Of a stretch of 64,000 nt of DNA, positions 1-64,000 are shown in pieces (within the stretch, counting starts at the first letter, position 1; each line of letters opens with the position of its first letter). The DNA comes from Stappia indica (lineage in GTDB: Bacteria > Pseudomonadota > Alphaproteobacteria > Rhizobiales > Stappiaceae): assembly GCF_020177335.1 (NCBI RefSeq), contig NZ_JAIVMG010000017.1:1-64000 (forward strand), in the 5' to 3' direction. Under the pieces are notes generated by a model. The model ran no database searches and was not told the origin of the DNA. It saw only the letters and a list, made by a program, of their open reading frames with translations. Made by a program: the position numbers and the translations under genes.

Positions 1-386
1 GCGAACTGGTCGATCCTGATGTGCCGGGCAATCGACTTGTTCTGGGGCAGCTGCGGCGGATCTTCCGGGTCGATCTCCCCGCTGCGGGCAAGCTCTTCCG
101 CGCGCCGTGTGATCGGATAAGCATCCGGCTTCCACGCCGTGAAATGCGGTGCCGCGGCGATCGTATCGGAGATCACCGCCTCGATGAGCCCGCCGTCGCG
201 CTTCTGGATGGAGGCGCAGAAGGACACAAAGCTTGATACTTCCTCCGGCAGCACCGGGTCTCCCCCGAAGGCGGCTTCGCTCGCGCCGACGACGGCGCTA
301 TCTACCATCGCCATGATCTGCGGTGACAGCAGCGCATTGGCTGCGGGGGTAATGGCGGCTTTCCGCCTGGATCTGGTCTTCGTCAT
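1..386 (-). CDS. Hypothetical protein, cut by the left edge
   Basis: An open frame runs leftward from an ATG at 386 to the window edge without a stop, giving the first 128 residues of a longer protein. The start is supported by an AGGAG ribosome binding site a few bases upstream. The N-terminus is basic (MTKTRSRRKAA). The rest is a mixed hydrophilic sequence with an acidic, proline-containing stretch near residues 108-118. I do not recognise the family. It lies on the same strand as the relaxase-like gene upstream, so it may belong to the same plasmid-type backbone, but that is only context. Confidence 0.55.
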   Translation of the reverse strand, partial: MTKTRSRRKAAITPAANALLSPQIMAMVDSAVVGASEAAFGGDPVLPEEVSSFVSFCASIQKRDGGLIEAVISDTIAAAPHFTAWKPDAYPITRRAEELARSGEIDPEDPPQLPQNKSIARHIRIDQF

Positions 387-872
387 GCAAAATCTCCTGG
401 CGATCCGCACGGGGTCCCGCAACGCTGACCAGGTGCACGGGTGAACCCGTGCGCGATAGGCGCAACGCTTTCGGGATCCGGCGGCCGGATCGCGACAAAT
501 CAGGTGTTCAGGGAAATGCTCGGCCCGTCAGGTGGCCGAATGCGCGCAAAGCTTCGAGCTCGCCGCGCGCCTGGCACGGCAAGAAACCTGCGGACAGATG
601 ACGAAGGGTGTTTCCGCGGCAACGCGCGGCAGTCTAGTCTTGGCAATAGCCATGGCCTGTATCCTCACTGATACGGGTTTGTGGTCAGGCTGTCGTTGGT
701 GTTGGCGCACCGGCGGCAGCCGCTTAGCTCTCAGCCCGCGCAAATCTTAGGCTGAGACATTTAAGGTAAGACGATCGCGAAATCCTGCAATGGGGAAACA
801 AGCCGTCAATAGGTTTGATTGACGGCTTGGTTAACAACCCACTTTCACAAATAGGCTAGGCCCTCTGGACAG
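387..872. other. Intergenic region without a convincing gene
   Basis: Only short overlapping frames with no ribosome binding site or recognisable product are open here. The one clear structure is the 12-bp hairpin at 799-829, annotated separately. The stretch separates two leftward genes and probably carries the promoter of the edge gene, but no clean -35/-10 pair stands out. Confidence 0.5.
799..829 (-). terminator. Hairpin downstream of the relaxase-like gene
   Basis: A perfect 12-bp inverted repeat, CAAGCCGTCAAT at 799-810 and ATTGACGGCTTG at 818-829, encloses a 7-base loop. Read leftward it lies 44 bases past the stop of the relaxase-like gene and is followed by TTTCCCC, a weak U-tract. 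An intrinsic terminator is the simplest reading. A plasmid-type regulatory hairpin is the alternative. Confidence 0.5.
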
Positions 873-1805
873 CTATCGCGGATCATTGCTTGGGGCGAGT
901 TGTTCTTTTAGTTCCGCGAGTTCGGCTTCAAGCTCTTCGATACGAGCGTCGCGAGCTCGCAGCCGTGATGCGCGGATCTCTTCCAAGGCCTCGAGTTTCT
1001 TTCTGATTTTATCAGCCCACAGCCGTTTTTCTTGAGCCAGAATTGCAATCGCTTCGTGATGGCGTTCATCGAGGGCACGTGATTTCTCGTGAAGGGCGCG
1101 CTCAACACGAAAGCGCTTTGGACCAAACCGCATGTGGTTGAAATGCTGGCTGACCGCTCCGTGGAAATTGTCTTGGCACGCAGACATCGCAAGGCGGTAT
1201 GACTTTTCGCCAGCATTGTGAATTTTTGAACGGATTTGCTTCCGCTCCTCCGAGTTCGAGACTTGCTCGGGGCGGAGCCTTGCGCGCATTTCCTGTCGGG
1301 TCTGTTCCCGAGCGTTATAGCCGGGATGGCAGGTCAGATCCAACTGGGATCCGACCTTGTGCGGGAGGACATAGAAGTGAAGATGCGGGTATTTTTCGTC
1401 TACATGCAGCACCACACTCGCAAGGGTTGAGCTGAAAGTGGACTGTAGCCAAGCTAGCGTTGCGTTGGTCCAGTTTCTCAAGGTGTCTGAGCACGTTGAC
1501 GTCTGAACGTCCGACCAAGCAATCGGATATGAGACAACGCCTCCAAAGAGCACAATGCCATCGCTCCGAACTTTTCGACCAATCGGATCGGTGGCTGTGT
1601 CCGCCTGTGCTGTGGCCACCTCGCCGACTCTGATCGGATTGTCACCAAATAAGATCCTTGGATTTGCAGGTGTCGGGACATGGTTGGAAGCCCAGGGGAG
1701 CCGCATCCCTTCAGCAGTAATCCCGCTGACGTTCCGCCATGCAGGTTCGTTGCTCCTCGCCACACGTCGAAGGCCTTCGATGTGGATGAATTGACTGACG
1801 GACAT
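873..1805 (-). CDS. Mob/Pre (MobV-like) plasmid mobilisation relaxase
   Basis: The 310-residue product resembles the Pre/Mob family of relaxases, which nick oriT and pilot single-stranded plasmid DNA during mobilisation. The best evidence is the HxDExxPHxH signature at residues 134-143 (HVDEKYPHLH), the metal-binding motif of this family. It is preceded by a W-rich helix (111-120) and an N-terminal QFIHIEGLRRV-type strand. The C-terminal third (about 235-305) is a charged probable coiled coil rich in E, R and L, as in other Pre/Mob proteins. The ATG at 1805 follows AGGAAG. Base composition is visibly less GC-rich than in the catabolic genes. It could be a chromosomal remnant of an integrated plasmid. 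No replication gene is visible. Confidence 0.65.
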   Translation of the reverse strand: MSVSQFIHIEGLRRVARSNEPAWRNVSGITAEGMRLPWASNHVPTPANPRILFGDNPIRVGEVATAQADTATDPIGRKVRSDGIVLFGGVVSYPIAWSDVQTSTCSDTLRNWTNATLAWLQSTFSSTLASVVLHVDEKYPHLHFYVLPHKVGSQLDLTCHPGYNAREQTRQEMRARLRPEQVSNSEERKQIRSKIHNAGEKSYRLAMSACQDNFHGAVSQHFNHMRFGPKRFRVERALHEKSRALDERHHEAIAILAQEKRLWADKIRKKLEALEEIRASRLRARDARIEELEAELAELKEQLAPSNDPR

Positions 1806-1881
1806 TTGATCTTCCTCTCGTTTCGATGTGTCCGTCGACTAAAGATTCACACAAACAAGCAAGGAACAAACGAAATATCTC

Positions 1882-1918
1882 GCGGCCACATTCTAGTCGG
1901 TCTGTAGAATATGGCCGC
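1882..1918. other. Candidate origin of transfer (oriT) inverted repeat
   Basis: Upstream of the relaxase-like gene, GCGGCCACATTCT (1882-1894) and AGAATATGGCCGC (1906-1918) form a 13-bp inverted repeat with one mismatch around an 11-base loop. In Pre/Mob plasmids the nicked hairpin lies just upstream of mob, and the position here (77 bases before the start codon) fits. The sequence does not match the classical MobV consensus, so this rests on position and symmetry. It could instead be a mob operator. Confidence 0.35.
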
Positions 1919-2325
1919 AGTACAGTTGCTGCGGTGGAATATTTCTGGATACCGAGACAACGGCAGTCGTCGCAAGAGGCAGCTCATCTCGCTTTTGATG
2001 GAGCGTGGCAGGGCAAGCCACGAACCCGATTTCGGGGCACCTTGACAAGAAACGTATATGCATTTGTATTGTAAGCTCGTCGGGATGAGCGCTGTATTTT
2101 CAAGTGCTTGTTTAGGTGACGTTTTCGGGCGCTACGGGGGAGAATCCCTTCCTCTCCGCCACTCCCAGAATTTCCCATTACTCGATTGATGATATGACCT
2201 CTTTCGAGGGGGGGCTCCGCGTCTGTCCCATTTGGTCTTCCAGGTTCGCTTTGGAATTGGCTTGGGACAACTCCCATCTCACACATTTCAACTGCTTCGC
2301 CGCCTGGTGCCGTTCTTTGGTTGAA
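1919..2325. other. Intergenic/leader region before the AraC gene
   Basis: The frame of the AraC gene is open from 2116, but the 70 residues before Met at 2326 do not look like part of an AraC protein, so I treat them as untranslated or uncertain. The region holds the promoter-like pair at 2042-2070. A further GCGGTGGAATATT near 1930-1945 resembles one arm of the candidate oriT. No other gene was seen. Confidence 0.4.
2042..2070 (+). promoter_or_regulatory. Possible sigma-70 promoter for the AraC gene
   Basis: TTGACA at 2042-2047 is followed after 17 bases by TGTATT, a consensus -35 and a fair -10. It points at the AraC regulator, about 255 bases upstream of the preferred start, which would leave a long leader unless the upstream start at 2116 is used. 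Confidence 0.35.
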
Positions 2326-3147
2326 ATGTCACGCAAAGGGAAAAGCGCACTGGATATTCGGAAAAGCACTGAAGGGGTAACGCTCTTCACCATCTCCCAG
2401 GCGACCGCTGCCACCTTTGATGACCTTTACATCGGGCAGACCTTCCTTTGCTTTATTCGCTCGGGGACAAAGAAGGTTCTTTGTCCTGTAAATGGCGAAC
2501 TTCTGGCGAAAGAAGGAGACCTTATCCTCTTTCCGCCCGAGTCCTTTGTCAGCCTTGAAAACCGGCCGCTGCGCAATGCCGCCTATCAGGCCGACGGGGT
2601 CTATTTTGCGGATGAGCTGGTGGCCGAGGTCTTTCCCGAACCCGCTCGGAGCGCAAGGCCGACGGGCATTCACATTCTTGCTGCCGAGCAACAGGACAGC
2701 CGCCAGATACTGGCGCAGATCAGAGAGACGGTCCTGTGCGAGGATTTGCCCTCGCCAATCCGCCACCATCGCCTGCTGGAGCCACTGATCTGGCTGCGTC
2801 ATCACGGCATGACGCTCGCCCTGCCGCAGGACAGCCTGCCCGTCAGCCAGGTGCGGCGGCTGTTGGAAACCGATCTCAGCCGCTCCTGGCGGATATCCGA
2901 GGTGGCTCGTCATTTTGCGATGAGTGAGGCGACCTTGCGCCGCTGGCTGGCCGGCTCTGGCCATGGGTTCGCGAAGATCCTGCACAATGCGCGTCTTGAA
3001 CGCGGGCTGGGCCTGCTTCAGACGACGGATCTTTCCATCTCCCGGATAGCGCTTGAATGCGGCTTTGGAACGCCTTCGCATTTCAGCGATTCTTTCAGGA
3101 AACGTTTTGGAGTGGCGCCCAAATATATCCGCTCTGCGGAAGGGTGA
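2326..3147 (+). CDS. AraC-family transcriptional regulator
   Basis: From Met at 2326 the product has 273 residues, the usual AraC size. The last 100 residues carry the double helix-turn-helix. The first HTH (SWRISEVARHFAMSEATLRR) is followed by the second with the family signature ISRIALECGFGTPSHFSDSF and the FG-x-P-x-x-Y ending (FGVAPKYIR). The N-terminal part is a probable cupin-like ligand or dimer domain with no clear ligand signature. The frame is open from 2116, which would add 70 residues of unusual composition. No strong ribosome binding site separates the two starts. The next gene on the same strand is a periplasmic PEBP protein 95 bases away, a likely target or operon partner. Confidence 0.8.
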   Translation: MSRKGKSALDIRKSTEGVTLFTISQATAATFDDLYIGQTFLCFIRSGTKKVLCPVNGELLAKEGDLILFPPESFVSLENRPLRNAAYQADGVYFADELVAEVFPEPARSARPTGIHILAAEQQDSRQILAQIRETVLCEDLPSPIRHHRLLEPLIWLRHHGMTLALPQDSLPVSQVRRLLETDLSRSWRISEVARHFAMSEATLRRWLAGSGHGFAKILHNARLERGLGLLQTTDLSISRIALECGFGTPSHFSDSFRKRFGVAPKYIRSAEG

Positions 3148-3242
3148 GCGATTTTCGATAGTCTTTGAGCGTTCGTTGAAGGCATGAGGCGTGGGCCGTC
3201 TGTATCTCGGGGGCCTCCCGGAACAGAAGGAAAGGACCGGAC

Positions 3243-3782
3243 ATGCGTTTCATGATTGCTCTTGCCTGCGTGGGCGCGACCTTGTCGGCAGCGCCTGCCA
3301 TGGCTCAGGATTTCACTCTTACCAGTACGTCGATCAGCGAAGGGGGGCCGCTTTCCAGCGATCAGGTGTTCAAGGGCTTTGGCTGCGATGGAGGGAACAT
3401 GTCTCCTCAGTTGGCCTGGACCAACCCGCCTGAAGAGACAAAAAGTTTCGCGATCACGGCCTATGACCCGGATGCGCCGACCGGATCGGGATGGTGGCAC
3501 TGGACCGTTGTGAACATTCCGGCGACCGTCAGCGAACTGCCCGCCGGCATCAGCGGTTCATTCGGAAATGACGCTCTCGAGTTGACGAATGATTTTGGGG
3601 CGCAGGGCTTTGGCGGCGCCTGTCCGCCGCCAGGTGAGGTGCATCGCTACATCTTCACGGTTCATGCCCTTGGCGTCGCGTCCCTGGATCTGCCTGCTCA
3701 GGCAAGCAATGCCCTGACGGGCTTCATGATCAACGCCAACGCCCTCGGGAAAGCGCATATCACCGCAGTGTATACGCGCTGA
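3243..3782 (+). CDS. Periplasmic YbhB/YbcL-type PEBP family protein
   Basis: This 179-residue protein belongs to the bacterial phosphatidylethanolamine-binding protein family (Raf-kinase-inhibitor-like, YbhB/YbcL). A signal peptide of about 21 residues ends in AMA before QDF, so it should be periplasmic. The family motifs are present: DPDAPTGSGWWHW at 75-87, including the anion-site Asp, Pro and His, and the cap segment CPPPGEVHRY at 127-136. A GAAGG-type ribosome binding site lies just before the ATG. The physiological role of these proteins in bacteria is unclear, and they are usually small-ligand or phosphate-type binders. It follows the AraC regulator and is convergent with the next gene. 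Confidence 0.85.
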   Translation: MRFMIALACVGATLSAAPAMAQDFTLTSTSISEGGPLSSDQVFKGFGCDGGNMSPQLAWTNPPEETKSFAITAYDPDAPTGSGWWHWTVVNIPATVSELPAGISGSFGNDALELTNDFGAQGFGGACPPPGEVHRYIFTVHALGVASLDLPAQASNALTGFMINANALGKAHITAVYTR

Positions 3783-3822
3783 CCAAAGAGGCGGCACCGG
3801 CAGCAGGCGGTGAGGCCTGAAG

Positions 3823-3900
3823 GGTGTGTTCATCCCAACTGAAAACCCGAAGGTGGTTGCGGCCAGGCAGCCACCGAGAGGCTTCAGGGATGAACACACC
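3823..3900. repeat. Long-range inverted repeat between convergent genes
   Basis: A perfect 14-bp inverted repeat, GGTGTGTTCATCCC at 3823-3836 and GGGATGAACACACC at 3887-3900, encloses 50 bases. Inside lies a smaller near-palindrome (GGTGGTTGC with GCAGCCACC). Lying between two convergent stops, it probably serves as a two-way terminator or RNA-stabilising structure. The arms are unusually long and exact for a simple terminator. Confidence 0.55.
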
Positions 3901-3948
3901 GCACACGATGGTCTGATCGCCCGCGCTCGAGCCGAGTCGGCACGGGGA

Positions 3949-4473
3949 TCAGCGTGGATCGTGGGAGTGGACCTCCAGCGCCTCCAGAAAGCGGGAGACC
4001 ATGTTGTAGGCGCCGATGGTTGCCGTCAGTTCCACCAGGGCGCGATCGTCGAAAGCGGCGCGGACTTCTGCGAACACCTCTGCGGGGACCTGAACATGCC
4101 GTGTCATGGCTTCGGCATAGGCCAGGGCCGCGCGTTGTTCGGCGGTAAACAGCGGGCTGTCCTGCCAGTTGGCAAGGGCGTCGATCTGCGCCTGACTTGC
4201 CCCTTCCGCAAGGGCGATGGGGATGTGTTGATCCGCCTCGTAGGGGGCCTTGTTGATCTGTGCGATACGCACGATCAGCAACTCGCGCAAACAGCCGTCC
4301 AGCCCGCTTTTCTGCCGGATCGCGGTCAGAAAGGCGAGCCACCCTTCGGCGACGGGAGGGCTGTGAATCAGCATCTGGTAAAGATGCAAAAGGCTGCCGC
4401 GCTCAGTGACGATGCGCTCCACCAGAGCGCGGGCTTCGGGCGCTTCCGGGTCGCCATAGGGGATACGGGCCAT
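3949..4473 (-). CDS. Carboxymuconolactone decarboxylase (CMD/AhpD)-family protein
   Basis: The 174-residue product has the all-helical CMD fold signature around residues 60-90 (CLRELLIVRIAQINKAPYEA followed by DQH). Aligned with AhpD, Glu64 and His83 keep the E-x18-H spacing. The two redox cysteines of AhpD-type peroxidases are replaced by Ala76 and Glu79, so a thiol peroxidase role is unlikely and a decarboxylase, hydrolase or binding role is more plausible. It is the last gene of the leftward operon, 40 bases after the SDR. The product of the pathway is unknown, so its exact reaction cannot be given. Confidence 0.8.
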   Translation of the reverse strand: MARIPYGDPEAPEARALVERIVTERGSLLHLYQMLIHSPPVAEGWLAFLTAIRQKSGLDGCLRELLIVRIAQINKAPYEADQHIPIALAEGASQAQIDALANWQDSPLFTAEQRAALAYAEAMTRHVQVPAEVFAEVRAAFDDRALVELTATIGAYNMVSRFLEALEVHSHDPR

Positions 4474-4513
4474 TGGGGTCTCCTGAGGAAACTTGCGAGC
4501 GAAAAGCGCGGTT

Positions 4514-5341
4514 TCAGCGGGTGGCGGCGGTCAGGCCACCGTCCACCACAAGTTCGGTGCCGGTGACATAGCGACTTTCGTCCGCAGCGAGGAAAAGCGC
4601 CGCGTGGGCAACATCCCAGGCGCTGCCCATGCGCGCCATGGGCACCTGCTGGTTCCGCGTGGCGACAAAGGCGTCATACTGTCCGGCGGCATATTTGTCG
4701 GCGAGCTGCGTCACCAGAGGCGTATGCATCAGCCCCGGCACCACGCAGTTCAGGCGCACCCCCTTGGAGGCATAGAGAACGGCCGTGGTCTTGGTCATCT
4801 GCATCAGGCCGGCCTTGCTTGCCGCATAGGCAACCTGCGGCTTGCCGATATAGCGCAGACCCGCGACAGAGGAGATGTTGACGATGGAGCCGCTGCCCTG
4901 CTTCTCCATCACCGGCAGGGCCGACTTGCAGGTCAGGTAGGCGCTCTTCAGGTTGACATCCAACTGGGCGTCCCAGGTCTCTTCATCCATGGTGGCGGGA
5001 TCGCCGGGCTCGGAGCGGCCGACATTGTTGACCAGAACGTCGATCCAGCCGAACCGCGCCAGGCACGCCTCGATCAGGGCGGCGGTTTCCTCCGCGCGGG
5101 TCACATCGCAGGTGCCCACATGCATGGTGCCGTTTTCCTCGGCAACAATGCGGGCCGTTTCGGCGGCCGCTTCCGCATTGAGATCCACGCCGTAGACCTT
5201 TGCGCCCTGCCGGGCAAACAGAACGGAGATGGCCTTGCCATTGCCCCAGCCTGGGCCGCTCGACCCACAACCGGTAACGAGGGCGACCTTGCCATCCAGG
5301 CGGAAGGGGGGAGTGGCGATGTCGGTTTCGGATTTGTCCAT
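4514..5341 (-). CDS. SDR-family NAD(P)-dependent oxidoreductase
   Basis: This is a classical short-chain dehydrogenase of 275 residues with a Rossmann fold. The active site is Ser157/158, Tyr172 and Lys176 (YAASK), the structural NNVG motif is at 105-108, and Asp53 (GVDL) after the second strand favours NAD. The glycine motif is unusual: TGCGSSGPGWGNGKA (23-37) has extra residues compared with the normal TGxxxGIG. The last residues (VTGTELVVDGGLTA) match the family C-terminus. It sits between the AtuA-like pair and the CMD protein, so it probably oxidises or reduces a hydroxy/keto intermediate of the same uncharacterised pathway. Confidence 0.85.
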   Translation of the reverse strand: MDKSETDIATPPFRLDGKVALVTGCGSSGPGWGNGKAISVLFARQGAKVYGVDLNAEAAAETARIVAEENGTMHVGTCDVTRAEETAALIEACLARFGWIDVLVNNVGRSEPGDPATMDEETWDAQLDVNLKSAYLTCKSALPVMEKQGSGSIVNISSVAGLRYIGKPQVAYAASKAGLMQMTKTTAVLYASKGVRLNCVVPGLMHTPLVTQLADKYAAGQYDAFVATRNQQVPMARMGSAWDVAHAALFLAADESRYVTGTELVVDGGLTAATR

Positions 5342-5437
5342 GTGTCGTTCCTCGTCTCACGGTTTTCCGTGAGAGATTGCGCATATGTGCGCGGGGTAGG
5401 CGGGAAGGGTGATCCGGCTGGCGGAGAGGAGCCCTGT

Positions 5438-5746
5438 TCAGGTTTCGGGCAACTCCAGGTCCAGCACGGCGGCGCCGATGCATTTGCCGTGGGCATCCAG
5501 TGCCAGCGACTGGGTGACGCCGCCGGCCAGCGCATCGTGCAGAACGAAGTTCAAGGCCCCCAGGGCGGGGAGCTCGTACCGCTCGATCTCGCCGATCGAC
5601 ATGCCGGGAAAGCAGGTGCGGATCCGCTCTGCACTGACGTGCCGGGCCAGGTGCGGATAGTCTTCCAGCTTGTAGGCAATGACCGAGATGTTGGAGGTGT
5701 TCCCCTTGTCGCCGGTGCGGCTGTGGGCAAGTTCGCGCAGGCGCAT
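5438..5746 (-). CDS. AtuA-like ferredoxin-fold small subunit
   Basis: The 102-residue protein matches the C-terminal ferredoxin-fold domain of AtuA-type proteins. It begins MRLRELAHSRTGDKGNTSNI, with the characteristic GDKGNTSN turn, and has the conserved FVLHDALAGG segment near residues 67-76. In AtuA of Pseudomonas the domain is fused behind the DUF1446 domain. Here it is a separate gene whose ATG directly follows the stop of the large subunit (TAGATG), so the two chains are surely made together and probably associate. Its biochemical role is not established, though it is assumed to help bind the acyl-CoA or biotin-enzyme partner. Confidence 0.75.
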   Translation of the reverse strand: MRLRELAHSRTGDKGNTSNISVIAYKLEDYPHLARHVSAERIRTCFPGMSIGEIERYELPALGALNFVLHDALAGGVTQSLALDAHGKCIGAAVLDLELPET

Positions 5747-7081
5747 CTACACCTCCATCATGTGAATCCGGGGCGAAACAAGCTGCTCCGGAATGAGGGT
5801 GGACAGCACACCGATGACCCGACGTGTCGAGCGCCACGCTCCTCCGCCACCGGAGGGGCCGTTGAGATAGAGAGCCTCGACCTCCCGACCGATGCGCTCG
5901 GCATCCGCCCGGCTGTCCGTGCGGGCCGCGAAGCGCATGCGCACCTCGCGCGGGGCGGGCGTATCGGGCTCCGGGCCGAGAATGGCATTGACGCCAATCA
6001 GTTCGCCGCGTGTCTCCCGGCACGGGATTCCAAGCAGGCGGACCCGTTCGGCGACGATATCGGCGGCAAGCTGTCCGCGCTCTCGGGCGCCGGGACCTGC
6101 GTAGGAAATCTGCCCCTCGCCAATCCATCCTTCCTGCACGCCAAGGGAGACCTTCAGCAGTCCTGTGCGGGGGTGGCCGGAGCCACCTGCAAGGCGGATG
6201 CGGTCGGGCCCATCCTCCATCATGGTCACGCCGGAAAAGTCGGCCACCACATCCGGCTGAAGGTAGCGGGCCGGGTCGTGCACCTCGTAGAGCAGCTGTT
6301 CGGTGCAGGTCGCGCGGGAGACCTCACCGCCGGTGTCCGGCAGCTTGGTGACGGCGAGGGTGCCGTCCTCGTCGATTTCGCCGATGGGCATGCCCAGGCG
6401 GGCCAGGTGGGGCGGGTCCTTGTAGCCGGGATCGGCGAAGTAGCCGCCGGTGACCTGAGCGCCGCATTCCAGCAGATGCCCGGCAACAATGCCCCGGCCA
6501 AGGCGCGGCCAGTCGTCCATTTGCCAGCCAAAGGCGTGAAGCGCTGGCCCCAGAAACAGGGCCGGGTCCGACGCGCGCCCGACAATGACGATGTCGGCTC
6601 CTTGCGCCAGGGCCTCGGCAATCGGGGCGGCTCCCATGTACGCGTTCGCCGAGACCAGCTTGTCCCGCACGCTGGCCACAGGCGCGCCGGTTTCCTCTAT
6701 GAGGAAGTCACCGCTACAAACGGCCTCAAACACATCATCGCCGGTGACGGCTGCAATCCTGAGATCGGAGATGCCGCAGGACCGGGCCACGCGAGCCGTG
6801 GCTTTGGCCGCCGCCAGGGGATTGGCGGCGCCCATGTTGGTGACGATCTTCACTCCGTTCCGTTTGCAGGCCGGCAACACCGCCTGCATGCGCGCTTCCA
6901 GCAAGGGCTCGTAGCCGTGGTCCGGATTGTCGAGACGGGCGAGTTGGGCCAGCGCAATGGTGCGCTCGCCAAGGCACTCGAAGACCAGATAGTCCAGTTG
7001 GCCGCGTTCGGCGAGATCAACGGCAGGGTCGATCCGGTCACCGGAATAGCCGGCGCCCGTGCCTATCCGAATGCTCTTCAT
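5747..7081 (-). CDS. AtuA-like DUF1446 protein, large subunit
   Basis: The 444-residue product is a DUF1446/AtuA-type protein. Features include the N-terminal GTGAGYSGDRIDPA (7-20), NMGAANP, an IVGRASDPALFLGP segment and a glycine-rich GPSGGGG loop near the end. AtuA is encoded with acyclic terpene catabolism genes, but DUF1446 members occur in many carboxylate pathways and the reaction is unknown. The start at 7081 overlaps the TRAP permease stop by 4 bases (ATGA). The frame stays open further upstream, but that part is antisense to nothing real and is the off-frame of the permease. No geranyl-CoA carboxylase genes are nearby, so terpene use is not implied. Confidence 0.8.
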   Translation of the reverse strand: MKSIRIGTGAGYSGDRIDPAVDLAERGQLDYLVFECLGERTIALAQLARLDNPDHGYEPLLEARMQAVLPACKRNGVKIVTNMGAANPLAAAKATARVARSCGISDLRIAAVTGDDVFEAVCSGDFLIEETGAPVASVRDKLVSANAYMGAAPIAEALAQGADIVIVGRASDPALFLGPALHAFGWQMDDWPRLGRGIVAGHLLECGAQVTGGYFADPGYKDPPHLARLGMPIGEIDEDGTLAVTKLPDTGGEVSRATCTEQLLYEVHDPARYLQPDVVADFSGVTMMEDGPDRIRLAGGSGHPRTGLLKVSLGVQEGWIGEGQISYAGPGARERGQLAADIVAERVRLLGIPCRETRGELIGVNAILGPEPDTPAPREVRMRFAARTDSRADAERIGREVEALYLNGPSGGGGAWRSTRRVIGVLSTLIPEQLVSPRIHMMEV

Positions 7082-8958
7082 GGCTGGCGCTCCAGTGCCG
7101 GGCCGGCAGCGTCTTTCGAGGGCGGTTGCTTGCGCAGGAACGCCCAGGCAAGGATGGCAATGGCGATCAGCGGCGTGAGGGTGAAGGGCAGGACCGCCAG
7201 CACGATCACCGCGAGATAAATCACGCCGTCCAGCAGGCGCTTTCCGAACAGGGGCAGGCCGCTCAGCAGGGCCGGGATGGCCAGCACCAGAGCGCCGCCG
7301 GTCAGAACGGCATCCAGCACCGCCAGAGTTCCCCCGTTTCCGGTCATGCCCGGATAGATGAGGAACAGGAAGGGGACCAGATAGACCACGGCGGCAAGCC
7401 GCACGGCCTCCAGAGCCGCGGGCAGCCAGTTGGTCTGCGCAATGCCGGCCCCGACGAACACCGCGATGCAGACGGGCGGCGTCACCACCGAAAGGGTGGC
7501 GAAGTAGAACACGAACATCTGCGCGGAGAGCGGGTCCACCCCCACGGTCGTCATGGCTGGCGCCAGAACGGCCGCGACCAGAACATAGGCGGCGGTGGTG
7601 GGCAGCCCCATGCCCATGATGAGGCAGACCACGGCCACGATGATGGCAATGATGCCGACATTGTCTCCGGCAAGCTGCACGATGAGCGAGGAGATCACGA
7701 CGCCCACGCCCGTGAGATTGATCATCGACACGAGGATCTGGGCGCCGGCCAGCAGCACGCCAATGATGACGAGGCCGCGTCCGGCATCGGCAAGCCCGGC
7801 GACAACATGGCTGGCCATCTCGCGCGGCGAGGTGCGGCCGATATTGGTGGCCACATAGGCCAGCAACAGCCCGAGAACGCCCCAGAAGGCGGCGGTGGTG
7901 ACGGAGCGGCCGGTCAGAATGGCCAGCAGAAGTGCGCCGAGGGCCGCCACCACGGGCAGCGCGCGGCGCGGGGCAAAGATGGCGTTCCACGCCGGCAAGT
8001 CTTCTTCCGGTGCGGCCCGGAGGCCGCGTCGCAGCGAGACGATATGCACGGTGATGAAGACGGACAGGTAGAAGAGCAGGGCGGGAATGACCGCAGCGGC
8101 CATGACCGTGAAATAGGAGACCCCGAGGATTTCCGCCATCACGAAGGCGGCCGCGCCCATGATGGGCGGGGCAAGCTGGCCGCCGGTGGAGGCCACGGCT
8201 TCCACTGCCGCGGCGAAGGGCGCGGGGTAGCCAAGGCGGCGCATCATGGGAATGGTGAAATTGCCCGTGGTCGCGACATTGGCCACGGCGCTTCCGGAAA
8301 TCATGCCGAACAGACCGGAGGCGATGGTCGCGACCTTGGCCGCGCCGCCGGGGCTACGCCCGCCAAGCCGCATGGCCAGATCCATGAAGGCCTGGCCGCC
8401 GCCGGTATGCAGCAGAAGGGCGCCAAACAGCACGAAGGCCGCGATCACCGTGGCCGCAACGCCGGTCAGCATCCCCCAGATGCCAAGGTCGCCAAGGAAA
8501 AGTGTTTCAGTGACAAAGGCGACGTCGAAGCCGCGATGGTTGAACGGTGCCGGCAGCAGGTGGCCGAACAGGGCATAGGCCAGTCCCATCGCCACCATGG
8601 CCGGAAAGATGATGCCGACGGCGCGGCGGCTGAGCTCCAGAACGGACAGGGTCAGCCCGGCGGTGAGGGCCATGTCGAGCGAACTGGCCCATGGCAGTTC
8701 GGTCATGATGCGATCGTAGTTCACCACGACATAGGTGCAGGCGGCCAGTGTGGCGGCGGCCAGCGCCAGATCGATCACCAGCCCCAGTGGACGCCAGCGG
8801 GTGCCGGCGCCCAGGGGGTAGAGGGTGAGGCCAAGACAGGTGACCAGCGCGAGAAAGATCGCGCGCTGGATCAGGCTTTCAAAGGGCCCCGCGCCCGCGG
8901 TCCAGAATACGAACACGCCAACGAGGACCGCGAGCGCGGCTGAAAGTTTCTTGAACAT
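7078..8958 (-). CDS. TAXI-type TRAP transporter, fused DctQ-DctM permease
   Basis: This 626-residue integral membrane protein combines the small and large TRAP permease subunits, as is usual for TAXI-type systems. The first ~130 residues hold about four membrane segments (DctQ-like). The remainder has the DctM pattern of repeated hydrophobic helices with GGQLAPPIMGAAAF near the middle and GMGLPTTAAYVL in the second half, both typical of TRAP fused permeases. It uses a Na+ or H+ gradient to import a carboxylate captured by the binding protein encoded just upstream. Together with the AtuA-like and SDR genes it suggests uptake of the operon's substrate, whose identity is unknown. Confidence 0.9.
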   Translation of the reverse strand: MFKKLSAALAVLVGVFVFWTAGAGPFESLIQRAIFLALVTCLGLTLYPLGAGTRWRPLGLVIDLALAAATLAACTYVVVNYDRIMTELPWASSLDMALTAGLTLSVLELSRRAVGIIFPAMVAMGLAYALFGHLLPAPFNHRGFDVAFVTETLFLGDLGIWGMLTGVAATVIAAFVLFGALLLHTGGGQAFMDLAMRLGGRSPGGAAKVATIASGLFGMISGSAVANVATTGNFTIPMMRRLGYPAPFAAAVEAVASTGGQLAPPIMGAAAFVMAEILGVSYFTVMAAAVIPALLFYLSVFITVHIVSLRRGLRAAPEEDLPAWNAIFAPRRALPVVAALGALLLAILTGRSVTTAAFWGVLGLLLAYVATNIGRTSPREMASHVVAGLADAGRGLVIIGVLLAGAQILVSMINLTGVGVVISSLIVQLAGDNVGIIAIIVAVVCLIMGMGLPTTAAYVLVAAVLAPAMTTVGVDPLSAQMFVFYFATLSVVTPPVCIAVFVGAGIAQTNWLPAALEAVRLAAVVYLVPFLFLIYPGMTGNGGTLAVLDAVLTGGALVLAIPALLSGLPLFGKRLLDGVIYLAVIVLAVLPFTLTPLIAIAILAWAFLRKQPPSKDAAGPALERQP

Positions 8959-8970
8959 TGGCGGTCCCCA

Positions 8971-9933
8971 TCACTTCTTCGGCTGAAGCTTCTGGGGCAG
9001 TTCGATGCCGTTTTCGCTGAACCAGCGTGCGGCGCCGGGGTGCAGCGAAACCGTGCCGTAGGTGGTGGTCAGCTCGGCGAGGTTCTCGCCCTTCAGGGAG
9101 GCGAGGGCGGCGACCTGGACGGTCTTGTCGGCCATTGCGGCCTTCACGATCTGATAGGCGGTTTCCTCGTTCAGGTTGGGGCTGGCGGCGACGGCCAGGC
9201 CAAAGCTCCAGGTCGAATATTCGGGAATATCCTGATCGGCGTTGGCCGGCACCTTCACCACGGAAATGTCCGGCATTTCCTGTTCCAGCTTGCTCGCCTG
9301 TTCGTCGGTGAGGGAGAGCACATTGATCGGGGTCATGGTGGAGATGTCGAGCGACGAGCTGTCGAGTTTCTTGCCGGCGCCGGATTTGACATAGCCGGTT
9401 ACCCGGTTGTCCTTCACCATGTTGACGACGTCGGTGGTGGAGCCGCGTACATAGTCGGGCTGGATGCCAAGGGTCTTGAGGACCGCTTCGGCCGTTGCCT
9501 CGGTCGCGGAGCCTTTCAGGCCCGGGTTGAACCGGCGACCGTTCAGCTTGTCCATCGTGTCGATGCCGCTGTCCTTGCGCACGACAACGTTCTGGGGCGC
9601 CGGAGCATAGACCCACAGAAGCTGAATGTCGGTCGGGCGGCCCTTGAAGCCCTGCGTGCCACTCACGGCATGCTGGACGACATTGGTGGTGACAAGGCCG
9701 AAGTCGATCTGATTCCGCTCCATGCGGCGGATGTTGTCGAGCGTAGCGCCCGTTTCCACCACCGAGGCTTCGACGCCGTCAATCTGGTCGTTGATGATCT
9801 TTGCCAGGGCGACAAAGTATCCGTACTGGCTGGACGATGCAGACGTTGAGCCAATCAGGAGCTTCTCATTGGCGTGAGCTGCTGGAGCGGCAAGCAATAT
9901 TGCGCCAGCCGCGAACAATGCGCGGATATTCAT
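8971..9933 (-). CDS. TAXI-family TRAP solute-binding protein
   Basis: The 320-residue product starts with a signal peptide (MNIRALFAAGAILLAAPAAHA, cut after residue 21). The mature part begins NEKLLIGSTSASSSQYGYFV, typical of the TAXI family (TRAP-associated extracytoplasmic immunogenic). The glycine-rich Pro/Asn segment NGRRFNPGLKGS (around 130-141) is the usual ligand-domain motif. It is the first gene of the leftward operon and lies 12 bases ahead of the fused permease. A strong AGGAGG-like site (cccgggaggaaac) precedes the start. The divergent LysR gene is the probable regulator. Confidence 0.9.
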   Translation of the reverse strand: MNIRALFAAGAILLAAPAAHANEKLLIGSTSASSSQYGYFVALAKIINDQIDGVEASVVETGATLDNIRRMERNQIDFGLVTTNVVQHAVSGTQGFKGRPTDIQLLWVYAPAPQNVVVRKDSGIDTMDKLNGRRFNPGLKGSATEATAEAVLKTLGIQPDYVRGSTTDVVNMVKDNRVTGYVKSGAGKKLDSSSLDISTMTPINVLSLTDEQASKLEQEMPDISVVKVPANADQDIPEYSTWSFGLAVAASPNLNEETAYQIVKAAMADKTVQVAALASLKGENLAELTTTYGTVSLHPGAARWFSENGIELPQKLQPKK

Positions 9934-10072
9934 TCCGTTTCCTCCCGGGGGGCGAAGCGTGAGCTTCAGTCACCGCTTCGCGACTTTCGTTTCCTTCCTG
10001 CGGGCCGATCTTTGCCGACCCGGAGAAACTGTTGCACAAGGCGGCTGGTGTTTTAATTGAAAAGAAGTCATT

Positions 10073-10087
10073 TTTCATTGCATGAAA
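10073..10087. promoter_or_regulatory. Palindrome over the LysR start codon
   Basis: TTTCAT-TGC-ATGAAA is a perfect 6-bp dyad spanning the start codon of the LysR gene at 10082. Its arms sit in an A/T-rich stretch between the divergent LysR gene and the TAXI operon. An autoregulatory LysR site is likely by position, but the codon itself contributes to the symmetry. Confidence 0.4.
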
Positions 10088-11023
10088 CGCATCAATCCAG
10101 ACCTTAAAGAGCTGCGCCTGTTCGTGACGTTGGCCGAAGCCGGAGGGTTTCGGGCCGCGAGCGAGATTATCGGCCTCAGTAGCCCGGCGCTCAGCCGTCA
10201 GATTGCCCAGCTCGAAGGGCGCCTGAAGACACGCCTGTTCGACAGGGACACGCGCAACGTCGAACTCACGCCGTCCGGCCGGGAACTGCTTGGGCTGGCC
10301 CGCCGGGTTCTCAATGAAGCGGCGAAGGCGCGGGACGAGTTCGATACGTTTCTCGCCGCGCGCCGGGGTAGTATTTCTCTCGCCTGTCTGCCGTCCGTTA
10401 CGGCCGGGCTCATGCCGCCGATCCTGTCCCGCTTCGTCATCGACCGGCCTGATATCGATGTCCGGTTTCTGGATGCAGTGTGGGACGGCGGTGCCAGCGC
10501 GGTGCTCGACGGGCGGGCGGACCTTGGCTTGACCACGAATACGGCGGATGGCTCCGGTCGGCTGACCTTTCGCAAGCTGATCGAAGATCCCGTCTATGCG
10601 GTCGCGGCCCCGGGCGGGCCGCTGGATGAGCCGCGCGCCTTTCTCTGGGAAGAGATTCTGGCCATGCCGTTTGTGACCATGGCGCCGGGCACGACGGTGC
10701 GAGATCACATCCGGGCGGCGGTGACCCAGATCGGAGCCGTGTTTCGCCCGCGCTTTGAAGTGTCACATCTGGCGTCGGTGGGGGCGCTGGTGCGGCAGGG
10801 GCTGGGGGTGACGGCCCTGCCACGGCTGACCTTGCCGGTGATTGGCGGGTCGTCGCTGGTCGTGCGTCCTCTCAAGGCGCCGACCATCGTGCGGCAGATC
10901 GGCCTTCTGCATCTGCCGGGACGCAGCCTGTCGCCCGCGGCGCAGGCGCTGACCGATGCGATCGTCGAGTATTGCAGCCGGCACACCCAGGAGGACCTTC
11001 TGGAGCTTCCTGATCCGACTTAA
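10082..11023 (+). CDS. LysR-family regulator of the TAXI/AtuA operon
   Basis: A standard LTTR of 313 residues. The winged HTH occupies about residues 8-66 (LKELRLFVTLAEAGGFRAAS, then SSPALSRQIAQLEGRLKTRLF), followed by the linker helix and a periplasmic-binding-protein-like effector domain. The gene is divergent from the TAXI-TRAP/AtuA/SDR operon with a 148-base intergenic region, the classic LTTR arrangement, so it very probably activates that operon in response to the imported carboxylate or an intermediate. The effector is unknown. Confidence 0.88.
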   Translation: MKRINPDLKELRLFVTLAEAGGFRAASEIIGLSSPALSRQIAQLEGRLKTRLFDRDTRNVELTPSGRELLGLARRVLNEAAKARDEFDTFLAARRGSISLACLPSVTAGLMPPILSRFVIDRPDIDVRFLDAVWDGGASAVLDGRADLGLTTNTADGSGRLTFRKLIEDPVYAVAAPGGPLDEPRAFLWEEILAMPFVTMAPGTTVRDHIRAAVTQIGAVFRPRFEVSHLASVGALVRQGLGVTALPRLTLPVIGGSSLVVRPLKAPTIVRQIGLLHLPGRSLSPAAQALTDAIVEYCSRHTQEDLLELPDPT

Positions 11024-11120
11024 GGGCCGGAGCCAACCGGATGATTGGGGGCAGGCGCAGGAGGCAGCACGAGGCTTCCTGCCTGCGTCGCCTCCCTGTT
11101 TCCGGGGCCTTCGTCCGAGT

Positions 11121-12305
11121 TCACGCGGGCTGTCTTGAAAGGTGGGCGAATGTCTCGTTACAACGTGCGGCGAATAGGTGGATGTCCTCGTCGGTGACGA
11201 TCAGCGGCGGCAGGACGCGGGTCACATTGTCGCTCGCCGCGATGGTCAGGATCCGGGCGTGGGTACGCAGGGCCTCGACGACCTCCGGCGCGGAGCGGGT
11301 GGTCTGGAGCCCGAGCATCAGGCCGTGCCCGCGCACCTGGACAATGAAATCCGGGTAGCGAGCGGCCATCTCTTCGAGCCGGCTCCGCAGCAAGGCTCCC
11401 TTGCTCCGAATGTCGGCGAGAAAGGGGGCCTCCATTACGATGTCAAGAACGGCATTGGCAACTGCTCCGGCCAGCGGATTGCCTCCAAAGGTCGACCCGT
11501 GCGCACCGGGCATCATGCCGCAGGCCGCGGCCCGGGTGGCAAGACAGGCGCTGATCGGGAAACCGCCGCCAAGACCTTTCGCCAGGCTCATGATGTCTGG
11601 GGCGATGCCGGCTTGCTGATGCGCGAAGAGGGTGCCGGTGCGGCCGATGCCACATTGGATTTCGTCGAAGATCAGCAAAAGGCCATGTGCGTCGCAGAGT
11701 TCGCGGAGTTGGCGCAGGAAGCGGTGGCTGACGGGCCGCAAGCCGCCTTCGCCCTGAATGGGCTCGATCATGATGGCGGCGGTCTGCGGCCCGACGCAGG
11801 CGCGCACGGCAGCGATGTCTTCAAGCGGACATTGATCGAAGCCGTCGACCGTGGGGCCGAAGCCATTGAGATACTTGCGGTTGCCGCCGGCTGCCATCGT
11901 AGCGAGCGTCCGTCCATGGAAGGCGCCCTGAAAGGTAAGAATGCGCCAGCGTTCAGGACGGTCATGGGCATCGTGATGACGGCGCGCGATCTTGATCGCG
12001 CATTCGTTTGCCTCGGCGCCAGAGTTTGCGAAAAAGGCAAGATCGGCAAAGCTGGCAGCCGTCAGGCGTTCGGCCAGCCGTTCTGTTTCGGCGATCCGAT
12101 AGGCATTGGACAAGTGCCACAGCTTGCGGCTCTGGCGCTCCAGGGCGTCGAGCAGATGCGGATGCGAATACCCGAGCGCATTGACGGCAATCCCTGCGCC
12201 AAAATCGAGATACCGTTCACCATTGGCGGTAAAGAGCCAGACGCCTTCGCCATGCTCGAACACCATGGGGGCCGGCTGGAACACCGGAAGAAGAGCGCTG
12301 GTCAT
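11121..12305 (-). CDS. Class III aminotransferase, ArgD-like
   Basis: The 394-residue PLP enzyme resembles acetylornithine/GABA-type aminotransferases. Motifs in order are NSGAEAN (94-100), EPIQGEGG (181-188), the cofactor Asp214 in IFDEIQ, and the Schiff-base Lys243 in SLAKGLGGG. Length and N-terminus (LLPVFQPAPMVFEHGEGVW) fit ArgD. The start at 12305 is preferred because AGGAC lies 8 bases upstream and longer versions would run into the transporter gene. Arginine genes are not nearby; the neighbour is a benzoate-type transporter, so an amino-acid or omega-amino acid catabolic role is possible. The substrate cannot be set from sequence. Confidence 0.85.
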   Translation of the reverse strand: MTSALLPVFQPAPMVFEHGEGVWLFTANGERYLDFGAGIAVNALGYSHPHLLDALERQSRKLWHLSNAYRIAETERLAERLTAASFADLAFFANSGAEANECAIKIARRHHDAHDRPERWRILTFQGAFHGRTLATMAAGGNRKYLNGFGPTVDGFDQCPLEDIAAVRACVGPQTAAIMIEPIQGEGGLRPVSHRFLRQLRELCDAHGLLLIFDEIQCGIGRTGTLFAHQQAGIAPDIMSLAKGLGGGFPISACLATRAAACGMMPGAHGSTFGGNPLAGAVANAVLDIVMEAPFLADIRSKGALLRSRLEEMAARYPDFIVQVRGHGLMLGLQTTRSAPEVVEALRTHARILTIAASDNVTRVLPPLIVTDEDIHLFAARCNETFAHLSRQPA

Positions 12306-12399
12306 ACCGTGTTGTCCTGATGGTGCGGCAGCGGGGAACGTGTTGCGAGACATGGGGCGAGTTGCCTGTCCCGGATGTTGTTCGTTCTGGTGTGACGTG

Positions 12400-13635
12400 T
12401 CACTTGGTGGCTCCTTCGCTGAGGTTTCCAGTGCTGGACTCGCGCTGCGGCCAAGTGCCATTCAGCGCAAGATGGGCGACAAAGCCGATGACCAACCCCC
12501 AGAAGGCTCCGCCGATCCCGAACAGGGTGATGTTCGCAGCCGACGCAAGGAAGGTGATCAGCGCCGCCTCACGGGAGGCCGGATCCGCCATGGCGCCGGC
12601 GAGGCTTCCGCCGATGGTTCCAAGCAGCGCCAGGCCGGCCAGCGTTGTGATGAAAGTTGCCGGAAACGCCATGAAGACGGCGGCGAGCGTCACGCCGAAA
12701 ACACCGACCAACACGTAGAAGACGCCCGCCGCAATGCCAGCGATCCAACGTTTTGACGGGTCTTCGTGGGCTTCGGGCCCCGTGGCAATGGCGGCTGTGA
12801 TCGCCGCGAGGTTGAAGGCATGGGAGCCGAATGGCGCCATGAGGAGGGAGCCAAGCGCGGTTACGGTGACGATCGGGTTGGCGCTCGTCCGGAAGCCGTC
12901 GTTCCGAAGGACGAGCATTCCGGGCATGTATTGGCCTGTCAGGGTGATGAGAAACAGAGGGAGGGCGACTGAAAGCAGCGCATTCAGCGAGAATTCCGGC
13001 ATGGTGAAAACCGGGGTGGCGAATTCCAGCCGCAGTTCCGACAGGTCGACCTGCCCTTGCAGGAACAGAAACGCAAGCCCGAGAACGAGGATGCCGACAA
13101 CGGCATACCGGGCGGAGAAACGCTTCAGACCGACATAGGCGGCGATCAGAAATCCGACCAGAAGGGGATCGGCGTTGGCCCCGCCAAAGGCTCCGATGCC
13201 GAATTGCAGCAGGATACCGGCGAGCAGGCCCGAGGCGATGCCGAATGGAATGAGCCGGATGACCCGCTCGAAATATCCCGAGAGGCCGAGGATCACGAAG
13301 GCCACAGCCGAAACCATGTAGGCTCCGATGGCCTGCGCATAGGACGTCGTGGCCAGGGCGGTGACAAGAAAGGCGGCTGCCGGCGTCGACCAGGCGGTGA
13401 TGATCGGCTCGCGGAAATGCCAGCTCAGGATAAGCCCCGTCAAGCCAACGCCAATCGAGATTGACCAGACCCAGGAGGCTGTCAGCCTTGGATCAAGGCC
13501 CGCAACCTGCGCTGCCTGGAAAACCAGGATGAAGGTACCGCCATAGTTGACGATGACGGAGATCAGACCCGCGATGATCGGGGGCGGGAGGTCGGTCAGG
13601 CGAAGGGGAGAAGAGGGGGCACGGGGCGAGGTCAT
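12400..13635 (-). CDS. benE: BenE-family benzoate/H+ symporter
   Basis: A 411-residue polytopic membrane protein with about twelve hydrophobic segments and BenE-family features. These include the early motif IIAGLISVIVNYGGTFILVF and the WSTPAAAFL loop (WHFREPIITAWSTPAAAFLV region, about 72-91), together with the GSHAFNLAAITAAIATGPEAH region (about 271-291). It should import benzoate or a related aromatic acid with protons across the inner membrane. It heads a two-gene leftward unit with the aminotransferase (94-base gap). No benzoate dioxygenase (benABC) gene is adjacent, but ring-degradation genes fill the right half of the window. The gene ends in a polar tail. Confidence 0.85.
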   Translation of the reverse strand: MTSPRAPSSPLRLTDLPPPIIAGLISVIVNYGGTFILVFQAAQVAGLDPRLTASWVWSISIGVGLTGLILSWHFREPIITAWSTPAAAFLVTALATTSYAQAIGAYMVSAVAFVILGLSGYFERVIRLIPFGIASGLLAGILLQFGIGAFGGANADPLLVGFLIAAYVGLKRFSARYAVVGILVLGLAFLFLQGQVDLSELRLEFATPVFTMPEFSLNALLSVALPLFLITLTGQYMPGMLVLRNDGFRTSANPIVTVTALGSLLMAPFGSHAFNLAAITAAIATGPEAHEDPSKRWIAGIAAGVFYVLVGVFGVTLAAVFMAFPATFITTLAGLALLGTIGGSLAGAMADPASREAALITFLASAANITLFGIGGAFWGLVIGFVAHLALNGTWPQRESSTGNLSEGATK

Positions 13636-13760
13636 CCTGAAGGGCTCCTGAAGTCCGGGCGTGGGGTAACGGGGGGAGGCGACACGGGGACAATGAGGGC
13701 CCGCAAGCGACGTTGACTTTTAGGCGCTCAATGGCCTGATATGCCCATCCAATTTTCCTC

Positions 13761-15266
13761 TTGGGGGCAGACCATTTGTTCAGACATTCCCAACTTGAGA
13801 CTGTCCAGGCATGGCTTGCGCATCCCGCTCATGCGGCGATGCCGCTTCACGCGCGGATCCAGCGGGCGGTTCGACAATTGATCCTCGATGGCGTGCTGGG
13901 GCCGGGGAAGTCGCTGCCTGCCTCGCGCGCGCTCGCCAAATCGCTCGGCGTTTCGCGCGATACGGTGGAGGCGGCCTACGCCCAGCTTCACGCCGAAGGC
14001 TTTATTGTCCGGCGTGTCGGTAGTGGCAGTTTCGTCGCCGAGATGACCGAGTTCTTGTCCGGCCACCGGCGCTCCAAGCGCGATGCTCTCCTGCGCAACC
14101 AGGCTCCGAACCTTAGCAAACGCGGCAGCGCCGTGTTCCAAAGCGGCGGTGTGCGCGAGATGTCGCTGCCGCGCCCCTTCGCGCATGGGGTGCCGGACAC
14201 GCGCAGTTTTCCGCTACCGCTATGGGAGCGATTGGAGCGACAGGTGCTGAAAGAGACCGGCACGCAGGCGTTGCTACATGGCGATCCGCAGGGAGCCGAG
14301 CCGTTGCGCCGCGCCATCGCAGATTATGTGAACCTCGAACGCGGCGCGCGTGCCACTGCTGATCGCGTGCTGGTGCTGACCAGTTCGCAACAGGCCATGA
14401 CGCTATGCGCGAACATGCTTCTCGATTCTGGCGAGCGGATATTCATCGAAGACCCAGCCTACTACGGTGCGCGCAAAGCGTTCGATGCGGCCGGTCTTGA
14501 ATGTATTCCAATTCATGTCGACGATCAGGGGATCATCGTCGACCCGATCCTGGATGAACCGCGCCGTGCCAAAGCCATCTTCCTCACGCCTTCGCACCAG
14601 TTCCCGACGGGTGCGACTCTGGCGCTGGATCGCCGGTTGGCGCTGATCGAATGGGCGGCCCGGCATCAGGCGTGGATCATCGAGGATGATTATGACAGCG
14701 AGTTTCATTATGCGGGCAAACCCACCGCCTGCGTGCAGGGCCTCGATCCCCATGACCGGACCATCTACATTGGCACGTTCACCAAATCCCTCTTTCCGGG
14801 GTTGCGGATCGGTTACGTTGTGTTGCCGCCGCAGTTGGTGAAACCGATGACGGTCGCCCGCACACTGCTCGACGGACATACGGCTGCCATGGCACAGTTG
14901 ACGCTCGCCCGTTTCATGGAGGGCGGGCACTTCGGAGCGCATGTTCGTACCATGCGCGGCATCTATGCGCAGCGGCTCGATGTGCTGTCCGGGCTGGTCC
15001 GCAAGCACCTTTCCGATTTTGTCGAGCCCCGTGTCCCTATCGGCGGCTTGCAAATGCCGTGCGTGCTGACCTGTGAAATCTCCGAGCGTGTGGCTATCGA
15101 TGCCGCGCGACGTGTCGGCGTCGAACTGTTGGGCCTGTCGGCGCTTCATGCCGCCGGTGACGGCAAGGCCGGTTTTCTGATGGGGTTTGCCGCCTACACG
15201 CCGGCGGAGCTTGAGAGTGCTGTTCGGAAGCTGGCGAACGCGCTCCAGACGGTGAAAAGAACGTAG
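13761..15266 (+). CDS. MocR-type GntR regulator with aminotransferase domain
   Basis: This 501-residue MocR/PdxR-type regulator has an N-terminal GntR winged helix (about 27-95, LPASRALAKSLGVSRDTVEA) joined by a linker to an inactive-type class I aminotransferase domain. That domain has Asp in EDDYDSEFHY (309-317) and the PLP lysine Lys342 in FTKSLFPGLRIGY. Such proteins sense PLP or a PLP-amine adduct. No ATG precedes the domain. TTG at 13761 or 13776 after a GGGGG site is most plausible, with ATG 13839 as the short alternative. The downstream glyA and yggS genes are PLP-linked, and the regulator probably controls them or the VOC gene. Confidence 0.82.
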   Translation: MGADHLFRHSQLETVQAWLAHPAHAAMPLHARIQRAVRQLILDGVLGPGKSLPASRALAKSLGVSRDTVEAAYAQLHAEGFIVRRVGSGSFVAEMTEFLSGHRRSKRDALLRNQAPNLSKRGSAVFQSGGVREMSLPRPFAHGVPDTRSFPLPLWERLERQVLKETGTQALLHGDPQGAEPLRRAIADYVNLERGARATADRVLVLTSSQQAMTLCANMLLDSGERIFIEDPAYYGARKAFDAAGLECIPIHVDDQGIIVDPILDEPRRAKAIFLTPSHQFPTGATLALDRRLALIEWAARHQAWIIEDDYDSEFHYAGKPTACVQGLDPHDRTIYIGTFTKSLFPGLRIGYVVLPPQLVKPMTVARTLLDGHTAAMAQLTLARFMEGGHFGAHVRTMRGIYAQRLDVLSGLVRKHLSDFVEPRVPIGGLQMPCVLTCEISERVAIDAARRVGVELLGLSALHAAGDGKAGFLMGFAAYTPAELESAVRKLANALQTVKRT

Positions 15267-15285
15267 TTTATGGATGTTGCCAGAC

Positions 15286-15318
15286 GGGTGCCAGCTTTGC
15301 GGGACGAAGCGGGCACCC
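15286..15318. terminator. Bidirectional terminator hairpin
   Basis: GGGTGCC (15286-15292) and GGCACCC (15312-15318) enclose a second pair, GCTT/AAGC, forming a long interrupted stem between the convergent MocR and VOC stops. U-tracts are weak on both sides. Position and stem make a shared terminator likely. Confidence 0.5.
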
Positions 15319-15341
15319 AGCGCCATGACACAGATCTTGCC

Positions 15342-15770
15342 CTAGAATTCGATCACTACTGACGCAGCGCTACGCCGTCCCTCGCCTTGGTAGACAGCCT
15401 CGATATTGTTGCCATCCGGATCGAGCACGAAGGCCGCGTAGTATCCTGGGTGATAGGTTCTCACTCCGGGCGCGCCATTATCGCGACCGCCGTGTGCCAA
15501 CGCCGCACTGTAGAAAGCGTCCACCGTGGCACGATCCTTGGCCTGAAAAGCTAGGTGGTGTCGGCCGGTTAACTCACCCAAAGCTGTCGGGCTTTCCGCC
15601 GAGGACACGACGAGTTCGTCGGCCAGGAAGTAGCCATTGTCCGTGCTGACAACTGGTATATCCAGCACGGACATGACTGCCGTGTAAAAGTCTTGGCTCG
15701 CCTTGAGATCGCGCACCACAAGCTGGATGTGGTCAATAAGGCGTCCTCGATGCAGGCGGTTGGTTTCCAT
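15342..15770 (-). CDS. VOC-family (glyoxalase/bleomycin-resistance) protein
   Basis: The 142-residue product has the paired beta-alpha-beta-beta-beta modules of the VOC superfamily. His in LIDHIQLVVRDL (near residue 14), His in GRHHLAFQAKDR (about 70) and Glu in PDGNNIEAVYQ near the C-terminus are the likely metal ligands. The start at 15770 has a strong AGGAG site and fits the family length better than the longer open frame. It is divergent from glyA. The function could be lyase, isomerase or dioxygenase-like; nothing in the sequence decides it. Confidence 0.78.
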   Translation of the reverse strand: METNRLHRGRLIDHIQLVVRDLKASQDFYTAVMSVLDIPVVSTDNGYFLADELVVSSAESPTALGELTGRHHLAFQAKDRATVDAFYSAALAHGGRDNGAPGVRTYHPGYYAAFVLDPDGNNIEAVYQGEGRRSAASVVIEF

Positions 15771-15848
15771 GGTCACTCCTGGTGAAAGGGGGATTGAGGG
15801 GGGCCTAGGGCCGGATAACCTGTAAGGGGCCTTTCTGAGGTTTGCCAT

Positions 15849-15910
15849 GCATGAGAAATGGTCTGGATGCATCCCCTGAAATGGATGGAAATATCAGGCC
15901 AATCTCATGC
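15849..15910. promoter_or_regulatory. Inverted repeats in the VOC/glyA divergent promoter
   Basis: The 217-base divergent region contains GCATGAGA at 15849-15856 and TCTCATGC at 15903-15910, an 8-bp inverted pair 46 bases apart. It also has a perfect 10-bp palindrome GGATGCATCC at 15865-15874. These are candidate binding sites for the MocR regulator or another local factor. No clear sigma-70 boxes are visible. Confidence 0.35.
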
Positions 15911-15987
15911 TAGGGACCGGCAGGTCGCGCACCGCATCATGCTCATGTGGTGAGCCAATCCCTGTCGGAACCTGAAGGAGACCCGCG

Positions 15988-17292
15988 ATGGTAGCATCGA
16001 CAGCAGTAGTCCTGAACCAGCCCCTTGCAGAAGGACGCGTCGGAAGCGTCAACCTGTCGGGCGGTGACAGCGCGGTGTTTGCGGCCATTGCCGAGGAGCG
16101 GGACCGCCAGCGCCATTGCATCGAACTGATTGCCTCGGAGAATTTCGTCAGCCCCGCGGTTCTCGAAGCGCAGGGTTCGATTCTCACCAACAAATATGCC
16201 GAAGGCTATCCGCATCGGCGCTATTATGGCGGCTGCGCCAGTGTCGATGTGGTTGAAGACCTCGCCATCGAGCGGCTGAACCAGCTGTTCGGCAGTGCCT
16301 TTGCCAATGTGCAGCCGCATTCGGGCAGTCAGGCCAATCAGGCGGCGTTCCTTGCGCTGCTGACGCCGGGCGATACGATCCTCGGTCTCGACCTCAAGGC
16401 TGGCGGCCATCTGACGCACGGGGCTGCCGTCAACCTGTCAGGCCGATGGTTCAACATCGCCAGCTATGGCGTGGACCCTGACAGCCATCTGATTGACATG
16501 GACCAGGTGGCCGAACTTGCGCGAACGCATCGCCCCAGACTGTTGATCGCAGGCGGATCGGCCTATCCTCGCACGCTGGATTTTGCCCGCTTCCGCCAGA
16601 TCGCCGACGAGGTGGGGGCGATCCTGATGGTCGATATGGCGCATTTCGCAGGGCTGGTCGCCGGCGATGTGTATCCATCGCCAGTCCCCTTTGCCGATGT
16701 CGTCACCTCGACCACGCACAAGACGTTGCGCGGGCCGCGCGGCGGGTTCGTCCTCACCAATGACGCCGGAATTGCGAAGAAGATCAACTCGGCCGTCTTT
16801 CCCGGCCTGCAAGGTGGCCCGCTCATGCACGTTATCGCGGCAAAGGCCGTGGCGTTCGGTGAGGCGCTGGACCCCTCATTCAAGACCTACTCGCGGCGTG
16901 TCATCGAGAACTGCAGCATTCTGGCGCAAACGCTCGCCAATGGAGGATTGGCGATTACCAGCGGTGGCACCGACTGCCATCTGGCGGTTGTCGATCTGCG
17001 TCCGCTGGGCATCACTGGCAACATCGCCGAAAAGGCGCTGGAATCGGTAGGCATCACCCTCAACAAGAATGCGATCCCGAACGATCCCGAAAAGCCCATG
17101 GTGACATCGGGCATCCGGGTCGGAAGTGCGGCAGGAACGTCGCGTGGCTTTGGTGTGCAAGAGTATCGGCAAATCGCCGCGCTGATCCTCGATACGCTGC
17201 ACGCTGTGCGTGGCGGAACACTCGATGCCGAGCGCGACCGGATCAACGGGCTTGTGCGTGACCTCGTCGGCCGCTTTCCGCTGCCCTACTGA
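15988..17292 (+). CDS. glyA: Serine hydroxymethyltransferase (GlyA-type paralogue)
   Basis: A full-length, 434-residue SHMT. It interconverts serine and glycine with tetrahydrofolate, using PLP in the cytoplasm. The PLP lysine is Lys245 in [13 protein letters not shown], and [23 protein letters not shown] and [12 protein letters not shown] are all present. The N-terminus is about 16 residues longer than in E. coli GlyA. GAAGGAG lies before the ATG. Its position with a MocR regulator and yggS rather than with folate or housekeeping genes suggests an extra copy serving a specialised amino-acid route, perhaps a 2-methylserine-type or glycine-linked reaction. That part is inference. Confidence 0.9.
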
Positions 17293-17322
17293 GCGCGCCA
17301 TGATGCGGGAGCTTGCTCTGAC

Positions 17323-18105
17323 ATGACAGCATCGTTGAACGTCGATCTTTCTTCGGAAGACGTAGCGCGCTTCGGGAACGATCCTGCCCGCACCTTTTCC
17401 GCCAACCTGCAAAATGTGCAGGAACGCATCGCGGCGACCTGTCGCCGATGTGGCCGCCAGCCTGAGGATATACGGCTTCTACCCGTCACCAAGACGGTTC
17501 CTGCTCATATCCTGCGTTTCGCTTTCGCAGCCGGCCTCTCGGAGTTCGGGGAAAATAAGCTACAGGAGGCGCGCGACAAGCAGGCAGCGCTTGCCGATCT
17601 TGCGATCCATTGGAACATCATCGGCCATCTCCAGACCAACAAGGTGAAATACCTTGTCCGCTTCGCATCGGAGTTCCACGCGCTTGACAGCTTCCGGCTG
17701 GCAGAGGAACTGAACCATCGTCTCGATGCGCAAGGGCGCGATCTTGATGTGTTCGTGCAAGTGAATACTTCTGGCGAGGCCAGCAAATACGGCTTGCACC
17801 CTGGCGAGCTGATGTCTTTCGTGGAACGCTTGCCGGAATATCCGCGTCTGAAACCTCGTGGCCTGATGACGCTGGCGATCTTTAGCGCGGATACCGAACG
17901 TGTACGGACCTGCTTCAGCCTGCTGCGCGCTCTGCGGGATCGGGCCGTCGCCGTTCATCCTGGTTTAATGCTGCTATCCATGGGCATGTCGGGGGATTAT
18001 GAGACGGCCATTGAAGAGGGGGCGGATGTCGTTCGTGTCGGCCAGGCCATATTCGGCCCACGTCCGACTGATGATGCCTCCTACTGGCCCGGCTTCGTTT
18101 CATAG
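17323..18105 (+). CDS. YggS-family PLP homeostasis protein
   Basis: The 260-residue protein belongs to the YggS/PROSC family, single-domain TIM barrels that bind PLP and buffer its level. Lys57 in LLPVTKTVP is the PLP lysine. It is followed by FGENKLQEARDK, HWNIIGHLQTNK and the phosphate-site GMSGDYETAIEEGAD, all standard. An N-terminal extension of about 25 residues makes it longer than the usual 230. It starts 30 bases after glyA in the same direction and very likely shares its transcript. Finding a second yggS-type gene in a MocR/glyA block suggests local PLP supply to the enzyme. Confidence 0.88.
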   Translation: MTASLNVDLSSEDVARFGNDPARTFSANLQNVQERIAATCRRCGRQPEDIRLLPVTKTVPAHILRFAFAAGLSEFGENKLQEARDKQAALADLAIHWNIIGHLQTNKVKYLVRFASEFHALDSFRLAEELNHRLDAQGRDLDVFVQVNTSGEASKYGLHPGELMSFVERLPEYPRLKPRGLMTLAIFSADTERVRTCFSLLRALRDRAVAVHPGLMLLSMGMSGDYETAIEEGADVVRVGQAIFGPRPTDDASYWPGFVS

Positions 18106-18536
18106 CGAATGACCGCATGATCGCCCCACCTGCCACGATACCGATCCGTCCTGAACGATGCCCATGACCTCGTGGTCGAGCTGGTGGTCCCCGAAGTATG
18201 AATGCATCTACCTGTGCGCTTGGGGAACCGGCTCGCAGGCCAAGGCCGGGCGTTGGTCAATGGAGCGCCTTCTACAATCACCAGCGGCGAGCATGTTTGC
18301 GCGATGACGGCGCTCTGGTTGCAGGCGAGGGGGCAGCCGGCGGCATCGTCCAGCTGCAGGGCCGTTTTCGTGCTGCAGCTGGATATTTCGTGGCGGAGCG
18401 CATGTTGTTTTTGGGTGCGAAGGTTGTAGCGAATAGAGCTTGGCCTGGTTGGGCATTTCTCGAGAACCCGGTGGAGCCGATGGAGAGTTTCCAAAGTCCT
18501 TCGCACGGTTTTTCCGATGGCATTGATGGTCGCCAA
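18106..18536. other. Non-coding stretch around a transposase scrap
   Basis: Apart from the degenerate transposase fragment (separate entry), no real gene is visible. The two open frames here are off-frames of the surrounding enoyl-CoA hydratase and of unrelated sequence and have no ribosome binding site. The region is the boundary between the PLP block and the CHC cluster. Confidence 0.5.
18185..18285 (+). pseudogene. Remnant of an IS3-family transposase C-terminus
   Basis: Translating from 18188 gives SPKYECIYLCAWGTGSQAKA, followed after a one-base frame change near 18248 by GVGQWSAFYNHQRRA. This recalls the C-terminal region of IS3-type OrfB transposases common in alphaproteobacteria (KYECVYLHAWETGSQAKAG...FYNHQRPH). 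The catalytic residues, the other ORF and the terminal repeats are missing, so the element is a decayed scrap. It marks a past insertion at the junction of two functionally different blocks. Confidence 0.6.
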
Positions 18537-19313
18537 TCAGCGATGTTTGAAGTTCGGCTTTCTTTTCTCGCTGAATGCGTTCATGCCTTCCTGCCGGTCC
18601 TCGGTCGCGAAGGTGGCATAGAGCAAACGGCGCTCCAGATGGATACCTTCGGCCAGGTGAGTCTCGTAGGCCTTGTTGATGGCTTCCTTGGCGATCATGA
18701 CGATTGGCCGGGAGCTGCGGGCGATGCGCGCGGCCATGTCAAGCGCCGTATCGACCTGCGCCCCATCGGCAACAACGCGTGCGACCAGCCCTGCCTCCCG
18801 GGCTTCGTTGGCGGTCAGCGCCCGGCCGGTCAGGATCATGTCCATGGCAAGCGCCTTGCCGACCACCCGGGTCAGCCGCTGGGTGCCTCCGGCGCCGGGG
18901 ATGATGCCGATCATCGTTTCCGGCAGGGCAAAGCGCGCGGATTCGGCGGCAACGATGATGTCGCACATCATGGCCAGTTCGCAGCCGCCGCCAACGGCGT
19001 GGCCCGATACCGCGGCAATCGTGGGTTTTCTGGCCGAGGCGATACGCTCCCAATTGGCGGTAATGAATTGCTCGGAAAAGACGTCGATGAAGGTCTTGTC
19101 CTTGATTTCCTTGATGTCTGCGCCTGCAGCGAAGGCCTTGTCCGATCCGGTCAACACGATCGCGCCAACGTTGGTATCCGCTTCCATCGTCTCGACGGCG
19201 TGCGAAAGCTCTCGTGTCAGTTGGTCGCTCAAGGCATTCAGAGCCTCGGGGCGGTTCAGGGCGATGAGCCCAACGCCGTCTTCGACCTGGGTGAGGAGGG
19301 TGTGGTAGGTCAT
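18537..19313 (-). CDS. badK: Cyclohex-1-ene-1-carboxyl-CoA hydratase (BadK-like)
   Basis: A 258-residue crotonase-fold enzyme. The oxyanion segment AFAAGADIKE (60-69) and both catalytic glutamates, Glu112 (GGGCEL) and Glu132 (ALPET), are present with the normal 20-residue spacing, so it should be an active hydratase. Context with badH, badI, aliA and aliB, and the FITANWERI segment that recalls R. palustris BadK, support hydration of cyclohex-1-enecarboxyl-CoA to 2-hydroxycyclohexanecarboxyl-CoA. It overlaps the upstream oxidoreductase by 4 bases (ATGA) and is transcribed away from the acyl-CoA dehydrogenase gene. The frame remains open upstream, but that part is shadow. Confidence 0.82.
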   Translation of the reverse strand: MTYHTLLTQVEDGVGLIALNRPEALNALSDQLTRELSHAVETMEADTNVGAIVLTGSDKAFAAGADIKEIKDKTFIDVFSEQFITANWERIASARKPTIAAVSGHAVGGGCELAMMCDIIVAAESARFALPETMIGIIPGAGGTQRLTRVVGKALAMDMILTGRALTANEAREAGLVARVVADGAQVDTALDMAARIARSSRPIVMIAKEAINKAYETHLAEGIHLERRLLYATFATEDRQEGMNAFSEKRKPNFKHR

Positions 19314-20344
19314 GTGGCCGGCCTCGCGATGTCGATGATGATCTTGCCCAGGCGATCCGGAGCTTCGAGCCGGTCGAAGGCTGCGGGTACCTCGGTGAGC
19401 GGAAACACGGAATCGATCGGTGGAACAAAGGCGCCAGAGGCAAAGGCTTTGATCAATCGTCGGAACTCCTCGAAACTGCCCATCGTCGAGCCGTGAACCG
19501 ACAACTGCCGGACGAAGAGACGTTGGATGTCTGCGGACGGATGCGCGCCAGTGGTCGCTCCGCAGGTCACAAGATGCCCCCCGCGCGCCGCCGATCTGAG
19601 CGAGGCGGCCCAGGTTCTCTCGCCGACATTGTCGATCACGAGATCGGCGCCGTCGCCGCCGGTCAGCCTCAGTACCGTTTTCGCGACATCCTCGGTGCCG
19701 TAGTCGATAACCTCGCCCCCGAGCTGACGGAAGTGATCCAGCTTTTCCCGGCCTGATGTGGACACGATCACCCGCGCACCAGCCATCCGGGCCAGTTGCA
19801 TCGCCGCATAGGACACGCCGCCGCCGGCCCCTTGCACCAGCACGACTTGCCCAGGGCCAACGGGGGCCTTCCCGAATACCATGCGCCAGGCTGTAAGATA
19901 CGCGACCCCGAGCGCGGCGGCGCCGTGAATATCGGCGTCTTGCGGCAAGGCCATGAGCGACGTCATCGGAGCCACTATTTCTTCTGCGAAGGTGCCGTCG
20001 CGGTGTTCGCCGAAAATGCGGGCGGAGGTGCACAGCGGCTGGTCGCCGTCCAGGCAATGCCGGCATCTCCCGCAAAACTCGTAAGGGTAGAAAATGACCC
20101 GGTCGCCGGTCGACATCCCGCATCCATCGGGGGCGTCGAGAATCTCTCCGACACCGTCGACGCCCATGGTCTGCGGTAGCGTGTGCGTGATCCCCGCGCC
20201 GGACTCTCGCATGTAGAGGTCGACGCGATTCACCGATGCCGCCAGCATCCGGACCCGCGCCATGCCGGGCAAGAGCGGCGGCGGTGCGATCTGCGCGAGG
20301 ACAACGCCGGTTTTTCCGCGCGCGTTCAGGCGAATTGCTTGCAT
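19310..20344 (-). CDS. Zinc-binding MDR-family dehydrogenase/quinone reductase-like
   Basis: A 344-residue medium-chain dehydrogenase. The structural zinc lobe is intact: Cys91, Cys94, Cys97 and Cys105 (CGRCRHC...C). The N-terminal part lacks the catalytic-zinc cysteine and has VNRVDLYMR instead, as in quinone-reductase-like members. The NAD(P) fold has VQGAGGGVSYAAM near 165-177. It starts the leftward badK transcript from the operator at 20376-20393. It could be an acyl-CoA or alcohol dehydrogenase or an enoyl reductase accessory to the CHC pathway; R. palustris CHC clusters have no obvious equivalent. The substrate is unknown. Confidence 0.78.
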   Translation of the reverse strand: MQAIRLNARGKTGVVLAQIAPPPLLPGMARVRMLAASVNRVDLYMRESGAGITHTLPQTMGVDGVGEILDAPDGCGMSTGDRVIFYPYEFCGRCRHCLDGDQPLCTSARIFGEHRDGTFAEEIVAPMTSLMALPQDADIHGAAALGVAYLTAWRMVFGKAPVGPGQVVLVQGAGGGVSYAAMQLARMAGARVIVSTSGREKLDHFRQLGGEVIDYGTEDVAKTVLRLTGGDGADLVIDNVGERTWAASLRSAARGGHLVTCGATTGAHPSADIQRLFVRQLSVHGSTMGSFEEFRRLIKAFASGAFVPPIDSVFPLTEVPAAFDRLEAPDRLGKIIIDIARPAT

Positions 20345-20375
20345 GTGATCCCCTCCCAGTCATCGCCCTCAAAGG

Positions 20376-20393
20376 CAACATATTGACGTTTAT
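20376..20393. promoter_or_regulatory. BadR-like operator, copy 1
   Basis: CAACATATTGACGTTTAT lies 32 bases before the start of the MDR/badK transcript. Its exact reverse complement occurs 99 bases away at 20475-20492, and a 14/18 copy lies before the MarR gene. It is a probable binding site of the MarR-family regulator of this cluster. Confidence 0.7.
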
Positions 20394-20462
20394 GGCGTCG
20401 CTGGCCTGACAAGATCAGCTCAAGACAGGCATTTTTTCCGCTTGGTATAGCCAGGAAGGCTA

Positions 20463-20491
20463 TTGCTCAAAAAAATAAACGTCAATATGTT
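20463..20491 (+). promoter_or_regulatory. Probable sigma-70 promoter of the acyl-CoA dehydrogenase gene
   Basis: TTGCTC (20463-20468), a 17-base spacer and TATGTT (20486-20491) make a plausible promoter for the gene at 20512. The operator copy 2 covers its spacer and -10 box, so binding would block it. The start codon follows AGGAGG at 20501-20506, giving a very short leader. Confidence 0.5.
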
Positions 20492-20492
20492 G
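20475..20492. promoter_or_regulatory. BadR-like operator, copy 2
   Basis: ATAAACGTCAATATGTTG is the exact inverted copy of the 18-mer at 20376-20393. It lies 20 bases before the dehydrogenase start codon and over the likely -10 box. The pair faces outward between the divergent units, as expected for one regulator controlling both. Confidence 0.7.
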
Positions 20493-20511
20493 TCTTAAAA
20501 AGGAGGATACT

Positions 20512-21678
20512 ATGCCACTCGATCCAGATACCCGAGACCAGTTGATTGAAACCGTTGCCCGCTTTGTGGATGAGCGTCTGATCCCGCGCGAGTCAGAGGT
20601 TGCCGACAGCGACGCAATGCCGTCCGATGTTGTGCAGGAGATGCGCGAGATGGGGCTGTTCGGCCTCTCGATTCCGGAAGAGTACGGGGGGCTCGGCTTG
20701 TCGACCGAGGAGGAAGTGCTGGTCATGCTGGAGACCAGCCGTGCCGCACCGGCTTTCCGATCGTATTTTGCAACCAATGTGGGAATCGGCAGCCAGGGTA
20801 TTGCGATTGACGGGACGCCCGAGCAGAGGGCGAAGTACCTGCCACGGCTTGCGACGGGCGAGTTGATCGGCTCCTTCGCCCTGACCGAACCGGATGTCGG
20901 GTCTGATGCCAGCAACGTCAAGACAACCGCGCGGCGCGAGGGGGACGTCTATGTCCTGAATGGCACCAAGCGCTACATTACCAATGCGCCGCATGCCGGG
21001 CTGTTTACGGTCATGGCGCGCACTGATCCCGAGACACGGGGTGCGCGCGGCGTGAGCGCATTCGCGGTCGAGGCGGGGGTGCCGGGTCTGTCTCTGGGGA
21101 AGCCTGAGCGCAAGATGGGTCAGCAAGGGGCACATGTCTGCGATGTCGTCTTTGACAACTGCCAGGTTCCGGCGGATGCGGTGATCGGCGGGATTGAAGG
21201 GCAGGGGTTCAAGACGGCGATGAAGGTGCTGGACAAGGGGCGTCTCAGCATCGCGGCGGCCTGCACTGGTCTTGGCGATCGAATCCTGGGCGACATGGTC
21301 GCCTATGCTGTCGAGCGAAGGCAGTTCGGACAGGCGATTGCCGAATTTCAGCTGTTGCAGGGGATGTTCGCCGACAGCAAGGCGGATATCGAGGCGGCGC
21401 GAGCGCTGGTTCTGGATGCCGCCCGCCGCCGGGATGCCGGCGAGAATGTCTCGATGGCGGCCGCCTGCGCCAAAATGTTCGCCTCCGAAATGGTTGGGCG
21501 TGTGGCTGACCGCAACGTGCAGGTGCATGGCGGTGCGGGCTATATCAAGGATTACCAGGCCGAGCAGCTTTTCCGCGATGCCCGGTTGTATCGGATCTAC
21601 GAAGGCACGACCCAGATTCAGCAGACAATCATTGCAAGGCAGTTGGTTTCCGAGGCCCGCGAGAAGCTGGGGCTCTGA
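20512..21678 (+). CDS. Acyl-CoA dehydrogenase of the CHC cluster (BadJ-like)
   Basis: A 388-residue FAD-dependent acyl-CoA dehydrogenase. FALTEPDVGSDASN (about 122-135) is the FAD/substrate segment, RRQFGQAIAEFQLLQ the second signature, and the catalytic glutamate is in IYEGTTQIQQ near residue 367. It should desaturate an acyl-CoA at C2-C3 and pass electrons to ETF. In this cluster the likely substrate is cyclohexanecarboxyl-CoA or a ring-opened pimeloyl-CoA-type intermediate. A second dehydrogenase at 28549 is the stronger candidate for the ring reaction. It is transcribed alone towards the convergent MarR gene. Confidence 0.82.
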   Translation: MPLDPDTRDQLIETVARFVDERLIPRESEVADSDAMPSDVVQEMREMGLFGLSIPEEYGGLGLSTEEEVLVMLETSRAAPAFRSYFATNVGIGSQGIAIDGTPEQRAKYLPRLATGELIGSFALTEPDVGSDASNVKTTARREGDVYVLNGTKRYITNAPHAGLFTVMARTDPETRGARGVSAFAVEAGVPGLSLGKPERKMGQQGAHVCDVVFDNCQVPADAVIGGIEGQGFKTAMKVLDKGRLSIAAACTGLGDRILGDMVAYAVERRQFGQAIAEFQLLQGMFADSKADIEAARALVLDAARRRDAGENVSMAAACAKMFASEMVGRVADRNVQVHGGAGYIKDYQAEQLFRDARLYRIYEGTTQIQQTIIARQLVSEAREKLGL

Positions 21679-21687
21679 GGAAGCCGT

Positions 21688-21714
21688 ACCCGGGGCGGCT
21701 CAGCCGCCCTGGGT
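21688..21714. terminator. Convergent terminator hairpin over the MarR stop codon
   Basis: GGGCGGCT (21693-21700) and AGCCGCCC (21702-21709) form an 8-bp GC stem with a one-base centre, extended by ACCC/GGGT outside. It lies between the convergent dehydrogenase and MarR genes and includes the MarR stop codon. No long U-tract follows, so it may work with Rho or as a simple end structure. Confidence 0.5.
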
Positions 21715-22188
21715 GTTGTCCACGTCGTGCATGTTCTCTCGCATTCGATCAAGATAATGCAGGGCGTGTATGAGGTCGTTGTTGGACAGGTCTTTCATCG
21801 CGCCATCATAGAATCCGGCGATATCGGCCTGCATCTCTTCCCAGCGTTTCCACCCATCTGGCGTGAGCCGGATCAGGCGTGACCGGCTGTCTACCTTGCT
21901 CTTCTTTCGCTCGATCAGTCCCCGGTCCTCCATCCTTGAGAGGACGCCCGTCAGATTCTGCCGACTGACCATCAGCAGCGATGCGAGCTGGTGGACGGCA
22001 ATGCCCTCAGCCCAACGCTCGCGCACGAGTGCGCCGATGATGGCCCATTGCTGAGTGGTGACGTCGTGGGCTTCGAGTGCCTTGGTGCCCGTCTTGTTGA
22101 GCAGGTTGGCGCACTGATAGAGCCGGAATGCGAGGCGGTTCATCAGCTGCGCCCGCAAGGCGGCACTTGTGTCAATATCTTGTTTCAT
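21700..22188 (-). CDS. badR: MarR-family regulator of CHC genes (BadR-like)
   Basis: A 162-residue MarR regulator. The winged HTH spans about 50-120 (IAVHQLASLLMVSRQNLTGVL, then MEDRGLIERKKSKVDSRSRL, the wing with DxRxR). In R. palustris, BadR of this family regulates CHC/benzoate genes in response to a CHC-pathway CoA ester. This gene lies next to badH and badI homologues with three operator copies around it, so the same role is likely. The ATG at 22188 has GAAGG upstream. Longer starts are poorer. An extended -10 promoter (22249-22257) with an operator on the -35 side suggests autorepression. Confidence 0.82.
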   Translation of the reverse strand: MKQDIDTSAALRAQLMNRLAFRLYQCANLLNKTGTKALEAHDVTTQQWAIIGALVRERWAEGIAVHQLASLLMVSRQNLTGVLSRMEDRGLIERKKSKVDSRSRLIRLTPDGWKRWEEMQADIAGFYDGAMKDLSNNDLIHALHYLDRMRENMHDVDNTQGG

Positions 22189-22248
22189 ATGTTTACCTTC
22201 GCGATTTTTAGGAGAAGCGTCAAGCTTGCGCGGGTCGTTGCCGAGAAA

Positions 22249-22257
22249 ATTATAGCA
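22249..22257 (-). promoter_or_regulatory. Extended -10 promoter of the MarR gene
   Basis: Read leftward the sequence is TGCTATAAT, a perfect extended -10 element (TGnTATAAT). No good -35 box is visible; the operator copy 3 occupies that position, overlapping by two bases. Transcription should begin about 55 bases before the MarR start codon. Confidence 0.6.
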
Positions 22258-22273
22258 ATATATTGACAGATAT
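22256..22273. promoter_or_regulatory. BadR-like operator, copy 3
   Basis: CAATATATTGACAGATAT matches the other two copies at 14 of 18 positions, keeping the core TATTGAC and the ends CAA and TAT. It sits between the MarR gene and the divergent badH operon and could control both. Confidence 0.65.
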
Positions 22274-22391
22274 TTGAGCCCTGCCATACGCTTTGGGAAA
22301 TTGTGGTGCGAATCGAACGGAGCAGGTTGCGGTGGGAACCCTTGGGCGAGCCGCGGAGACTGCTGTTCGAGGCAGAGTTCAGGAGGATGGG

Positions 22392-23159
22392 GTGAGGAAC
22401 CTTAAAGGCAAAGTAGTTGTCGTAACTGGCGGGGGTGGCGGCATAGGCTCCGCGACTTGCTTCAGGTTCGCGGAAGAGGGTGCGCGCGTCGTGGTCTGCG
22501 ATATCAATGCGGAGGCCGCGCAGGCGGTCGTGGACCGTATTGTGGCAGATGGGGGGGAGGCCGCGTCGGTTTCAGCCGACCTGACCGATTTCGAGGCGAC
22601 GCAAGCCGCGGTCACGACCATCGAGGAGGAATTCGGCCCGATCGACGTTCTGGTGAACAACGCGGGCTGGGACCTGTTTACACCGTTCCTCAAGTCAGGT
22701 CCGGACTTCTGGTCGAAGATCATCGACATCAACCTGCGGTCTGTCCTGAACATCACGCATCCGGTCCTGGAACGCATGAGCGAACGTGGCGCAGGCCGCG
22801 TGGTTTCGATCGCGTCCGATGCCGCCCGCGTCGGCTCCTCCGGCGAAAGTGTCTATGCCGCCTGCAAAGCCGGGGTGATCGCGCTCTCCAAGACCTTGGC
22901 GCGTGAGCATGCTCGCAAGGGGATTACCTTCAACTGCGTGTGTCCCGGCGTGACCGAGACCGTCATGCTGGATAATTTCATGGAAGCCGCGGGCGACAAG
23001 GAGAAGCTGCGCGAGGCTTTTCGCCGGGCGGTTCCGCTGGGCCGCCTTGGCCAGCCGGACGACCTTCCCGGTGCAATCCTTTTCTTTGCCTCCGACGATG
23101 CCGCCTTCATCACCGGCCAGGTGATTTCGGTGTCCGGCGGCCTGACCATGCATGGGTGA
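22392..23159 (+). CDS. badH: 2-hydroxycyclohexanecarboxyl-CoA dehydrogenase (BadH-like)
   Basis: A 255-residue SDR whose length and sequence match BadH of R. palustris. Shared features include the N-terminal VVVTGGGGGIGSATC, NNAGWDLFTPF, IASDAARVGSSGESVYAACK (Ser/Tyr/Lys active site) and the ending GQVISVSGGLTMHG. It oxidises 2-hydroxycyclohexanecarboxyl-CoA to the 2-keto form with NAD+. A GTG start at 22392 follows a perfect AGGAGG, so the longer frame beginning at 22293 is rejected. It heads the rightward operon and overlaps or abuts badI. Confidence 0.92.
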   Translation: MRNLKGKVVVVTGGGGGIGSATCFRFAEEGARVVVCDINAEAAQAVVDRIVADGGEAASVSADLTDFEATQAAVTTIEEEFGPIDVLVNNAGWDLFTPFLKSGPDFWSKIIDINLRSVLNITHPVLERMSERGAGRVVSIASDAARVGSSGESVYAACKAGVIALSKTLAREHARKGITFNCVCPGVTETVMLDNFMEAAGDKEKLREAFRRAVPLGRLGQPDDLPGAILFFASDDAAFITGQVISVSGGLTMHG

Positions 23160-23163
23160 GACA

Positions 23164-23943
23164 ATGGCCTACGAGGACATCCTTTACGACGTCAGGGACG
23201 GTGTGGCGCACATCACCATCAACCGCGCGGACAGGTACAACGCCTTTCGCGGTCAGACCTGCGAAGAGTTGATCGACGCGTTCAACCGTGCAGGGTGGGA
23301 CAAGTCCATTGGTGTGATCGTCCTCTCGGGGGCGGGCGAAAAAGCGTTCTGCACAGGCGGCGACCAGTCGGCCCACGAAGGGCAGTATGACGGACGCGGC
23401 ACCATTGGCCTGCCCATGGAAGATCTGCATTCGATCATGCGCGATGTGCCCAAGCCGGTCATTGCCAAGGTGCAGGGCTTTGCCATCGGTGGCGGAAACG
23501 TGCTGGCCACGGTCTGCGATCTGACCATCGCGGGGGACCGCGCTCAGTTCGGCCAGGTCGGCCCGAAGGTCGGCTCGGTCGACCCTGGATACGGTACGGC
23601 GTTTCTTGCCCGCGTCGTGGGGGAGAAGAAAGCCCGAGAGATCTGGTACATGTGCCGTCGTTACTCGGCGCAGGAAGCGCTGGCGATGGGGCTCGTAAAC
23701 AAGGTCGTCCCGCACGAAGAGCTGGACGCCGAAGTGGACCGCTGGTGCGCCGAGATCATGGAAAAGTCGCCCACGGCCATCGCGCTCGCCAAGCGCAGCT
23801 TCAACATGGACACCGAGCACCAGCGCGGTATCGCCGGTCTCGGGATGCTGGGGCTCTCACTCTACTACGACACCGACGAAAGCAAGGAGGGCGGGGTCGC
23901 GTTCAAGGAAAAGCGCAAGCCCGATTTCCGCAAGTTTTCCTAA
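23164..23943 (+). CDS. badI: 2-ketocyclohexanecarboxyl-CoA hydrolase (BadI-like)
   Basis: This 259-residue crotonase-fold hydrolase opens the alicyclic ring: it adds water across 2-ketocyclohexanecarboxyl-CoA to give pimeloyl-CoA. It is related to MenB. FCTGGDQSAHEGQYDGRGT, PKPVIAKVQGFAIGGGNVL, FGQVGPKVGSVDPGYGTAFL and KARE-x-WYMC-x-RYS closely follow R. palustris BadI. An ATG at 23152 would add four residues, but MAYEDILYDVRDG fits the family start better. The end of badH is 5 bases before this start. The enzyme is the committing step of CHC degradation in this cluster. Confidence 0.92.
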   Translation: MAYEDILYDVRDGVAHITINRADRYNAFRGQTCEELIDAFNRAGWDKSIGVIVLSGAGEKAFCTGGDQSAHEGQYDGRGTIGLPMEDLHSIMRDVPKPVIAKVQGFAIGGGNVLATVCDLTIAGDRAQFGQVGPKVGSVDPGYGTAFLARVVGEKKAREIWYMCRRYSAQEALAMGLVNKVVPHEELDAEVDRWCAEIMEKSPTAIALAKRSFNMDTEHQRGIAGLGMLGLSLYYDTDESKEGGVAFKEKRKPDFRKFS

Positions 23944-23980
23944 GTCCGGCCAAAGATCAAACCCTGGGGAGGAGAATGAT

Positions 23981-25207
23981 ATGGCTACCAAGACGAGAAC
24001 TGGTGTTTCTGCGCTTGCTCTGGCAGCGGTGCTTACAAGTGCGGCTGCCGCCGAAGGCAATACGGTCAAGATCGGCTATGTGACCGGTCTGAGCGGCGCC
24101 TGCTCGAGCATCTCGGAAGACGGCTTGAATGGCACCAAGCTTGCGGTCGAAGAACTGAACGCCAAGGGGGGGATTCTCGGTCGCCAGATCGAGTTGATCG
24201 TGCGTGACAGTCAGACCAAGCCCGACGAAGGCGGCAAGCAGGCACGAGAACTGGTCGCTTCCGAAGGCGTGGATGTGCTCACGGGTGTCTGCTCGTCGTC
24301 GGTCCTTCTGGCCGTCGAGGCCGTGGCCGCCGAAGCGGGCGTTCCGCACTACGCGATCATCGGCTCGACCCAGAAGGCGAACATCGAGGCGTTCCAGCCG
24401 AACTTCTGGCAGATCCAGCCGAACGCGACCATGGAGGCTTTTGCGGCTGCGGCCTACGTTGCCAAGAAGGCCGAATGGAAGCGTATCCAGCCGATGGGCT
24501 ACGACTACGAGTGGGGCCATACCTCGGTTGAAGCCTTCACCGAGCACCTGAAGGAACTGCGTCCGGACATCGAAATCACCGATCCGATTTTCGTCAAGCT
24601 GGGCGACAACAACATGGGCCCTTACATCGCGCCCGCGCTGTCGACCAAACCTGACGCAATCTATGCGGCGATCTTTGGCGGCGGCCTGGTGAACCTGATC
24701 AAGCAGGGGCAAGGGTTCGGCCTGTTCGAGCGTTCAAACCTTGTGACATTGACGACGGTCGATGCATTGCAGTCCATGGGCAGTACGATGCCCAAGACCG
24801 GTGTGTATGGGATCGCCCGTGCGCCCTTCTTCGCATTGCCGCCATCCGAGGAGCTTCCCGGCTTCATCGAGAGCTACCGCGCTGCCTACAACGAATATCC
24901 GACCGATTGGGCAGTGAATGGCTACGACGGCATCATGATCTACGCAGCCGCAGTCGAGGCCGCCGGTTCGACGGGCATGGATGCGCTGATGCCCAAGATC
25001 TATGGCGGCACCTTTGATGGCTTGCGGGGTGCGGGGCTGACCGTGCGCGCCTTCGATGGCCAGATGAGCGCGCCTGCCTATGTCGGCGCCATTGCGTTCG
25101 GTTCGGAATTCCCGTTCCCCACCCTGACGGATGTCGACATCGTTCCTGGTGAAACCCTGATGTGGAGCGAGGACAAGATCCAGGCGCTCCGCGGCGCAGC
25201 CAACTAG
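23981..25207 (+). CDS. LIV-type ABC transporter substrate-binding protein
   Basis: A 408-residue periplasmic binding protein of the branched-chain amino acid/aromatic acid (type I) class. The signal peptide is about 24 residues (MATKTRTGVSALALAAVLTSAAA). The mature protein begins TVKIGYVTGLSGACSSI, followed by LNAKGGILGRQIELIVRDSQ, the LivK-type motif. It is the first of five ABC genes embedded in the badHI operon, so the ligand is likely CHC or a related alicyclic/aromatic acid. A GGGGAGGAG site precedes the ATG. A strong hairpin follows the gene (25214-25248). Confidence 0.88.
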   Translation: MATKTRTGVSALALAAVLTSAAAAEGNTVKIGYVTGLSGACSSISEDGLNGTKLAVEELNAKGGILGRQIELIVRDSQTKPDEGGKQARELVASEGVDVLTGVCSSSVLLAVEAVAAEAGVPHYAIIGSTQKANIEAFQPNFWQIQPNATMEAFAAAAYVAKKAEWKRIQPMGYDYEWGHTSVEAFTEHLKELRPDIEITDPIFVKLGDNNMGPYIAPALSTKPDAIYAAIFGGGLVNLIKQGQGFGLFERSNLVTLTTVDALQSMGSTMPKTGVYGIARAPFFALPPSEELPGFIESYRAAYNEYPTDWAVNGYDGIMIYAAAVEAAGSTGMDALMPKIYGGTFDGLRGAGLTVRAFDGQMSAPAYVGAIAFGSEFPFPTLTDVDIVPGETLMWSEDKIQALRGAAN

Positions 25208-25213
25208 GGAGCG

Positions 25214-25248
25214 GCGCCCCCGCCACCCTCCAAGGTTGGCGGGGGCGC
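25214..25248 (+). terminator. GC hairpin after the binding-protein gene (partial terminator/attenuator)
   Basis: GCGCCCCCGCCA (25214-25225) and TGGCGGGGGCGC (25237-25248) form a perfect 12-bp stem with an 11-base loop, 6 bases after the binding-protein stop and 9 before the permease start. With no U-tract it is more likely a processing or stabilising element that leaves more binding-protein mRNA than permease mRNA, as in many ABC operons. Confidence 0.6.
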
Positions 25249-25256
25249 AATCAGAT

Positions 25257-26129
25257 ATGATCTGGGTCCAACTTGTGAACGGGCTGATGGAGGGCATGAT
25301 GCTCTTCCTCATCGCCTCCGGTCTGACGCTGATCTTCGGCGTCTCGAGAATCGTGAACTTCGCCCATGGATCGCTTTACATGTTGGGCGCGTTCTTCACC
25401 TATGCGCTGGTGCCGTTGATCGCGCCAGGCACTGTCGGCGGTTTCTTCGCCTCTGTTCTGCTGGCCGGTCTTGGAGTTGCAGCGATCGGCTTGATCTTTG
25501 AGGTCATCGCACTGCGCCGTGTCTACGGCGCGCCGGAACTCATGCAACTGATCATCACCGTCGCGCTGGTTCTGATCATCCGCGACGTGGTGCGCTGGAT
25601 CTGGGGGCCGAACAGCTTGTCGGTTCCCATGCCCGACGCATTCATGGGGGCCCTGCTGATCGGCGACAATTACTTCCCGATCTTTCCCTTTGTGATCTTT
25701 GGTGCCGGGCTGGCGGTCATGCTGGTGATGGTTGGGGTGATACGTTTTACCCGTGCGGGCATCCTGCTACGCGCAGGGACGGACGATCGCGGCATGGCCG
25801 CTCTTCTCGGCGTCAACGAAAAGCTGATCTTCTCCTCGGTCTTCGCAGTTGGTGCGCTGCTGGCGGGCATCGCCGGCGGATTGGCGGCCCCTTATGGCGA
25901 CGTCAATTATCTGCTGGATACGACGGTGATCGTGACGGCCTTCATCGTGGTCGTGATCGGGGGGCTGGGGAACCTGTATGGGGCCTTTGCCGCGGCAATG
26001 CTCGTGGGCATCACGAAGGCCCTGGGCATCCTCTATTTCCCGCGCCTGTCCATGGTTCTGATCTTTCTCATCATGGCTGCTGTGCTTCTGGCCCGGTCGC
26101 TCGGACGCCAGGGAGGGCCTTCGCGATGA
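25257..26129 (+). CDS. LivH-type ABC permease
   Basis: A 290-residue inner-membrane permease with about eight hydrophobic segments. The family motif SGLTLIFGVSRIVNFAHGSLY near the N-terminus, and YGDVNYLLDTTVIVTAFIVV with GGLGNLYGAFAAAMLVG near the C-terminus, mark LivH. It forms the pore with the LivM-type partner encoded next, with a 4-base ATGA overlap. The ATG at 25257 was chosen over a TTG 21 bases upstream because the latter lies in the hairpin. Confidence 0.9.
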   Translation: MIWVQLVNGLMEGMMLFLIASGLTLIFGVSRIVNFAHGSLYMLGAFFTYALVPLIAPGTVGGFFASVLLAGLGVAAIGLIFEVIALRRVYGAPELMQLIITVALVLIIRDVVRWIWGPNSLSVPMPDAFMGALLIGDNYFPIFPFVIFGAGLAVMLVMVGVIRFTRAGILLRAGTDDRGMAALLGVNEKLIFSSVFAVGALLAGIAGGLAAPYGDVNYLLDTTVIVTAFIVVVIGGLGNLYGAFAAAMLVGITKALGILYFPRLSMVLIFLIMAAVLLARSLGRQGGPSR

Positions 26130-27079
26130 ACGTTCTGCCGAAAATGACACCGCTGCGCTGGGGCATCGCAGGTGCGCTCATCGTCCTGCTGGAGCTGGTC
26201 AACCGGCTTGCGGGAGTGGGGATGTCTCTGGTGCTGACCGAGATGCTGATCCTGGCGCTCTTCGCCTCGTCGCTGAACCTTCTGATGAGCTACGGCCATA
26301 TGGTCAGCTTTGGGCATGCCGCCTATTTCGGATTGGGCGCATATGGCTTCACCCTGGCGGTGGCGCGGTTCGATGTACCGGTGGAGCTGGCCGTTTTCAT
26401 CGGCCCAATCGTCGCCGGGCTTGGAGGTCTTGTGTTCGGCGCACTTTGCGTGCGCCTGACCGAGATCTACTTTGCCATGCTGACGCTGGCCTGCGCACAG
26501 ATCACCTTTACCGTTCTGTTTCAATGGTATGACTTCACCGGCGGAGATACCGGGATCACCGGTTTCATGAATCCGCGCTTCGGTCTCACCGAGCAGAACT
26601 TCATGACACTGGTTCTGGTGGTTCTGGTCCTGTGTCTTTTTGCAATGGCCTGGATCGTGAAATCTCCGCTGGGCCTGTCGATCCGCTCGGTCGGCCAGGA
26701 CCGCTGGCGAGCCGAGGCGCTCGGCCTTGCCCCGCGCCGGGTGCAATTGACGGTCTTCGTGATTGCGTCGGTCTTTGCCGGGATCGCGGGGACCCTGTTC
26801 GCGGTTTTTCAAGGCAGCGCCTTTCCCGACTACGCGGGGCTGGGCTTTACGCTCGACGCCCTGATCATGGTCGTTCTGGGGGGGCTCAACAGTTTTTGGG
26901 GCGGCCTGGTGGGGGCGGTGATCCTGGTGCAGCTTGAGCACTGGGTGCTCATGGTCACCTCTCATTGGGAATTGATGCTGGGCCTGGCCGTTCTGGTGTT
27001 GGTGCTGGTCCTGCCGCAAGGCGTGGTGTCGGTTGCCGGTCGTCTTTCAAACATGCTTGGTCTTGGGAGGAAGAAATGA
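26126..27079 (+). CDS. LivM-type ABC permease
   Basis: The 317-residue LivM partner has the characteristic LNLLMSYGHMVSFGHAAYFG and, later, the EAA-type loop GLSIRSVGQDRWRAEALGLA before VIASVFAGIAGTLFA. It has about nine membrane segments. It starts on the LivH stop and ends in the start of the ATPase gene (ATGA at 27076-27079), so all five transport genes are translationally coupled. Together with LivH it should carry the acid captured by the periplasmic protein into the cytoplasm. Confidence 0.9.
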   Translation: MNVLPKMTPLRWGIAGALIVLLELVNRLAGVGMSLVLTEMLILALFASSLNLLMSYGHMVSFGHAAYFGLGAYGFTLAVARFDVPVELAVFIGPIVAGLGGLVFGALCVRLTEIYFAMLTLACAQITFTVLFQWYDFTGGDTGITGFMNPRFGLTEQNFMTLVLVVLVLCLFAMAWIVKSPLGLSIRSVGQDRWRAEALGLAPRRVQLTVFVIASVFAGIAGTLFAVFQGSAFPDYAGLGFTLDALIMVVLGGLNSFWGGLVGAVILVQLEHWVLMVTSHWELMLGLAVLVLVLVLPQGVVSVAGRLSNMLGLGRKK

Positions 27080-27828
27080 AGGAGCACTCCCTTCTGAGCG
27101 TGCGCGGTGTCCGCAAGACTTTCGGTCAGTTTGTTGCCCTGAACAACGTCGATTTCGACCTGCCTGCGGGCGAAAAGCACGCGCTGATCGGGCCAAATGG
27201 CGCGGGCAAGTCCACTTTCATTGCGTGCATCGCCGGTCAGCTCCCCGGCGTTGAAGGCACGGTCCTGTTCAAAGGCGAGGAGGTTACCGCAGCGGCACCC
27301 GTGGACCTTGCGCGGCGGGGCATCGGCCGGACGTTCCAGATTTCCCGTGCTTTTCTTGACATGAGCGCGATGGAAAACATGACCTCCGCCTTTGTCATCG
27401 CAAATGGCGCTTGGGCCAGTCTCCGGCGCTCGGTTCTTGCCAATGCTGAGGACAGTGCGCGCTCAATGCTGGAAACCGTCGGTCTCGGCGATCATGCGGG
27501 AAGCCGAGTTGCCGATCTCAGCCTTGGCGACCGCAAGCGGCTGGAATTCGGCATGGCGCTGGCGAACGATCCGGACCTGCTGCTGCTCGATGAACCGACA
27601 GCCGGGATGTCGATCAAGGAGCGCCATCACCTGATGGACCTCGTCGCCGCACGCATTGATGAAACCGGCAAGACGCTTCTGTTCGTCGAGCATGACATCG
27701 ATGTGGTGCTCAAGATCGCGACGCGCGTGACCGTGATGGTGCGCGGCGCGGTTCTGGCCGCCGGGACGCCCGCCGAAATCGCCGAGAATGAAGAGGTTCA
27801 GGCGGTTTACCTGGGGGGGCACCACTGA
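27076..27828 (+). CDS. LivG-type ABC ATPase
   Basis: A 250-residue ATPase. Walker A is GPNGAGKST (39-47), Walker B is DLLLLDEPTAGM, and the H-loop is in LLFVEHDID. The signature is LSLGDRKRLE, a variant of the usual LSYGxQRxLE. The LivG-type insert GIGRTFQISRAF is present. The ATG at 27076 overlaps the livM stop; a longer frame from 26965 is shadow. It pairs with the LivF-type ATPase that follows with a one-base overlap. Confidence 0.9.
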   Translation: MKEHSLLSVRGVRKTFGQFVALNNVDFDLPAGEKHALIGPNGAGKSTFIACIAGQLPGVEGTVLFKGEEVTAAAPVDLARRGIGRTFQISRAFLDMSAMENMTSAFVIANGAWASLRRSVLANAEDSARSMLETVGLGDHAGSRVADLSLGDRKRLEFGMALANDPDLLLLDEPTAGMSIKERHHLMDLVAARIDETGKTLLFVEHDIDVVLKIATRVTVMVRGAVLAAGTPAEIAENEEVQAVYLGGHH

Positions 27829-28535
27829 TGCTGAGTTTGAAAGATGTCCATGCGTCTTATGGCAAGGCCGAAGCGCTGCATGGAATCGACCTTGCGATCA
27901 CCCCCGGCGAGGTGGTCTGCCTGATCGGTCGCAACGGCGTCGGCAAGTCATCGACGATGAGGTCCATTGTCCAGGACCAGATCTCTGTGCGCGGTGGTGC
28001 GGTGGAGTTCGAGGGGCAGTCGCTTGTCGGGATGCGCCCGCATGACGTCATCCGTCTGGGGGTCGGGTATGTCCCGGAAGACCGGCGTGTGTTTGCATCG
28101 CTGTCGGTTCTGGAAAACCTGAAAGTGCCGCGCCCTGTCAGGGATGTCTCCCGGCGGACCTGGTCGCTGGACCAGGTCTTTGAGCTGTTCCCTCAGCTTT
28201 ATGACTATCGCCATCGGACCGCCGGGGTGATGTCGGGTGGGGAACAGCAGATGCTCTCCATTGCCCGCTCCCTTTTGACCCAGCCCAAGTTGCTGCTGCT
28301 TGACGAGCCGCATGAAGGCCTTGCCCCCAAGGTGGCGGAGGAAGTGGTCGACGCCATCGTCGCCCTGAAAGCCGAAGGTGTGTCGATGATGATTTCGGAG
28401 CAGGCGTTGCACACGATCCGGCGCTGCGCCGACCGCGTCTACGTCGTCGATCGCGGGGTGACGGTCTGGAACGGGACCGTGGATGATTTCTACGCCAATC
28501 CGGAAATTACCCGGAAATACCTGATGGTTCAGTAA
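27828..28535 (+). CDS. LivF-type ABC ATPase
   Basis: The second ATPase has 235 residues with Walker A GRNGVGKSS, the LivF mark GVGYVPEDRRVFASLSVLEN, signature MSGGEQQML, Walker B LLLLDEPHEGLAP, and the H-loop region MMISEQALH. In the H-loop region the usual E-x-N of LivF is replaced by EQALH. Its start shares the last base of the livG stop (TGATG). It completes the transporter and is followed 13 bases later by aliB, which ties uptake and CoA activation into one operon. Confidence 0.9.
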   Translation: MLSLKDVHASYGKAEALHGIDLAITPGEVVCLIGRNGVGKSSTMRSIVQDQISVRGGAVEFEGQSLVGMRPHDVIRLGVGYVPEDRRVFASLSVLENLKVPRPVRDVSRRTWSLDQVFELFPQLYDYRHRTAGVMSGGEQQMLSIARSLLTQPKLLLLDEPHEGLAPKVAEEVVDAIVALKAEGVSMMISEQALHTIRRCADRVYVVDRGVTVWNGTVDDFYANPEITRKYLMVQ

Positions 28536-28548
28536 GAGGAGGCCTCCC

Positions 28549-29709
28549 GTGAAGCGCACGATTTTTGACTCCGAGGAACTGGACTTGATCCGGGATCTGA
28601 CCCGAAGGTTTGCGCAGGATCGCGTGGCCACCGGATATCAGCGGCGGGAAAATGCGGGCCGGATGGATATGGCGCTGGTCCGCGAAATGGGCGAACTCGG
28701 GCTCATTGCGCCTGAATTGCCCGAGGCGTTCGGCGGCATGGGAGCGGACTTTCTCTATTCCGGCGTCATCATCGAGGAAATTGCCAGGGCAGATTTTACT
28801 TTCGCCTATGTCTCGCTTCTGGCCTCGCTCACTGGCCAGATCCTGAATGCGTTTGCCCGGCCAGAGGTGGCTCGCGCCTGGCTGCCGGGGCTGACGGCGG
28901 GCGAGCATATGCTGGCCATTGCCCTGACCGAACCCAAGGGCGGGTCGGACGCGGCCAATTTGGGCCTGCGGATGGAGCGGGATGGAGACCACTACGTCAT
29001 CAACGGTGAAAAGACCTCGATCTCCGCCAATCAATGCGCCAAGGGCGTCGTTACTTTCGCCCGGACGGGAAAGCCAGAGGACGGGGCGCGGGGTGTGTCC
29101 GCCATCCTGATCCCGCTCGACCTGCCGGGGATCACGACGTCGAAATTCGCGAACATGGGCCAGAACCAGATCGGACATGGCTCCATCTGGTTCGACAACG
29201 TCCGCGTCCCGGCCGACTACCTGTTGGGCGAAGAGGGCAAGGGCTTCATCCAGGTGATGCAGGGGTTCGATTTCTCGCGCTCGCTGATCGGGCTGCAATG
29301 CCTTGGGACCGCCCGGCAGTCGTTGGACGAGACCTGGGCTTATATCGGTGAACGGCGTGCTTTCAGCAAACCGCTGGCTGCGTTTCAGGGGGTGACCCAT
29401 CAGCTTGCCGATTTCGACACCAGGGTCGAGGCGGCACGGCTTATGTCGATGAACGCGCTCTGGCTCAAGGATCGTGACCTGCCGCACACCGCTGAGGCGG
29501 CGATGACCAAATGGTGGCCGCCGCTTCTGGCCTATGAAGCGATCCACGCCTGCCTGCTGATCCATGGCCATGCCGGCTATGCCGAGGATCTGCCGTTCCA
29601 GCAGCGCCTGCGCGATGTGCTTGGCCTCCAGATCGGCGACGGCACGGCGCACATCATGAAAAACATCATCGCCCGAGAACGGGTCGGGAAGGACGCAGTG
29701 CGCGCCTGA
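28549..29709 (+). CDS. aliB: Cyclohexanecarboxyl-CoA dehydrogenase (AliB-like)
   Basis: A 386-residue acyl-CoA dehydrogenase located directly before the CHC-CoA ligase, as aliB is in R. palustris. AIALTEPKGGSDAANLG is the flavin segment. At the position where straight-chain enzymes have the catalytic glutamate (YEGT), this protein has Asp in QIGDGTAH. That difference may reflect the cyclic substrate, though it could be a shift in alignment. It should make cyclohex-1-ene-1-carboxyl-CoA, with ETF as electron acceptor. A GTG start at 28549 follows AGAGGAGG. Confidence 0.82.
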   Translation: MKRTIFDSEELDLIRDLTRRFAQDRVATGYQRRENAGRMDMALVREMGELGLIAPELPEAFGGMGADFLYSGVIIEEIARADFTFAYVSLLASLTGQILNAFARPEVARAWLPGLTAGEHMLAIALTEPKGGSDAANLGLRMERDGDHYVINGEKTSISANQCAKGVVTFARTGKPEDGARGVSAILIPLDLPGITTSKFANMGQNQIGHGSIWFDNVRVPADYLLGEEGKGFIQVMQGFDFSRSLIGLQCLGTARQSLDETWAYIGERRAFSKPLAAFQGVTHQLADFDTRVEAARLMSMNALWLKDRDLPHTAEAAMTKWWPPLLAYEAIHACLLIHGHAGYAEDLPFQQRLRDVLGLQIGDGTAHIMKNIIARERVGKDAVRA

Positions 29710-29741
29710 GGCGTCTGCTGCAGCTGGGAGGAGGAACCACC

Positions 29742-31385
29742 ATGGAATTCGATGCTGTTCTGATCGAGCCCCGCCGTGTTCAGTTGGAAGCGGATGGCTT
29801 TTGGCCAGGCAAGACGGTGGAGGGCTGTTTCGATGCGTGCCTCGCAAGGTCTCCCGATGACCTGGCGGTGACGTCCGTCAGTGTGACAGAGGGAACTCGG
29901 CGGGACCTGACTTGGGCAGAGCTCGATCTGGCCGCGGATCGGGTTGCGGTTGGCCTGCGCAAGTTGGGCGTGGGGCGCAAGGACGTCGTCACCTGCCAAC
30001 TGCCCAACGGCTGGCAATTCGTTGCCCTCTACCTGGGGTGCTCGCGCATTGGCGCCGTGTTCAACCCGGTGATGCATATCTTCCGCGAGCGCGAATTGTC
30101 CTTCATGCTGGCGCATGGCGAAGCCAAGGTCTTCGTCGTCCCGAAGCTGTTCAACAAGTTCGACCATGAGAGGATGGCCGAAGGCTTGAAACCCGATCTG
30201 CCGCATCTGGAGCATATCGTGGTTCTGGGCGGCGGAGGCAGCAACAGCTTCGAGGCGCTTCTGGGAAACCCCGATTTCGATTCGGAACGGGACAGCATCG
30301 GGCGAGAGGCCTGCCTGGGGCCGAACGAGGTCGTCGAATTGATCTATACCTCCGGAACGACGGGCGAACCCAAGGGGGTCATGCATACGCCCAACACGAT
30401 CCTGTCCAATCTCGTGCCCTTGTCCGAACGCCTGAGAATGGGACGTGCTGATGTGCTTCTGATGGCCTCGCCGATGGCGCATCAGACCGGCTTTGCCTAT
30501 GGCCTGATCCTGCCGGTCATGCTTGGCGCTCGCATGGTTCTGATGGACAAGTGGGACAAGGGTGTCGCTGCCAATCTGGTCGAAAAGGAGGGTGTCACCT
30601 GGACCATGGCCTCGACGCCGTTCCTGATCGACCTGACCAATGCGGTGGAGGAGGGCGGTGCCGATTCAGCGTCGCTGCGCATCTTCTTGTGCGCGGGCAC
30701 GGTGATCCCCGGGCCGGTGGTGGAGCGTGCGCAAAACGTGTTGGGCGCGCGTGTGATTTCTGCCTGGGGCATGACAGAGAACGGGGCCGTCACGACGGTC
30801 AGGCTCGAGGATCCCGACGATCAGTCGGCCATCTCCGATGGTTGCCCGTTGCCGGGGGTCGAAATTCAGATTCGCGATGCGGAGGGCAAACCTGTGGGAG
30901 CGGATGTGGAAGGGGACATCTTTCTCCGCGCCTGCTCCATCTTTGGCGGCTATCTCAAGCGGCCGCATCTGAACGCCATGGATGAAGACCATTGGTTCGA
31001 AACAGGCGATCGGGGCCGTGTCGATGCAAAGGGCTATGTCAGGATCACCGGCCGCTCAAAGGACATCATCATTCGGGGCGCCGAGAATATCCCGGTCGTC
31101 GAGGTCGAGGCGGAGCTTTATAAACACCCGGCTGTCGCGACCGTTGCAGTCGTCGGTGCTCCGGACGAACGGCTCGGCGAACGCGCCTGCGCCTTTGTCA
31201 TCCCGAAGTCGGGACAATCGCTCGGCTTCGAAGAGATGCAGGAATTTCTGCAGGATCGCGGTCTGACCAAGCTCTACTGGCCCGAACGGCTGGAACTGCG
31301 CGACGCGCTGCCGATGACGGCGTCGGGCAAGATCCAGAAATTCGCGCTGCGCGGTGAACTCCGCAAGGAAGCGGGGCTGGAATGA
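29742..31385 (+). CDS. aliA: Cyclohexanecarboxylate-CoA ligase (AliA-like)
   Basis: A 547-residue ANL-family ligase. It activates an acid with ATP to the acyl-AMP and then to the CoA ester. The P-loop IYTSGTTGEPKGVMHT lies near residue 202-217, ISAWGMTENGA follows, and the hinge/catalytic segment GDRGRVDAKGYVRITGRSKD and Lys in MTASGKIQKF are at the C-terminus. With aliB, badK, badH and badI in the cluster, CHC is the best substrate. A strong GGGAGGAGG site precedes it. It could also act on related alicyclic acids. The 283 bases after it hold no recognisable gene. Confidence 0.85.
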   Translation: MEFDAVLIEPRRVQLEADGFWPGKTVEGCFDACLARSPDDLAVTSVSVTEGTRRDLTWAELDLAADRVAVGLRKLGVGRKDVVTCQLPNGWQFVALYLGCSRIGAVFNPVMHIFRERELSFMLAHGEAKVFVVPKLFNKFDHERMAEGLKPDLPHLEHIVVLGGGGSNSFEALLGNPDFDSERDSIGREACLGPNEVVELIYTSGTTGEPKGVMHTPNTILSNLVPLSERLRMGRADVLLMASPMAHQTGFAYGLILPVMLGARMVLMDKWDKGVAANLVEKEGVTWTMASTPFLIDLTNAVEEGGADSASLRIFLCAGTVIPGPVVERAQNVLGARVISAWGMTENGAVTTVRLEDPDDQSAISDGCPLPGVEIQIRDAEGKPVGADVEGDIFLRACSIFGGYLKRPHLNAMDEDHWFETGDRGRVDAKGYVRITGRSKDIIIRGAENIPVVEVEAELYKHPAVATVAVVGAPDERLGERACAFVIPKSGQSLGFEEMQEFLQDRGLTKLYWPERLELRDALPMTASGKIQKFALRGELRKEAGLE

Positions 31386-31668
31386 GCTTCAGAGGGTAGG
31401 TTGCAGCTGTAGGCGGCGCAGCCGGGCCCATGGGGTTGTGCGGTCATCGACCGATTGGTTCCGGGTGGCATGTCGGGACTGGCGTTGATGGATATGTCCA
31501 GTCGTCGCCTGGACGGGTCGATCTTCCGGCTTGCCGGTGCAGGCTGGTTGGTGACCTGTTTCAGGCCGCTCCGAATCTCATCGAGAAGCGCGAAGGGGAG
31601 TGACGGCTTGCGAACCATCGTGGGGCCGGCTGCCACTTCCACATCAGGCTTTGGCAGGGGAGGCGATC

Positions 31669-32124
31669 ATGGGGATCTTCAACCGCGCGAGCGAGGGGCA
31701 GCGGACAAAACCGGTGTCGGTCGATGTCGAGCGAGGGGCGCTGGTCTTCTTCGCAAGAACAATCCAGGAGACGAACCCGGTTCACTTCGACCCGCAGGCC
31801 GCACGGGCTGCCGGATACGCGGATGTCATTGCGCCCGCCACATATGGTGCCGTTCTGCTCATGGCGGCAGCACAGGAAGACGGCAGGGACGCCCACGCGC
31901 TGATCGGGGCGGACCTGCGCTATCTGCTGCATGGAACGGAAAGCTATGAATACCACGCGCCGATCATTGCCGGAGAGACGGTGCACGTGTCGACCAAGGT
32001 TGAAAGGTTCTGGGAGGCCCGCAATGGAAGGCTCGAATTTGCAAGTCTGAGGACTGCAATATCCCATGTGGATCGCGGTGATCTGGTCACGGCACAGCGC
32101 GTGCTGATCCATCAATTGCGATGA
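31669..32124 (+). CDS. MaoC-like hotdog protein, first of a pair
   Basis: This 151-residue protein has a single hotdog domain of the MaoC dehydratase type: FARTIQETNPVHFDPQAA followed by AGYADVIAPATYGAVL. The hydratase Asp is replaced by Glu or Thr (ETNPVH), so it may be the structural partner of the next gene, as in heterodimeric enoyl-CoA hydratases or hydroxyacyl dehydratases. GGGGAGG lies before the ATG; longer frames are rejected. It is the seventh gene in the operon direction after livF-aliB-aliA, after a 283-base gap. Confidence 0.75.
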   Translation: MGIFNRASEGQRTKPVSVDVERGALVFFARTIQETNPVHFDPQAARAAGYADVIAPATYGAVLLMAAAQEDGRDAHALIGADLRYLLHGTESYEYHAPIIAGETVHVSTKVERFWEARNGRLEFASLRTAISHVDRGDLVTAQRVLIHQLR

Positions 32125-32573
32125 GGAAAGTTGCCGGGACGATCATGTTGAAACACATCACTGCGCAGATCGGGGATGAATTGCCACAAGTGGTTTTCGG
32201 GCCTGTCGATCGCACGATGCTCGCGCTCTATGCCGGGGCTTCCCGGGATCACAATCCAATCCACATCGATATTGACTACGCCAGGAATGCCGGCCGGCCA
32301 GACGTTTTCGCGCATGGGATGCTATCCATGGCGCAGATCGGCCGCGTGGTGACGAACTGGGCTGGCTTGGGCAACCTGCGAGAGTTCTCCACCCGCTTCA
32401 CCGCCGTGACGCCGGTCGGAGCGCTCGTGACATGCCGGGGCAGGGTCGTGGCCCGGCTGGAGCAGAAAGGCGAGCCGCTCCTCAAGATTGAATTGTCGGC
32501 AACCATCGACGACGGCACGGTCACGCTGATCGGAGACGCGCTGGTTTCCATCGGCGAAGCTTGTGGTCGATAG
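32121..32573 (+). CDS. MaoC-like enoyl-CoA hydratase subunit
   Basis: A 150-residue hotdog protein with the intact (R)-hydratase signature ASRDHNPIHIDIDYARNAG, including the Asp-x-N-P-x-H motif (about 41-46), then FAHGMLSMAQIGRV. It should hydrate a trans-2-enoyl-CoA as a heterodimer with the preceding protein (ATGA overlap). In the CHC context it may handle ring-opened pimeloyl-CoA beta-oxidation intermediates, a guess from position. Met at 32145 is a possible shorter start. Confidence 0.78.
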   Translation: MRKVAGTIMLKHITAQIGDELPQVVFGPVDRTMLALYAGASRDHNPIHIDIDYARNAGRPDVFAHGMLSMAQIGRVVTNWAGLGNLREFSTRFTAVTPVGALVTCRGRVVARLEQKGEPLLKIELSATIDDGTVTLIGDALVSIGEACGR

Positions 32574-32682
32574 AGATGCGCACGCCCAGGCGCGGCAGAC
32601 CTTGCCGCGTAGGCGTTGGGGGCTCGCCTCCCTGACCGGTGTGCGCCATTCCTGCTGACGCCGAACCGGCGGCGCGTTTCGG

Positions 32683-33342
32683 CTACTCGGAGCGAGGGGC
32701 CAGAGGCAGGGGGCCGGCGGTGCGCACACAGGCCGCGACGAGCGCGCGTACGAGTGCGTCTTCCTCTTCGGAGCCCTGTTCGCAGCCGGAGGGCTCGCTC
32801 AGGGGGCCCAGCAGGGTTTCGACAATCGCGCCGACGATGCAGATGGAGGTGATGCGCGGATCCTGGCCGACCAGCTCTCCGGCGGCGATGCCTTCGCTGA
32901 GAACCTCTTCGATCAGCGCCTGATACGGCGCGCGAAACCGGCGCCGGTCGGCGTCAAGCTCCGGTCCGACAGGCTCGACCAGCAGAGCGCGCGCCAGTGT
33001 GCGGCCCTGCAGAGCGCGCCGGGCAAAGGTTTCCACCATGCCGGCCAGCCGCTCCGGGGCGGTGCCCGGAACCTGTGCCGCTTGCGCGAAGGCGGCGATT
33101 TCATGCCGGGATGCCTTTTGAAAGACCTCCTGGAACAGGACGGCCTTTGAGGGGAAGTGCCGGTAGATGCTGCCGGTCGAAATCCCGGCGGCCCGGGCAA
33201 TGTCGGGAACGCCGGTGCCGGCATAACCGGCGGCGGCGACAAGGCGCCGGGCGGCATCGGCGATCTGGGCGCGTGTCGCGTCGATGCGTTGCTGCATCCT
33301 GGGCGTGCGTCGGTAGGCCATAACAATTGAACCGTGTTTCAT
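32683..33342 (-). CDS. TetR-family regulator
   Basis: A 219-residue TetR repressor with the N-terminal helix-turn-helix (about 22-70): DAARRLVAAAGYAGTGVPDI, then ARAAGISTGSIYRHFPSKAVLF. The C-terminal ligand domain has no informative motif. It is divergent from the Rieske oxygenase gene (78 bases between start codons), so it is a good candidate to repress that operon. Start at 33342 or, 7 codons later, 33321; neither has a strong ribosome binding site. Confidence 0.85.
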   Translation of the reverse strand: MKHGSIVMAYRRTPRMQQRIDATRAQIADAARRLVAAAGYAGTGVPDIARAAGISTGSIYRHFPSKAVLFQEVFQKASRHEIAAFAQAAQVPGTAPERLAGMVETFARRALQGRTLARALLVEPVGPELDADRRRFRAPYQALIEEVLSEGIAAGELVGQDPRITSICIVGAIVETLLGPLSEPSGCEQGSEEEDALVRALVAACVRTAGPLPLAPRSE

Positions 33343-33419
33343 TTCTTTGTAGCATCCCCCTTATAGCAGGCCCTGCCCGGGGGAGGGCACCGGGCCGATG
33401 CTTGCGGCGGGAGGTGGAC

Positions 33420-34619
33420 ATGCGACACGAAACGCAGGTGGAGACCCTGAGGCAGCTGCTCGCTCTGCGGGGGGAGGATCGCTATCAGGACATGCTGGGG
33501 CAGGTGGCGCGGATGCCGGTGAGCAACTACACGGATGAAGCGATCTTCGAGGCGGAGATGGCGACCGTCTTCCGGGACTGTCCGACCGTGGCCGGCCATG
33601 CCAGCCATGTGCGCGAGCCGGGGGCCTGCCTGGTCAGTGACTGGGACCGGTTTCCCTTTGTCGTCGTGCGCGACGGAGAGGGCCGCCTGCGGGCTTTCCT
33701 CAACCGCTGTCGCCATCGCGGCGCACGGCTGGTGACCCAAGATGCAGGGGCACGGAAGATAAAGGCCTTTGTCTGTCCGTTCCATGGCTGGGTCTATGGC
33801 CTCGATGGCGCCCTGCGCGGCATCACCCGGGAGCACAATTTTCCCTGCCTCGACAAAAGCCGGTACGGGCTTGTCGAGCTTCCGGTGGCCGAAGCGGGCG
33901 GGTTGATCTGGGTGCATCCGACCCCGGGCGCGGCGATCGATCTTGCGGATTATCTCGGGCCGCTCGCGGCCGACTTCGAGCATTTCGACGTCGACGGGCA
34001 TGTCAGCTACCGCAAGAGCATTCTTGTGAAGAATGCCAACTGGAAGCTGCTGCTGAAGACTTATCTGGAAGGCTATCACGTTCCCTTCCTGCACCGCACG
34101 ACGATTGCTCCCGCCTTCCGCAAGGGGGTGCTGGCGCATGCGCTGCACGGTCCGCATATCCGGATCGCGGCGGCACGCAGCAATATTCTCGATGTACAGG
34201 AGAAGGACCCGGAGAGGTGGCGGGTGCTGGACTACGCGTCGGTCTACTACACCTTGTTTCCCAACACGTTTTTCATCATGCACCCGGACTACGTGTCCTT
34301 GAACAAGTTCTATCCGGAAGGGCCGGACCGCACCATCTGGACCCATGAACTGCTCTACCGCAAGGAGTTGTTTCAGGGGGAAAAGGGGCAGGAGGCGCTC
34401 GCCAAACGGTTCGCTTACACCAATGACGTGGTGTTCGATCGCGAGGACTTCGCCGTTGCCGAAGATGTGCAGAAGGGGTTCGGCGTCTCCGGCGACCCCT
34501 GGCACACCATCGGACTGGAAGAGGGGTTGCTGGCGATCTTCCAGCAAAGCGTCGACCGGGGCATCGGACGGGACACGGTGGAGTTTCTGGCCGGCGATAC
34601 CTGGCGCCAGGCTGTATGA
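33420..34619 (+). CDS. Rieske non-heme iron oxygenase, alpha subunit
   Basis: A 399-residue oxygenase. The Rieske cluster ligands are Cys97-Arg-His99 and Cys119-Pro-Phe-His122. The mononuclear iron is held by His220 and His225 in NWKLLLKTYLEGYHVPFLH. The bridging residue that is Asp in most ring dioxygenases is Glu217 here, as in carnitine oxygenase (CntA)-type enzymes. There is no beta subunit or reductase next to it, so electrons must come from another source. It starts after GGGAGG. It forms an operon with a PaaI-like thioesterase and is divergent from TetR. The substrate is unknown. Confidence 0.85.
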   Translation: MRHETQVETLRQLLALRGEDRYQDMLGQVARMPVSNYTDEAIFEAEMATVFRDCPTVAGHASHVREPGACLVSDWDRFPFVVVRDGEGRLRAFLNRCRHRGARLVTQDAGARKIKAFVCPFHGWVYGLDGALRGITREHNFPCLDKSRYGLVELPVAEAGGLIWVHPTPGAAIDLADYLGPLAADFEHFDVDGHVSYRKSILVKNANWKLLLKTYLEGYHVPFLHRTTIAPAFRKGVLAHALHGPHIRIAAARSNILDVQEKDPERWRVLDYASVYYTLFPNTFFIMHPDYVSLNKFYPEGPDRTIWTHELLYRKELFQGEKGQEALAKRFAYTNDVVFDREDFAVAEDVQKGFGVSGDPWHTIGLEEGLLAIFQQSVDRGIGRDTVEFLAGDTWRQAV

Positions 34620-34638
34620 TGCAGGGAGGGGGAATGAG

Positions 34639-35067
34639 ATGAACAAGGCCATGGATGCGGACGCTCTCAAGGCTTTCGCGCAGCAGGTGTTCGATGCGCA
34701 GCCTTTCAGCCGCTACATCGGCGCGCGCCTGACCGGGGCGGCGCCGGGATATGCCGAACTGAGCCTCGTGGTGTCCGACAATCTGAAACAGCAGCACGGG
34801 TTCGTGCATGGCGGTGTCATCAGCTACCTGGCGGACAATGCGATCACCTTCGCCGGCGGGCTGGCGATGGGCGGCAACGCGCTGACCTCGGAATTCAAGA
34901 TCAACTATCTGAAGCCGGGGCGCGGCCATGAACTGGTCGCGCGGGCGCGTGCCCGGAGCACGGGCCGGCGGCAGGCGGTCTGCCAATGCGAGGTCTTCTC
35001 AATTGTCGAGGGAGAGGAAATCCTCTGTGCCCTGGCCCAGGGCACGATCGTCGCGGCCGCGGACTGA
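34639..35067 (+). CDS. PaaI-family hotdog thioesterase
   Basis: A 142-residue hotdog thioesterase. The PaaI motif appears as HGFVHGGVISYLADNAITFAG (about 54-74), where Gly-Gly and Asp form the active site, and the ending KINYLKPGRGHELVARAR fits. It would hydrolyse an aryl- or acyl-CoA. It follows the Rieske gene by 19 bases after a GGAGGGGG site and is probably co-transcribed. A thioesterase next to an oxygenase could free CoA from a blocked intermediate or indicate that the oxygenase acts near a CoA pathway. Confidence 0.8.
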   Translation: MNKAMDADALKAFAQQVFDAQPFSRYIGARLTGAAPGYAELSLVVSDNLKQQHGFVHGGVISYLADNAITFAGGLAMGGNALTSEFKINYLKPGRGHELVARARARSTGRRQAVCQCEVFSIVEGEEILCALAQGTIVAAAD

Positions 35068-35120
35068 GCCTCAGGCAGGAGCGGGAGGCGTGCGCCGTTG
35101 GGCCCGCCTTGGCGTGTCCG

Positions 35121-35876
35121 TCACTCTGGCACGGGGGCGGTCTGCTCGGGGCGCAGATTGCGCAAGCTGGCGAACTCGCTCTCCGTTTGGGGCAGATAGC
35201 GCGCGACGTCGGTCACCGAGGCCTCGATGTGCTGTTCGATCAGCGCCGCGCAGCGGTCGATGTCGCCCTTGATGGCGCTGTCGAAAATCTCGGCGTGTTC
35301 CTTGCGCACGTCGCGTTGCTTGAGGTTCTTCATCAGGGCCAGCCGCAGGTAGCGGTTGCTGTGTTCGTGCAGCTGGTGACGGAAACCGGTGAGCCAGGCG
35401 TTGTCGCAGTTGCGCACCAGGCAGTCGTGGAAGTCCGAATTGCGGCGATGCCACTCGGCGGCCAGCGTCATGTCGCCTTGGGTGAAGATCCGGTCCTCGA
35501 CCAGTTTCAGCTTGTGATAGGCGGCGAAGAGGTCCCCCTCCCAATCGTCGTCGCGGTTGGCCAGCGAGACGCGCAAGGCGCCGGTCTCGACGATCTTGCG
35601 CGCCTGGCTGATGTTGCGGAAATCCTCATGACTGAGTTCGCGGACCTGAAAGCCGCGCTGGCGCTCGGATGTGACGAGCGTGTCGGTCATGAGGCGTGAC
35701 AGGGCCTCGCGCATGGTCGCGGTGGACACGTCAAACTCGCGGCGCAGGTTGTCCACGTGCAGGCGGTCGCCGGGCATCAGCTCGAAATTCAGGATCCGCC
35801 GCTTCAGTTCTTCCTGAACCGACTCGATTGCGGTGCGTTTTTTCGTCGTTGGCGTGTCCGCGCTCGCTTCGCTCAT
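35121..35876 (-). CDS. FadR-type (FCD) GntR-family regulator
   Basis: The 251-residue product has an N-terminal GntR winged helix (about 15-80: SVQEELKRRILNFELMPGDR, then STATMREALSRLMTDTLVT) and an all-helical FCD domain. The latter has the metal-site pattern of Asp/His residues (around NSDFHDCLV, LHEHSNRY and EHAEIF). It is divergent from the meta-pathway operon at 36054, whose control it probably provides, binding the palindromes at 35967-35999. The 3' end is convergent with the thioesterase gene. Confidence 0.87.
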   Translation of the reverse strand: MSEASADTPTTKKRTAIESVQEELKRRILNFELMPGDRLHVDNLRREFDVSTATMREALSRLMTDTLVTSERQRGFQVRELSHEDFRNISQARKIVETGALRVSLANRDDDWEGDLFAAYHKLKLVEDRIFTQGDMTLAAEWHRRNSDFHDCLVRNCDNAWLTGFRHQLHEHSNRYLRLALMKNLKQRDVRKEHAEIFDSAIKGDIDRCAALIEQHIEASVTDVARYLPQTESEFASLRNLRPEQTAPVPE

Positions 35877-35966
35877 CGTCCGCCCCTTTGCATCCTGTGA
35901 TGGTTTTTACCGGGTTTCCAGCGTTGTATCAACGGCTTGTGTGATATGTAAACGACTATCAAAACG

Positions 35967-35999
35967 AAAAACGTTTTTAAATTTGACAAAACGGTTTTG
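35967..35999. promoter_or_regulatory. Tandem palindromes in the GntR/meta-pathway divergent promoter
   Basis: AAAAACGTTTTT (35967-35978) and CAAAACGGTTTTG (35987-35999) are two palindromes 9 bases apart, both of the AAAACG type and in the only A/T-rich patch of the region. They lie between the GntR gene and the aldehyde dehydrogenase start. Two FCD-GntR dimer sites are the simplest reading. Confidence 0.5.
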
Positions 36000-36053
36000 C
36001 GGCGGCAGCGTTTGGGCAAGCGGGCGAGGGATGCCTGCGCATGGGAGAAAACA

Positions 36054-37532
36054 ATGCTGCAAGCTACGGCTCTGGCGGAGCATCGTCTGTTCATCGACGG
36101 TGCCTATGTCCCCGCCACGACAGGCCGCATGTTCGACAAGAGGTCGCCGGTCACGGGTGAGGTGATCGGCCGGGTCCATGAGGCCGGGCGCGAGGACGTG
36201 GACCGCGCGGTCCACGCCGCGAAGGCGGCCCTGAACGGCCCGTGGGGCACGATGACCGTGCAGGAACGGGCCACATTGCTTCAGGACCTGTCGCGGGCGA
36301 TCGCCGAACGATCCGACGAGTTTCTGGAAGCGGAGGTTGCCGACACCGGCAAGCCGAAAAGCCTGGCGCGGGTGATCGACATTCCACGCGGCGCGGCGAA
36401 TTTCGCGACCTTCGCCGATATGATCAAGAACCTTGGCGGCGAGTTCTTCCGCACCGATACGCCGGATGGATCGCACGCCGTCAACTACGGGCACTATCGC
36501 CCGAAAGGGGTGATCGGCGTCATCTCCCCGTGGAACCTGCCGCTCTTGCTGATGACCTGGAAGGTCGGGCCGGCGCTTGCCTGCGGCAACACGGTGGTGG
36601 TCAAGCCGTCGGAGGAAACCCCGCACACCACGACGCTGCTCGGCGAGGTGATGAACTCCGTCGGCATTCCGCACGGGGTCTACAATGTGGTGCACGGCTT
36701 TGGTCCGGATAGCGCCGGCGAATTCCTGACCCAGCATCCGCTGGTGGATGGCATCACCTTCACCGGCGAGACCCGCACGGGCGAGGCGATCATGCGCCAG
36801 GCCGCCAAGGGTCTGCGCGATGTCTCCTTCGAGCTGGGCGGCAAGAACGCCGGCATCGTCTTTGCCGATGCGGATCTCGACAAGGCGGTCGAAGGGACGA
36901 TGCGGTCGGTCTTCGCCAATTGCGGCCAGGTCTGCCTTGGCACCGAGCGGGTCTATGTGGAGCGGCCGGTGTTCGAGGAGTTCGTCGCACGGCTGAAGGC
37001 GGGGGCGGAAAGCCTCGTTCTCGGCGGGCCGGACGATGCCAATGTGGGCATGGGACCGCTGATCTCCGCTGAGCATCGCGACAAGGTGCTGTCCTATTAC
37101 AAGCTGGCGGAGGAGGAAGGCGCAACGGTGGTCACCGGTGGCGGCGTGCCGACCTTCGGCGACGCGCGGGACAACGGATGTTTCGTGCAGCCGACGATCT
37201 GGACCGGCTTGCCGGAAACCAGCCGCGTGGTGCGCGAGGAGGTGTTCGGCCCCTGCTGCCACATCGCCCCGTTCGACACGGAAGACGAGGCCATCGCGCT
37301 CGCCAATGACACGGACTACGGGCTTGCCTCGGCGATCTGGACGGAAAACGTCTCGCGCACGCATCGCGTCGCGCCACGGATCGAGGTCGGTCTGGTCTGG
37401 GTGAATTCCTGGTTCCTGCGCGACCTGCGAACCGCCTTCGGTGGCTCCAAGCAGTCGGGTATTGGCCGGGAGGGCGGCGAGCACTCGCTCGAGTTCTACA
37501 CCGAGCGCTCCAACATCTGCGTGAAAATCTGA
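36054..37532 (+). CDS. 2-hydroxymuconic semialdehyde dehydrogenase-like (DmpC/XylG)
   Basis: A 492-residue aldehyde dehydrogenase. The catalytic Cys294 is in FANCGQVCLGTERV, the general base is Glu260 in DVSFELGGKN, and the NAD motif FTGET is at 246-250. Length and the ending EFYTERSNICVKI match the DmpC/XylG family, and its position ahead of the DmpE, F, G, H, I genes agrees. It oxidises 2-hydroxymuconic semialdehyde to the dicarboxylate. The ATG at 36054 follows GGAGA and is preferred to the GC-rich frame opening at 35997. Confidence 0.85.
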   Translation: MLQATALAEHRLFIDGAYVPATTGRMFDKRSPVTGEVIGRVHEAGREDVDRAVHAAKAALNGPWGTMTVQERATLLQDLSRAIAERSDEFLEAEVADTGKPKSLARVIDIPRGAANFATFADMIKNLGGEFFRTDTPDGSHAVNYGHYRPKGVIGVISPWNLPLLLMTWKVGPALACGNTVVVKPSEETPHTTTLLGEVMNSVGIPHGVYNVVHGFGPDSAGEFLTQHPLVDGITFTGETRTGEAIMRQAAKGLRDVSFELGGKNAGIVFADADLDKAVEGTMRSVFANCGQVCLGTERVYVERPVFEEFVARLKAGAESLVLGGPDDANVGMGPLISAEHRDKVLSYYKLAEEEGATVVTGGGVPTFGDARDNGCFVQPTIWTGLPETSRVVREEVFGPCCHIAPFDTEDEAIALANDTDYGLASAIWTENVSRTHRVAPRIEVGLVWVNSWFLRDLRTAFGGSKQSGIGREGGEHSLEFYTERSNICVKI

Positions 37533-37542
37533 CGGGATCCCC

Positions 37543-38343
37543 ATGCTGACGGAAACACAAGAAACCGTGGCCAGCGCTCTGCTGGCCGCCGCGCGGGACT
37601 GCGCGCCCATCGACCCCGTTGCTCCGGCGCTTGGGCCGGATGCCACGCTCGATGACGCCTATGCGGTACAGAACCGCATCACCGAAAAAGGACTGGCTGC
37701 AGGCCGCCGGCTCGTGGGGCGCAAGATCGGTCTCACCTCGACGGCGGTGCAGGCGCAACTGGGTGTCGATCAGCCGGATTACGGAATGCTGTTCGCCGAC
37801 ATGGAATATGTCGACGGCCAGGACATTCCGATGGCCGGGCTGATCCAGCCGAAGGTCGAAGCGGAAATCGCCTTCGTTCTCGATCGCGATCTTGCCGCGC
37901 CTGACACGACGCTCAGCGAGCTGACGCGGGCGATCGACCACGCGGTGCCCGCGCTGGAGATCGTCGACAGCCGCATCTGCGACTGGAAGATCGGCATTCT
38001 CGATACGGTGGCGGACAACGCCTCTTCCGGGCTTTTTGTTCTGGGCACGCGCCCGGTGCGGCTTGCCGATCTCGACCTTGAGCTGTGCGGCATGGTGCTG
38101 GAACAGACCGGCCAACCGGTGAGCTTCGGCGCGGGCGCCGCCTGCATGGGCAATCCACTGGTCGCCGCGCTCTGGCTGGTGCGCAAGATGGCGGCGGTCG
38201 GCCGTCCGCTGAAGGCGGGCGAGGTCATCCTGTCTGGCGCCCTCGGGCCGATGGTTCCCGCGCGTGCGGGCGAGGCCTTCCGCGCCTCCATCGCCGGCCT
38301 TGGCAGCGTGGCAACCCGTTTCACCCATCCGGAGACAGTCTGA
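37543..38343 (+). CDS. 2-hydroxypent-2,4-dienoate hydratase (DmpE/MhpD-like)
   Basis: A 266-residue hydratase that adds water to 2-hydroxypent-2,4-dienoate, giving 4-hydroxy-2-oxovalerate. Family motifs are [20 protein letters not shown] (about 59-78) and [20 protein letters not shown], with metal ligands in the PKVEAEIAF and VDSR segments. The related decarboxylase (40308) shares the fold but differs in the active-site segment. It shares TGATG with the next start. The order matches the lower meta pathway. Confidence 0.87.
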
Positions 38344-39278
38344 TGAAGCACAAGGTTGCGATCATCGGCTCGGGCAATATCGGCACCGACCTGATGATGA
38401 AGATCCTCAAGGGATCGGATGAGTTGGAAATGGCGGCGATGGTCGGCATCGATCCGGACAGCGACGGGCTGAAGCGCGCGCGCGATCTGGGTGTCGCCAC
38501 CACCCATGAGGGGCTTGAGGGCCTGCGGGCCTTGCCGGGCTACGCCGATATCTCAGTGGTCATGGATGCCACCTCGGCCAAGGCGCATCAGGCGCATCAC
38601 CCGGTGCTCGTCGCCGACGGCAAGCAGGTGATCGACCTCACGCCGGCAGCCATCGGCCCCTTTGTGGTGCCGCCGGTGAACCTTGAGGATCACCGCGAGG
38701 CAACGGCCCTCAACATGGTGACCTGCGGCGGGCAGGCGACCATTCCGATGGTCCATGCCGTCGCGCGGGCCTGCGACCGGCTGATCTATGCCGAAATCGT
38801 GGCTTCGGTCTCCTCGCGTTCGGCGGGACCGGGCACCCGGGCGAACATCGACGAGTTCACCCAGACCACGGCGCGGGCCATCGAGAAGGTCGGCGGTGCG
38901 GAGCGCGGCAAGGCGATCATCATTCTCAATCCGGCCGAGCCGCCGATGCTGATGCGCGACAGCGTCTTCACCCTGAGCGAAGGCGGCGACGAAGCGGCGA
39001 TCCGCGACAGCGTGCAGCGCATGGCCGAGGCGGTTCGCAGCTACGTGCCCGGCTATCGGTTGAAACAGGATGTGCAGTTCGAGCGCATCTCCGACGCCGC
39101 ACCGCTCAACGTGCCGGGCATCGGCAAGGTCTCCGGGCTCAAGACGTCGATCTTCATCGAGGTCGAAGGCGCGGCAGACTATTTCCCTGCCTATGCCGGC
39201 AATCTCGACATCATGACCTCGGCGGCCAAGGCGGCGGCCGAAAGCTGGGCACGCGCCCGGCAGGGGGAGGCTGCCTGA
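38343..39278 (+). CDS. Acetaldehyde dehydrogenase (acetylating), DmpF-like
   Basis: This 311-residue acylating enzyme converts acetaldehyde and CoA to acetyl-CoA with NAD+. The Rossmann motif is [12 protein letters not shown] (6-17). The catalytic Cys128 is in [14 protein letters not shown], the normal context. It is usually complexed with the aldolase DmpG, which follows, so acetaldehyde can be channelled. It starts within the stop of the hydratase gene. This is the typical size (about 310) of the family. Confidence 0.93.
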
Positions 39279-39279
39279 C

Positions 39280-40311
39280 ATGGCCATTACCAACAAGGAC
39301 CGGCTTTACATCCAGGATGTGAGCTTGCGCGACGGAATGCACGCGCTGCGCCATCAGGCAAGCCTGGAGGATGTTCAGAAGATCGCGGGCGCGCTCGATG
39401 CCGCCGGGGTGGATGCGCTGGAAGTGACCCACGGGGACGGGCTGTCCGGCTCCTCCTTCACCTACGGGTTCGGCAGTCATTCCGACCTCGACTGGATCTC
39501 TGCGGCGGCGGATGTGGTGAAAAATGCCCGGATCACCGTTCTTCTGGTTCCGGGCATTGGCCTTGCCGACGATCTGAAGGCCGCCTACGGGGCGGGGGCA
39601 CGCTCGGTGCGGGTCGCGACCCATTGCACCGAGGCGGATGTGTCGCGCCAGCATATCCGGGTCGCGCGCGATCTTGGCTATGACACGGCCTGCTTCCTGA
39701 TGATGGCGCATATGACCGATCCCGCGTCGCTGCTGGAGCAGGCGAAGCTGATGGAAAGCTACGGCGCGGAATGCGTCTATGTGGTCGACAGTTCCGGCGC
39801 GATGCTGCCGGAGGATGTGACCGCGCGGGTGACGGCGCTGCGCGAGGGCCTGCGCCCGGAGACGGAAGTCGGCATTCACACCCATGAGAACCTGCATCAC
39901 GGCGTCGCCAATGCCGTGGCCGGCATCCGCGCGGGCGCGGTGCGGGTGGATGGCTCGCTCGCCGGCCTTGGCGCCGGCGCCGGCAATGCCCCGATCGAAG
40001 CGCTGGTCGCGGTGCTCGACCGGCTGGGCTTTGCAACCGGGTGCGATTTCGCCCGCCTGTCGGCCGCAGCGGACGATCTCGTCCGGCCTCTGATGGACCG
40101 TCCGGTGCGCGTCGACCGGGAGAGCCTGATGCTCGGCTATGCCGGCGTCTACTCCTCCTTCCTGCGCCATGCGGAGAAGACCTCGGCGGATTACGGCATT
40201 CCGACCTCGGACATTCTCGTCGAACTGGGCAAACGCAAGATGATTGGCGGGCAGGAGGACATGATCGTCGATGTGGCGCTCGACCTTGCCGCCGGAAAGG
40301 TCACCCAATGA
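39280..40311 (+). CDS. 4-hydroxy-2-oxovalerate aldolase, DmpG-like
   Basis: A 343-residue metal-dependent class II aldolase that splits 4-hydroxy-2-oxovalerate into pyruvate and acetaldehyde. The N-terminal [17 protein letters not shown] holds the metal Asp18 and the catalytic His, and [19 protein letters not shown] carries the metal-binding HxH (about 200-202). The C-terminal domain is the DmpG communication domain used to bind the acylating dehydrogenase encoded just upstream (1-base gap). The 3' end overlaps the decarboxylase gene by 4 bases. Confidence 0.93.
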
Positions 40312-41075
40312 GCAACGATCTCGTTTCCATCGCCGAACGGCTGGATCAGGCCATTCTGACAGCCACGGCAACCCCGCAACTGCCGAAGGGCTCGGAAATC
40401 GACGCGCCCACGGGCTACGCGGTCCAGGCCCATGGCATCGAATTGCGCAAGGCGCGGGGCGAACGTGTCATCGGCGTGAAGATGGGCCTGACCAGCCGCG
40501 CCAAGATGGAGCAGGTCGGCGTCGATGAGGTGACCTGGGGACGGCTGACCGACGCCATGCGCCGGGAGGAGGGTGGCACGCTTGCCCGCACCGACTTCAT
40601 CCATCCGCGGGCCGAACCCGAGGTGGCCTTCATCCTGGGGCGCCGGTTGACGGGCGAGGTCAGCCTGGCCGAGGCCGCGCTGGCGGTGGAAGCCCTTGCG
40701 CCGGCGGTCGAGATCATCGACTCGCGTTACGAGAACTTCCGCTTCGCGCTCGGGGATGTCGTTGCCGACAATTCCTCATCGGCGGCCTTCTTCCTTGGTC
40801 CCCGCGCCAAGCCGGACACCGACATCGCCAATCTGGGGATCGTGTTGAGCATCGACGGCGCTCCGCGCGAAATCGGCTCCTCCGCCGCCATTCTCGGCCA
40901 CCCGCTGCGGGCGCTCGTTGCCGCTGCGCGGATGACGGCGCGGGCCGGTCATGTGCTGGAGCCCGGCGACATCGTGCTCGCCGGGGCGGCGACGGCGGCG
41001 GTGCCGTTGCAGGTCGGAATGCAGGTCGAGGCGCGCATCCAGCATCTGGGGCGCGTCGGCTTCTCAGTCGTCTGA
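40308..41075 (+). CDS. 4-oxalocrotonate decarboxylase (DmpH-like)
   Basis: A 255-residue member of the hydratase/decarboxylase (FAA-hydrolase-like) family. It decarboxylates 4-oxalocrotonate to 2-hydroxypent-2,4-dienoate with Mg2+. [20 protein letters not shown] (about 54-73) and [20 protein letters not shown] correspond to the DmpH motifs. Together with DmpE it usually forms a complex so that the unstable dienol is passed on. The ATG overlaps the aldolase stop. With the tautomerase downstream the oxalocrotonate branch is complete. Confidence 0.88.
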
Positions 41076-41096
41076 CGCAACAGAGGGAGGAAGATC

Positions 41097-41312
41097 GTGC
41101 CACTTGTCGAAGTCACGATGATCGAGGGGCGTACACCGGAGCAGAAATCCGCGCTCATCACCGAAGTCACGGATGCGGTGGAGCGGACGGTGTCGGCACC
41201 GCGCCACACAATCCGCGTCGCAATCCGGGAGTTGCCGGCCGAGAACTGGGCGATTGGCGGGCGTTCCATCGCCGAAATCCGCGCTGAAAGCCAGGACACG
41301 GACCGGGGTTGA
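41097..41312 (+). CDS. 4-oxalocrotonate tautomerase (DmpI-like)
   Basis: A 71-residue tautomerase using the amino-terminal proline after loss of Met. Counted from Pro1, Arg11 and Arg39 are in the standard places, and Trp50 stands where 4-OT has Phe50. It isomerises 2-hydroxymuconate to 2-oxo-3-hexenedioate (4-oxalocrotonate). The start is GTG at 41097, after GGGAGGAA. It follows the decarboxylase by 21 bases and precedes the TRAP genes by 25. Confidence 0.9.
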   Translation: MPLVEVTMIEGRTPEQKSALITEVTDAVERTVSAPRHTIRVAIRELPAENWAIGGRSIAEIRAESQDTDRG

Positions 41313-41337
41313 CCTTATCCAAGGGAGGAAAGTCACA

Positions 41338-42357
41338 ATGAAACGCATTCTGTTGGGCGCGCTTGGCGCCATGGCCCTCATGGGCGGCACGGTTGCCGGG
41401 GCGCAGGAGAAGGCCGAGTTCAACTTCTCGCACGATCTGCCGATGCAGCATCCGCTGCATTCCAAGGGCTTCAAGGTCTGGGGAGACTCCATCACCGCGG
41501 CGACGGATGGGGCGCTGACCTTCAACTTCTATCCCGCCGGCCAGCTCGGCAAAGCGAAGGACGAGTATGACATCGCCCGCTTCGGGATTGCCGATTTCGT
41601 CTGGGCCAATCCCGGCCATACGCCGGGCCGCTTCCCCATCGCGGCGCTGGGCGAGCTGCCCTTCTTCATCAGCGATGGCGCCGGTGGCACCCGGGCCATC
41701 AACGAGTGGTACCAGGCCTATGCCGACAAGGAGATGCGCGACGTCAAGCTGTGCATGATCCATCTGCACGATCCCGGCACGCTGCACACCACGCGGGAAG
41801 TGCGTCAGCCCTCGGATCTGGAGGGGCTGGCCATTCGTCCGCCCAACGGCACCATCGGCCGGCTGATGCAGGCCAACGGAGCGTCCTCGATCCAGGTCGG
41901 CCCGTCGGAGGCCCGCGAGGTTCTGGAGCGTGGCGCCGCCGATGGCATCGCCTTCCCCTGGCGCTCGATCTACATCTTCGGCATGGATGACGTGACCACG
42001 TATCACGCGGACATGCCGCTTTACGTCACCAACTTCATCATCGCGATGAACAAGGACCGGTACGAGAACCTGTCGGAGGCGCATCGTGCGGTCATCGACG
42101 CGCATTGCACCCCGGAATGGGCGGAAAAGCTGGCCACCGGCTGGTTCGAATTCGACCGCGAGGGACGTCAGATGTTCGTGGACGATCCCAAGCACACGGT
42201 GACCGAACTGAGTGAGGCGGATGTGCAGCAGTGGCGCGAGGCGTCGGCCTTCCTGCTGGACGAGTGGCGTGCGGCCGTGACCAAGGCCGGTCACGACGCC
42301 GATGAGATCTACAACGCGCTCGTCGAACGGCTTGATGCATATGACGCCCGTTTCTAA
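41338..42357 (+). CDS. DctP-type TRAP solute-binding protein (system 1)
   Basis: The 339-residue product has a signal peptide of about 22 residues (ending AGA before QEK) and a DctP-fold body. FSHDLPMQHPLHSKGFKVWG gives the N-terminal strand, and EVRQPSDLEGLAIRPPNGTI contains the typical Arg that binds the ligand carboxylate. It lies in the same operon as the meta-pathway genes and is the likely capture protein for an aromatic or ring-cleavage acid. The DctQ gene overlaps its end by 17 bases. Confidence 0.9.
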   Translation: MKRILLGALGAMALMGGTVAGAQEKAEFNFSHDLPMQHPLHSKGFKVWGDSITAATDGALTFNFYPAGQLGKAKDEYDIARFGIADFVWANPGHTPGRFPIAALGELPFFISDGAGGTRAINEWYQAYADKEMRDVKLCMIHLHDPGTLHTTREVRQPSDLEGLAIRPPNGTIGRLMQANGASSIQVGPSEAREVLERGAADGIAFPWRSIYIFGMDDVTTYHADMPLYVTNFIIAMNKDRYENLSEAHRAVIDAHCTPEWAEKLATGWFEFDREGRQMFVDDPKHTVTELSEADVQQWREASAFLLDEWRAAVTKAGHDADEIYNALVERLDAYDARF

Positions 42358-42895
42358 GCGCGACACCCCCTTGAGCGGAGCCTTCGGGCTCCGCTTGTTC
42401 GCCGCGCGCATCGAGGCGGCGGCCGCCATCATCATGGGGCTGGTGACGTTGCTGATCTTCGTCTCCGCCTTCATGCGCTACATCGCCGGCGCACCGATCC
42501 CCGATGCCCATGACTTCGGGCGGCTGGCGCTCGGCATTGCCATCTTCTGGGGCGCGTCCATCGTCAACTTCAGCGGGGCGCATATCAGCGTCGACCTGCT
42601 GCACGCGGCGGTCGGTCCCAGGGTGCGCCGGGCCATGGACATCTTCGCGACCGCGATTGTTCTCATCGCCTTCGGCACGCTGACGGTGATGATGGGAACC
42701 AATGCCGCCGATGTCTTTGCCACCGGTGAACACAGCTACGACCTGCGCCTGCCGATCTGGCCGGCCTACTGGCTGATGGTCGCCGGTTGTGCCCTCGCCA
42801 CGCTGGTGACCGCGCTTCGCCTCATCATGCTGTCGACCGGCACCGAGGCCGAGAGGCTGGAAACCAGCCCGCAGCTTCCCGATGCCGAGGTCTGA
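42341..42895 (+). CDS. DctQ-type small TRAP permease subunit (system 1)
   Basis: The 184-residue small subunit has four hydrophobic helices (about residues 25-45, 58-78, 100-120, 143-165 from the preferred start) and the DctQ pattern SAFMRYIAGAPIPDAHDFGR. It partners the DctM subunit downstream. ATG 42341 is preferred; ATG 42335 would add two residues. It starts inside the end of the binding-protein gene in another frame, so translation is coupled. Confidence 0.85.
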   Translation: MTPVSKRDTPLSGAFGLRLFAARIEAAAAIIMGLVTLLIFVSAFMRYIAGAPIPDAHDFGRLALGIAIFWGASIVNFSGAHISVDLLHAAVGPRVRRAMDIFATAIVLIAFGTLTVMMGTNAADVFATGEHSYDLRLPIWPAYWLMVAGCALATLVTALRLIMLSTGTEAERLETSPQLPDAEV

Positions 42896-42897
42896 AG

Positions 42898-44196
42898 ATG
42901 GATAGAGAATTCGTTACGATTGCGGGCTTTTCCGCGCTGTTCCTGATGATGGCGCTGCGTGTTCCGGTCGGCATCGCCATGGCGGTCGTCGGCATCGGCG
43001 GCTTCGGTGCCGTCGTCGGGATGGAGCAGGCGCTGCGTCTGGTGGCGCTGTCGCCGCTGTCCACCGCGACCACCTATCACCTGGCGATGATCCCGATGTT
43101 CATCCTGATGGGCGCTTTCGCCACCCGATCCGGCATGAGCAGGGAGCTGTTCCGCGCGGCGGAGACCTGGCTGGGGCATCGCCGGGGCGGGCTGGCCTTG
43201 TCCACCATTGCCTCCTGCGCCGGTTTTGCCGCCATTTCAGGTTCCTCCATCGCCACGGCCGCGACGCTGACCAAGGTGGCCTTGCCGGAAATGCGGCGCG
43301 TCGGCTATTGCGATTCCGTCTCCTCCGGGGTGATCGCGGCGGGCGGAACCGTCGGCATCCTGATCCCGCCCTCCATCGTGCTCGCCGTCTACGGCATCAT
43401 CACCGAGCAGAACATCGGCACGCTGTTCATTGCCGGTCTCGTTCCGGGCCTGCTGGCGGTCGCGCTCTACATGCTGACCGTGTCGCTGATCGCGCATCTG
43501 CGCCCGGCGTCGATGCCGGTCGGAACGCGCCATGGTTGGGGCGAAGCCTTCGCGGCGCTACGCAGCGTCTGGGCCATCGGTCTGTTGTTCGTGCTGGTGG
43601 TGGGGGGTATCTATCTCGGTGTGGTGACGCCGACGGAAGCCGCCGCGCTCGGCGCGTGCGGCGCGCTGGCCATCGGCCTTGCCCGGCGCCGGCTCGACCG
43701 CAAGGCGATCATGGAGTGCCTGGTCGACAGCTTGCGGGTGTCGGTGTCGATCTTCGTCGTCTTCATGGGCGCGCTGCTGTTCAGCTACTTCCTGGCGATC
43801 ACTCAGACGCCGCAGAACGTCGCCGACTACCTGACGTCGCTGCCGGTGAACCGCTATGTGATCATGCTCCTGATCCTGCTGCTCTACCTGGTGCTGGGCT
43901 GCGTGCTCGACAGCATGGCGATGGTGGTGCTGACCGTGCCGATCCTGTTTCCGGTGGTGACCCAACTGGGGTTCGATCCGATCTGGTTCGGCGTCATGGT
44001 GGTCGTCGCCATCGAGCTCGGTTTGATCACGCCGCCGATCGGAATGAACGTCTTTGTGATCAATTCTGCGCAAAAGGACATCAAACTCACGACAATTTAT
44101 CGCGGAGTGATGCCTTTCATCGCCATCGACGTGGTGCGCATGGGGCTGCTGCTGGCCTTCCCCGCGATCACCCTGTTCCTGCCAAGTCTGATGTAG
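42898..44196 (+). CDS. DctM-type large TRAP permease subunit (system 1)
   Basis: This 432-residue channel subunit has about twelve hydrophobic segments. AISGSSIATAATLTKVALPE, GVIAAGGTVGILIPPSIVLA and the late LGLITPPIGMNVFVIN are DctM family signatures. It starts two bases after the DctQ stop. With the two preceding genes it forms a complete tripartite importer in the meta-pathway operon. The substrate is not known, but it should be an organic acid, probably aromatic by context. Confidence 0.92.
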   Translation: MDREFVTIAGFSALFLMMALRVPVGIAMAVVGIGGFGAVVGMEQALRLVALSPLSTATTYHLAMIPMFILMGAFATRSGMSRELFRAAETWLGHRRGGLALSTIASCAGFAAISGSSIATAATLTKVALPEMRRVGYCDSVSSGVIAAGGTVGILIPPSIVLAVYGIITEQNIGTLFIAGLVPGLLAVALYMLTVSLIAHLRPASMPVGTRHGWGEAFAALRSVWAIGLLFVLVVGGIYLGVVTPTEAAALGACGALAIGLARRRLDRKAIMECLVDSLRVSVSIFVVFMGALLFSYFLAITQTPQNVADYLTSLPVNRYVIMLLILLLYLVLGCVLDSMAMVVLTVPILFPVVTQLGFDPIWFGVMVVVAIELGLITPPIGMNVFVINSAQKDIKLTTIYRGVMPFIAIDVVRMGLLLAFPAITLFLPSLM

Positions 44197-44208
44197 GGGA
44201 AAGCCGAC

Positions 44209-45006
44209 ATGATCACACTTTACAGCCACCCCATGTCGCCCTGTGCCCAGAAGGTGCGGATCACGCTGGCGGAGAAGGGGCTCTCCCATGAGATCCGGCA
44301 GGTCGACCTGCCGGGCAAGGAGAACCTTCAGCCCTGGTATCTGAAGCTCAATCCGGCGGGGGTCGTGCCGACCCTCACCGATGGCGATCACGTGATCCGC
44401 GAAAGCTCGCTGATCTGCGAGTATCTCGATGAAGCCTATCCGGAGGCCGGGCGGGCATTGCGGTCGCCAGCGGCGCATCTGCGCGCCGAGATGCGGCTCT
44501 GGATGAAGCATGTGGATACCGCGCTGCATCCCTCTTGCGGGGCGCTGCAATGGCCGCTGGTGATGCGTCCGCGCCTGCTTGCCATGCCGGAGGAGAAGGC
44601 GCGGGCCCTGATCGAGCAGGTGGTGGAGGCTCCCCGGCGGGAGCGCCAGAAACGCCTGTACGCACAAGGGCTCGACGCGCCGGACGTTGCGGCGGCGGTC
44701 GCGACCTATCGGGCCACCATCTTGCGCATGGAGGCGACGCTTGCCGCCGGTGACTGGCTTCAGGGCGATGAGTTCGGGTTGTCCGATATCGTTGTCGCGC
44801 CGTATTTCCAGACACTTGTCCAGTTCTGCTGGACCGACCTTTTCAGCCGGGACTGCCCGCGTGTGACCGATTGGCTGGAGCGCGTACGGGCACGGGAAAG
44901 CTGGCAGCAGGGAATTGACGCGGAAATCGACGGCGAGAAACGTACCGAGCTTGCGCGGATCGGCACCGAAGCCTGGCCTTCGCTCACCCGCCATCTGGCG
45001 CGGTGA
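44209..45006 (+). CDS. Glutathione S-transferase-like protein
   Basis: A 265-residue protein with an N-terminal thioredoxin-like GST domain (MITLYSHPMSPCAQKVRITL, then LNPAGVVPTLTDGDHVIRES, with the cis-Pro and ES contact to glutathione) and a helical C-terminal domain. GST genes (BphK-like) are common passengers in aromatic meta-pathway operons, where they may detoxify or isomerise glutathione-linked intermediates. It is the last gene in the operon, 12 bases after DctM. It is longer than the usual 200-220 residues. The substrate is unknown. Confidence 0.8.
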   Translation: MITLYSHPMSPCAQKVRITLAEKGLSHEIRQVDLPGKENLQPWYLKLNPAGVVPTLTDGDHVIRESSLICEYLDEAYPEAGRALRSPAAHLRAEMRLWMKHVDTALHPSCGALQWPLVMRPRLLAMPEEKARALIEQVVEAPRRERQKRLYAQGLDAPDVAAAVATYRATILRMEATLAAGDWLQGDEFGLSDIVVAPYFQTLVQFCWTDLFSRDCPRVTDWLERVRARESWQQGIDAEIDGEKRTELARIGTEAWPSLTRHLAR

Positions 45007-45017
45007 TCTCAAGCATG

Positions 45018-45058
45018 CGGCGGGCGGCGGCAGGGTGTCATGTCCGCGCTGCCCGCCG
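45018..45058. terminator. Possible convergent terminator hairpin
   Basis: CGGCGGGC (45018-45025) and GCCCGCCG (45051-45058) can pair across 25 bases between the GST stop and the stop of the leftward DODA gene. No U-tract is present, and in GC-rich DNA such pairs arise easily, so this is a weak call based on position. Confidence 0.35.
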
Positions 45059-45078
45059 GCACGGTCTTGGCCGCGTGG

Positions 45079-45879
45079 CTAGCGGCCGAGGGCGAGCACA
45101 TCCATCGCCAGAATCCCGTAATTCGTGCTGGCATGCCAGCGCGTGCCGGTGAGCGGAGTTCCGGCGGCACCAAGCGCAAACGGCAGGGGCAGGATGTGGT
45201 CGTCGGTCGGATGGTTCTCGCGCCCGAGCGGCCACTCCTCGGGCGGGGCCAGCAGCGTCTCCAGATCGCCCGCAGCGATCCGCTCGGCAACCCAGTCGGC
45301 GAATTGCCGGGCGAAGGGCTCCTCCGGACTGGTCAGACCGTAATTTCCGCCGAAGAAGCGGCGCAGATTGTGGGTCATGCTGCCCGAACCGATCAGCAGA
45401 ACGCCCTCATCGCGCAAGGGCGCCAGGGCCGCGCCGATGCGGTAATGGGTGCGTCCATCCTCTCGCGGCAGGATCGAGAGGGGCACCACCGGGATATCCG
45501 CTCGGGGGTAAACGAGCGTGAGCGGATTCCAGATGCCATGGTCGAGGCCGCGCCCGGGCTCTTCGCTCGCCTTGATCCCGGCATCGCGCAGCAGGGCGGC
45601 GATGCGGGCGGCCAGGGCCGGATCGCCGGGCGCGGGGTAGGTCATCTCATAGAGCTGCGCGGGAAAGCCGCGAAAATCGTGCACCGTTTCCGGGTGCGCG
45701 GACGCGCCGACGCGCACGCTGGCCGCCTCGTAATGGGCCGACATGACGACAATGGCGCGCGGACGGGGAAGTCGGCTCGCAAGCGTCGACAGGAAGTTGC
45801 GGGCCGGGCAATCCTCAAGTGGCAGGCTCGGGGCGCCGTGGGAAATGAACAGGGCGGGCAGGCGGTCGGTCATCCTCAT
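45079..45879 (-). CDS. DODA/YgiD-type class III extradiol dioxygenase
   Basis: A 266-residue member of the 4,5-DOPA/aromatic dioxygenase (YgiD-LigB) family. FISHGAPSLPLED with His14, VMSAHYEAASV with His49, GLDHGIWNPL with His114, GSMTHN with His170 and the HPTDDHILPL segment (223-232) give the metal and catalytic residues. It probably opens an o-dihydroxy ring, though several YgiD relatives have unsettled substrates. ATG 45879 or 45873 are possible starts. It is the last gene of the leftward ortho-type segment, 7 bases after the LysR stop. Confidence 0.83.
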   Translation of the reverse strand: MRMTDRLPALFISHGAPSLPLEDCPARNFLSTLASRLPRPRAIVVMSAHYEAASVRVGASAHPETVHDFRGFPAQLYEMTYPAPGDPALAARIAALLRDAGIKASEEPGRGLDHGIWNPLTLVYPRADIPVVPLSILPREDGRTHYRIGAALAPLRDEGVLLIGSGSMTHNLRRFFGGNYGLTSPEEPFARQFADWVAERIAAGDLETLLAPPEEWPLGRENHPTDDHILPLPFALGAAGTPLTGTRWHASTNYGILAMDVLALGR

Positions 45880-45886
45880 GTCTCTG

Positions 45887-46801
45887 TCATCTTGAGGCTT
45901 CGGGCGTGTCGACCCCCAGCCGGCGGGAGACCCGCAGGGCGATGTCGACGAAATTCTTGATGTGCACGGAGGGGTCGTCGATGCGGGTGTTGACGGACAC
46001 CGCCGTTGTCGCCTCCGGATGAGCGAGCGGCACGAAGCGTACGCCCTTGCGGCGCGCCTCGCCGACGGAGGAAGGGACAATGGCGCAACCGACCTCGACC
46101 GAAACAAGCGAGATCGCCGTCTGGAAATCCATGGTGAACACCCGCGAGGTCGGTTCCAGACCCTCGGCATGGAACAGCCCGAGCACATGATCGGCAAAGC
46201 TGGGGCGTGGCTTTTCCGGATAGAGGATCAGCGTTTCACTCGCGATGTCCTCCAGCGACACCGCGCGCTGGTCGACCAGCGGATGGGAGTCCGGGGTGGC
46301 CAGAACCAGCGGTTCCACAATCAACTGGCGTGACAGGATTTCCGGGTCGTCGAGACGCGGGCGGGCGATGGCGATGTCAATCTCCCGGCGCACAAGGGCT
46401 GTTCGCAATCCGGCGTTGTTCATCGGGAACAGGCCAAGGGCTACGGCGGGATAGTGGCGGCGGAAGGATTTCAGCACATTGGGCACGACGCCATAGGTGG
46501 AGGAGCCGACGAAGCCGATGCGCAGCCGGCCCTCCGCGCCCTGTCCGATGCGGCGGGCCTCCAGCTTGGCCTCTTCCAGATTGGCGAGGATTTCCTGCGC
46601 TCGTTCATAAAGCTTGGCGCCGGCCTGGGTGAGGGTGACCTGACTGCGGCCCCGGTTGAACAGAAGCGCGCCAAGGTCTTCCTCGATCTGCTTGATCTGG
46701 CGGCTGAGCGGCGGCTGGGCGATGCCGAGCCGTTCGGCGGCGCGGCCGAAATGCAGCTCCTCCGCCACGGCGACGAAATATTCCAGCCACCTGATCTTCA
46801 C
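45887..46801 (-). CDS. LysR-family regulator (CatR/BenM-like)
   Basis: A 304-residue LTTR. It begins MKIRWLEYFVAVAEELHFGR and continues LGIAQPPLSRQIKQIEEDLG, very like the CatR/BenM/CatM group. A GTG at 46801 is the start. The effector domain would be expected to bind muconate or a related acid by homology. It lies directly after the cycloisomerase gene on the same strand, not divergent as catR usually is, so it may be co-transcribed with catB. Nearby candidate targets are the palindromes at 49135-49148 and 50388-50403. Confidence 0.85.
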   Translation of the reverse strand: MKIRWLEYFVAVAEELHFGRAAERLGIAQPPLSRQIKQIEEDLGALLFNRGRSQVTLTQAGAKLYERAQEILANLEEAKLEARRIGQGAEGRLRIGFVGSSTYGVVPNVLKSFRRHYPAVALGLFPMNNAGLRTALVRREIDIAIARPRLDDPEILSRQLIVEPLVLATPDSHPLVDQRAVSLEDIASETLILYPEKPRPSFADHVLGLFHAEGLEPTSRVFTMDFQTAISLVSVEVGCAIVPSSVGEARRKGVRFVPLAHPEATTAVSVNTRIDDPSVHIKNFVDIALRVSRRLGVDTPEASR

Positions 46802-46845
46802 TCCGGGTCCTCACGCTGCAGGGCGACAGGTCGCCGGCCGGTGCG

Positions 46846-48033
46846 TCAGGCGGTGGCCGCGCGCCAGTCCCCGTCCGCCAGCTCCTCAATGTAAGCTTCG
46901 TCGACGGTCACGCCAAGGCCGGGGCCGGTCGGGCACTCAATGTGGAAATCGGCGAAGCGGATCCCGGCGCAGGTCAGGTCACGGGTGAGGATTTTCGCTC
47001 CGAAATGCTCCGTGCCCCAGTGCAGTTTCGGCAGGGTCGAGAACACCGCCAGATGCGCCGCCGTGCCGATGCCGCTTTCCAGCAGGCAGCCGCCGTAAAG
47101 CTCCATGCCATGCGCGGTGGCAATGCCGGCGGCGCGCTTCAGCTCCTGCAGGCCGCCGCTCTTGACCAGCTTCAGCGACAGGACGGTGCCGGCGGCACGG
47201 GCGCCGGCTTCCGCCACTTCGGCAAGGGAAAAGGCACCCTCGTCAATCATCACCGGAATGCGGCTGCGGGCGGTGACGCGGGCAAGATTGGCGCGCTCCT
47301 GTGCCGGGACCGGTTGTTCGACCAGAGCAATGCCAAGCTCTTCCAGCGCGGGCATCCAGCGGTTGCAGCGGGCCGCCGTCCAGCCCTGGTTCACGTCCAC
47401 GATAAGATCGCAATCGGGCAGCGCCTCCGTGAGGCGGCGCAGGCGGGCGAGGTCGTTTTCGGGCGGGGCAAAGCCGATCTTCACCTTGAAGCGGCGGTGT
47501 TCGCGCGCGGAAAATTTGGCGCGGGCCTCGTCGATCTCCTGATCGGCGTCGCCGGAGGCCAGCGCCCAAATCACCTCGAAGCGGTCATGCAACCGGCCGC
47601 CGAGCAACTGTGCCGCCGGCAGGCCCAGAGAATGGCCGACCGCATCGTAGAGCGCGCTTTCAACGGCGGCCTTGGCGGCGGTGTTGCGAACTGCGGCGCG
47701 GGCCATGGCGTGTGCCGCCGCCTCGAAGCGGTTGGCCGGTCGGCAAAGGATCGCCGGGGCAAGGTAGCGGTCGATAGAGGCGCGGATCGATTCCGGCGAT
47801 TCCTCCGCCCATCGCGGTCCGCCAAGCGTGGACCCCTCGCCATAGCCGATGCTGCCATCGGACAGGATCACCCGCACCAGGATGATCGCCTTGTGGCTGA
47901 TTTCCGTGTTCGACAGCTTGTGCGCGCGAATTGTCGGGGCATTCACGGCCCGGGTCTCGACCCGGACGATCGTCAGGCCGGTCTCGTCGAAAAGAGGGGC
48001 GCGCGGGGCCTTGACGGGATTGACGAGGTTCAT
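46846..48033 (-). CDS. catB: Muconate cycloisomerase (CatB-like)
   Basis: A 395-residue enolase-superfamily enzyme of the muconate lactonising group. Lys173 and Lys175 in FKVKIG are the catalytic bases, and Asp203, Glu229 and Asp254 hold Mn/Mg. It lactonises cis,cis-muconate to muconolactone. The N-terminus (LTIVRVETRAVNAPTIRAHK) is normal for CatB. The ATG at 48033 follows GGAAGAGAGAG; a 49-residue longer frame is rejected. It follows catA by 115 bases. No catC (muconolactone isomerase) gene is next to it. Confidence 0.88.
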   Translation of the reverse strand: MNLVNPVKAPRAPLFDETGLTIVRVETRAVNAPTIRAHKLSNTEISHKAIILVRVILSDGSIGYGEGSTLGGPRWAEESPESIRASIDRYLAPAILCRPANRFEAAAHAMARAAVRNTAAKAAVESALYDAVGHSLGLPAAQLLGGRLHDRFEVIWALASGDADQEIDEARAKFSAREHRRFKVKIGFAPPENDLARLRRLTEALPDCDLIVDVNQGWTAARCNRWMPALEELGIALVEQPVPAQERANLARVTARSRIPVMIDEGAFSLAEVAEAGARAAGTVLSLKLVKSGGLQELKRAAGIATAHGMELYGGCLLESGIGTAAHLAVFSTLPKLHWGTEHFGAKILTRDLTCAGIRFADFHIECPTGPGLGVTVDEAYIEELADGDWRAATA

Positions 48034-48148
48034 GGGTCTCTCTCTTCCGGGCGCTGGTGGCAGCGCGTGGGCGTTTGATGCGTTGCAGGAGCGCGCCTTG
48101 CGAGCAAGGGGCCGGGCCGGCACAGGGCCGGCCCGGAACGCGTGCGGT

Positions 48149-49021
48149 TTACTCGGCCGCCATGCGGGCATCCGCGGCATCGCGCAAGACGAAGTCGAAG
48201 CGCAGGGTCAGGTCGGTGTCGGCGCCGTCAGGGGCCTTTTCGAACCTGCCGATCAGGCTTTCCTTGACGGCGAAGACGCTGTCGGTATCGAGCCAGGCAC
48301 TGTCGGCGTCGTAGATCTGCGTGATCAGCGGGCGGTACCCCTCCCGCGAGAGGATGAAATGCAGGTGCCCCGGCCGGTTGGGGTGATGGCCCATGTAGCG
48401 GATCAGCTCACCGGCGGTTTCGTCCTCGGGGATTGGATAGGGAACGGGCCGCACCGCGATGAGGGCGTAGTGGCCGTTCGCGTCGGTCTCGAACCGGCCA
48501 CGCAGATTGTAGTCCGGCTGGTTCGGGTCGTGGTTTTCGTAGAGCCCGTTTGGGGCGTCTTCCCAGATGTCGAGCGTGACACCGGCAAGCGGGTTGCCGG
48601 CGGCATCGCGCACATAGCCTTCGACCCAGACCGTTTCCTGGCCCTCGAAGTTCTTCTGGATGGTGGAGGCCCCCTTCGGCAGAACCGGCGGGTTCTCGCG
48701 GTAGAACGGCCCGAGCACGGTGGATTCGCTTTCGCCATCCGCCACCGGGTTGGACAGCATGTCGACCAGCACCTCGACGCCGAGAATATCGCCGAGGAGA
48801 ATGAACTCCTGGCGCTTGTCGTCGGTGATCTGGCCGGCACGGGCGAGGAAATCGCAGGCCGCCAGGAACTCGCCGTGCGACAGCTTCACATCCTTGACGA
48901 AGCCGTGCAGGTGCTTGAGCAGCGACGTCATGATCTCACGCTGGCGTTCGTCGATCTCTCCAAACTTGCCGAGCGAGCCGATCACGGCATCGGTAACATT
49001 ATTGATGGTGACATTGCGCAT
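48149..49021 (-). CDS. catA: Intradiol ring-cleavage dioxygenase, CatA-type
   Basis: This 290-residue iron(III) dioxygenase cleaves catechol between the hydroxyls to cis,cis-muconate. The ferric ligands are Tyr161, Tyr195, His219 and His221, with the spacing of catechol 1,2-dioxygenases (Y164, Y200, H224, H226). Around the first tyrosine the sequence is LDIWEDAPNGLYENHD rather than the WHANT of classical CatA. Hydroxyquinol 1,2-dioxygenases share the VKESL-type end, so hydroxyquinol is possible. The following cycloisomerase favours catechol. The start has a GGGAGGA site; the palindrome 49135-49148 lies about 120 bases upstream. Confidence 0.85.
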   Translation of the reverse strand: MRNVTINNVTDAVIGSLGKFGEIDERQREIMTSLLKHLHGFVKDVKLSHGEFLAACDFLARAGQITDDKRQEFILLGDILGVEVLVDMLSNPVADGESESTVLGPFYRENPPVLPKGASTIQKNFEGQETVWVEGYVRDAAGNPLAGVTLDIWEDAPNGLYENHDPNQPDYNLRGRFETDANGHYALIAVRPVPYPIPEDETAGELIRYMGHHPNRPGHLHFILSREGYRPLITQIYDADSAWLDTDSVFAVKESLIGRFEKAPDGADTDLTLRFDFVLRDAADARMAAE

Positions 49022-49134
49022 TTTCAAAGTCCTCCCTTGGGTGGGTCGCGTCTTGATCGCCCTCCCGCGATCCGGTTTTCTGAATGACACTTGAAGGTTA
49101 GTGCAGCGGCGGGATCCTCCCAATGCCGCGAAGG

Positions 49135-49148
49135 GTATCGACCGATAC
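49135..49148. promoter_or_regulatory. catA-side copy of a shared palindromic operator
   Basis: GTATCG-AC-CGATAC. Read towards catA the site is GTATCGGTCGATACCCTTCG, matching the hpaB-side site (50388-50403 plus flank) at 19 of 20 bases. The spacing to its target gene is also similar (about 120 versus 106 bases). Confidence 0.65.
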
Positions 49149-49168
49149 TTCGGCCGCAGCGCGCGGGG

Positions 49169-49687
49169 TCACAGGCTGCCCGCCCGAGGCGCGAGTGCGC
49201 CGAAGCGGCCCTTGTGAAAGGTGAGGGGGTGTCCCTCCGGCGCGATGTCGAGCGCCGTGACCCGGCCGATGAAAATGACGTGATCGCCGGCTTCCACGCT
49301 CTGGTGAACATGGGCGGCGAACACGGCGAGGGCGTCACGTGCCACCGGCAGGCCGTCAAGCTCGCGCAAGGGGCTGCCGATATCGTCCCTGGGCCGGCCG
49401 GCGAAATGCATCGCCACGTCTTCGGTTCCCGCAGCCAGGATGGACACGGCAAAGCGTCCGGACTGCTCGATCAGCGGTAACATGCGTGCGGTGTCGGCGA
49501 TGGAGACCGCGACCAGCGGCGGATCCAGCGAGATCGACATGAAGGCATTTGCCGTCATGCCATGATCGCGGCCGTCGGCGCGGGTGGTGATGATGGTGAC
49601 GCCGGTGGCAAACGCCCCGCAGGCGCTGCGAAAGGCGAGCGGGTCGATGGGGGCGGCATGCGGTGTCATGCGCGGTACTGCGTTCAT
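49169..49687 (-). CDS. NAD(P)H:flavin oxidoreductase (HpaC-like)
   Basis: A 172-residue flavin reductase-like domain protein (HpaC/PheA2-type). The signature FRSACGAFATGVTIITTRAD near residue 20 and GMTANAFMSISLDPPLVAVS are typical of the FMN/FAD-reducing split-barrel family. It reduces FAD with NAD(P)H and releases FADH2 for a monooxygenase, here very probably the HpaB-like protein encoded 815 bases away on the other strand. AGGAGGAG lies before the ATG. It follows the FAD synthetase gene in the same operon. Confidence 0.88.
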   Translation of the reverse strand: MNAVPRMTPHAAPIDPLAFRSACGAFATGVTIITTRADGRDHGMTANAFMSISLDPPLVAVSIADTARMLPLIEQSGRFAVSILAAGTEDVAMHFAGRPRDDIGSPLRELDGLPVARDALAVFAAHVHQSVEAGDHVIFIGRVTALDIAPEGHPLTFHKGRFGALAPRAGSL

Positions 49688-49713
49688 GGGGGCTCCTCCT
49701 GTTGGGGGCAACA

Positions 49714-50313
49714 TCAGTCGACGGTGCCGGGCAGGCAGCCGAGCGAGGGCCAGCCGTGCAGGCGGCGGGCTTCCTCGCGGCGTCCCTCGCCGAAAAGGGC
49801 ACGTAGTCTGGAACTGGAAATCCGCTCGCCGGTGGCGCAGCCGACATCCTCCAGAACCCGGACGTCGAAGTAGCGCGACAGCAGGGCCTCGTCGCCCTTT
49901 CGGCCCCGGCCAAAGCGAAAGTCCCGGCCGAGCCAAAGCTCTTGCGGATTGAGCCGGCCAAGCTCGGCGATGAAGGCCTCGGCCGGGCGGGCGGCGTAGT
50001 CGGCATCGAAACGGGCGACCACGATGTGATCCACGCCGAAATGGGACAGGCGGCGCAGCTTTTCCTCCAGCGGGGTCAGTTGCAGCACGTTGGCGAACAC
50101 CGTCTTGGGCGGTGGATCGAAGGTGTAGACGAGCGACGGCACGCCGCGGCGGCGGGCGCGCGTCACCAGATTGGACAGAAGCGCCTGATGGCCGCGATGC
50201 ACGCCGTCGAAGGTGCCGACGGTGACGAGCGAGGAAGACAGCGCCAGCGCGGCGTGCGGATGCACCTCGGCCGTGCCGCCTGTCGACATGAGGGTTTCCC
50301 GATCGGCGATCAT
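49714..50313 (-). CDS. Stand-alone FAD synthetase domain (RibF N-domain only)
   Basis: A 199-residue protein matching only the FMN adenylyltransferase half of bacterial RibF. GTFDGVHRGHQALL (33-46) has the HxGH nucleotidyltransferase motif, and TGERISSSRLRALFGEG has the ISSxRxR motif near residue 165-175. The riboflavin kinase half is missing and the gene ends cleanly. It should convert FMN plus ATP to FAD. Placed between a flavin reductase and a FADH2-dependent monooxygenase gene it is probably a dedicated FAD supply. GGGGAGGAG precedes the ATG, and a palindromic operator lies upstream. Confidence 0.83.
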   Translation of the reverse strand: MIADRETLMSTGGTAEVHPHAALALSSSLVTVGTFDGVHRGHQALLSNLVTRARRRGVPSLVYTFDPPPKTVFANVLQLTPLEEKLRRLSHFGVDHIVVARFDADYAARPAEAFIAELGRLNPQELWLGRDFRFGRGRKGDEALLSRYFDVRVLEDVGCATGERISSSRLRALFGEGRREEARRLHGWPSLGCLPGTVD

Positions 50314-50387
50314 GCGTGCTCCTCCCCGAGCAGTGCGGATGTGTCCTCCGTGACCGCCAGAATTCAGCAAAACTGCGGAGGGATCAC

Positions 50388-50403
50388 GGTATCGGTCGAT
50401 ACC
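50388..50403. promoter_or_regulatory. hpaB-side copy of the shared palindromic operator
   Basis: GGTATCGGTCGATACC, with 7-bp arms around GT, sits in the 188-base divergent region between the FAD synthetase and the HpaB-like gene. It is nearly identical to the catA-side site and could control both leftward and rightward units. Confidence 0.7.
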
Positions 50404-50501
50404 TTTCGGCCTCCGGAAAATCGCGGCAGCTTCTTTGCATCTTGCTGGCGGGAGGCCGGCGGGACCGGTGATCGTGCCGAGCGGATTGGGAGGAAAAGAC
50501 C

Positions 50502-52052
50502 ATGGACGGGATGCGGCCCACCAACACGCCCTACACGGGCAAGAGCTATCTTGAAAGCATTCGGGATGACCGCGAGATCTATCTGCACGGCGAGCGGGTG
50601 AAGGATGTCACCACCCATCCCGCCTTCCGCAATTCCACGCGCATGGTGGCGCGCTGGTACGATCGCTTTCACGAAAAGGCCGGCCAGATCGGCGTGCCCT
50701 GCGACAATGGCAGCGGCGGCATCACGCATCCGTTCTTTCTCGGGCCGAAATCGGCCGGGGATCTGGTGAAGTCACGCGATGCGATCGCGGAGCTGCAACG
50801 GGTCTCTTTCGGCTGGATGGGGCGCTCGCCCGACTACAAGGCGTCCTTCCTGGGCACGCTCGGCGCCAACTCAGGCTTCTATGGCGAATATGCGGAGAAC
50901 GCGAAGGCCTGGTACGCCAAGACCCAGGAGCGGCTGGACTACTGGAACCACGCCATCGTCAACCCGCCGATCGACCGGGACAAGGCCATCGAGGAGGTGC
51001 GCGACGTCTTCATCCATGTGGAGAAGGAAACGGACGCGGGCCTGGTGGTTTCCGGCGCCAAGGTGGTGGCGACCGGTTCGGCGCTGACCCACTACAATTT
51101 CATCGCCCACTACGGCATCCCGATCAAGGACAAGTCCTTCGCGGTGCTCTTCACCGTGCCGATGTCGGCGCAAGGGGTGAAGCTGATCTCGCGCACCTCC
51201 TATGAGCTGAACGCGGCGGTGGCGGGCACGCCGTTCGACTATCCGCTGTCCTCGCGCTTTGACGAAAACGATTCCATCCTCGTCTTCGACAAGGTTCTGG
51301 TCCCCTGGGAAAATGTCTTCGTCTATGGCGATGTGGCCAAGATCAATACCTTCTTTCCCGCCTCCGGCTTCGTGCCGCGCTTCACGCTGCATGGCTGCAC
51401 GCGGCTGGCGGTCAAGCTGGAGTTCATCTCCGGTCTGTTCGCCAAGGCGGTGGAGGCGACGGGATCGAAGGACTTCCGGGGCGTGCAAACCGCCGTTGGC
51501 GAAGTGCTGGCCTGGGCCAACCTGTTCAAGGGCATGACCGATGCGATGGTGCACAACCCGCTGCCCTGGGATGGCACGGATGGCTATGTCCTGCCCAACA
51601 CCTACACCGGGCTTGCCTACCGGGTGTTCGCGCCGATGGCCTATGGCCGCATCAAGGAGCTGATCGAGCGTCATGTCGCCTCCGGCCTGATCTACCTGCC
51701 GGGCTCCGCGCTCGATTTCGAAAGCCCGGCGGTGCGCCCTTACATCGACCGCTTCGTGCGCGGCTCGAACGGCTATGCGGCCATCGACCGGGTGAAGCTG
51801 CTCAAGCTTCTGTGGGATGCCATCGGTTCCGAATTCGGCGGGCGGCATGAGCTTTATGAGCGCAACTACGCCGGCAATTACGAAAACATCCGCATCGAAA
51901 CGCTGCTGACGGCACAGGCCACCGGCCAGCTCGATGCGATGAAGGCCTTCGCCGAGGAGTGCATGAGCGAATACGACCTCAACGGCTGGACCGCCTCCGA
52001 TCTGGTCAACCCGGCGGATGTCAATGTTCTGAAACAGGTCGCGGCCCTGTGA
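50502..52052 (+). CDS. HpaB-family FADH2-dependent aromatic monooxygenase
   Basis: A 516-residue oxygenase of the 4-hydroxyphenylacetate 3-monooxygenase (HpaB) family, with an acyl-CoA dehydrogenase-like fold. The N-terminal [20 protein letters not shown] is the family start, and [20 protein letters not shown] lies in the middle. It uses FADH2 from a separate reductase to hydroxylate a phenol ortho to the OH, giving a catechol. The reductase and FAD synthetase genes lie divergently. The normal length is about 500-520. Substrate is unresolved; 4-hydroxyphenylacetate, phenol and pyridine-type acids all occur in the family. Confidence 0.85.
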
Positions 52053-52122
52053 CCCTTGCGCGGGCGGCGGCGCGCGCTGCCGCCCGCGTCCCCAGCGGCC
52101 GGATCACCAACAAGGAGACGCC

Positions 52123-52497
52123 ATGCGCGATACGCTGGAAACCATGCGGGGGCGCCTTGCCGAGACGCCCCATCTTCTGCGGCTGGGCCGGCTCTTTACC
52201 GAGACGGTGCAGCTTCGCGTCGATGACGCGGAATATTATCTCGACTTCGAGAAGGGCGCGCTTGTCACCATCACCGAAGGCCCGAGCCGCAAGACGCCCT
52301 ATCGCTTCGCGCTGGTCACCGATGGCGAGGCGCTCGCCCGCTTCTGGGAGCCGGTCCCCGCACCGGGCTTTCACGACATCTTCGGGCTGGTGAAGCTCGG
52401 GCGCGCACGGATCGAGGGCGACATCCTCACCCTCGTCAAGAACCTGCGGTTCTTCAAGGAATTCATGGCGCTGGCGCGCCGGGAGGCCGTTCAATGA
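52123..52497 (+). CDS. SCP2-like small protein
   Basis: A 124-residue protein resembling the sterol carrier protein 2 fold. The stretches YYLDFEKGALVTI, RFALVTDGEALARFW and the ending LGRARIEGDILTLVKNLRFF look like the SCP2 order of beta strands and closing helix. In other proteins the domain binds hydrophobic ligands. It lies between the HpaB-like oxygenase and the hydrolase (ATGA overlap with the latter), so it may bind the hydrophobic substrate or act as an accessory subunit. The assignment is weak and no catalytic residue is visible. Confidence 0.5.
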   Translation: MRDTLETMRGRLAETPHLLRLGRLFTETVQLRVDDAEYYLDFEKGALVTITEGPSRKTPYRFALVTDGEALARFWEPVPAPGFHDIFGLVKLGRARIEGDILTLVKNLRFFKEFMALARREAVQ

Positions 52498-53351
52498 CTG
52501 CCATCGAGCCGATCACCGGGCGCTATCTCACCGTCACCGTGGAGGGCGCGCCGCGCCGCATCTATTTCGAAGAAGCGGGCGAGGGGCGCCCGGTGCTGTG
52601 CCTGCACACCGCCGGCGCCGACACGCGCCAGTGGCGGCATCTGATGAACGATGCCGAGGTGACCGCCACCCACCGGCTGATTGCCTTCGACATGCCCTGG
52701 CATGGCAAATCGCTGCCGCCGGAAGGTTTCGAGATACAGGAATATCTGCTGACCACCGACGCCTACATCGAGACGATCCTGGCCGTCATTGACGGGCTCG
52801 GTCTGGAGCGTCCGATCCTGGCCGGCTGTTCGATGGGCGGGCGGATCGCGCTGCAACTGGCGGCTCTTCACCCGGAGCGGTTTTCCGGCTTCATCGCCAT
52901 CGCGGCGTCGGACTTCCAGCCGGCCTGGTACGACATCGACTGGTTCCACCGACCGGATGCCCATGGCGGCGAGATGGGGGCGGCGCTTGTCTCCGCCAAT
53001 ATTTCCCCCCACGCGCCAGAGGAAGAGCGCTGGAACACGTTGTGGATGTTCATGCAGTCGGGCCCGGGCGTCTTTCGCGGCGATCTGAGTTTCTATACCC
53101 GCGATGACAGCCTGATCGCCCGGCTCGGCCAGATCGACTGCGCCCGCACGCCGGTGCATATCCTCGTCGGCGCCTATGATCTCACCTGCACGCCGGAAGA
53201 CGCGGAGCGAACCGCCCGGGCGATTCCCGGAGCGACCCTGACGGTGATGGACGAGCTGGGCCATTTCCCGATGAGCGAACACCCGCACGGGTTCCGGCCG
53301 TTCTTCCTCGATGCGCTGGCGCGCATGCGCCAACCGGCGGAGGTCGCCTGA
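52494..53351 (+). CDS. Alpha/beta hydrolase of the hpaB operon
   Basis: A 285-residue alpha/beta hydrolase with the nucleophile elbow AGCSMGGRIAL (Ser113), the Asp in LVGAYDLTCTPEDAE and the His in ELGHFPMSEHP, a complete triad. The Gly-rich oxyanion loop HTAGADTRQW replaces the common HGxG. It might be a C-C bond or enol-lactone hydrolase (a CatD/PcaD role would fill a gap in the ortho branch), but the sequence does not prove this. It ends the HpaB-like three-gene operon. Confidence 0.82.
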   Translation: MTAIEPITGRYLTVTVEGAPRRIYFEEAGEGRPVLCLHTAGADTRQWRHLMNDAEVTATHRLIAFDMPWHGKSLPPEGFEIQEYLLTTDAYIETILAVIDGLGLERPILAGCSMGGRIALQLAALHPERFSGFIAIAASDFQPAWYDIDWFHRPDAHGGEMGAALVSANISPHAPEEERWNTLWMFMQSGPGVFRGDLSFYTRDDSLIARLGQIDCARTPVHILVGAYDLTCTPEDAERTARAIPGATLTVMDELGHFPMSEHPHGFRPFFLDALARMRQPAEVA

Positions 53352-53364
53352 CCCCATCCCGCCA

Positions 53365-53385
53365 GCCCACCGGTCGTCGGTGGGC
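53365..53385 (+). terminator. Small hairpin after the hydrolase gene
   Basis: GCCCACCG (53365-53372) and CGGTGGGC (53378-53385) enclose GTCGT, an 8-bp stem with a 5-base loop directly after the hydrolase stop. It may assist termination together with the larger hairpin downstream. Confidence 0.45.
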
Positions 53386-53400
53386 AAAGGCTTGATATCA

Positions 53401-53442
53401 AACGGCGGATGCCAGGCTCGACACGGCCTGGTATCCGCCGTT
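53401..53442 (+). terminator. Strong intrinsic-type terminator hairpin
   Basis: AACGGCGGATGCCAGGC (53401-53417) pairs with GCCTGGTATCCGCCGTT (53426-53442): a 17-bp stem with one G-U pair and an 8-base loop, followed by TGCGTTTG. It ends the HpaB-like operon and separates it from the ligase operon. Confidence 0.7.
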
Positions 53443-53520
53443 TGCGTTTGACCTGCGCTCCCACCGCCGCAAGCCCGTCGCCCGCAAGGCACAGGGTCCG
53501 CGCTCTGTCGATCCGAAAAC

Positions 53521-53534
53521 ATACTCATAGGTAT
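53521..53534. promoter_or_regulatory. ATAC-N6-GTAT site before the ligase operon
   Basis: ATACTCATAGGTAT has half-sites ATAC and GTAT six bases apart, in the only A/T-rich part of the region, 53 bases before the ligase start. CatM/BenM sites are ATAC-N7-GTAT, so this is similar but one base shorter. A TTGACA-like TTGACAC follows at 53535. Confidence 0.4.
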
Positions 53535-53586
53535 TGACACGAAGAAGGGGAGGTGGTTTCTGAGCGCAGGAAGAGGAGGGACGCGG

Positions 53587-55113
53587 ATGACCGTGGCGAG
53601 TTTTCTGCCCTGGCGCCGGGAGGCGCATATCGGCAATCTCATTGATGTCCTGGAACAGGCGGAACGGGAAAATCCCGGTCGTCTCTTTGCCAAAGACCCG
53701 ACCATCAGTCTGACCTATGCCGAAGCGCTGGCGGCCGTGCGTGGCTTTCGTGCCCTGTATGGTGATGTGGTCGAGCGGCGGGATGTCGCCTTGTCGATGG
53801 CCAATGGCGTCAATTTCCTCGTAACATACCTTGGGGTCTTGTATGCGGGTGGGGTTCCGGCGCTGCTGAATGCAGGGTTGCCACCGAAGACCGGTGAGGC
53901 GCTGATTGGCGAGCTGTCGCCCGCTGCCGTTTTCACCGATGCGCCGCTGTCGTTCTGCGCGGATGCGGTGACCGTCGATGCGGCGCGCCTGAACGCCTGG
54001 CGCGCGGCTGATGACGGGGCGGCCAGCGCTTGTGGCCGGGGCGACGACACGGCGACCTATTTCTACTCCGGTGGCACCACCGGTGTGCCGAAGCGGGTGT
54101 GCTACACCCATCGCAAGGTGCTGGCGGCCGGCGAGCGGATGCAGTGGGGCTGGCCGGTTGGCGACGGCGAGGTCTTCCTGCCGATCGCGCCCTTCAGCCA
54201 CATCTATGGCTACCTCATGGGGGTCTGCGTGGCGCTGCAATGTGCCGGCTCATCGATCATGCTTGAGCGGTTCCGGCCGGGCGACGCGCTGGATGCCATC
54301 GAGCGGGAAGGGGTGACGGTGCTCGGCGGTGGTCCGCCGGCGATCTACCAGGCCCTGATGTCGGATCCGGCGCTGGCATCGCGCAACCTGTCGACGCTCC
54401 GGTTGTGTCCGGGCGGCGGGGCGCCGTTTCCGCTGCATGTCCACGAGACCTGGAAGGCTCTGACCGGCCTGACGATCTTCGAGGGCTACGGCATGACCGA
54501 GATGGCGCCGATCACCGTGAACACGATTGAGGCGGGGCACCGCGCCGGCGCGGCGGGAAAACCCGTGCCCGATGTCGAGGTGAGCATCGTCGATCTGGAA
54601 ACCGGCAAGCGGGAGATGCCCGTTGGCGAAGCCGGCGAGATCCGGGCGCGCGGGCCGCATCTGATGGGCGGGTATTGCAACAATCCGGACGAGACCGCGC
54701 TCGCGTTGCGCGATGGCTGGCTGCACACCGGCGATGTTGGCGTGGTCGACGGAGAGGGGTTCCTCACGATCACGGACAGGAAAAAGAACGTCATCCTTCA
54801 CAAGGGGTTCAACGTTTTCCCCCGCGAAGTGGAAGAGGCGATCCTGACCCATCCCGACATTTCCGGGGCCTGTGTGGTCGGCGCGCCGGACGCGCGCAGC
54901 GGCGAGGCGGTGGTGGCCTTTGTCGCGCCGCGCGGTGACGCGCCCCTCGACGTGGACGGGCTCCTCACCCACTGCCGCGACTATCTGCTCGCTTACCGGA
55001 TGCCGACCCGCATCGAGTGCCTGGAGGAACTGCCGCTGACGCCGGCCGGCAAGCTCGACCGGATCGCGCTGCGCCAGCGCGCTTGCCAGGGCGCGTCCGA
55101 AGACAGCGTCTGA
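53587..55113 (+). CDS. Acid-CoA ligase of the upper aromatic operon
   Basis: A 508-residue AMP-forming ANL ligase. The P-loop TYFYSGGTTGVPKRVCYTH is near residue 156-174, EGYGMTEMAP is the A5 motif, and GDVGVVDGEGFLTITDRKKN with Lys in TPAGKLDRI is the C-terminal catalytic part. It activates an unknown carboxylic acid, probably one transported by the TRAP system next to it. It heads a rightward operon that continues through the dioxygenase genes. No ring-CoA epoxidase (boxABC) or paaABC genes are present. Confidence 0.82.
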   Translation: MTVASFLPWRREAHIGNLIDVLEQAERENPGRLFAKDPTISLTYAEALAAVRGFRALYGDVVERRDVALSMANGVNFLVTYLGVLYAGGVPALLNAGLPPKTGEALIGELSPAAVFTDAPLSFCADAVTVDAARLNAWRAADDGAASACGRGDDTATYFYSGGTTGVPKRVCYTHRKVLAAGERMQWGWPVGDGEVFLPIAPFSHIYGYLMGVCVALQCAGSSIMLERFRPGDALDAIEREGVTVLGGGPPAIYQALMSDPALASRNLSTLRLCPGGGAPFPLHVHETWKALTGLTIFEGYGMTEMAPITVNTIEAGHRAGAAGKPVPDVEVSIVDLETGKREMPVGEAGEIRARGPHLMGGYCNNPDETALALRDGWLHTGDVGVVDGEGFLTITDRKKNVILHKGFNVFPREVEEAILTHPDISGACVVGAPDARSGEAVVAFVAPRGDAPLDVDGLLTHCRDYLLAYRMPTRIECLEELPLTPAGKLDRIALRQRACQGASEDSV

Positions 55114-55141
55114 AGAAAACACAATCGAGGGAGGAAACGGG

Positions 55142-56203
55142 ATGGTCGACTGGACAGGTGTGTGCATGCGGGGCCGTGCGACGCTGCTCGCCGGCACGGT
55201 GGCGGTTCTTGGGATGGGGCTGTTCTCCGCTGGGGGGGCTGCGGCCGAAAGTGTGACGCTGCGTTACAATCAATGGTTCCCGAGCGGGCACTGGAGTCAG
55301 GCCCAGGGCCTTTATCCCTGGTTCGAGGAGATCGCCCGGGTCACGGAAGGGCGGGTGACGGTGGAGCCTTCGGCCAAGCCGCTGGCGCCGCCGAACCGCA
55401 ACTATCAGGCCGTGGTCGATGGCGTGGCGGATATCGCCTGGGGGCCGCATGGCTATACGCCGGGCGTCTTCCCGCTGACGGAGATGGTCGAATTCCCGTT
55501 CATCACCGAGGATGCGGGGCTTTCCTCGCGCGCCTATTGGCGGTTGTGGAAGGCGCATTTCGAGCCGACCGGCATGCAGAACGACGTCGTGACGCTCGGA
55601 ATGCATGTGACGGCGGGCGGCAACATTTCCATGCGCGAGGCGCAGGTGACACGGCTCGCCGACCTCAAGGGCAGGAAGCTGCGCGTGCCGACACCGGTTG
55701 TTGGCCGGGTTCTGGGCAAGATCGGCGCGGTGCCGGTCTCCGGATCGCTTGGCGAACTGCGCGAGATGCTGTCGCGCGGCATCATCGACGGCACGGTGAT
55801 TTCCGACGAGCTGGTCACCGGCTTTCACGTCGATGACGATGTGCATGCGGTGACGCGCATTCCCGGCGGCATCTTCTCCAGCTCCGCCTTCATCATCGTC
55901 AACAAGGCGAAGTGGGAGCGGATTTCCGAAAAAGACCGAGAGGCGATCCGTGCGCTGTCGGGCGAGCGACTCAGCGAAATCATGGGCCGGCTGTGGCATG
56001 AGAACGACCTCAAGGCGCGCGCCACGTTCCAGGAGCGCCTCGGAACGGCCTATCAGACGGCGTCGGATGCCTTTCAGGACGAGCTGCGCGCCGCCTATTC
56101 CGACGAGATGGCGGCCTGGACGGCGCGCGCGCGCGAAGCCGGCGTCGATCCGGAGGCGGCCCTGGCCTTTTATCGGCAGCAGATCGCGGAGGCCGGTGAA
56201 TGA
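55142..56203 (+). CDS. DctP-type TRAP solute-binding protein (system 2)
   Basis: The 353-residue protein has a long signal region of about 36 residues ending AAA before ESVTLRYNQWF. The body has LKGRKLRVPTPVVGRVLGKI, with the ligand-binding Arg, and GNISMREAQVTRLADL, typical DctP elements. It is 29 bases after the ligase gene (GAGGGAGGA site) and overlaps the DctQ gene by 4. It is the second DctP in the window; the two have different sequences, suggesting different or overlapping substrates. Confidence 0.9.
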   Translation: MVDWTGVCMRGRATLLAGTVAVLGMGLFSAGGAAAESVTLRYNQWFPSGHWSQAQGLYPWFEEIARVTEGRVTVEPSAKPLAPPNRNYQAVVDGVADIAWGPHGYTPGVFPLTEMVEFPFITEDAGLSSRAYWRLWKAHFEPTGMQNDVVTLGMHVTAGGNISMREAQVTRLADLKGRKLRVPTPVVGRVLGKIGAVPVSGSLGELREMLSRGIIDGTVISDELVTGFHVDDDVHAVTRIPGGIFSSSAFIIVNKAKWERISEKDREAIRALSGERLSEIMGRLWHENDLKARATFQERLGTAYQTASDAFQDELRAAYSDEMAAWTARAREAGVDPEAALAFYRQQIAEAGE

Positions 56204-56706
56204 TCCGGCTTCTGCGGCGCTTGCATGGCGCCCTGCAAGGGGCGCTTCTCCTGCTGACGCGGCTGGCGCTGTTCGGTCTGGTCGGGATCACCGCGGTGGA
56301 TGTGGTCGGGCGCGTCGCCTTTGGCGCACCGCTGGGCTTTGCCTATGAGCTGGTCGGCGTCCTGCTTGGCGTTGCGGTCTATGGCGGGCTGGTCCGCGCG
56401 GCCTGGCGGCGTGATCACATCCGCATCGACCTGCTGCAGCCCTGGCTGAGCCGCCTGCCGGCGCTCGACCGGGCGCGCGAAGCGGCGGTGTGGCTGCTGG
56501 AACTGAGCTTCTTCGCGCTGCTCGCCATCTACATCTTCCGTCAGATGGGCGCCTTGATGCGCTGGCGCGAGACCTTCCTGTTCCTGCCGCTGGAAAAGTG
56601 GTTGCCGCTGGCGGTCTTCGGCGGACTGGCGAGCCTTGCCGTTGTCGCCACGCTGGCGGCCGTGGTGCCGGGTTTGCGCCCGGGCGACGGGGAGCGCGCA
56701 TCATGA
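56200..56706 (+). CDS. DctQ-type small TRAP permease subunit (system 2)
   Basis: A 168-residue membrane subunit with four hydrophobic helices. AFGAPLGFAYELVGVLLGVA and RRDHIRIDLLQPWLSRL match the DctQ pattern. It begins on the binding-protein stop and ends on the DctM start (ATGA). It should link the DctM channel and the periplasmic protein. Confidence 0.88.
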   Translation: MIRLLRRLHGALQGALLLLTRLALFGLVGITAVDVVGRVAFGAPLGFAYELVGVLLGVAVYGGLVRAAWRRDHIRIDLLQPWLSRLPALDRAREAAVWLLELSFFALLAIYIFRQMGALMRWRETFLFLPLEKWLPLAVFGGLASLAVVATLAAVVPGLRPGDGERAS

Positions 56707-57992
56707 TCCTGACGATCAGCGTTGTCACCCTGCTCGTGTTGCTGCTGCTGCGGGTGCCCATTGCCGTGGCGACGGGACTGGTGGGCCTGTGCGGGCTTGC
56801 CGCCTTCCAGGGCTGGCCGGCGGCCTTCGCCCAGGTCGGGATCATCGCCACCGAAACGGTGCTGACCTACGAATTCGCCGTTATTCCGCTGTTCATCGTC
56901 ATGGGCGCGTTCATCGCGCGTTCCGGCATCGCGGAGGAGCTGTTCCAGGCGTGCTACGCTTTCGTCGGCCATTGGCGCGGCGGGCTGGCCCTGTCGACGG
57001 TGGCGGCCTGCGGCGGCTTCGGCGCCGTGTCCGGCTCGTCATTCGCCACTGCCGCCACCATGTCGCGCATTGCCTATCCGCAGATGAAGCGGTTCGGCTA
57101 TCGCGACGACCTGGCGACCGGCTCGATCGCCGCCGGTGGCACACTCGGCATTCTCATTCCGCCGTCCATTGCACTGGTCTTCTTCGGCATCATTACCGAA
57201 AGCGACATTGGCGCGCTGTTCATGGCCGGTATCCTTCCCGGGATTCTCGGGATCGTGCTCTATGCGCTGGCAGTGCTGTTTGTCGTGGCCCGCAACCCGG
57301 ATGCGGGGCCGGCGGGGACACGCTCCAACTGGCAGCAACGCATCGCGGCGCTGCGCGGTATCTGGGCGGTGCTGTTGTTGTTCGGTCTCGTCATGGGCGG
57401 GATCTACGGCGGGCTGTTCTCTCCGACGGAAAGTGCCGGCATCGGCGCGGCCGGGGCGCTTCTCATCGCTGTTCTGCGCGGGCGGGCGTCGCTGGAGATG
57501 GTGCGTACCGCGCTGGCCGACGGGATCGCAACGACCGTGGCGTTGATGGCCATCCTGATCGGCAGCTTCCTGTTCGCCAATCTGGTCAACGTGGCGCGCC
57601 TGCCGCAGGACCTGACCGCCGCCATCGAAAGCCTGGGCGTCGCGCCGCTCGCGGTCATCTTCCTGATCATCCTGATCTATCTCGTGCTCGGCTGCATTCT
57701 GGAAAGCATCTCCATGATGCTGTTGACCGTCCCGGTGTTCTATCCGCTGGTCGTCAGCCTTGGATACGACCTCGTCTGGTTCGGCGTTCTGGTTGTGGTG
57801 GTGGTCGAGATCAGCCTGATCACCCCGCCTGTCGGTCTCAATGTCTTCGTCTTGCGCTCCGTGCTGCAGGAGGTTCCGCTCTCGCGGATCTTCCGGGGCG
57901 TCGTTCCCTTCGTTGTCGCGGATGTGGCGCGCGTGCTGCTGGTGGTCTTCGTACCCTGGCTGTCGCTCGCGCTGCCCGCCTATCTCAAGTGA
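56703..57992 (+). CDS. DctM-type large TRAP permease subunit (system 2)
   Basis: A 429-residue channel subunit with about twelve hydrophobic stretches. GAVSGSSFATAATMSRIAYP, SIAAGGTLGILIPPSIALVF and ISLITPPVGLNVFVLR are the DctM signatures. The ATG 56703 lies in the DctQ stop; the frame is open to 56490, which is shadow. With the two preceding genes it forms the importer of the upper operon. Confidence 0.92.
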   Translation: MILTISVVTLLVLLLLRVPIAVATGLVGLCGLAAFQGWPAAFAQVGIIATETVLTYEFAVIPLFIVMGAFIARSGIAEELFQACYAFVGHWRGGLALSTVAACGGFGAVSGSSFATAATMSRIAYPQMKRFGYRDDLATGSIAAGGTLGILIPPSIALVFFGIITESDIGALFMAGILPGILGIVLYALAVLFVVARNPDAGPAGTRSNWQQRIAALRGIWAVLLLFGLVMGGIYGGLFSPTESAGIGAAGALLIAVLRGRASLEMVRTALADGIATTVALMAILIGSFLFANLVNVARLPQDLTAAIESLGVAPLAVIFLIILIYLVLGCILESISMMLLTVPVFYPLVVSLGYDLVWFGVLVVVVVEISLITPPVGLNVFVLRSVLQEVPLSRIFRGVVPFVVADVARVLLVVFVPWLSLALPAYLK

Positions 57993-57994
57993 GG

Positions 57995-58831
57995 ATGTCT
58001 GCCATGCTGGATTACAACGCCACCCGGCTTTCGGTGACGGCGGCCGGTCATGACACCAACGTTCACCGCGCGGGCAAGGGCGCGCCGGTCGCCCTGCTGC
58101 ATGGTTCGGGCGCGGGCGTGTCGGCCTGGGCCAACTGGCGCAAGGTGATTGCACCGCTGTCCGAAGATTTCGATATCGTGGCACCGGACATTGCCGGCTT
58201 CGGCGCGACCGAGATGAAGCCCGATACCCAGTACAACATCATGTTGTGGGTGGAGCATTTCGTCGGCGTGCTCGATGCGCTGGGGCTGGAGAAGGTGTCG
58301 GTCGTCGGCAACTCCTTCGGCGGTGCACTCGGCCTGATGACCGCGATCAATCACCCGGAACGGATCGAGCGGCTGGTGCTGCTGGGAACGCCCTGCGGCC
58401 GCTTCCCGCTGACCGACGGCCTGCGTGCGCAAGGCGAATTCGATGGCACGATGGACAGCCTGCGCCGCGCGATGAGCTTCTTCCCCTACGATCCGTCCTT
58501 CGTCACCGAAGATTTGATCCAGGCGCGTTTCGAGGCTGCAACGCGGGACGGGGCGCTGGAAGCCTTTCGCAAGCTGATGCCCCCGCCGGAAGGCGAGGCG
58601 CCGATCGTGCGCGGCATTCCCGAAAAGATGCTGCGCACGGTGAAACACCCCGCCTTGATCCTGCATGGCCGCGAAGATCGTCTGGTTCCCTATGAGCGGG
58701 CGTTGGACATGCATCAGTGGTTGGAAAACTCGCAGCTCCACAGCTTCGGCAACTGCGGCCACTGGGTGCAGATCGAGCGGGAAGCCGCGTTCCTGAAGCT
58801 GGTCACCGACTTTCTGGGAGAGGATGCATGA
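57995..58831 (+). CDS. Meta-cleavage product hydrolase (XylF/MhpC-like)
   Basis: A 278-residue alpha/beta hydrolase that splits the C-C bond of a ring-fission product to 2-hydroxypent-2,4-dienoate plus an acid. The triad is Ser107 (VGNSFGGALG), Asp228 (HGREDRLVP) and His256 (CGHWVQIE). HGSGAGVSAWANWRKVI is the oxyanion region typical of the group. It starts two bases after DctM. The LigA/LigB-type dioxygenase genes follow, which fits the order of action. Confidence 0.87.
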   Translation: MSAMLDYNATRLSVTAAGHDTNVHRAGKGAPVALLHGSGAGVSAWANWRKVIAPLSEDFDIVAPDIAGFGATEMKPDTQYNIMLWVEHFVGVLDALGLEKVSVVGNSFGGALGLMTAINHPERIERLVLLGTPCGRFPLTDGLRAQGEFDGTMDSLRRAMSFFPYDPSFVTEDLIQARFEAATRDGALEAFRKLMPPPEGEAPIVRGIPEKMLRTVKHPALILHGREDRLVPYERALDMHQWLENSQLHSFGNCGHWVQIEREAAFLKLVTDFLGEDA

Positions 58832-59085
58832 GCCGCAACAGCCTCGAAAAGGTGCTTTACGACCTGTCCACCTCGGGGGCGAACAAGAAACTGTTCGCAA
58901 GCGACCCGGACAAGTTCCTCGGGCGCTATCAACTCGACGCCGAGGAAAAGGTGCTCGTGCGCGACTACCGGGTGCGCGAGCTCGCCGACCGGGGTGTCAA
59001 CACCATGCTGACCTGGGGGTTCTGGCTCCAGGCGGGCAAGCCCAATTCCGACTACATGAAGATCATGAAGCGAGAGGAGGCCTGA
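58828..59085 (+). CDS. LigA-type small subunit of extradiol dioxygenase
   Basis: The 85-residue helical protein resembles the alpha subunit (LigA) of protocatechuate 4,5-dioxygenase-type enzymes: FASDPDKFLGRYQLDAEEKV and RELADRGVNTMLTWGF are the family segments. It supports the active site of LigB in an alpha2beta2 enzyme. It starts on the hydrolase stop (ATGA) and lies 3 bases before LigB. It is shorter than LigA (about 139), retaining the core only. Confidence 0.75.
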   Translation: MSRNSLEKVLYDLSTSGANKKLFASDPDKFLGRYQLDAEEKVLVRDYRVRELADRGVNTMLTWGFWLQAGKPNSDYMKIMKREEA

Positions 59086-59088
59086 CCC

Positions 59089-59919
59089 ATGGCCACGATC
59101 GTCGGCGGTTTCGTCGTTCCGCACAATCCGGTGATGTATTTCAACCCCAAGGGCGCCTCTGCCGAACAAAGCGCTGCCGTCTATGCCGCCTATGCGCGCA
59201 TGGCCGAGCGCATTCGGGAGCTGCGCGCCGACACGGCCATCATCATTGGCTGTGACCACTACATACTCTTTGGTACTGAAGCCTTGCCGCCCTATGTCAT
59301 CTCCACCGGAGAGATCGAGGGGCCGGTCGATCAGCTTCCCGGCATCAAGCGCGCGCCGATTGCCTCCAACGCCGCGCTTGGCGCGCATATCGCGGCGGTC
59401 GGCCGGCAGACCGGGTTCGACTGGACGGTCGGGCGCGCCATGCAGGTCGATCACTCCATCGGCATTCCGCATCATCTGATGATCAAGCCCAACGCGGGCA
59501 TGACCTCGGTGGCGGTGATGCTGGCCTGCGGGGTCGATCCTTATCTGCCGATGGCGCGCGCCTGGCAGATCGGCGAGCACATCGCGGCCGCCGTGGAGAG
59601 CGACGGCACCGATCAGCGTGTCGTGGTGATCGGCTCGGGCGGCATTTCCCATCATGTCGGCAATGAGCGCATGGGCGAGGTCAACCCGACCTTCGATCGC
59701 AAGGTGCTCGGCATCGTCACGCGCGGCGACCGGGAGGCGATGCTGGCGCTCACCGACGAGGAGATCCTGCAAGAGGGCGGCAATGGCGCCATGGAGATCC
59801 GCACCTATGCCTGTGCCATGGCGGCGACGCGCGCGGCCGGCGGCGAGGTGGTCGCCTATGAACCGATCGAAGGCTGGGTCACCGGCATGGGCTTTGCGGA
59901 ACTGAAGGTGGCGGCATGA
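59089..59919 (+). CDS. LigB-type catalytic subunit of class III extradiol dioxygenase
   Basis: A 276-residue dioxygenase of the LigB family. Iron ligands His12 (FVVPHNPVM), His57 (IIGCDHYILFG) and Glu236 (GNGAMEIRTY), and the catalytic His188 (GSGGISHHVGN), correspond to LigB His12, His61, Glu242 and His195. It cleaves a catecholic ring next to the hydroxyls. With the hydrolase upstream and the Rieske and diol dehydrogenase genes downstream it is the ring-opening step of this upper pathway. The substrate is unknown; catechol, protocatechuate or a 2,3-dihydroxyaryl acid are possible. Confidence 0.85.
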   Translation: MATIVGGFVVPHNPVMYFNPKGASAEQSAAVYAAYARMAERIRELRADTAIIIGCDHYILFGTEALPPYVISTGEIEGPVDQLPGIKRAPIASNAALGAHIAAVGRQTGFDWTVGRAMQVDHSIGIPHHLMIKPNAGMTSVAVMLACGVDPYLPMARAWQIGEHIAAAVESDGTDQRVVVIGSGGISHHVGNERMGEVNPTFDRKVLGIVTRGDREAMLALTDEEILQEGGNGAMEIRTYACAMAATRAAGGEVVAYEPIEGWVTGMGFAELKVAA

Positions 59920-60233
59920 TCGAGCTTTGCAACAGCACCGATGTGGTGGAGGGCGAAATCCTGCGCCGGGATGTCGACGGTCTGCCCGCCGTGGCGCTGA
60001 CCCGGCACGAGGGGCAGATCTTCGTCTTTCCAGACACCTGTCCGCATGCGGAGGAAAGCCTGTCGGAAGGCTGGGTCGAGGATGGCCGCGTCGTGTGCGG
60101 CGTGCATTTCGCGGAATTCGAGCTGGGATCGGGTGAGGTTCACAACCGCCCGGCGGGCTGTCCCAATCTGACGTTTTTCACCTGTGAGGACCGCGATGGC
60201 AAGGTCTTCGCCCGCCTGAAGGAGGAGGCATGA
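59916..60233 (+). CDS. Rieske-type ferredoxin of the dioxygenase
   Basis: A 105-residue [2Fe-2S] ferredoxin of the BphF/NahAb type. Ligands are Cys42-Pro-His44 and Cys61-Gly-Val-His64. It passes electrons to the alpha subunit encoded next (4-base overlap). No reductase gene of the BphG/HcaD class is in the window. Confidence 0.88.
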   Translation: MIELCNSTDVVEGEILRRDVDGLPAVALTRHEGQIFVFPDTCPHAEESLSEGWVEDGRVVCGVHFAEFELGSGEVHNRPAGCPNLTFFTCEDRDGKVFARLKEEA

Positions 60234-61633
60234 CCATGTGCAGAGGTTCGTGCCAGGGCGCCGGGCGCCCGGATATGACGCCGGTCTACCCGACGGCAGG
60301 CAGCTACCCCGATTTCGCCCGGCTGGTGAACCGCGACACCGCGCAGGTCGACCGCCGGGTGTTTTCCGACGAAGCGGTCTATCAGGCGGAATTGCGCCAG
60401 ATCTTCGCCCGCGCCTGGCTGTTTCTGGCGCATGAGAGCCAGATCCCGGGGCCGGGCGACTTCATCCGCACCTCGATGGGCGAGGATGACGTCATCATCG
60501 TGCGCCAGCGCGACGGCTCGGTGAAGGCGCTGCTCAACTCCTGCCCGCATCGCGGCAACCGGGTTTGCATGGTCGATGCCGGCAGCAAGGCGCGCGGCTT
60601 CATCTGCAATTATCACGGCTGGTCCTTCGGCCTCGACGGCGGATTGCGGGGCACCGACGGCAAGGTCTACGAGAAGGACGAAAGCTTCGAGAAGGCGCAG
60701 ATCGGCCTGACGCCGGTGGCCCAGGTCGCCAGCTACAAGGGGCTGATCTTCGGCACCTTCGATCCTGAAGCGCCAAGCCTTGAAGAGTTCCTTGGCGACT
60801 TCACCTTCTATCTCGACATCATGCTCGACAACGAGGAAGGCGGCACCGAATTCGTCGGCGGCGCAATCCGTTCCGAAATCGACTGCAACTGGAAATTCCC
60901 GGCGGAGAACTTCGTCGGCGACATTCTCCATGCCTTCTGGACCCATCAGTCGGGGGCACAGGCGATCCTCGGTGGCGGTGTCGACCTGGGCAAGCGGTAC
61001 GACGAACTGGCCTTCCAGGCGTCGGTCTATGGGCATGGCATCGAGACCAACCTCGACAAGGTCGGCAACACCCGCACGCTCGGCTATCCCGAACTGGTCG
61101 ACTATGTGTTCGACCTGTCGGAGCGCGCCAGGGCGCGGCTGGGCGAGGTGCGCGCACGGGCCATCGGCGCGGTCTCCTCGGCCACGGTCTTCCCGAACAT
61201 GTCGTTCCTGCCGGGACAGAACACCTTCCGCGTCTGGCATCCGCGCGGGCCGGGCAAGATCGAGCTGGTCTCATGGACCATCGTCAACAGGAACGCGCCC
61301 GAGCGCATCAAGGATCTCTACCGCAAGGGCGTGATGATGACCTTCTCGCCCGGTGGCGTCTTCGAGATGGATGACGGCGAGAACTGGGAATATTCGACCC
61401 GCGTCAATCAGGGCTTCGTCACCCGGCAGCAGCCGCTGCACTACGCACTGGGCCTGGGCTCCGAGGATCTGGAGCGCAATCTGCCCGGCATTGTCCACAA
61501 GGGCTCACTGAACGACGCCAATCAGCGGCTGTTCTACACCCGCTGGGCGGAATTCATGGAGCACGACAACTGGGCGGATCTGCAGAACGGCGCCACGGCG
61601 GCGCCAGCACGTACCCGGGCAGCGGCGGAGTGA
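60230..61633 (+). CDS. Ring-hydroxylating dioxygenase, large (alpha) subunit
   Basis: A 467-residue alpha subunit. The Rieske site has Cys105-Pro-His107 and Cys126-Asn-Tyr-His129. The mononuclear iron site has Asp231 (bridging), His234 and His239 in NFVGDILHAFWTHQ, the normal D-x2-H-x4-H. The C-terminal domain has FPNMSFLPGQNTFRVWHPRG. It forms the alpha3beta3 enzyme with the next gene and hydroxylates an aromatic ring to a cis-dihydrodiol. ATG at 60230; an ATG two codons later has better spacing to GGAGGAGG. Substrate unknown. Confidence 0.9.
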   Translation: MTMCRGSCQGAGRPDMTPVYPTAGSYPDFARLVNRDTAQVDRRVFSDEAVYQAELRQIFARAWLFLAHESQIPGPGDFIRTSMGEDDVIIVRQRDGSVKALLNSCPHRGNRVCMVDAGSKARGFICNYHGWSFGLDGGLRGTDGKVYEKDESFEKAQIGLTPVAQVASYKGLIFGTFDPEAPSLEEFLGDFTFYLDIMLDNEEGGTEFVGGAIRSEIDCNWKFPAENFVGDILHAFWTHQSGAQAILGGGVDLGKRYDELAFQASVYGHGIETNLDKVGNTRTLGYPELVDYVFDLSERARARLGEVRARAIGAVSSATVFPNMSFLPGQNTFRVWHPRGPGKIELVSWTIVNRNAPERIKDLYRKGVMMTFSPGGVFEMDDGENWEYSTRVNQGFVTRQQPLHYALGLGSEDLERNLPGIVHKGSLNDANQRLFYTRWAEFMEHDNWADLQNGATAAPARTRAAAE

Positions 61634-62196
61634 GCGCGATGACGGATATTCTCGACATCTCACGGCCCTTCACCGCTTATGACCGGCCAGCCGACGCGGA
61701 GACGGAACGGGCGGTGACCCGGTTCCTCAATGCGGAGGCACGGACCCTCGACCGCGAGGCTTATCAGGAGTGGCTCGACCATTTCGTGGATGAGGACATC
61801 CACTACTGGATGCCCGATATGGAAACGCGCAATCGCTCGGATGCGCGTGGCCCCTATCGCCACGGCGACAGCGCCTATTTCGATGACACGCTGTCCGAAC
61901 TCAAGGTTCGGGTCGCGCGTTTCGTTGAACCCTCCGCCTGGGCGGACAATCCGGCGACCCGGCATTTGCACCTGATCTCCAACATCGAGGTCTATGAGAC
62001 CGGCGACCCATCGCTGCTGGCGGTGTGCTCGGCCTTCACCAACGTGCGCAACCGCAATGAGACCGACCAGGATGTGATCCATGGCCGCCGGGAAGACGTG
62101 CTGCGCCGTCATGGCGACGATTTCCGGCTGGCGCGGCGGCGCATCCTGATCGTGCAGAACGTGCTTCTGTCGAAGAACCTCAACACGTTCCTGTGA
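61630..62196 (+). CDS. Ring-hydroxylating dioxygenase, small (beta) subunit
   Basis: A 188-residue beta subunit with the cone-shaped fold shared with scytalone dehydratase and NTF2. EARTLDREAYQEWLDHFVDE and DIHYWMP, then HLHLISNIEVYE and FRLARRRILIVQNVLLSKNL, match the NahAd/BphA2-type family. It is structural in most dioxygenases. GTG at 61630 overlaps the alpha stop (GTGA); ATG 61639 is an alternative start. Confidence 0.88.
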   Translation: MSAMTDILDISRPFTAYDRPADAETERAVTRFLNAEARTLDREAYQEWLDHFVDEDIHYWMPDMETRNRSDARGPYRHGDSAYFDDTLSELKVRVARFVEPSAWADNPATRHLHLISNIEVYETGDPSLLAVCSAFTNVRNRNETDQDVIHGRREDVLRRHGDDFRLARRRILIVQNVLLSKNLNTFL

Positions 62197-62210
62197 GGGG
62201 AGGAGGGACC

Positions 62211-63059
62211 ATGAGCGAGACCTTGCGGGAAACCCCGCCGCGGGAGGCGGCCAGTGGCCGACTGGCGGGGCAGGTCGCCCTTGTCACCGGCGGCGGCAAG
62301 GGCATAGGCCGGGCTGTTGTCGACCGGTTCATTGCGGAAGGCGCGCGCGTCGGCGTCCTGGTGCGCTCGGAGGCCGATGCGGAAGGCCTGCTTGCCGCCC
62401 ATGGCGCGTCGGTCTGCCCGGTGCTTGGCGATGTGCGCGACTGGGAGACGAACCGGCGGGCGGTCGAGGCGGTTGTCGCGACCTACGGCAAGCTCGATAC
62501 CTTGGTGCCGAATGCCGGCGTCTATGACTTCAGCGACCGGTTCGAGGATATCGCCGGCGCGGATCTGGCCGAGCGGTACCGGCAGCTTTTCGATGTCAAC
62601 GTGCTTGGCTACCTGCTGGCGGCCCGGGCGGGACTCGAAGCCTTGCGCGAGACGCGCGGCTCGATCGTCTTCACGCTCTCCTCTTCCTCGTTCTTTTCTG
62701 GTGGCGGCGGCACGCTCTATGTGGGCTCCAAGCACGGACTTGTCGGGGTCGTGCGCCAGCTTGCCTTCGAGCTGGCGCCGGACATCCGGGTCAACGCCGT
62801 GGCTCCCGGTGGCACCCGCACCAACCTTGGCGGACTGCCGGGCGACGAACGCCAGCTTGCCGGGCTCGACGGCTTCGACGCGATGGTGGCGAAGACGGTG
62901 CCGCTCGGGTTCCTGTCCGAACCGGAAGATCATGCCGGACTCTATGTCACGCTCGCCAGCAGAGCCGAAAGCGGCTTCGTCACGGCGGAAATCATCCGCT
63001 CCGACGGCGGGCTGGAGGTGCGCGGCGGTGGTCGGCGCAAGCGGGGGACGCCCTCATGA
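62211..63059 (+). CDS. cis-Dihydrodiol dehydrogenase (SDR, BphB/HcaB-like)
   Basis: A 282-residue SDR. The glycine motif VTGGGKGIGRAVVDRF, PNAGVYDFS and the Ser-Tyr-Lys active site (SSSSFFSGGGGTLYVGSKHG, with Tyr-x3-Lys) match BphB-type diol dehydrogenases. It rearomatises the cis-diol made by the Rieske dioxygenase into a catechol with NAD+. The ATG at 62211 follows a perfect GGGGAGGAGGG; an upstream frame opening is rejected. The gene ends in a basic tail (GGGRRKRGTPS) and overlaps the next gene by 4 bases. Confidence 0.87.
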   Translation: MSETLRETPPREAASGRLAGQVALVTGGGKGIGRAVVDRFIAEGARVGVLVRSEADAEGLLAAHGASVCPVLGDVRDWETNRRAVEAVVATYGKLDTLVPNAGVYDFSDRFEDIAGADLAERYRQLFDVNVLGYLLAARAGLEALRETRGSIVFTLSSSSFFSGGGGTLYVGSKHGLVGVVRQLAFELAPDIRVNAVAPGGTRTNLGGLPGDERQLAGLDGFDAMVAKTVPLGFLSEPEDHAGLYVTLASRAESGFVTAEIIRSDGGLEVRGGGRRKRGTPS

Positions 63060-64000
63060 ACAGTAAGACGAGCGATGCGCGTGCGCGCGTCGCGGCCCTG
63101 AAGGCGCGGTTGCGCCTGCCGGTGATCGCCGCGCCGATGTTTCTGGTGTCGGGGCCGGAGATGGTCATTGCCGCTTGCAAGGCTGGGGTGATGGGCGCCT
63201 TGCCCGGCCCCAACGCTCGCACGGTGGAGGACCTGAAGGCGATCTTCGCAACGATCCGCGCGCGGGTCGGACCGCAGGATGCGCCCTTTGCCTTCAACAT
63301 GATCACCCATTCCAGCTACGGCCGTTTCGAGGACGAGCTTGCCCTGGTCGCCGCCTATCGGCCGGAACTGGTGATCACAGCCCTTGGCGGGCCGCATCGG
63401 GTCACCGACACCGTGCATGGCTATGGTGGTCTGGTCTTTGCCGATGTGAACAGCCCGGCCTACGCACGCAAGGCCGTGGACAAGGGGGCCGATGGGCTCG
63501 TTCTGGTCTGTTCCGGTGCCGGCGGGCATACCGGCGAATATGCGATGCTGCCCTTCATCGAGGAGGTCCGGCGTTTCTTCGACGGGCCGATCGCCGTTGG
63601 TGGCGGGATCGGGACCGGCCGGGCCGTGCGGGCGGTCGAGCTTCTGGGTGCGGATTTCGCCTATATCGGCACCCGTTTTCTCGCCGCGCGCGAAACCCTG
63701 ATTTCCGATGCCTACCGGCAAATGGTGATCGACAGCGCGATGGAGGATCTGATCGCCTCGCGGGCGATCACCGGCGCGCTGGGCAACTGGATGCGCGCCA
63801 GCGTCGAGGCGGCGGGCATCTCCCCTGACGCCATGCGCGCGGACGCGAAGATCGATTTCTCCGGAGACATGCACTCCGGCGCCAAGGCCTGGAAACACGT
63901 GTGGAGTGCCGGCCAGGGCGTTGGCGGCGTCGCCAGGATCGAGCCGCTGGCCGAGATCGTCGAAGGGCTCGTCGCCGACTATGCGGCGGTGCAGCCGGGT
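63056..64000 (+). CDS. Nitronate monooxygenase (2-nitropropane dioxygenase)-like, cut by the right edge
   Basis: The 315 visible residues belong to the nitronate monooxygenase family, flavin TIM-barrel enzymes. PVIAAPMFLVSGPEMVIAAC, the catalytic His158 in SGAGGHTGE, and PIAVGGGIGTGRAVRA with the FMN-phosphate site are present. No stop is reached, so a short C-terminal part may be outside. It overlaps the diol dehydrogenase (ATGA) and is co-transcribed with the dioxygenase genes. The true substrate need not be a nitro compound; family members also serve as quinone or enoyl reductases. Confidence 0.85.
   Translation, partial: MNSKTSDARARVAALKARLRLPVIAAPMFLVSGPEMVIAACKAGVMGALPGPNARTVEDLKAIFATIRARVGPQDAPFAFNMITHSSYGRFEDELALVAAYRPELVITALGGPHRVTDTVHGYGGLVFADVNSPAYARKAVDKGADGLVLVCSGAGGHTGEYAMLPFIEEVRRFFDGPIAVGGGIGTGRAVRAVELLGADFAYIGTRFLAARETLISDAYRQMVIDSAMEDLIASRAITGALGNWMRASVEAAGISPDAMRADAKIDFSGDMHSGAKAWKHVWSAGQGVGGVARIEPLAEIVEGLVADYAAVQPG

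Follow-up and report, generated by a model that had tools for sequence, protein, structure and literature searches.

Predicted BadR operators in the bad-ali gene cluster of Stappia indica and a candidate additional site within badH

BadR is a MarR-type repressor of the cyclohexane-carboxylate (bad-ali) genes, and its operator has been published as CAAN4TTG, with the forms CAATacATTG in Rhodopseudomonas palustris and CAATgtATTG in Aromatoleum, where binding was lost when either of the repeat's first two bases was altered (PMC9795900). In Aromatoleum, badR is antisense within its operon and an operator is found at each of two divergent promoters. The effector has been shown to be CHC-CoA in Aromatoleum, and is given as 2-ketocyclohexanecarboxyl-CoA in R. 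palustris (PMC9795900). BadR of Cupriavidus necator (PH16_RS27200), as predicted for the protein described here, acts as a repressor, in its case of a cyclohexanecarboxylate-inducible promoter (PMC7057948).

The window, a stretch of 64,000 nucleotides (64 kb) of S. indica DNA, includes a badR gene linked to bad-ali genes; badI and aliB are above, aliA is at and badH is below the respective NCBIfam cut-offs. The genes are as follows.

18537..19313, minus strand: badK-like enoyl-CoA hydratase gene (PF00378)
19310..20344, minus strand: mdr, zinc-type dehydrogenase/reductase (PF00107, PF08240)
20512..21678, plus strand: acd, acyl-CoA dehydrogenase (PF00441, PF02771, PF02770)
21700..22188, minus strand: badR, MarR-family regulator of 162 aa (PF12802, 43.7 bits, cut-off 27)
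22392..23159, plus strand: badH-like 2-hydroxycyclohexanecarboxyl-CoA dehydrogenase gene, start taken as GTG (best match TIGR03206, 380.7 bits, cut-off 431.2)
23152..23943, plus strand: badI, 2-ketocyclohexanecarboxyl-CoA hydrolase (TIGR03210, 498.8 bits, cut-off 467.6)
23981..28535, plus strand: genes for a substrate-binding protein (PF13458) and a branched-chain-type ABC transporter, its permease and ATPase genes being read from ORFs and order alone
28549..29709, plus strand: aliB, cyclohexanecarboxyl-CoA dehydrogenase (TIGR03207, 581.5 bits, cut-off 575.35)
29742..31385, plus strand: aliA, cyclohexanecarboxylate-CoA ligase (TIGR03208, 792.3 bits, equal to the cut-off of 792.3)

The badR product also matches the MarR-family winged-helix model PF01047 (39.4 bits, cut-off 24.6), and is below the cut-off of the HpaR model TIGR02337 (65.6 versus 121.2 bits). 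Among NCBIfam models, the badK-like gene best matches one for enoyl-CoA hydratase, falling slightly short of the cut-off (379.5 versus 396), and acd reaches the cut-off of none of the NCBIfam models listed for it.

As in Aromatoleum sp. CIB, badR has an acyl-CoA dehydrogenase gene on one side and badHI on the other and is antisense to them, and a MarR repressor is predicted to use a CAAN4TTG core at each divergent promoter, but these promoters are those of acd and mdr-badK here and those of aliB and aliA-badK there (PMC9795900). The S. indica locus further differs in that aliBA are downstream of the ABC transporter, the conserved element is 24 bp long and in relatives often includes CAAN4TTT, and further sites are predicted, one over the badR start codon and one within badH. 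The R. palustris arrangement shares the MarR repressor gene divergent from badH, an operator (CAATacATTG) at the badH promoter and a CoA-thioester effector, but has a single badHI-aliBA-badK operon, and the available part of the source mentions no intragenic site (PMC9795900).

A preliminary description of this locus proposed that an 18-bp operator, present in three copies, serves a BadR-like MarR repressor acting on the adjacent units and on its own gene. Two exact copies of the 18-mer are indeed found in opposite orientation, 99 bp apart start to start, at 20376-20393 (plus) and 20475-20492 (minus), and a 14/18 copy, mismatched at positions 4, 13, 14 and 15, is at 22256-22273 (plus). With up to 3 mismatches the window contains 2 matches, against a shuffle mean of 0.01, and none of 100 shuffles reaches 2. 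A 12/18 copy across the badR start codon (22165-22182, minus) and a weaker site within badH (22403-22426) had been missed. All three reported sites are real, and their number rises to at least four and probably five. Nor is the 18-mer the operator unit; that unit is a 24-bp palindrome, approximately TTTAYGTMAATA|TATTKACRTAAA with the half-site TTTAYGTMAATA, of which the 18-mer is an off-centre slice running from -5 to +13. The sites, with scores from a position weight matrix (PWM) built from 102 sites outside the window, are listed below.

20369..20392: O1, predicted BadR operator of 24 bp upstream of mdr-badK, which contains 17 of 18 bases of the plus-strand 18-mer (PWM 25.2, rank 3 in 64 kb)
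20476..20499: O2, predicted BadR operator of 24 bp upstream of acd, which contains 17 of 18 bases of the minus-strand 18-mer (PWM 34.5, rank 1 in 64 kb)
22249..22272: O3, predicted BadR operator of 24 bp between the divergent badR and badH (PWM 31.5, rank 2)
22166..22189: O4, operator-like site covering badR codons 1-8, start codon included (PWM 21.0, rank 4)
22403..22426: O5, operator-like site in badH codons 4-12 (PWM 13.9, rank 5 in 64 kb)

These five top places of the 64 kb are all inside 2.1 kb, and the next best scores 9.3. The cores of O1 and O2 (CAACATATTG), O3 (CAATATATTG) and O4 (CAAGATATTG) read CAAN4TTG, which the O5 core (CAACTACTTT) does not. Together with the position of badR beside bad-ali genes and a site for each divergent unit and for the regulator itself, this makes it very probable that the MarR-type repressor encoded next to them, a predicted BadR ortholog, uses O1-O3 as operators. 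In this respect the preliminary reading holds for the most part, and most of it was already established in the systems above; what changes is the operator unit, the site count, the definition of the regulon, its predicted membership and possibly the effector.

Of 80 relatives, 69 have the divergent badR-badH layout and 17 a divergent acd-mdr region; these regions, which carry operator sites in both cases, supplied the comparison set. A site is present in 70/70 badR-badH regions, the lowest scoring 15.2 against a best of 13.35 in 440 mononucleotide shuffles, with a profile that had been fitted to the same regions. Two sites are present in 17/18 acd-mdr regions, and the second is found in 16 of the 17 relatives with such a region, though 3 of these second sites score below the best shuffle. 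O4 is more restricted, with a score >10 at the badR start in only 9/44 loci.

The new point relative to known BadR systems is O5, where codon usage suggests a site kept in badH by synonymous choice. In most alphaproteobacterial badH genes examined, AAA-GTN-GTT-GTC-GTA spells the operator half-site. In 931 fourfold columns of seven cluster genes, strong conservation of an A/T ending is confined to badH codons 9 (GTT, 0.90) and 11 (GTA, 0.86), and O5 is the third or fourth best place in five alphaproteobacterial loci outside the profile-building set (L021, L023, L183, L184 and L185, the last close to L092). In 39 genes the natural sequences have a mean operator score of 8.9, which falls to -12.2 when they are recoded according to each gene's codon usage and to -5.1 when synonymous codons are drawn uniformly; permutation of the same codons gives values <0.05 in only 14/39. 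In the window, O5 scores 13.7 with the full profile, and the top score in a set of 20 simulated sequences of 64 kb is 13.0. A second model, R2, built without the window sites, gives O5 6.2 bits and an E of 1.7 in the window alone, and O5 is not among its genome-wide matches up to E=10.

Genes generally tend to use A/T-ending codons close to their starts, and O5 falls within the first 12 codons of badH. Instead of an operator, the pattern could be a translation signal, such as an A/T-rich codon ramp at the start of the gene or low mRNA structure. A/T richness does account for part of the signal, because the mean score is higher after uniform recoding than after recoding with native codon usage. 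Of 40 loci, 14, Roseibium (L081) included, score <=8. However, the six other cluster genes have no strongly conserved A/T-ending fourfold column (two are weak, 0.33 and 0.41), and the order GTT-GTC-GTA is specific, since the middle codon is the G/C-ending GTC in 32/36 and the order persists in L088, where the gene has a GC3 of 0.24. O5 is not seen in any of fifteen distinct SDR motifs taken from other genes, where the highest score is -2.4. A start-of-gene signal of this kind is hence a possible but rather unlikely explanation, and the balance tips modestly towards BadR in this clade of Alphaproteobacteria using a second operator in the badH coding sequence, spelled by the synonymous codons of K-V-V-V-V-T, which with the shared badR/badH operator, and the badR-start site in some species, would form a multi-site repression complex or loop at the start of the operon.

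The alphaproteobacterial-type set was chosen by record title and rank (L067-L104, L108, L110, L112 and L113). Two of its members carry other titles, L088 that of a Colwellia MAG and L102, which has no badH, that of Giesbergeria; L107, labelled Alphaproteobacteria but excluded and grouped with the others, lacks the O5 codons. The codon table leaves out 10/70 badH genes that lack the motif regex (4 alphaproteobacterial-type, 6 others), some of which re-enter the O5 conservation, recoding and control tests. The O5 codon pattern is absent from 24 other badH genes, mostly betaproteobacterial by label. Three of these are other Cupriavidus loci (L132, L136, L142), each with an O3-like site and a BadR 47-49% identical. 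Twenty-three badH loci that lack a badR match likewise do not show O5, in a comparison where L060, L061, L062 and L066 have no badH match and L064, L065 and L159 no motif; L179, where a BadR-like match is 1.3 kb away, has no O5 either. Six of 11 plasmid records were used (H1, H2, H4, H5, H6, H7). In the three plasmid loci other than the five named above, the Paraburkholderia locus L188 has an O3-like site and no O5, L186 has one site and no badH-like motif, and L187 has no site. L022 and L050 were left out as further evidence because they are apparent duplicates, L022 apparently being the same record as L081 and L050 having the same scores and codons as L091.

In the lac and gal operons, O2 and OI are familiar auxiliary operators located within one of the structural genes under repression. 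Those were found by experiment and belong to other repressor families, whereas O5 is known only by conservation. Short lists of open-access titles and abstract openings included no intragenic MarR operator or BadR site in badH. If O5 is confirmed, the same stretch of DNA would specify both a conserved protein motif and a repressor site, the latter showing itself only through synonymous codons, and recoding of badH would separate operator function cleanly from enzyme function.

The length of the operator bears on a further alternative, that BadR recognises a 10-bp CAAN4TTG and the outer bases of the 18-mer are promoter elements. Aromatoleum gel shifts gave CAATnnATTG, and in each arm just the first two bases proved essential (PMC9795900). 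However, the information content at outer positions -10, -9, -7 and +7 (1.30-1.64 bits) is close to that of the strongest positions in the core (1.38-1.83 bits). The flanking bases also form a palindrome, which recurs in sites located at differing distances from their genes. AAN4TT is kept in 96/102 of the relatives' sites, but the full CAAN4TTG is exact in only 23/102. The short form is therefore improbable as the whole operator, and the 24-bp model replaces the 10-bp consensus. That a regulator other than the badR product binds the repeats is most improbable, since, although the pairing of site and regulator comes from linkage and the published core, the cores equal the published BadR operator (PMC9795900), and sites accompany badR in every badR-badH region while the best upstream score in the 23 badR-less badH loci is 5.9.

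In the 4.66-Mb genome, the 18-mer with <=3 mismatches has 3 matches and its reversed-pattern control 0; the third match, with 3 mismatches, is on another contig. The looser pattern CAANATATTGACNNNTAT with <=2 mismatches gives 8 matches, 4 of them in the cluster, and 2 for the reversed control. Every genome-wide match of R2 up to E=10 falls in the bad-ali cluster, and no distant regulon member was found because all six are at O1-O4, the best at O2 and that at O4 with an E of 8.48. The suggestion that the motif would reveal further members was thus not borne out by the 24-bp models R1 and R2, although a weak distant site could be missed because the first look gave 211 and 215 candidates, respectively, of which 150 were scored in each case. 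Eight off-cluster places found with short patterns were rejected on their PWM scores (-14.8 to 11.0) and the lack of an R1 or R2 match at E<=10.

A strict sigma-70 scan of 20330-22450 found no promoter (0; shuffle mean 0.8), and promoter statements, earlier and present, are therefore hexamers read by eye. Two are in O3: an extended -10 of badR, TGCTATAAT (TATAAT, minus), and TTGACA of badH (plus). Without substrate, a BadR dimer on O3 would cover the badR -10 and the badH -35, and badR and the badHI-ABC-aliBA operon would therefore both be off, while O1 and O2 would switch off mdr-badK and acd. O5, plus O4 where present, could strengthen repression as a downstream roadblock or through cooperative or looped binding with O3. 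A pathway CoA thioester would free BadR from the DNA; by analogy with Aromatoleum, it may be CHC-CoA rather than, or as well as, 2-ketocyclohexanecarboxyl-CoA. The regulon would then be this one cluster.

O1 and O2 are 106-108 bp apart in 9 of the 16 regions kept, and O3 and O5 151-188 bp apart in the 26 loci kept; helical phasing of the spacings gives mean resultant lengths of 0.41-0.65 over loci that are not independent. The exactness of the repeat, previously taken to give a clean regulon definition, is not diagnostic. The longest exact run common to the two acd/mdr sites is 17 in the 24-mers of the window and 4-19 in 17 relatives. Exactness was also rejected as evidence that the duplicate is a recent copy, because one of the 17, L098, has a longer shared run, of 19.

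The window carries a bad-ali (cyclohexane-carboxylate) cluster, with badK-mdr on the reverse strand, acd on the forward strand, badR on the reverse strand, and badH, badI, a transporter, aliB and aliA on the forward strand. BadI and AliB scored above the NCBIfam cut-offs and AliA exactly at its cut-off, the top match of BadH was the correct NCBIfam model with a score under the cut-off, and a profile search placed the regulator in the MarR family. The relevant features are:

20376-20393, forward strand, exact copy of the 18-mer
20475-20492, reverse strand, exact inverted copy
22166-22189, O4, operator-like site spanning the start codon of badR
22256-22273, 14/18 copy of the 18-mer
22257-22249, reverse strand, TGCTATAAT for badR, within O3, by eye
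22263-22268, forward strand, TTGACA for badH, within O3, by eye
22403-22426, O5, operator-like site overlapping the badH codons for K-G-K-V-V-V-V-T
23981-28535, ABC transporter of branched-chain amino-acid type, between badI and aliB

BadR operators described in PMC9795900 are CAATacATTG (R. palustris) and CAATgtATTG (Aromatoleum), with the consensus CAAN4TTG, and CoA thioesters relieve BadR repression. The preliminary description had proposed a BadR-like operator, and the cores of all three copies fit the published consensus, so that the repeats are, judged from sequence, a further member of a known regulatory kind. The exact pair (0.01 expected in shuffles, 0 of 100 reaching two) and the 14/18 copy were both recovered, and a search of the 4.66 Mb genome allowing up to 3 mismatches gave 3 matches, 2 of them this pair. 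The exactness of the duplicate had been proposed to give a clean regulon definition, but it is not unusual for a family of operators under constraint: the longest run common to the two acd/mdr 24-mers is 17 in the window and 4-19 in relatives, 1 of 17 exceeding the window. The predicted system is of an ordinary, known kind, refined here in two ways, by a 24-bp operator model and by a candidate intragenic operator.

For the model, 80 named relatives were annotated with the window's proteins, and 69 badR-badH and 17 acd-mdr regions were taken together with the window's own two. The published consensus CAAN4TTG is present in 24 of the 70 badR-badH regions, against a mean of 2.5 and a maximum of 7 among 200 shuffles, and in 5 of the 18 acd-mdr regions, where the shuffles average 0.89 and reach 5. 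The fitted 24-bp profile, in whose palindromic frame the 18-mer spans -5 to +13, has a consensus of about TTTAYGTMAATA|TATTKACRTAAA. It finds a site in 70/70 badR-badH regions (all scoring at least 15.2) and two in 17/18 acd-mdr regions, where the second sites of three loci (L069, L090 and L092) score below 13.35, the best of 440 shuffles. As this profile was fitted to the regions it scored, the fair tests are the profile and model made without window sites. The profile from 102 non-window sites, 23 with exact CAAN4TTG and 96 with AAN4TT, ranks O2 (upstream of acd, 34.5), O3 (between badR and badH, 31.5), O1 (upstream of mdr-badK, 25.2), O4 (21.0) and O5 (13.9) as the top five places in the 64 kb, the sixth scoring 9.3. 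Genome matches to the model without window sites are confined to the bad-ali cluster, all six up to E=10 lying at O1-O4. Another contig of the genome carries a long inverted repeat with arms ATGTCAAC and GTTGACAT separated by five bases (L009, around 1501-1510; G000:C1:19251), which scores 9.8 with the BadR profile and is therefore perhaps an operator for a different regulator.

O4 scores >10 in 9 of 44 loci, at an identical position in all nine. A strict promoter scan found no promoter; occupancy of O3 would block both divergent promoters, of badR and badH.

Good comparative evidence points to O5 as a putative intragenic operator kept via synonymous codons. In the alphaproteobacterial-type set, grouped by record title and rank, the final three valine positions are GTT in 33/36, GTC in 32/36 and GTA or ATA in 31/36, and the lysine codon is AAA in 33/36; the remainder of the same genes uses GTA for 14 and GTT for 72 of 840 valine codons. 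By eye, the half-site GTTAYGACAAC is unbroken in 29 of 40 rows. Four of the 931 fourfold columns from seven genes have an A/T majority, two strong (0.90 and 0.86), both within O5, and two weak (0.33 and 0.41), outside it. When 39 badH genes were recoded, the mean score fell from the observed 8.9 to -12.2 with own codon usage, to -5.1 with uniform codons and to -1.0 when the same codons were permuted, with p<0.01 in 33/39 (own usage) and 23/39 (uniform) and p<0.05 in 14/39 (permutation). None of 15 distinct SDR motifs of other genes has an O5-like score (maximum -2.4).

Five alphaproteobacterial loci outside the profile, L021, L023, L183, L184 and L185, score 21.1, 15.7, 9.6, 17.0 and 11.9 at O5, their third or fourth best place. 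O5 is absent from the three others scored alongside: L188 carries just an O3-like site, L186 has a single site and lacks a badH-like motif, and L187 has no place >8. Scores reach at most 6.2 in 23 badH loci without a badR match and 1.9 in 14 loci with the motif and a divergent BadR (<=51% identity), but BadR identity is no clean divider, as L113 (51%) scores 17.8. Against O5, 14 of 40 loci score <=8, including Roseibium (L081), L107, titled Alphaproteobacteria, lacks the O5 codons, and the full CAAN4TTG is missing from O5. The top O5 score among the 40 rows belongs to a badR-badH cluster on a contig titled Colwellia MAG (L088; badH GC3 0.24).

A close BadR was found in 3 of 86 other genomes of the family (58-72% identity; the remainder <=38% among the matches listed), none being among the 13 others of the genus, and among named relatives the nearest have names of Rhodobacterales type (top, a Roseovarius MAG, 78%). 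This distribution suggests that the cluster (18537-31385) was likely acquired by horizontal transfer. The zinc-type MDR and second acyl-CoA dehydrogenase genes (19310-21678) are adjacent and divergent, with operators, in 17 of 80 relatives. The ABC transporter binding protein is present in at least 11 of 80 relative loci, and in Salipiger abyssi (L184) TRAP transporter genes lie near the cluster in place of the ABC transporter.
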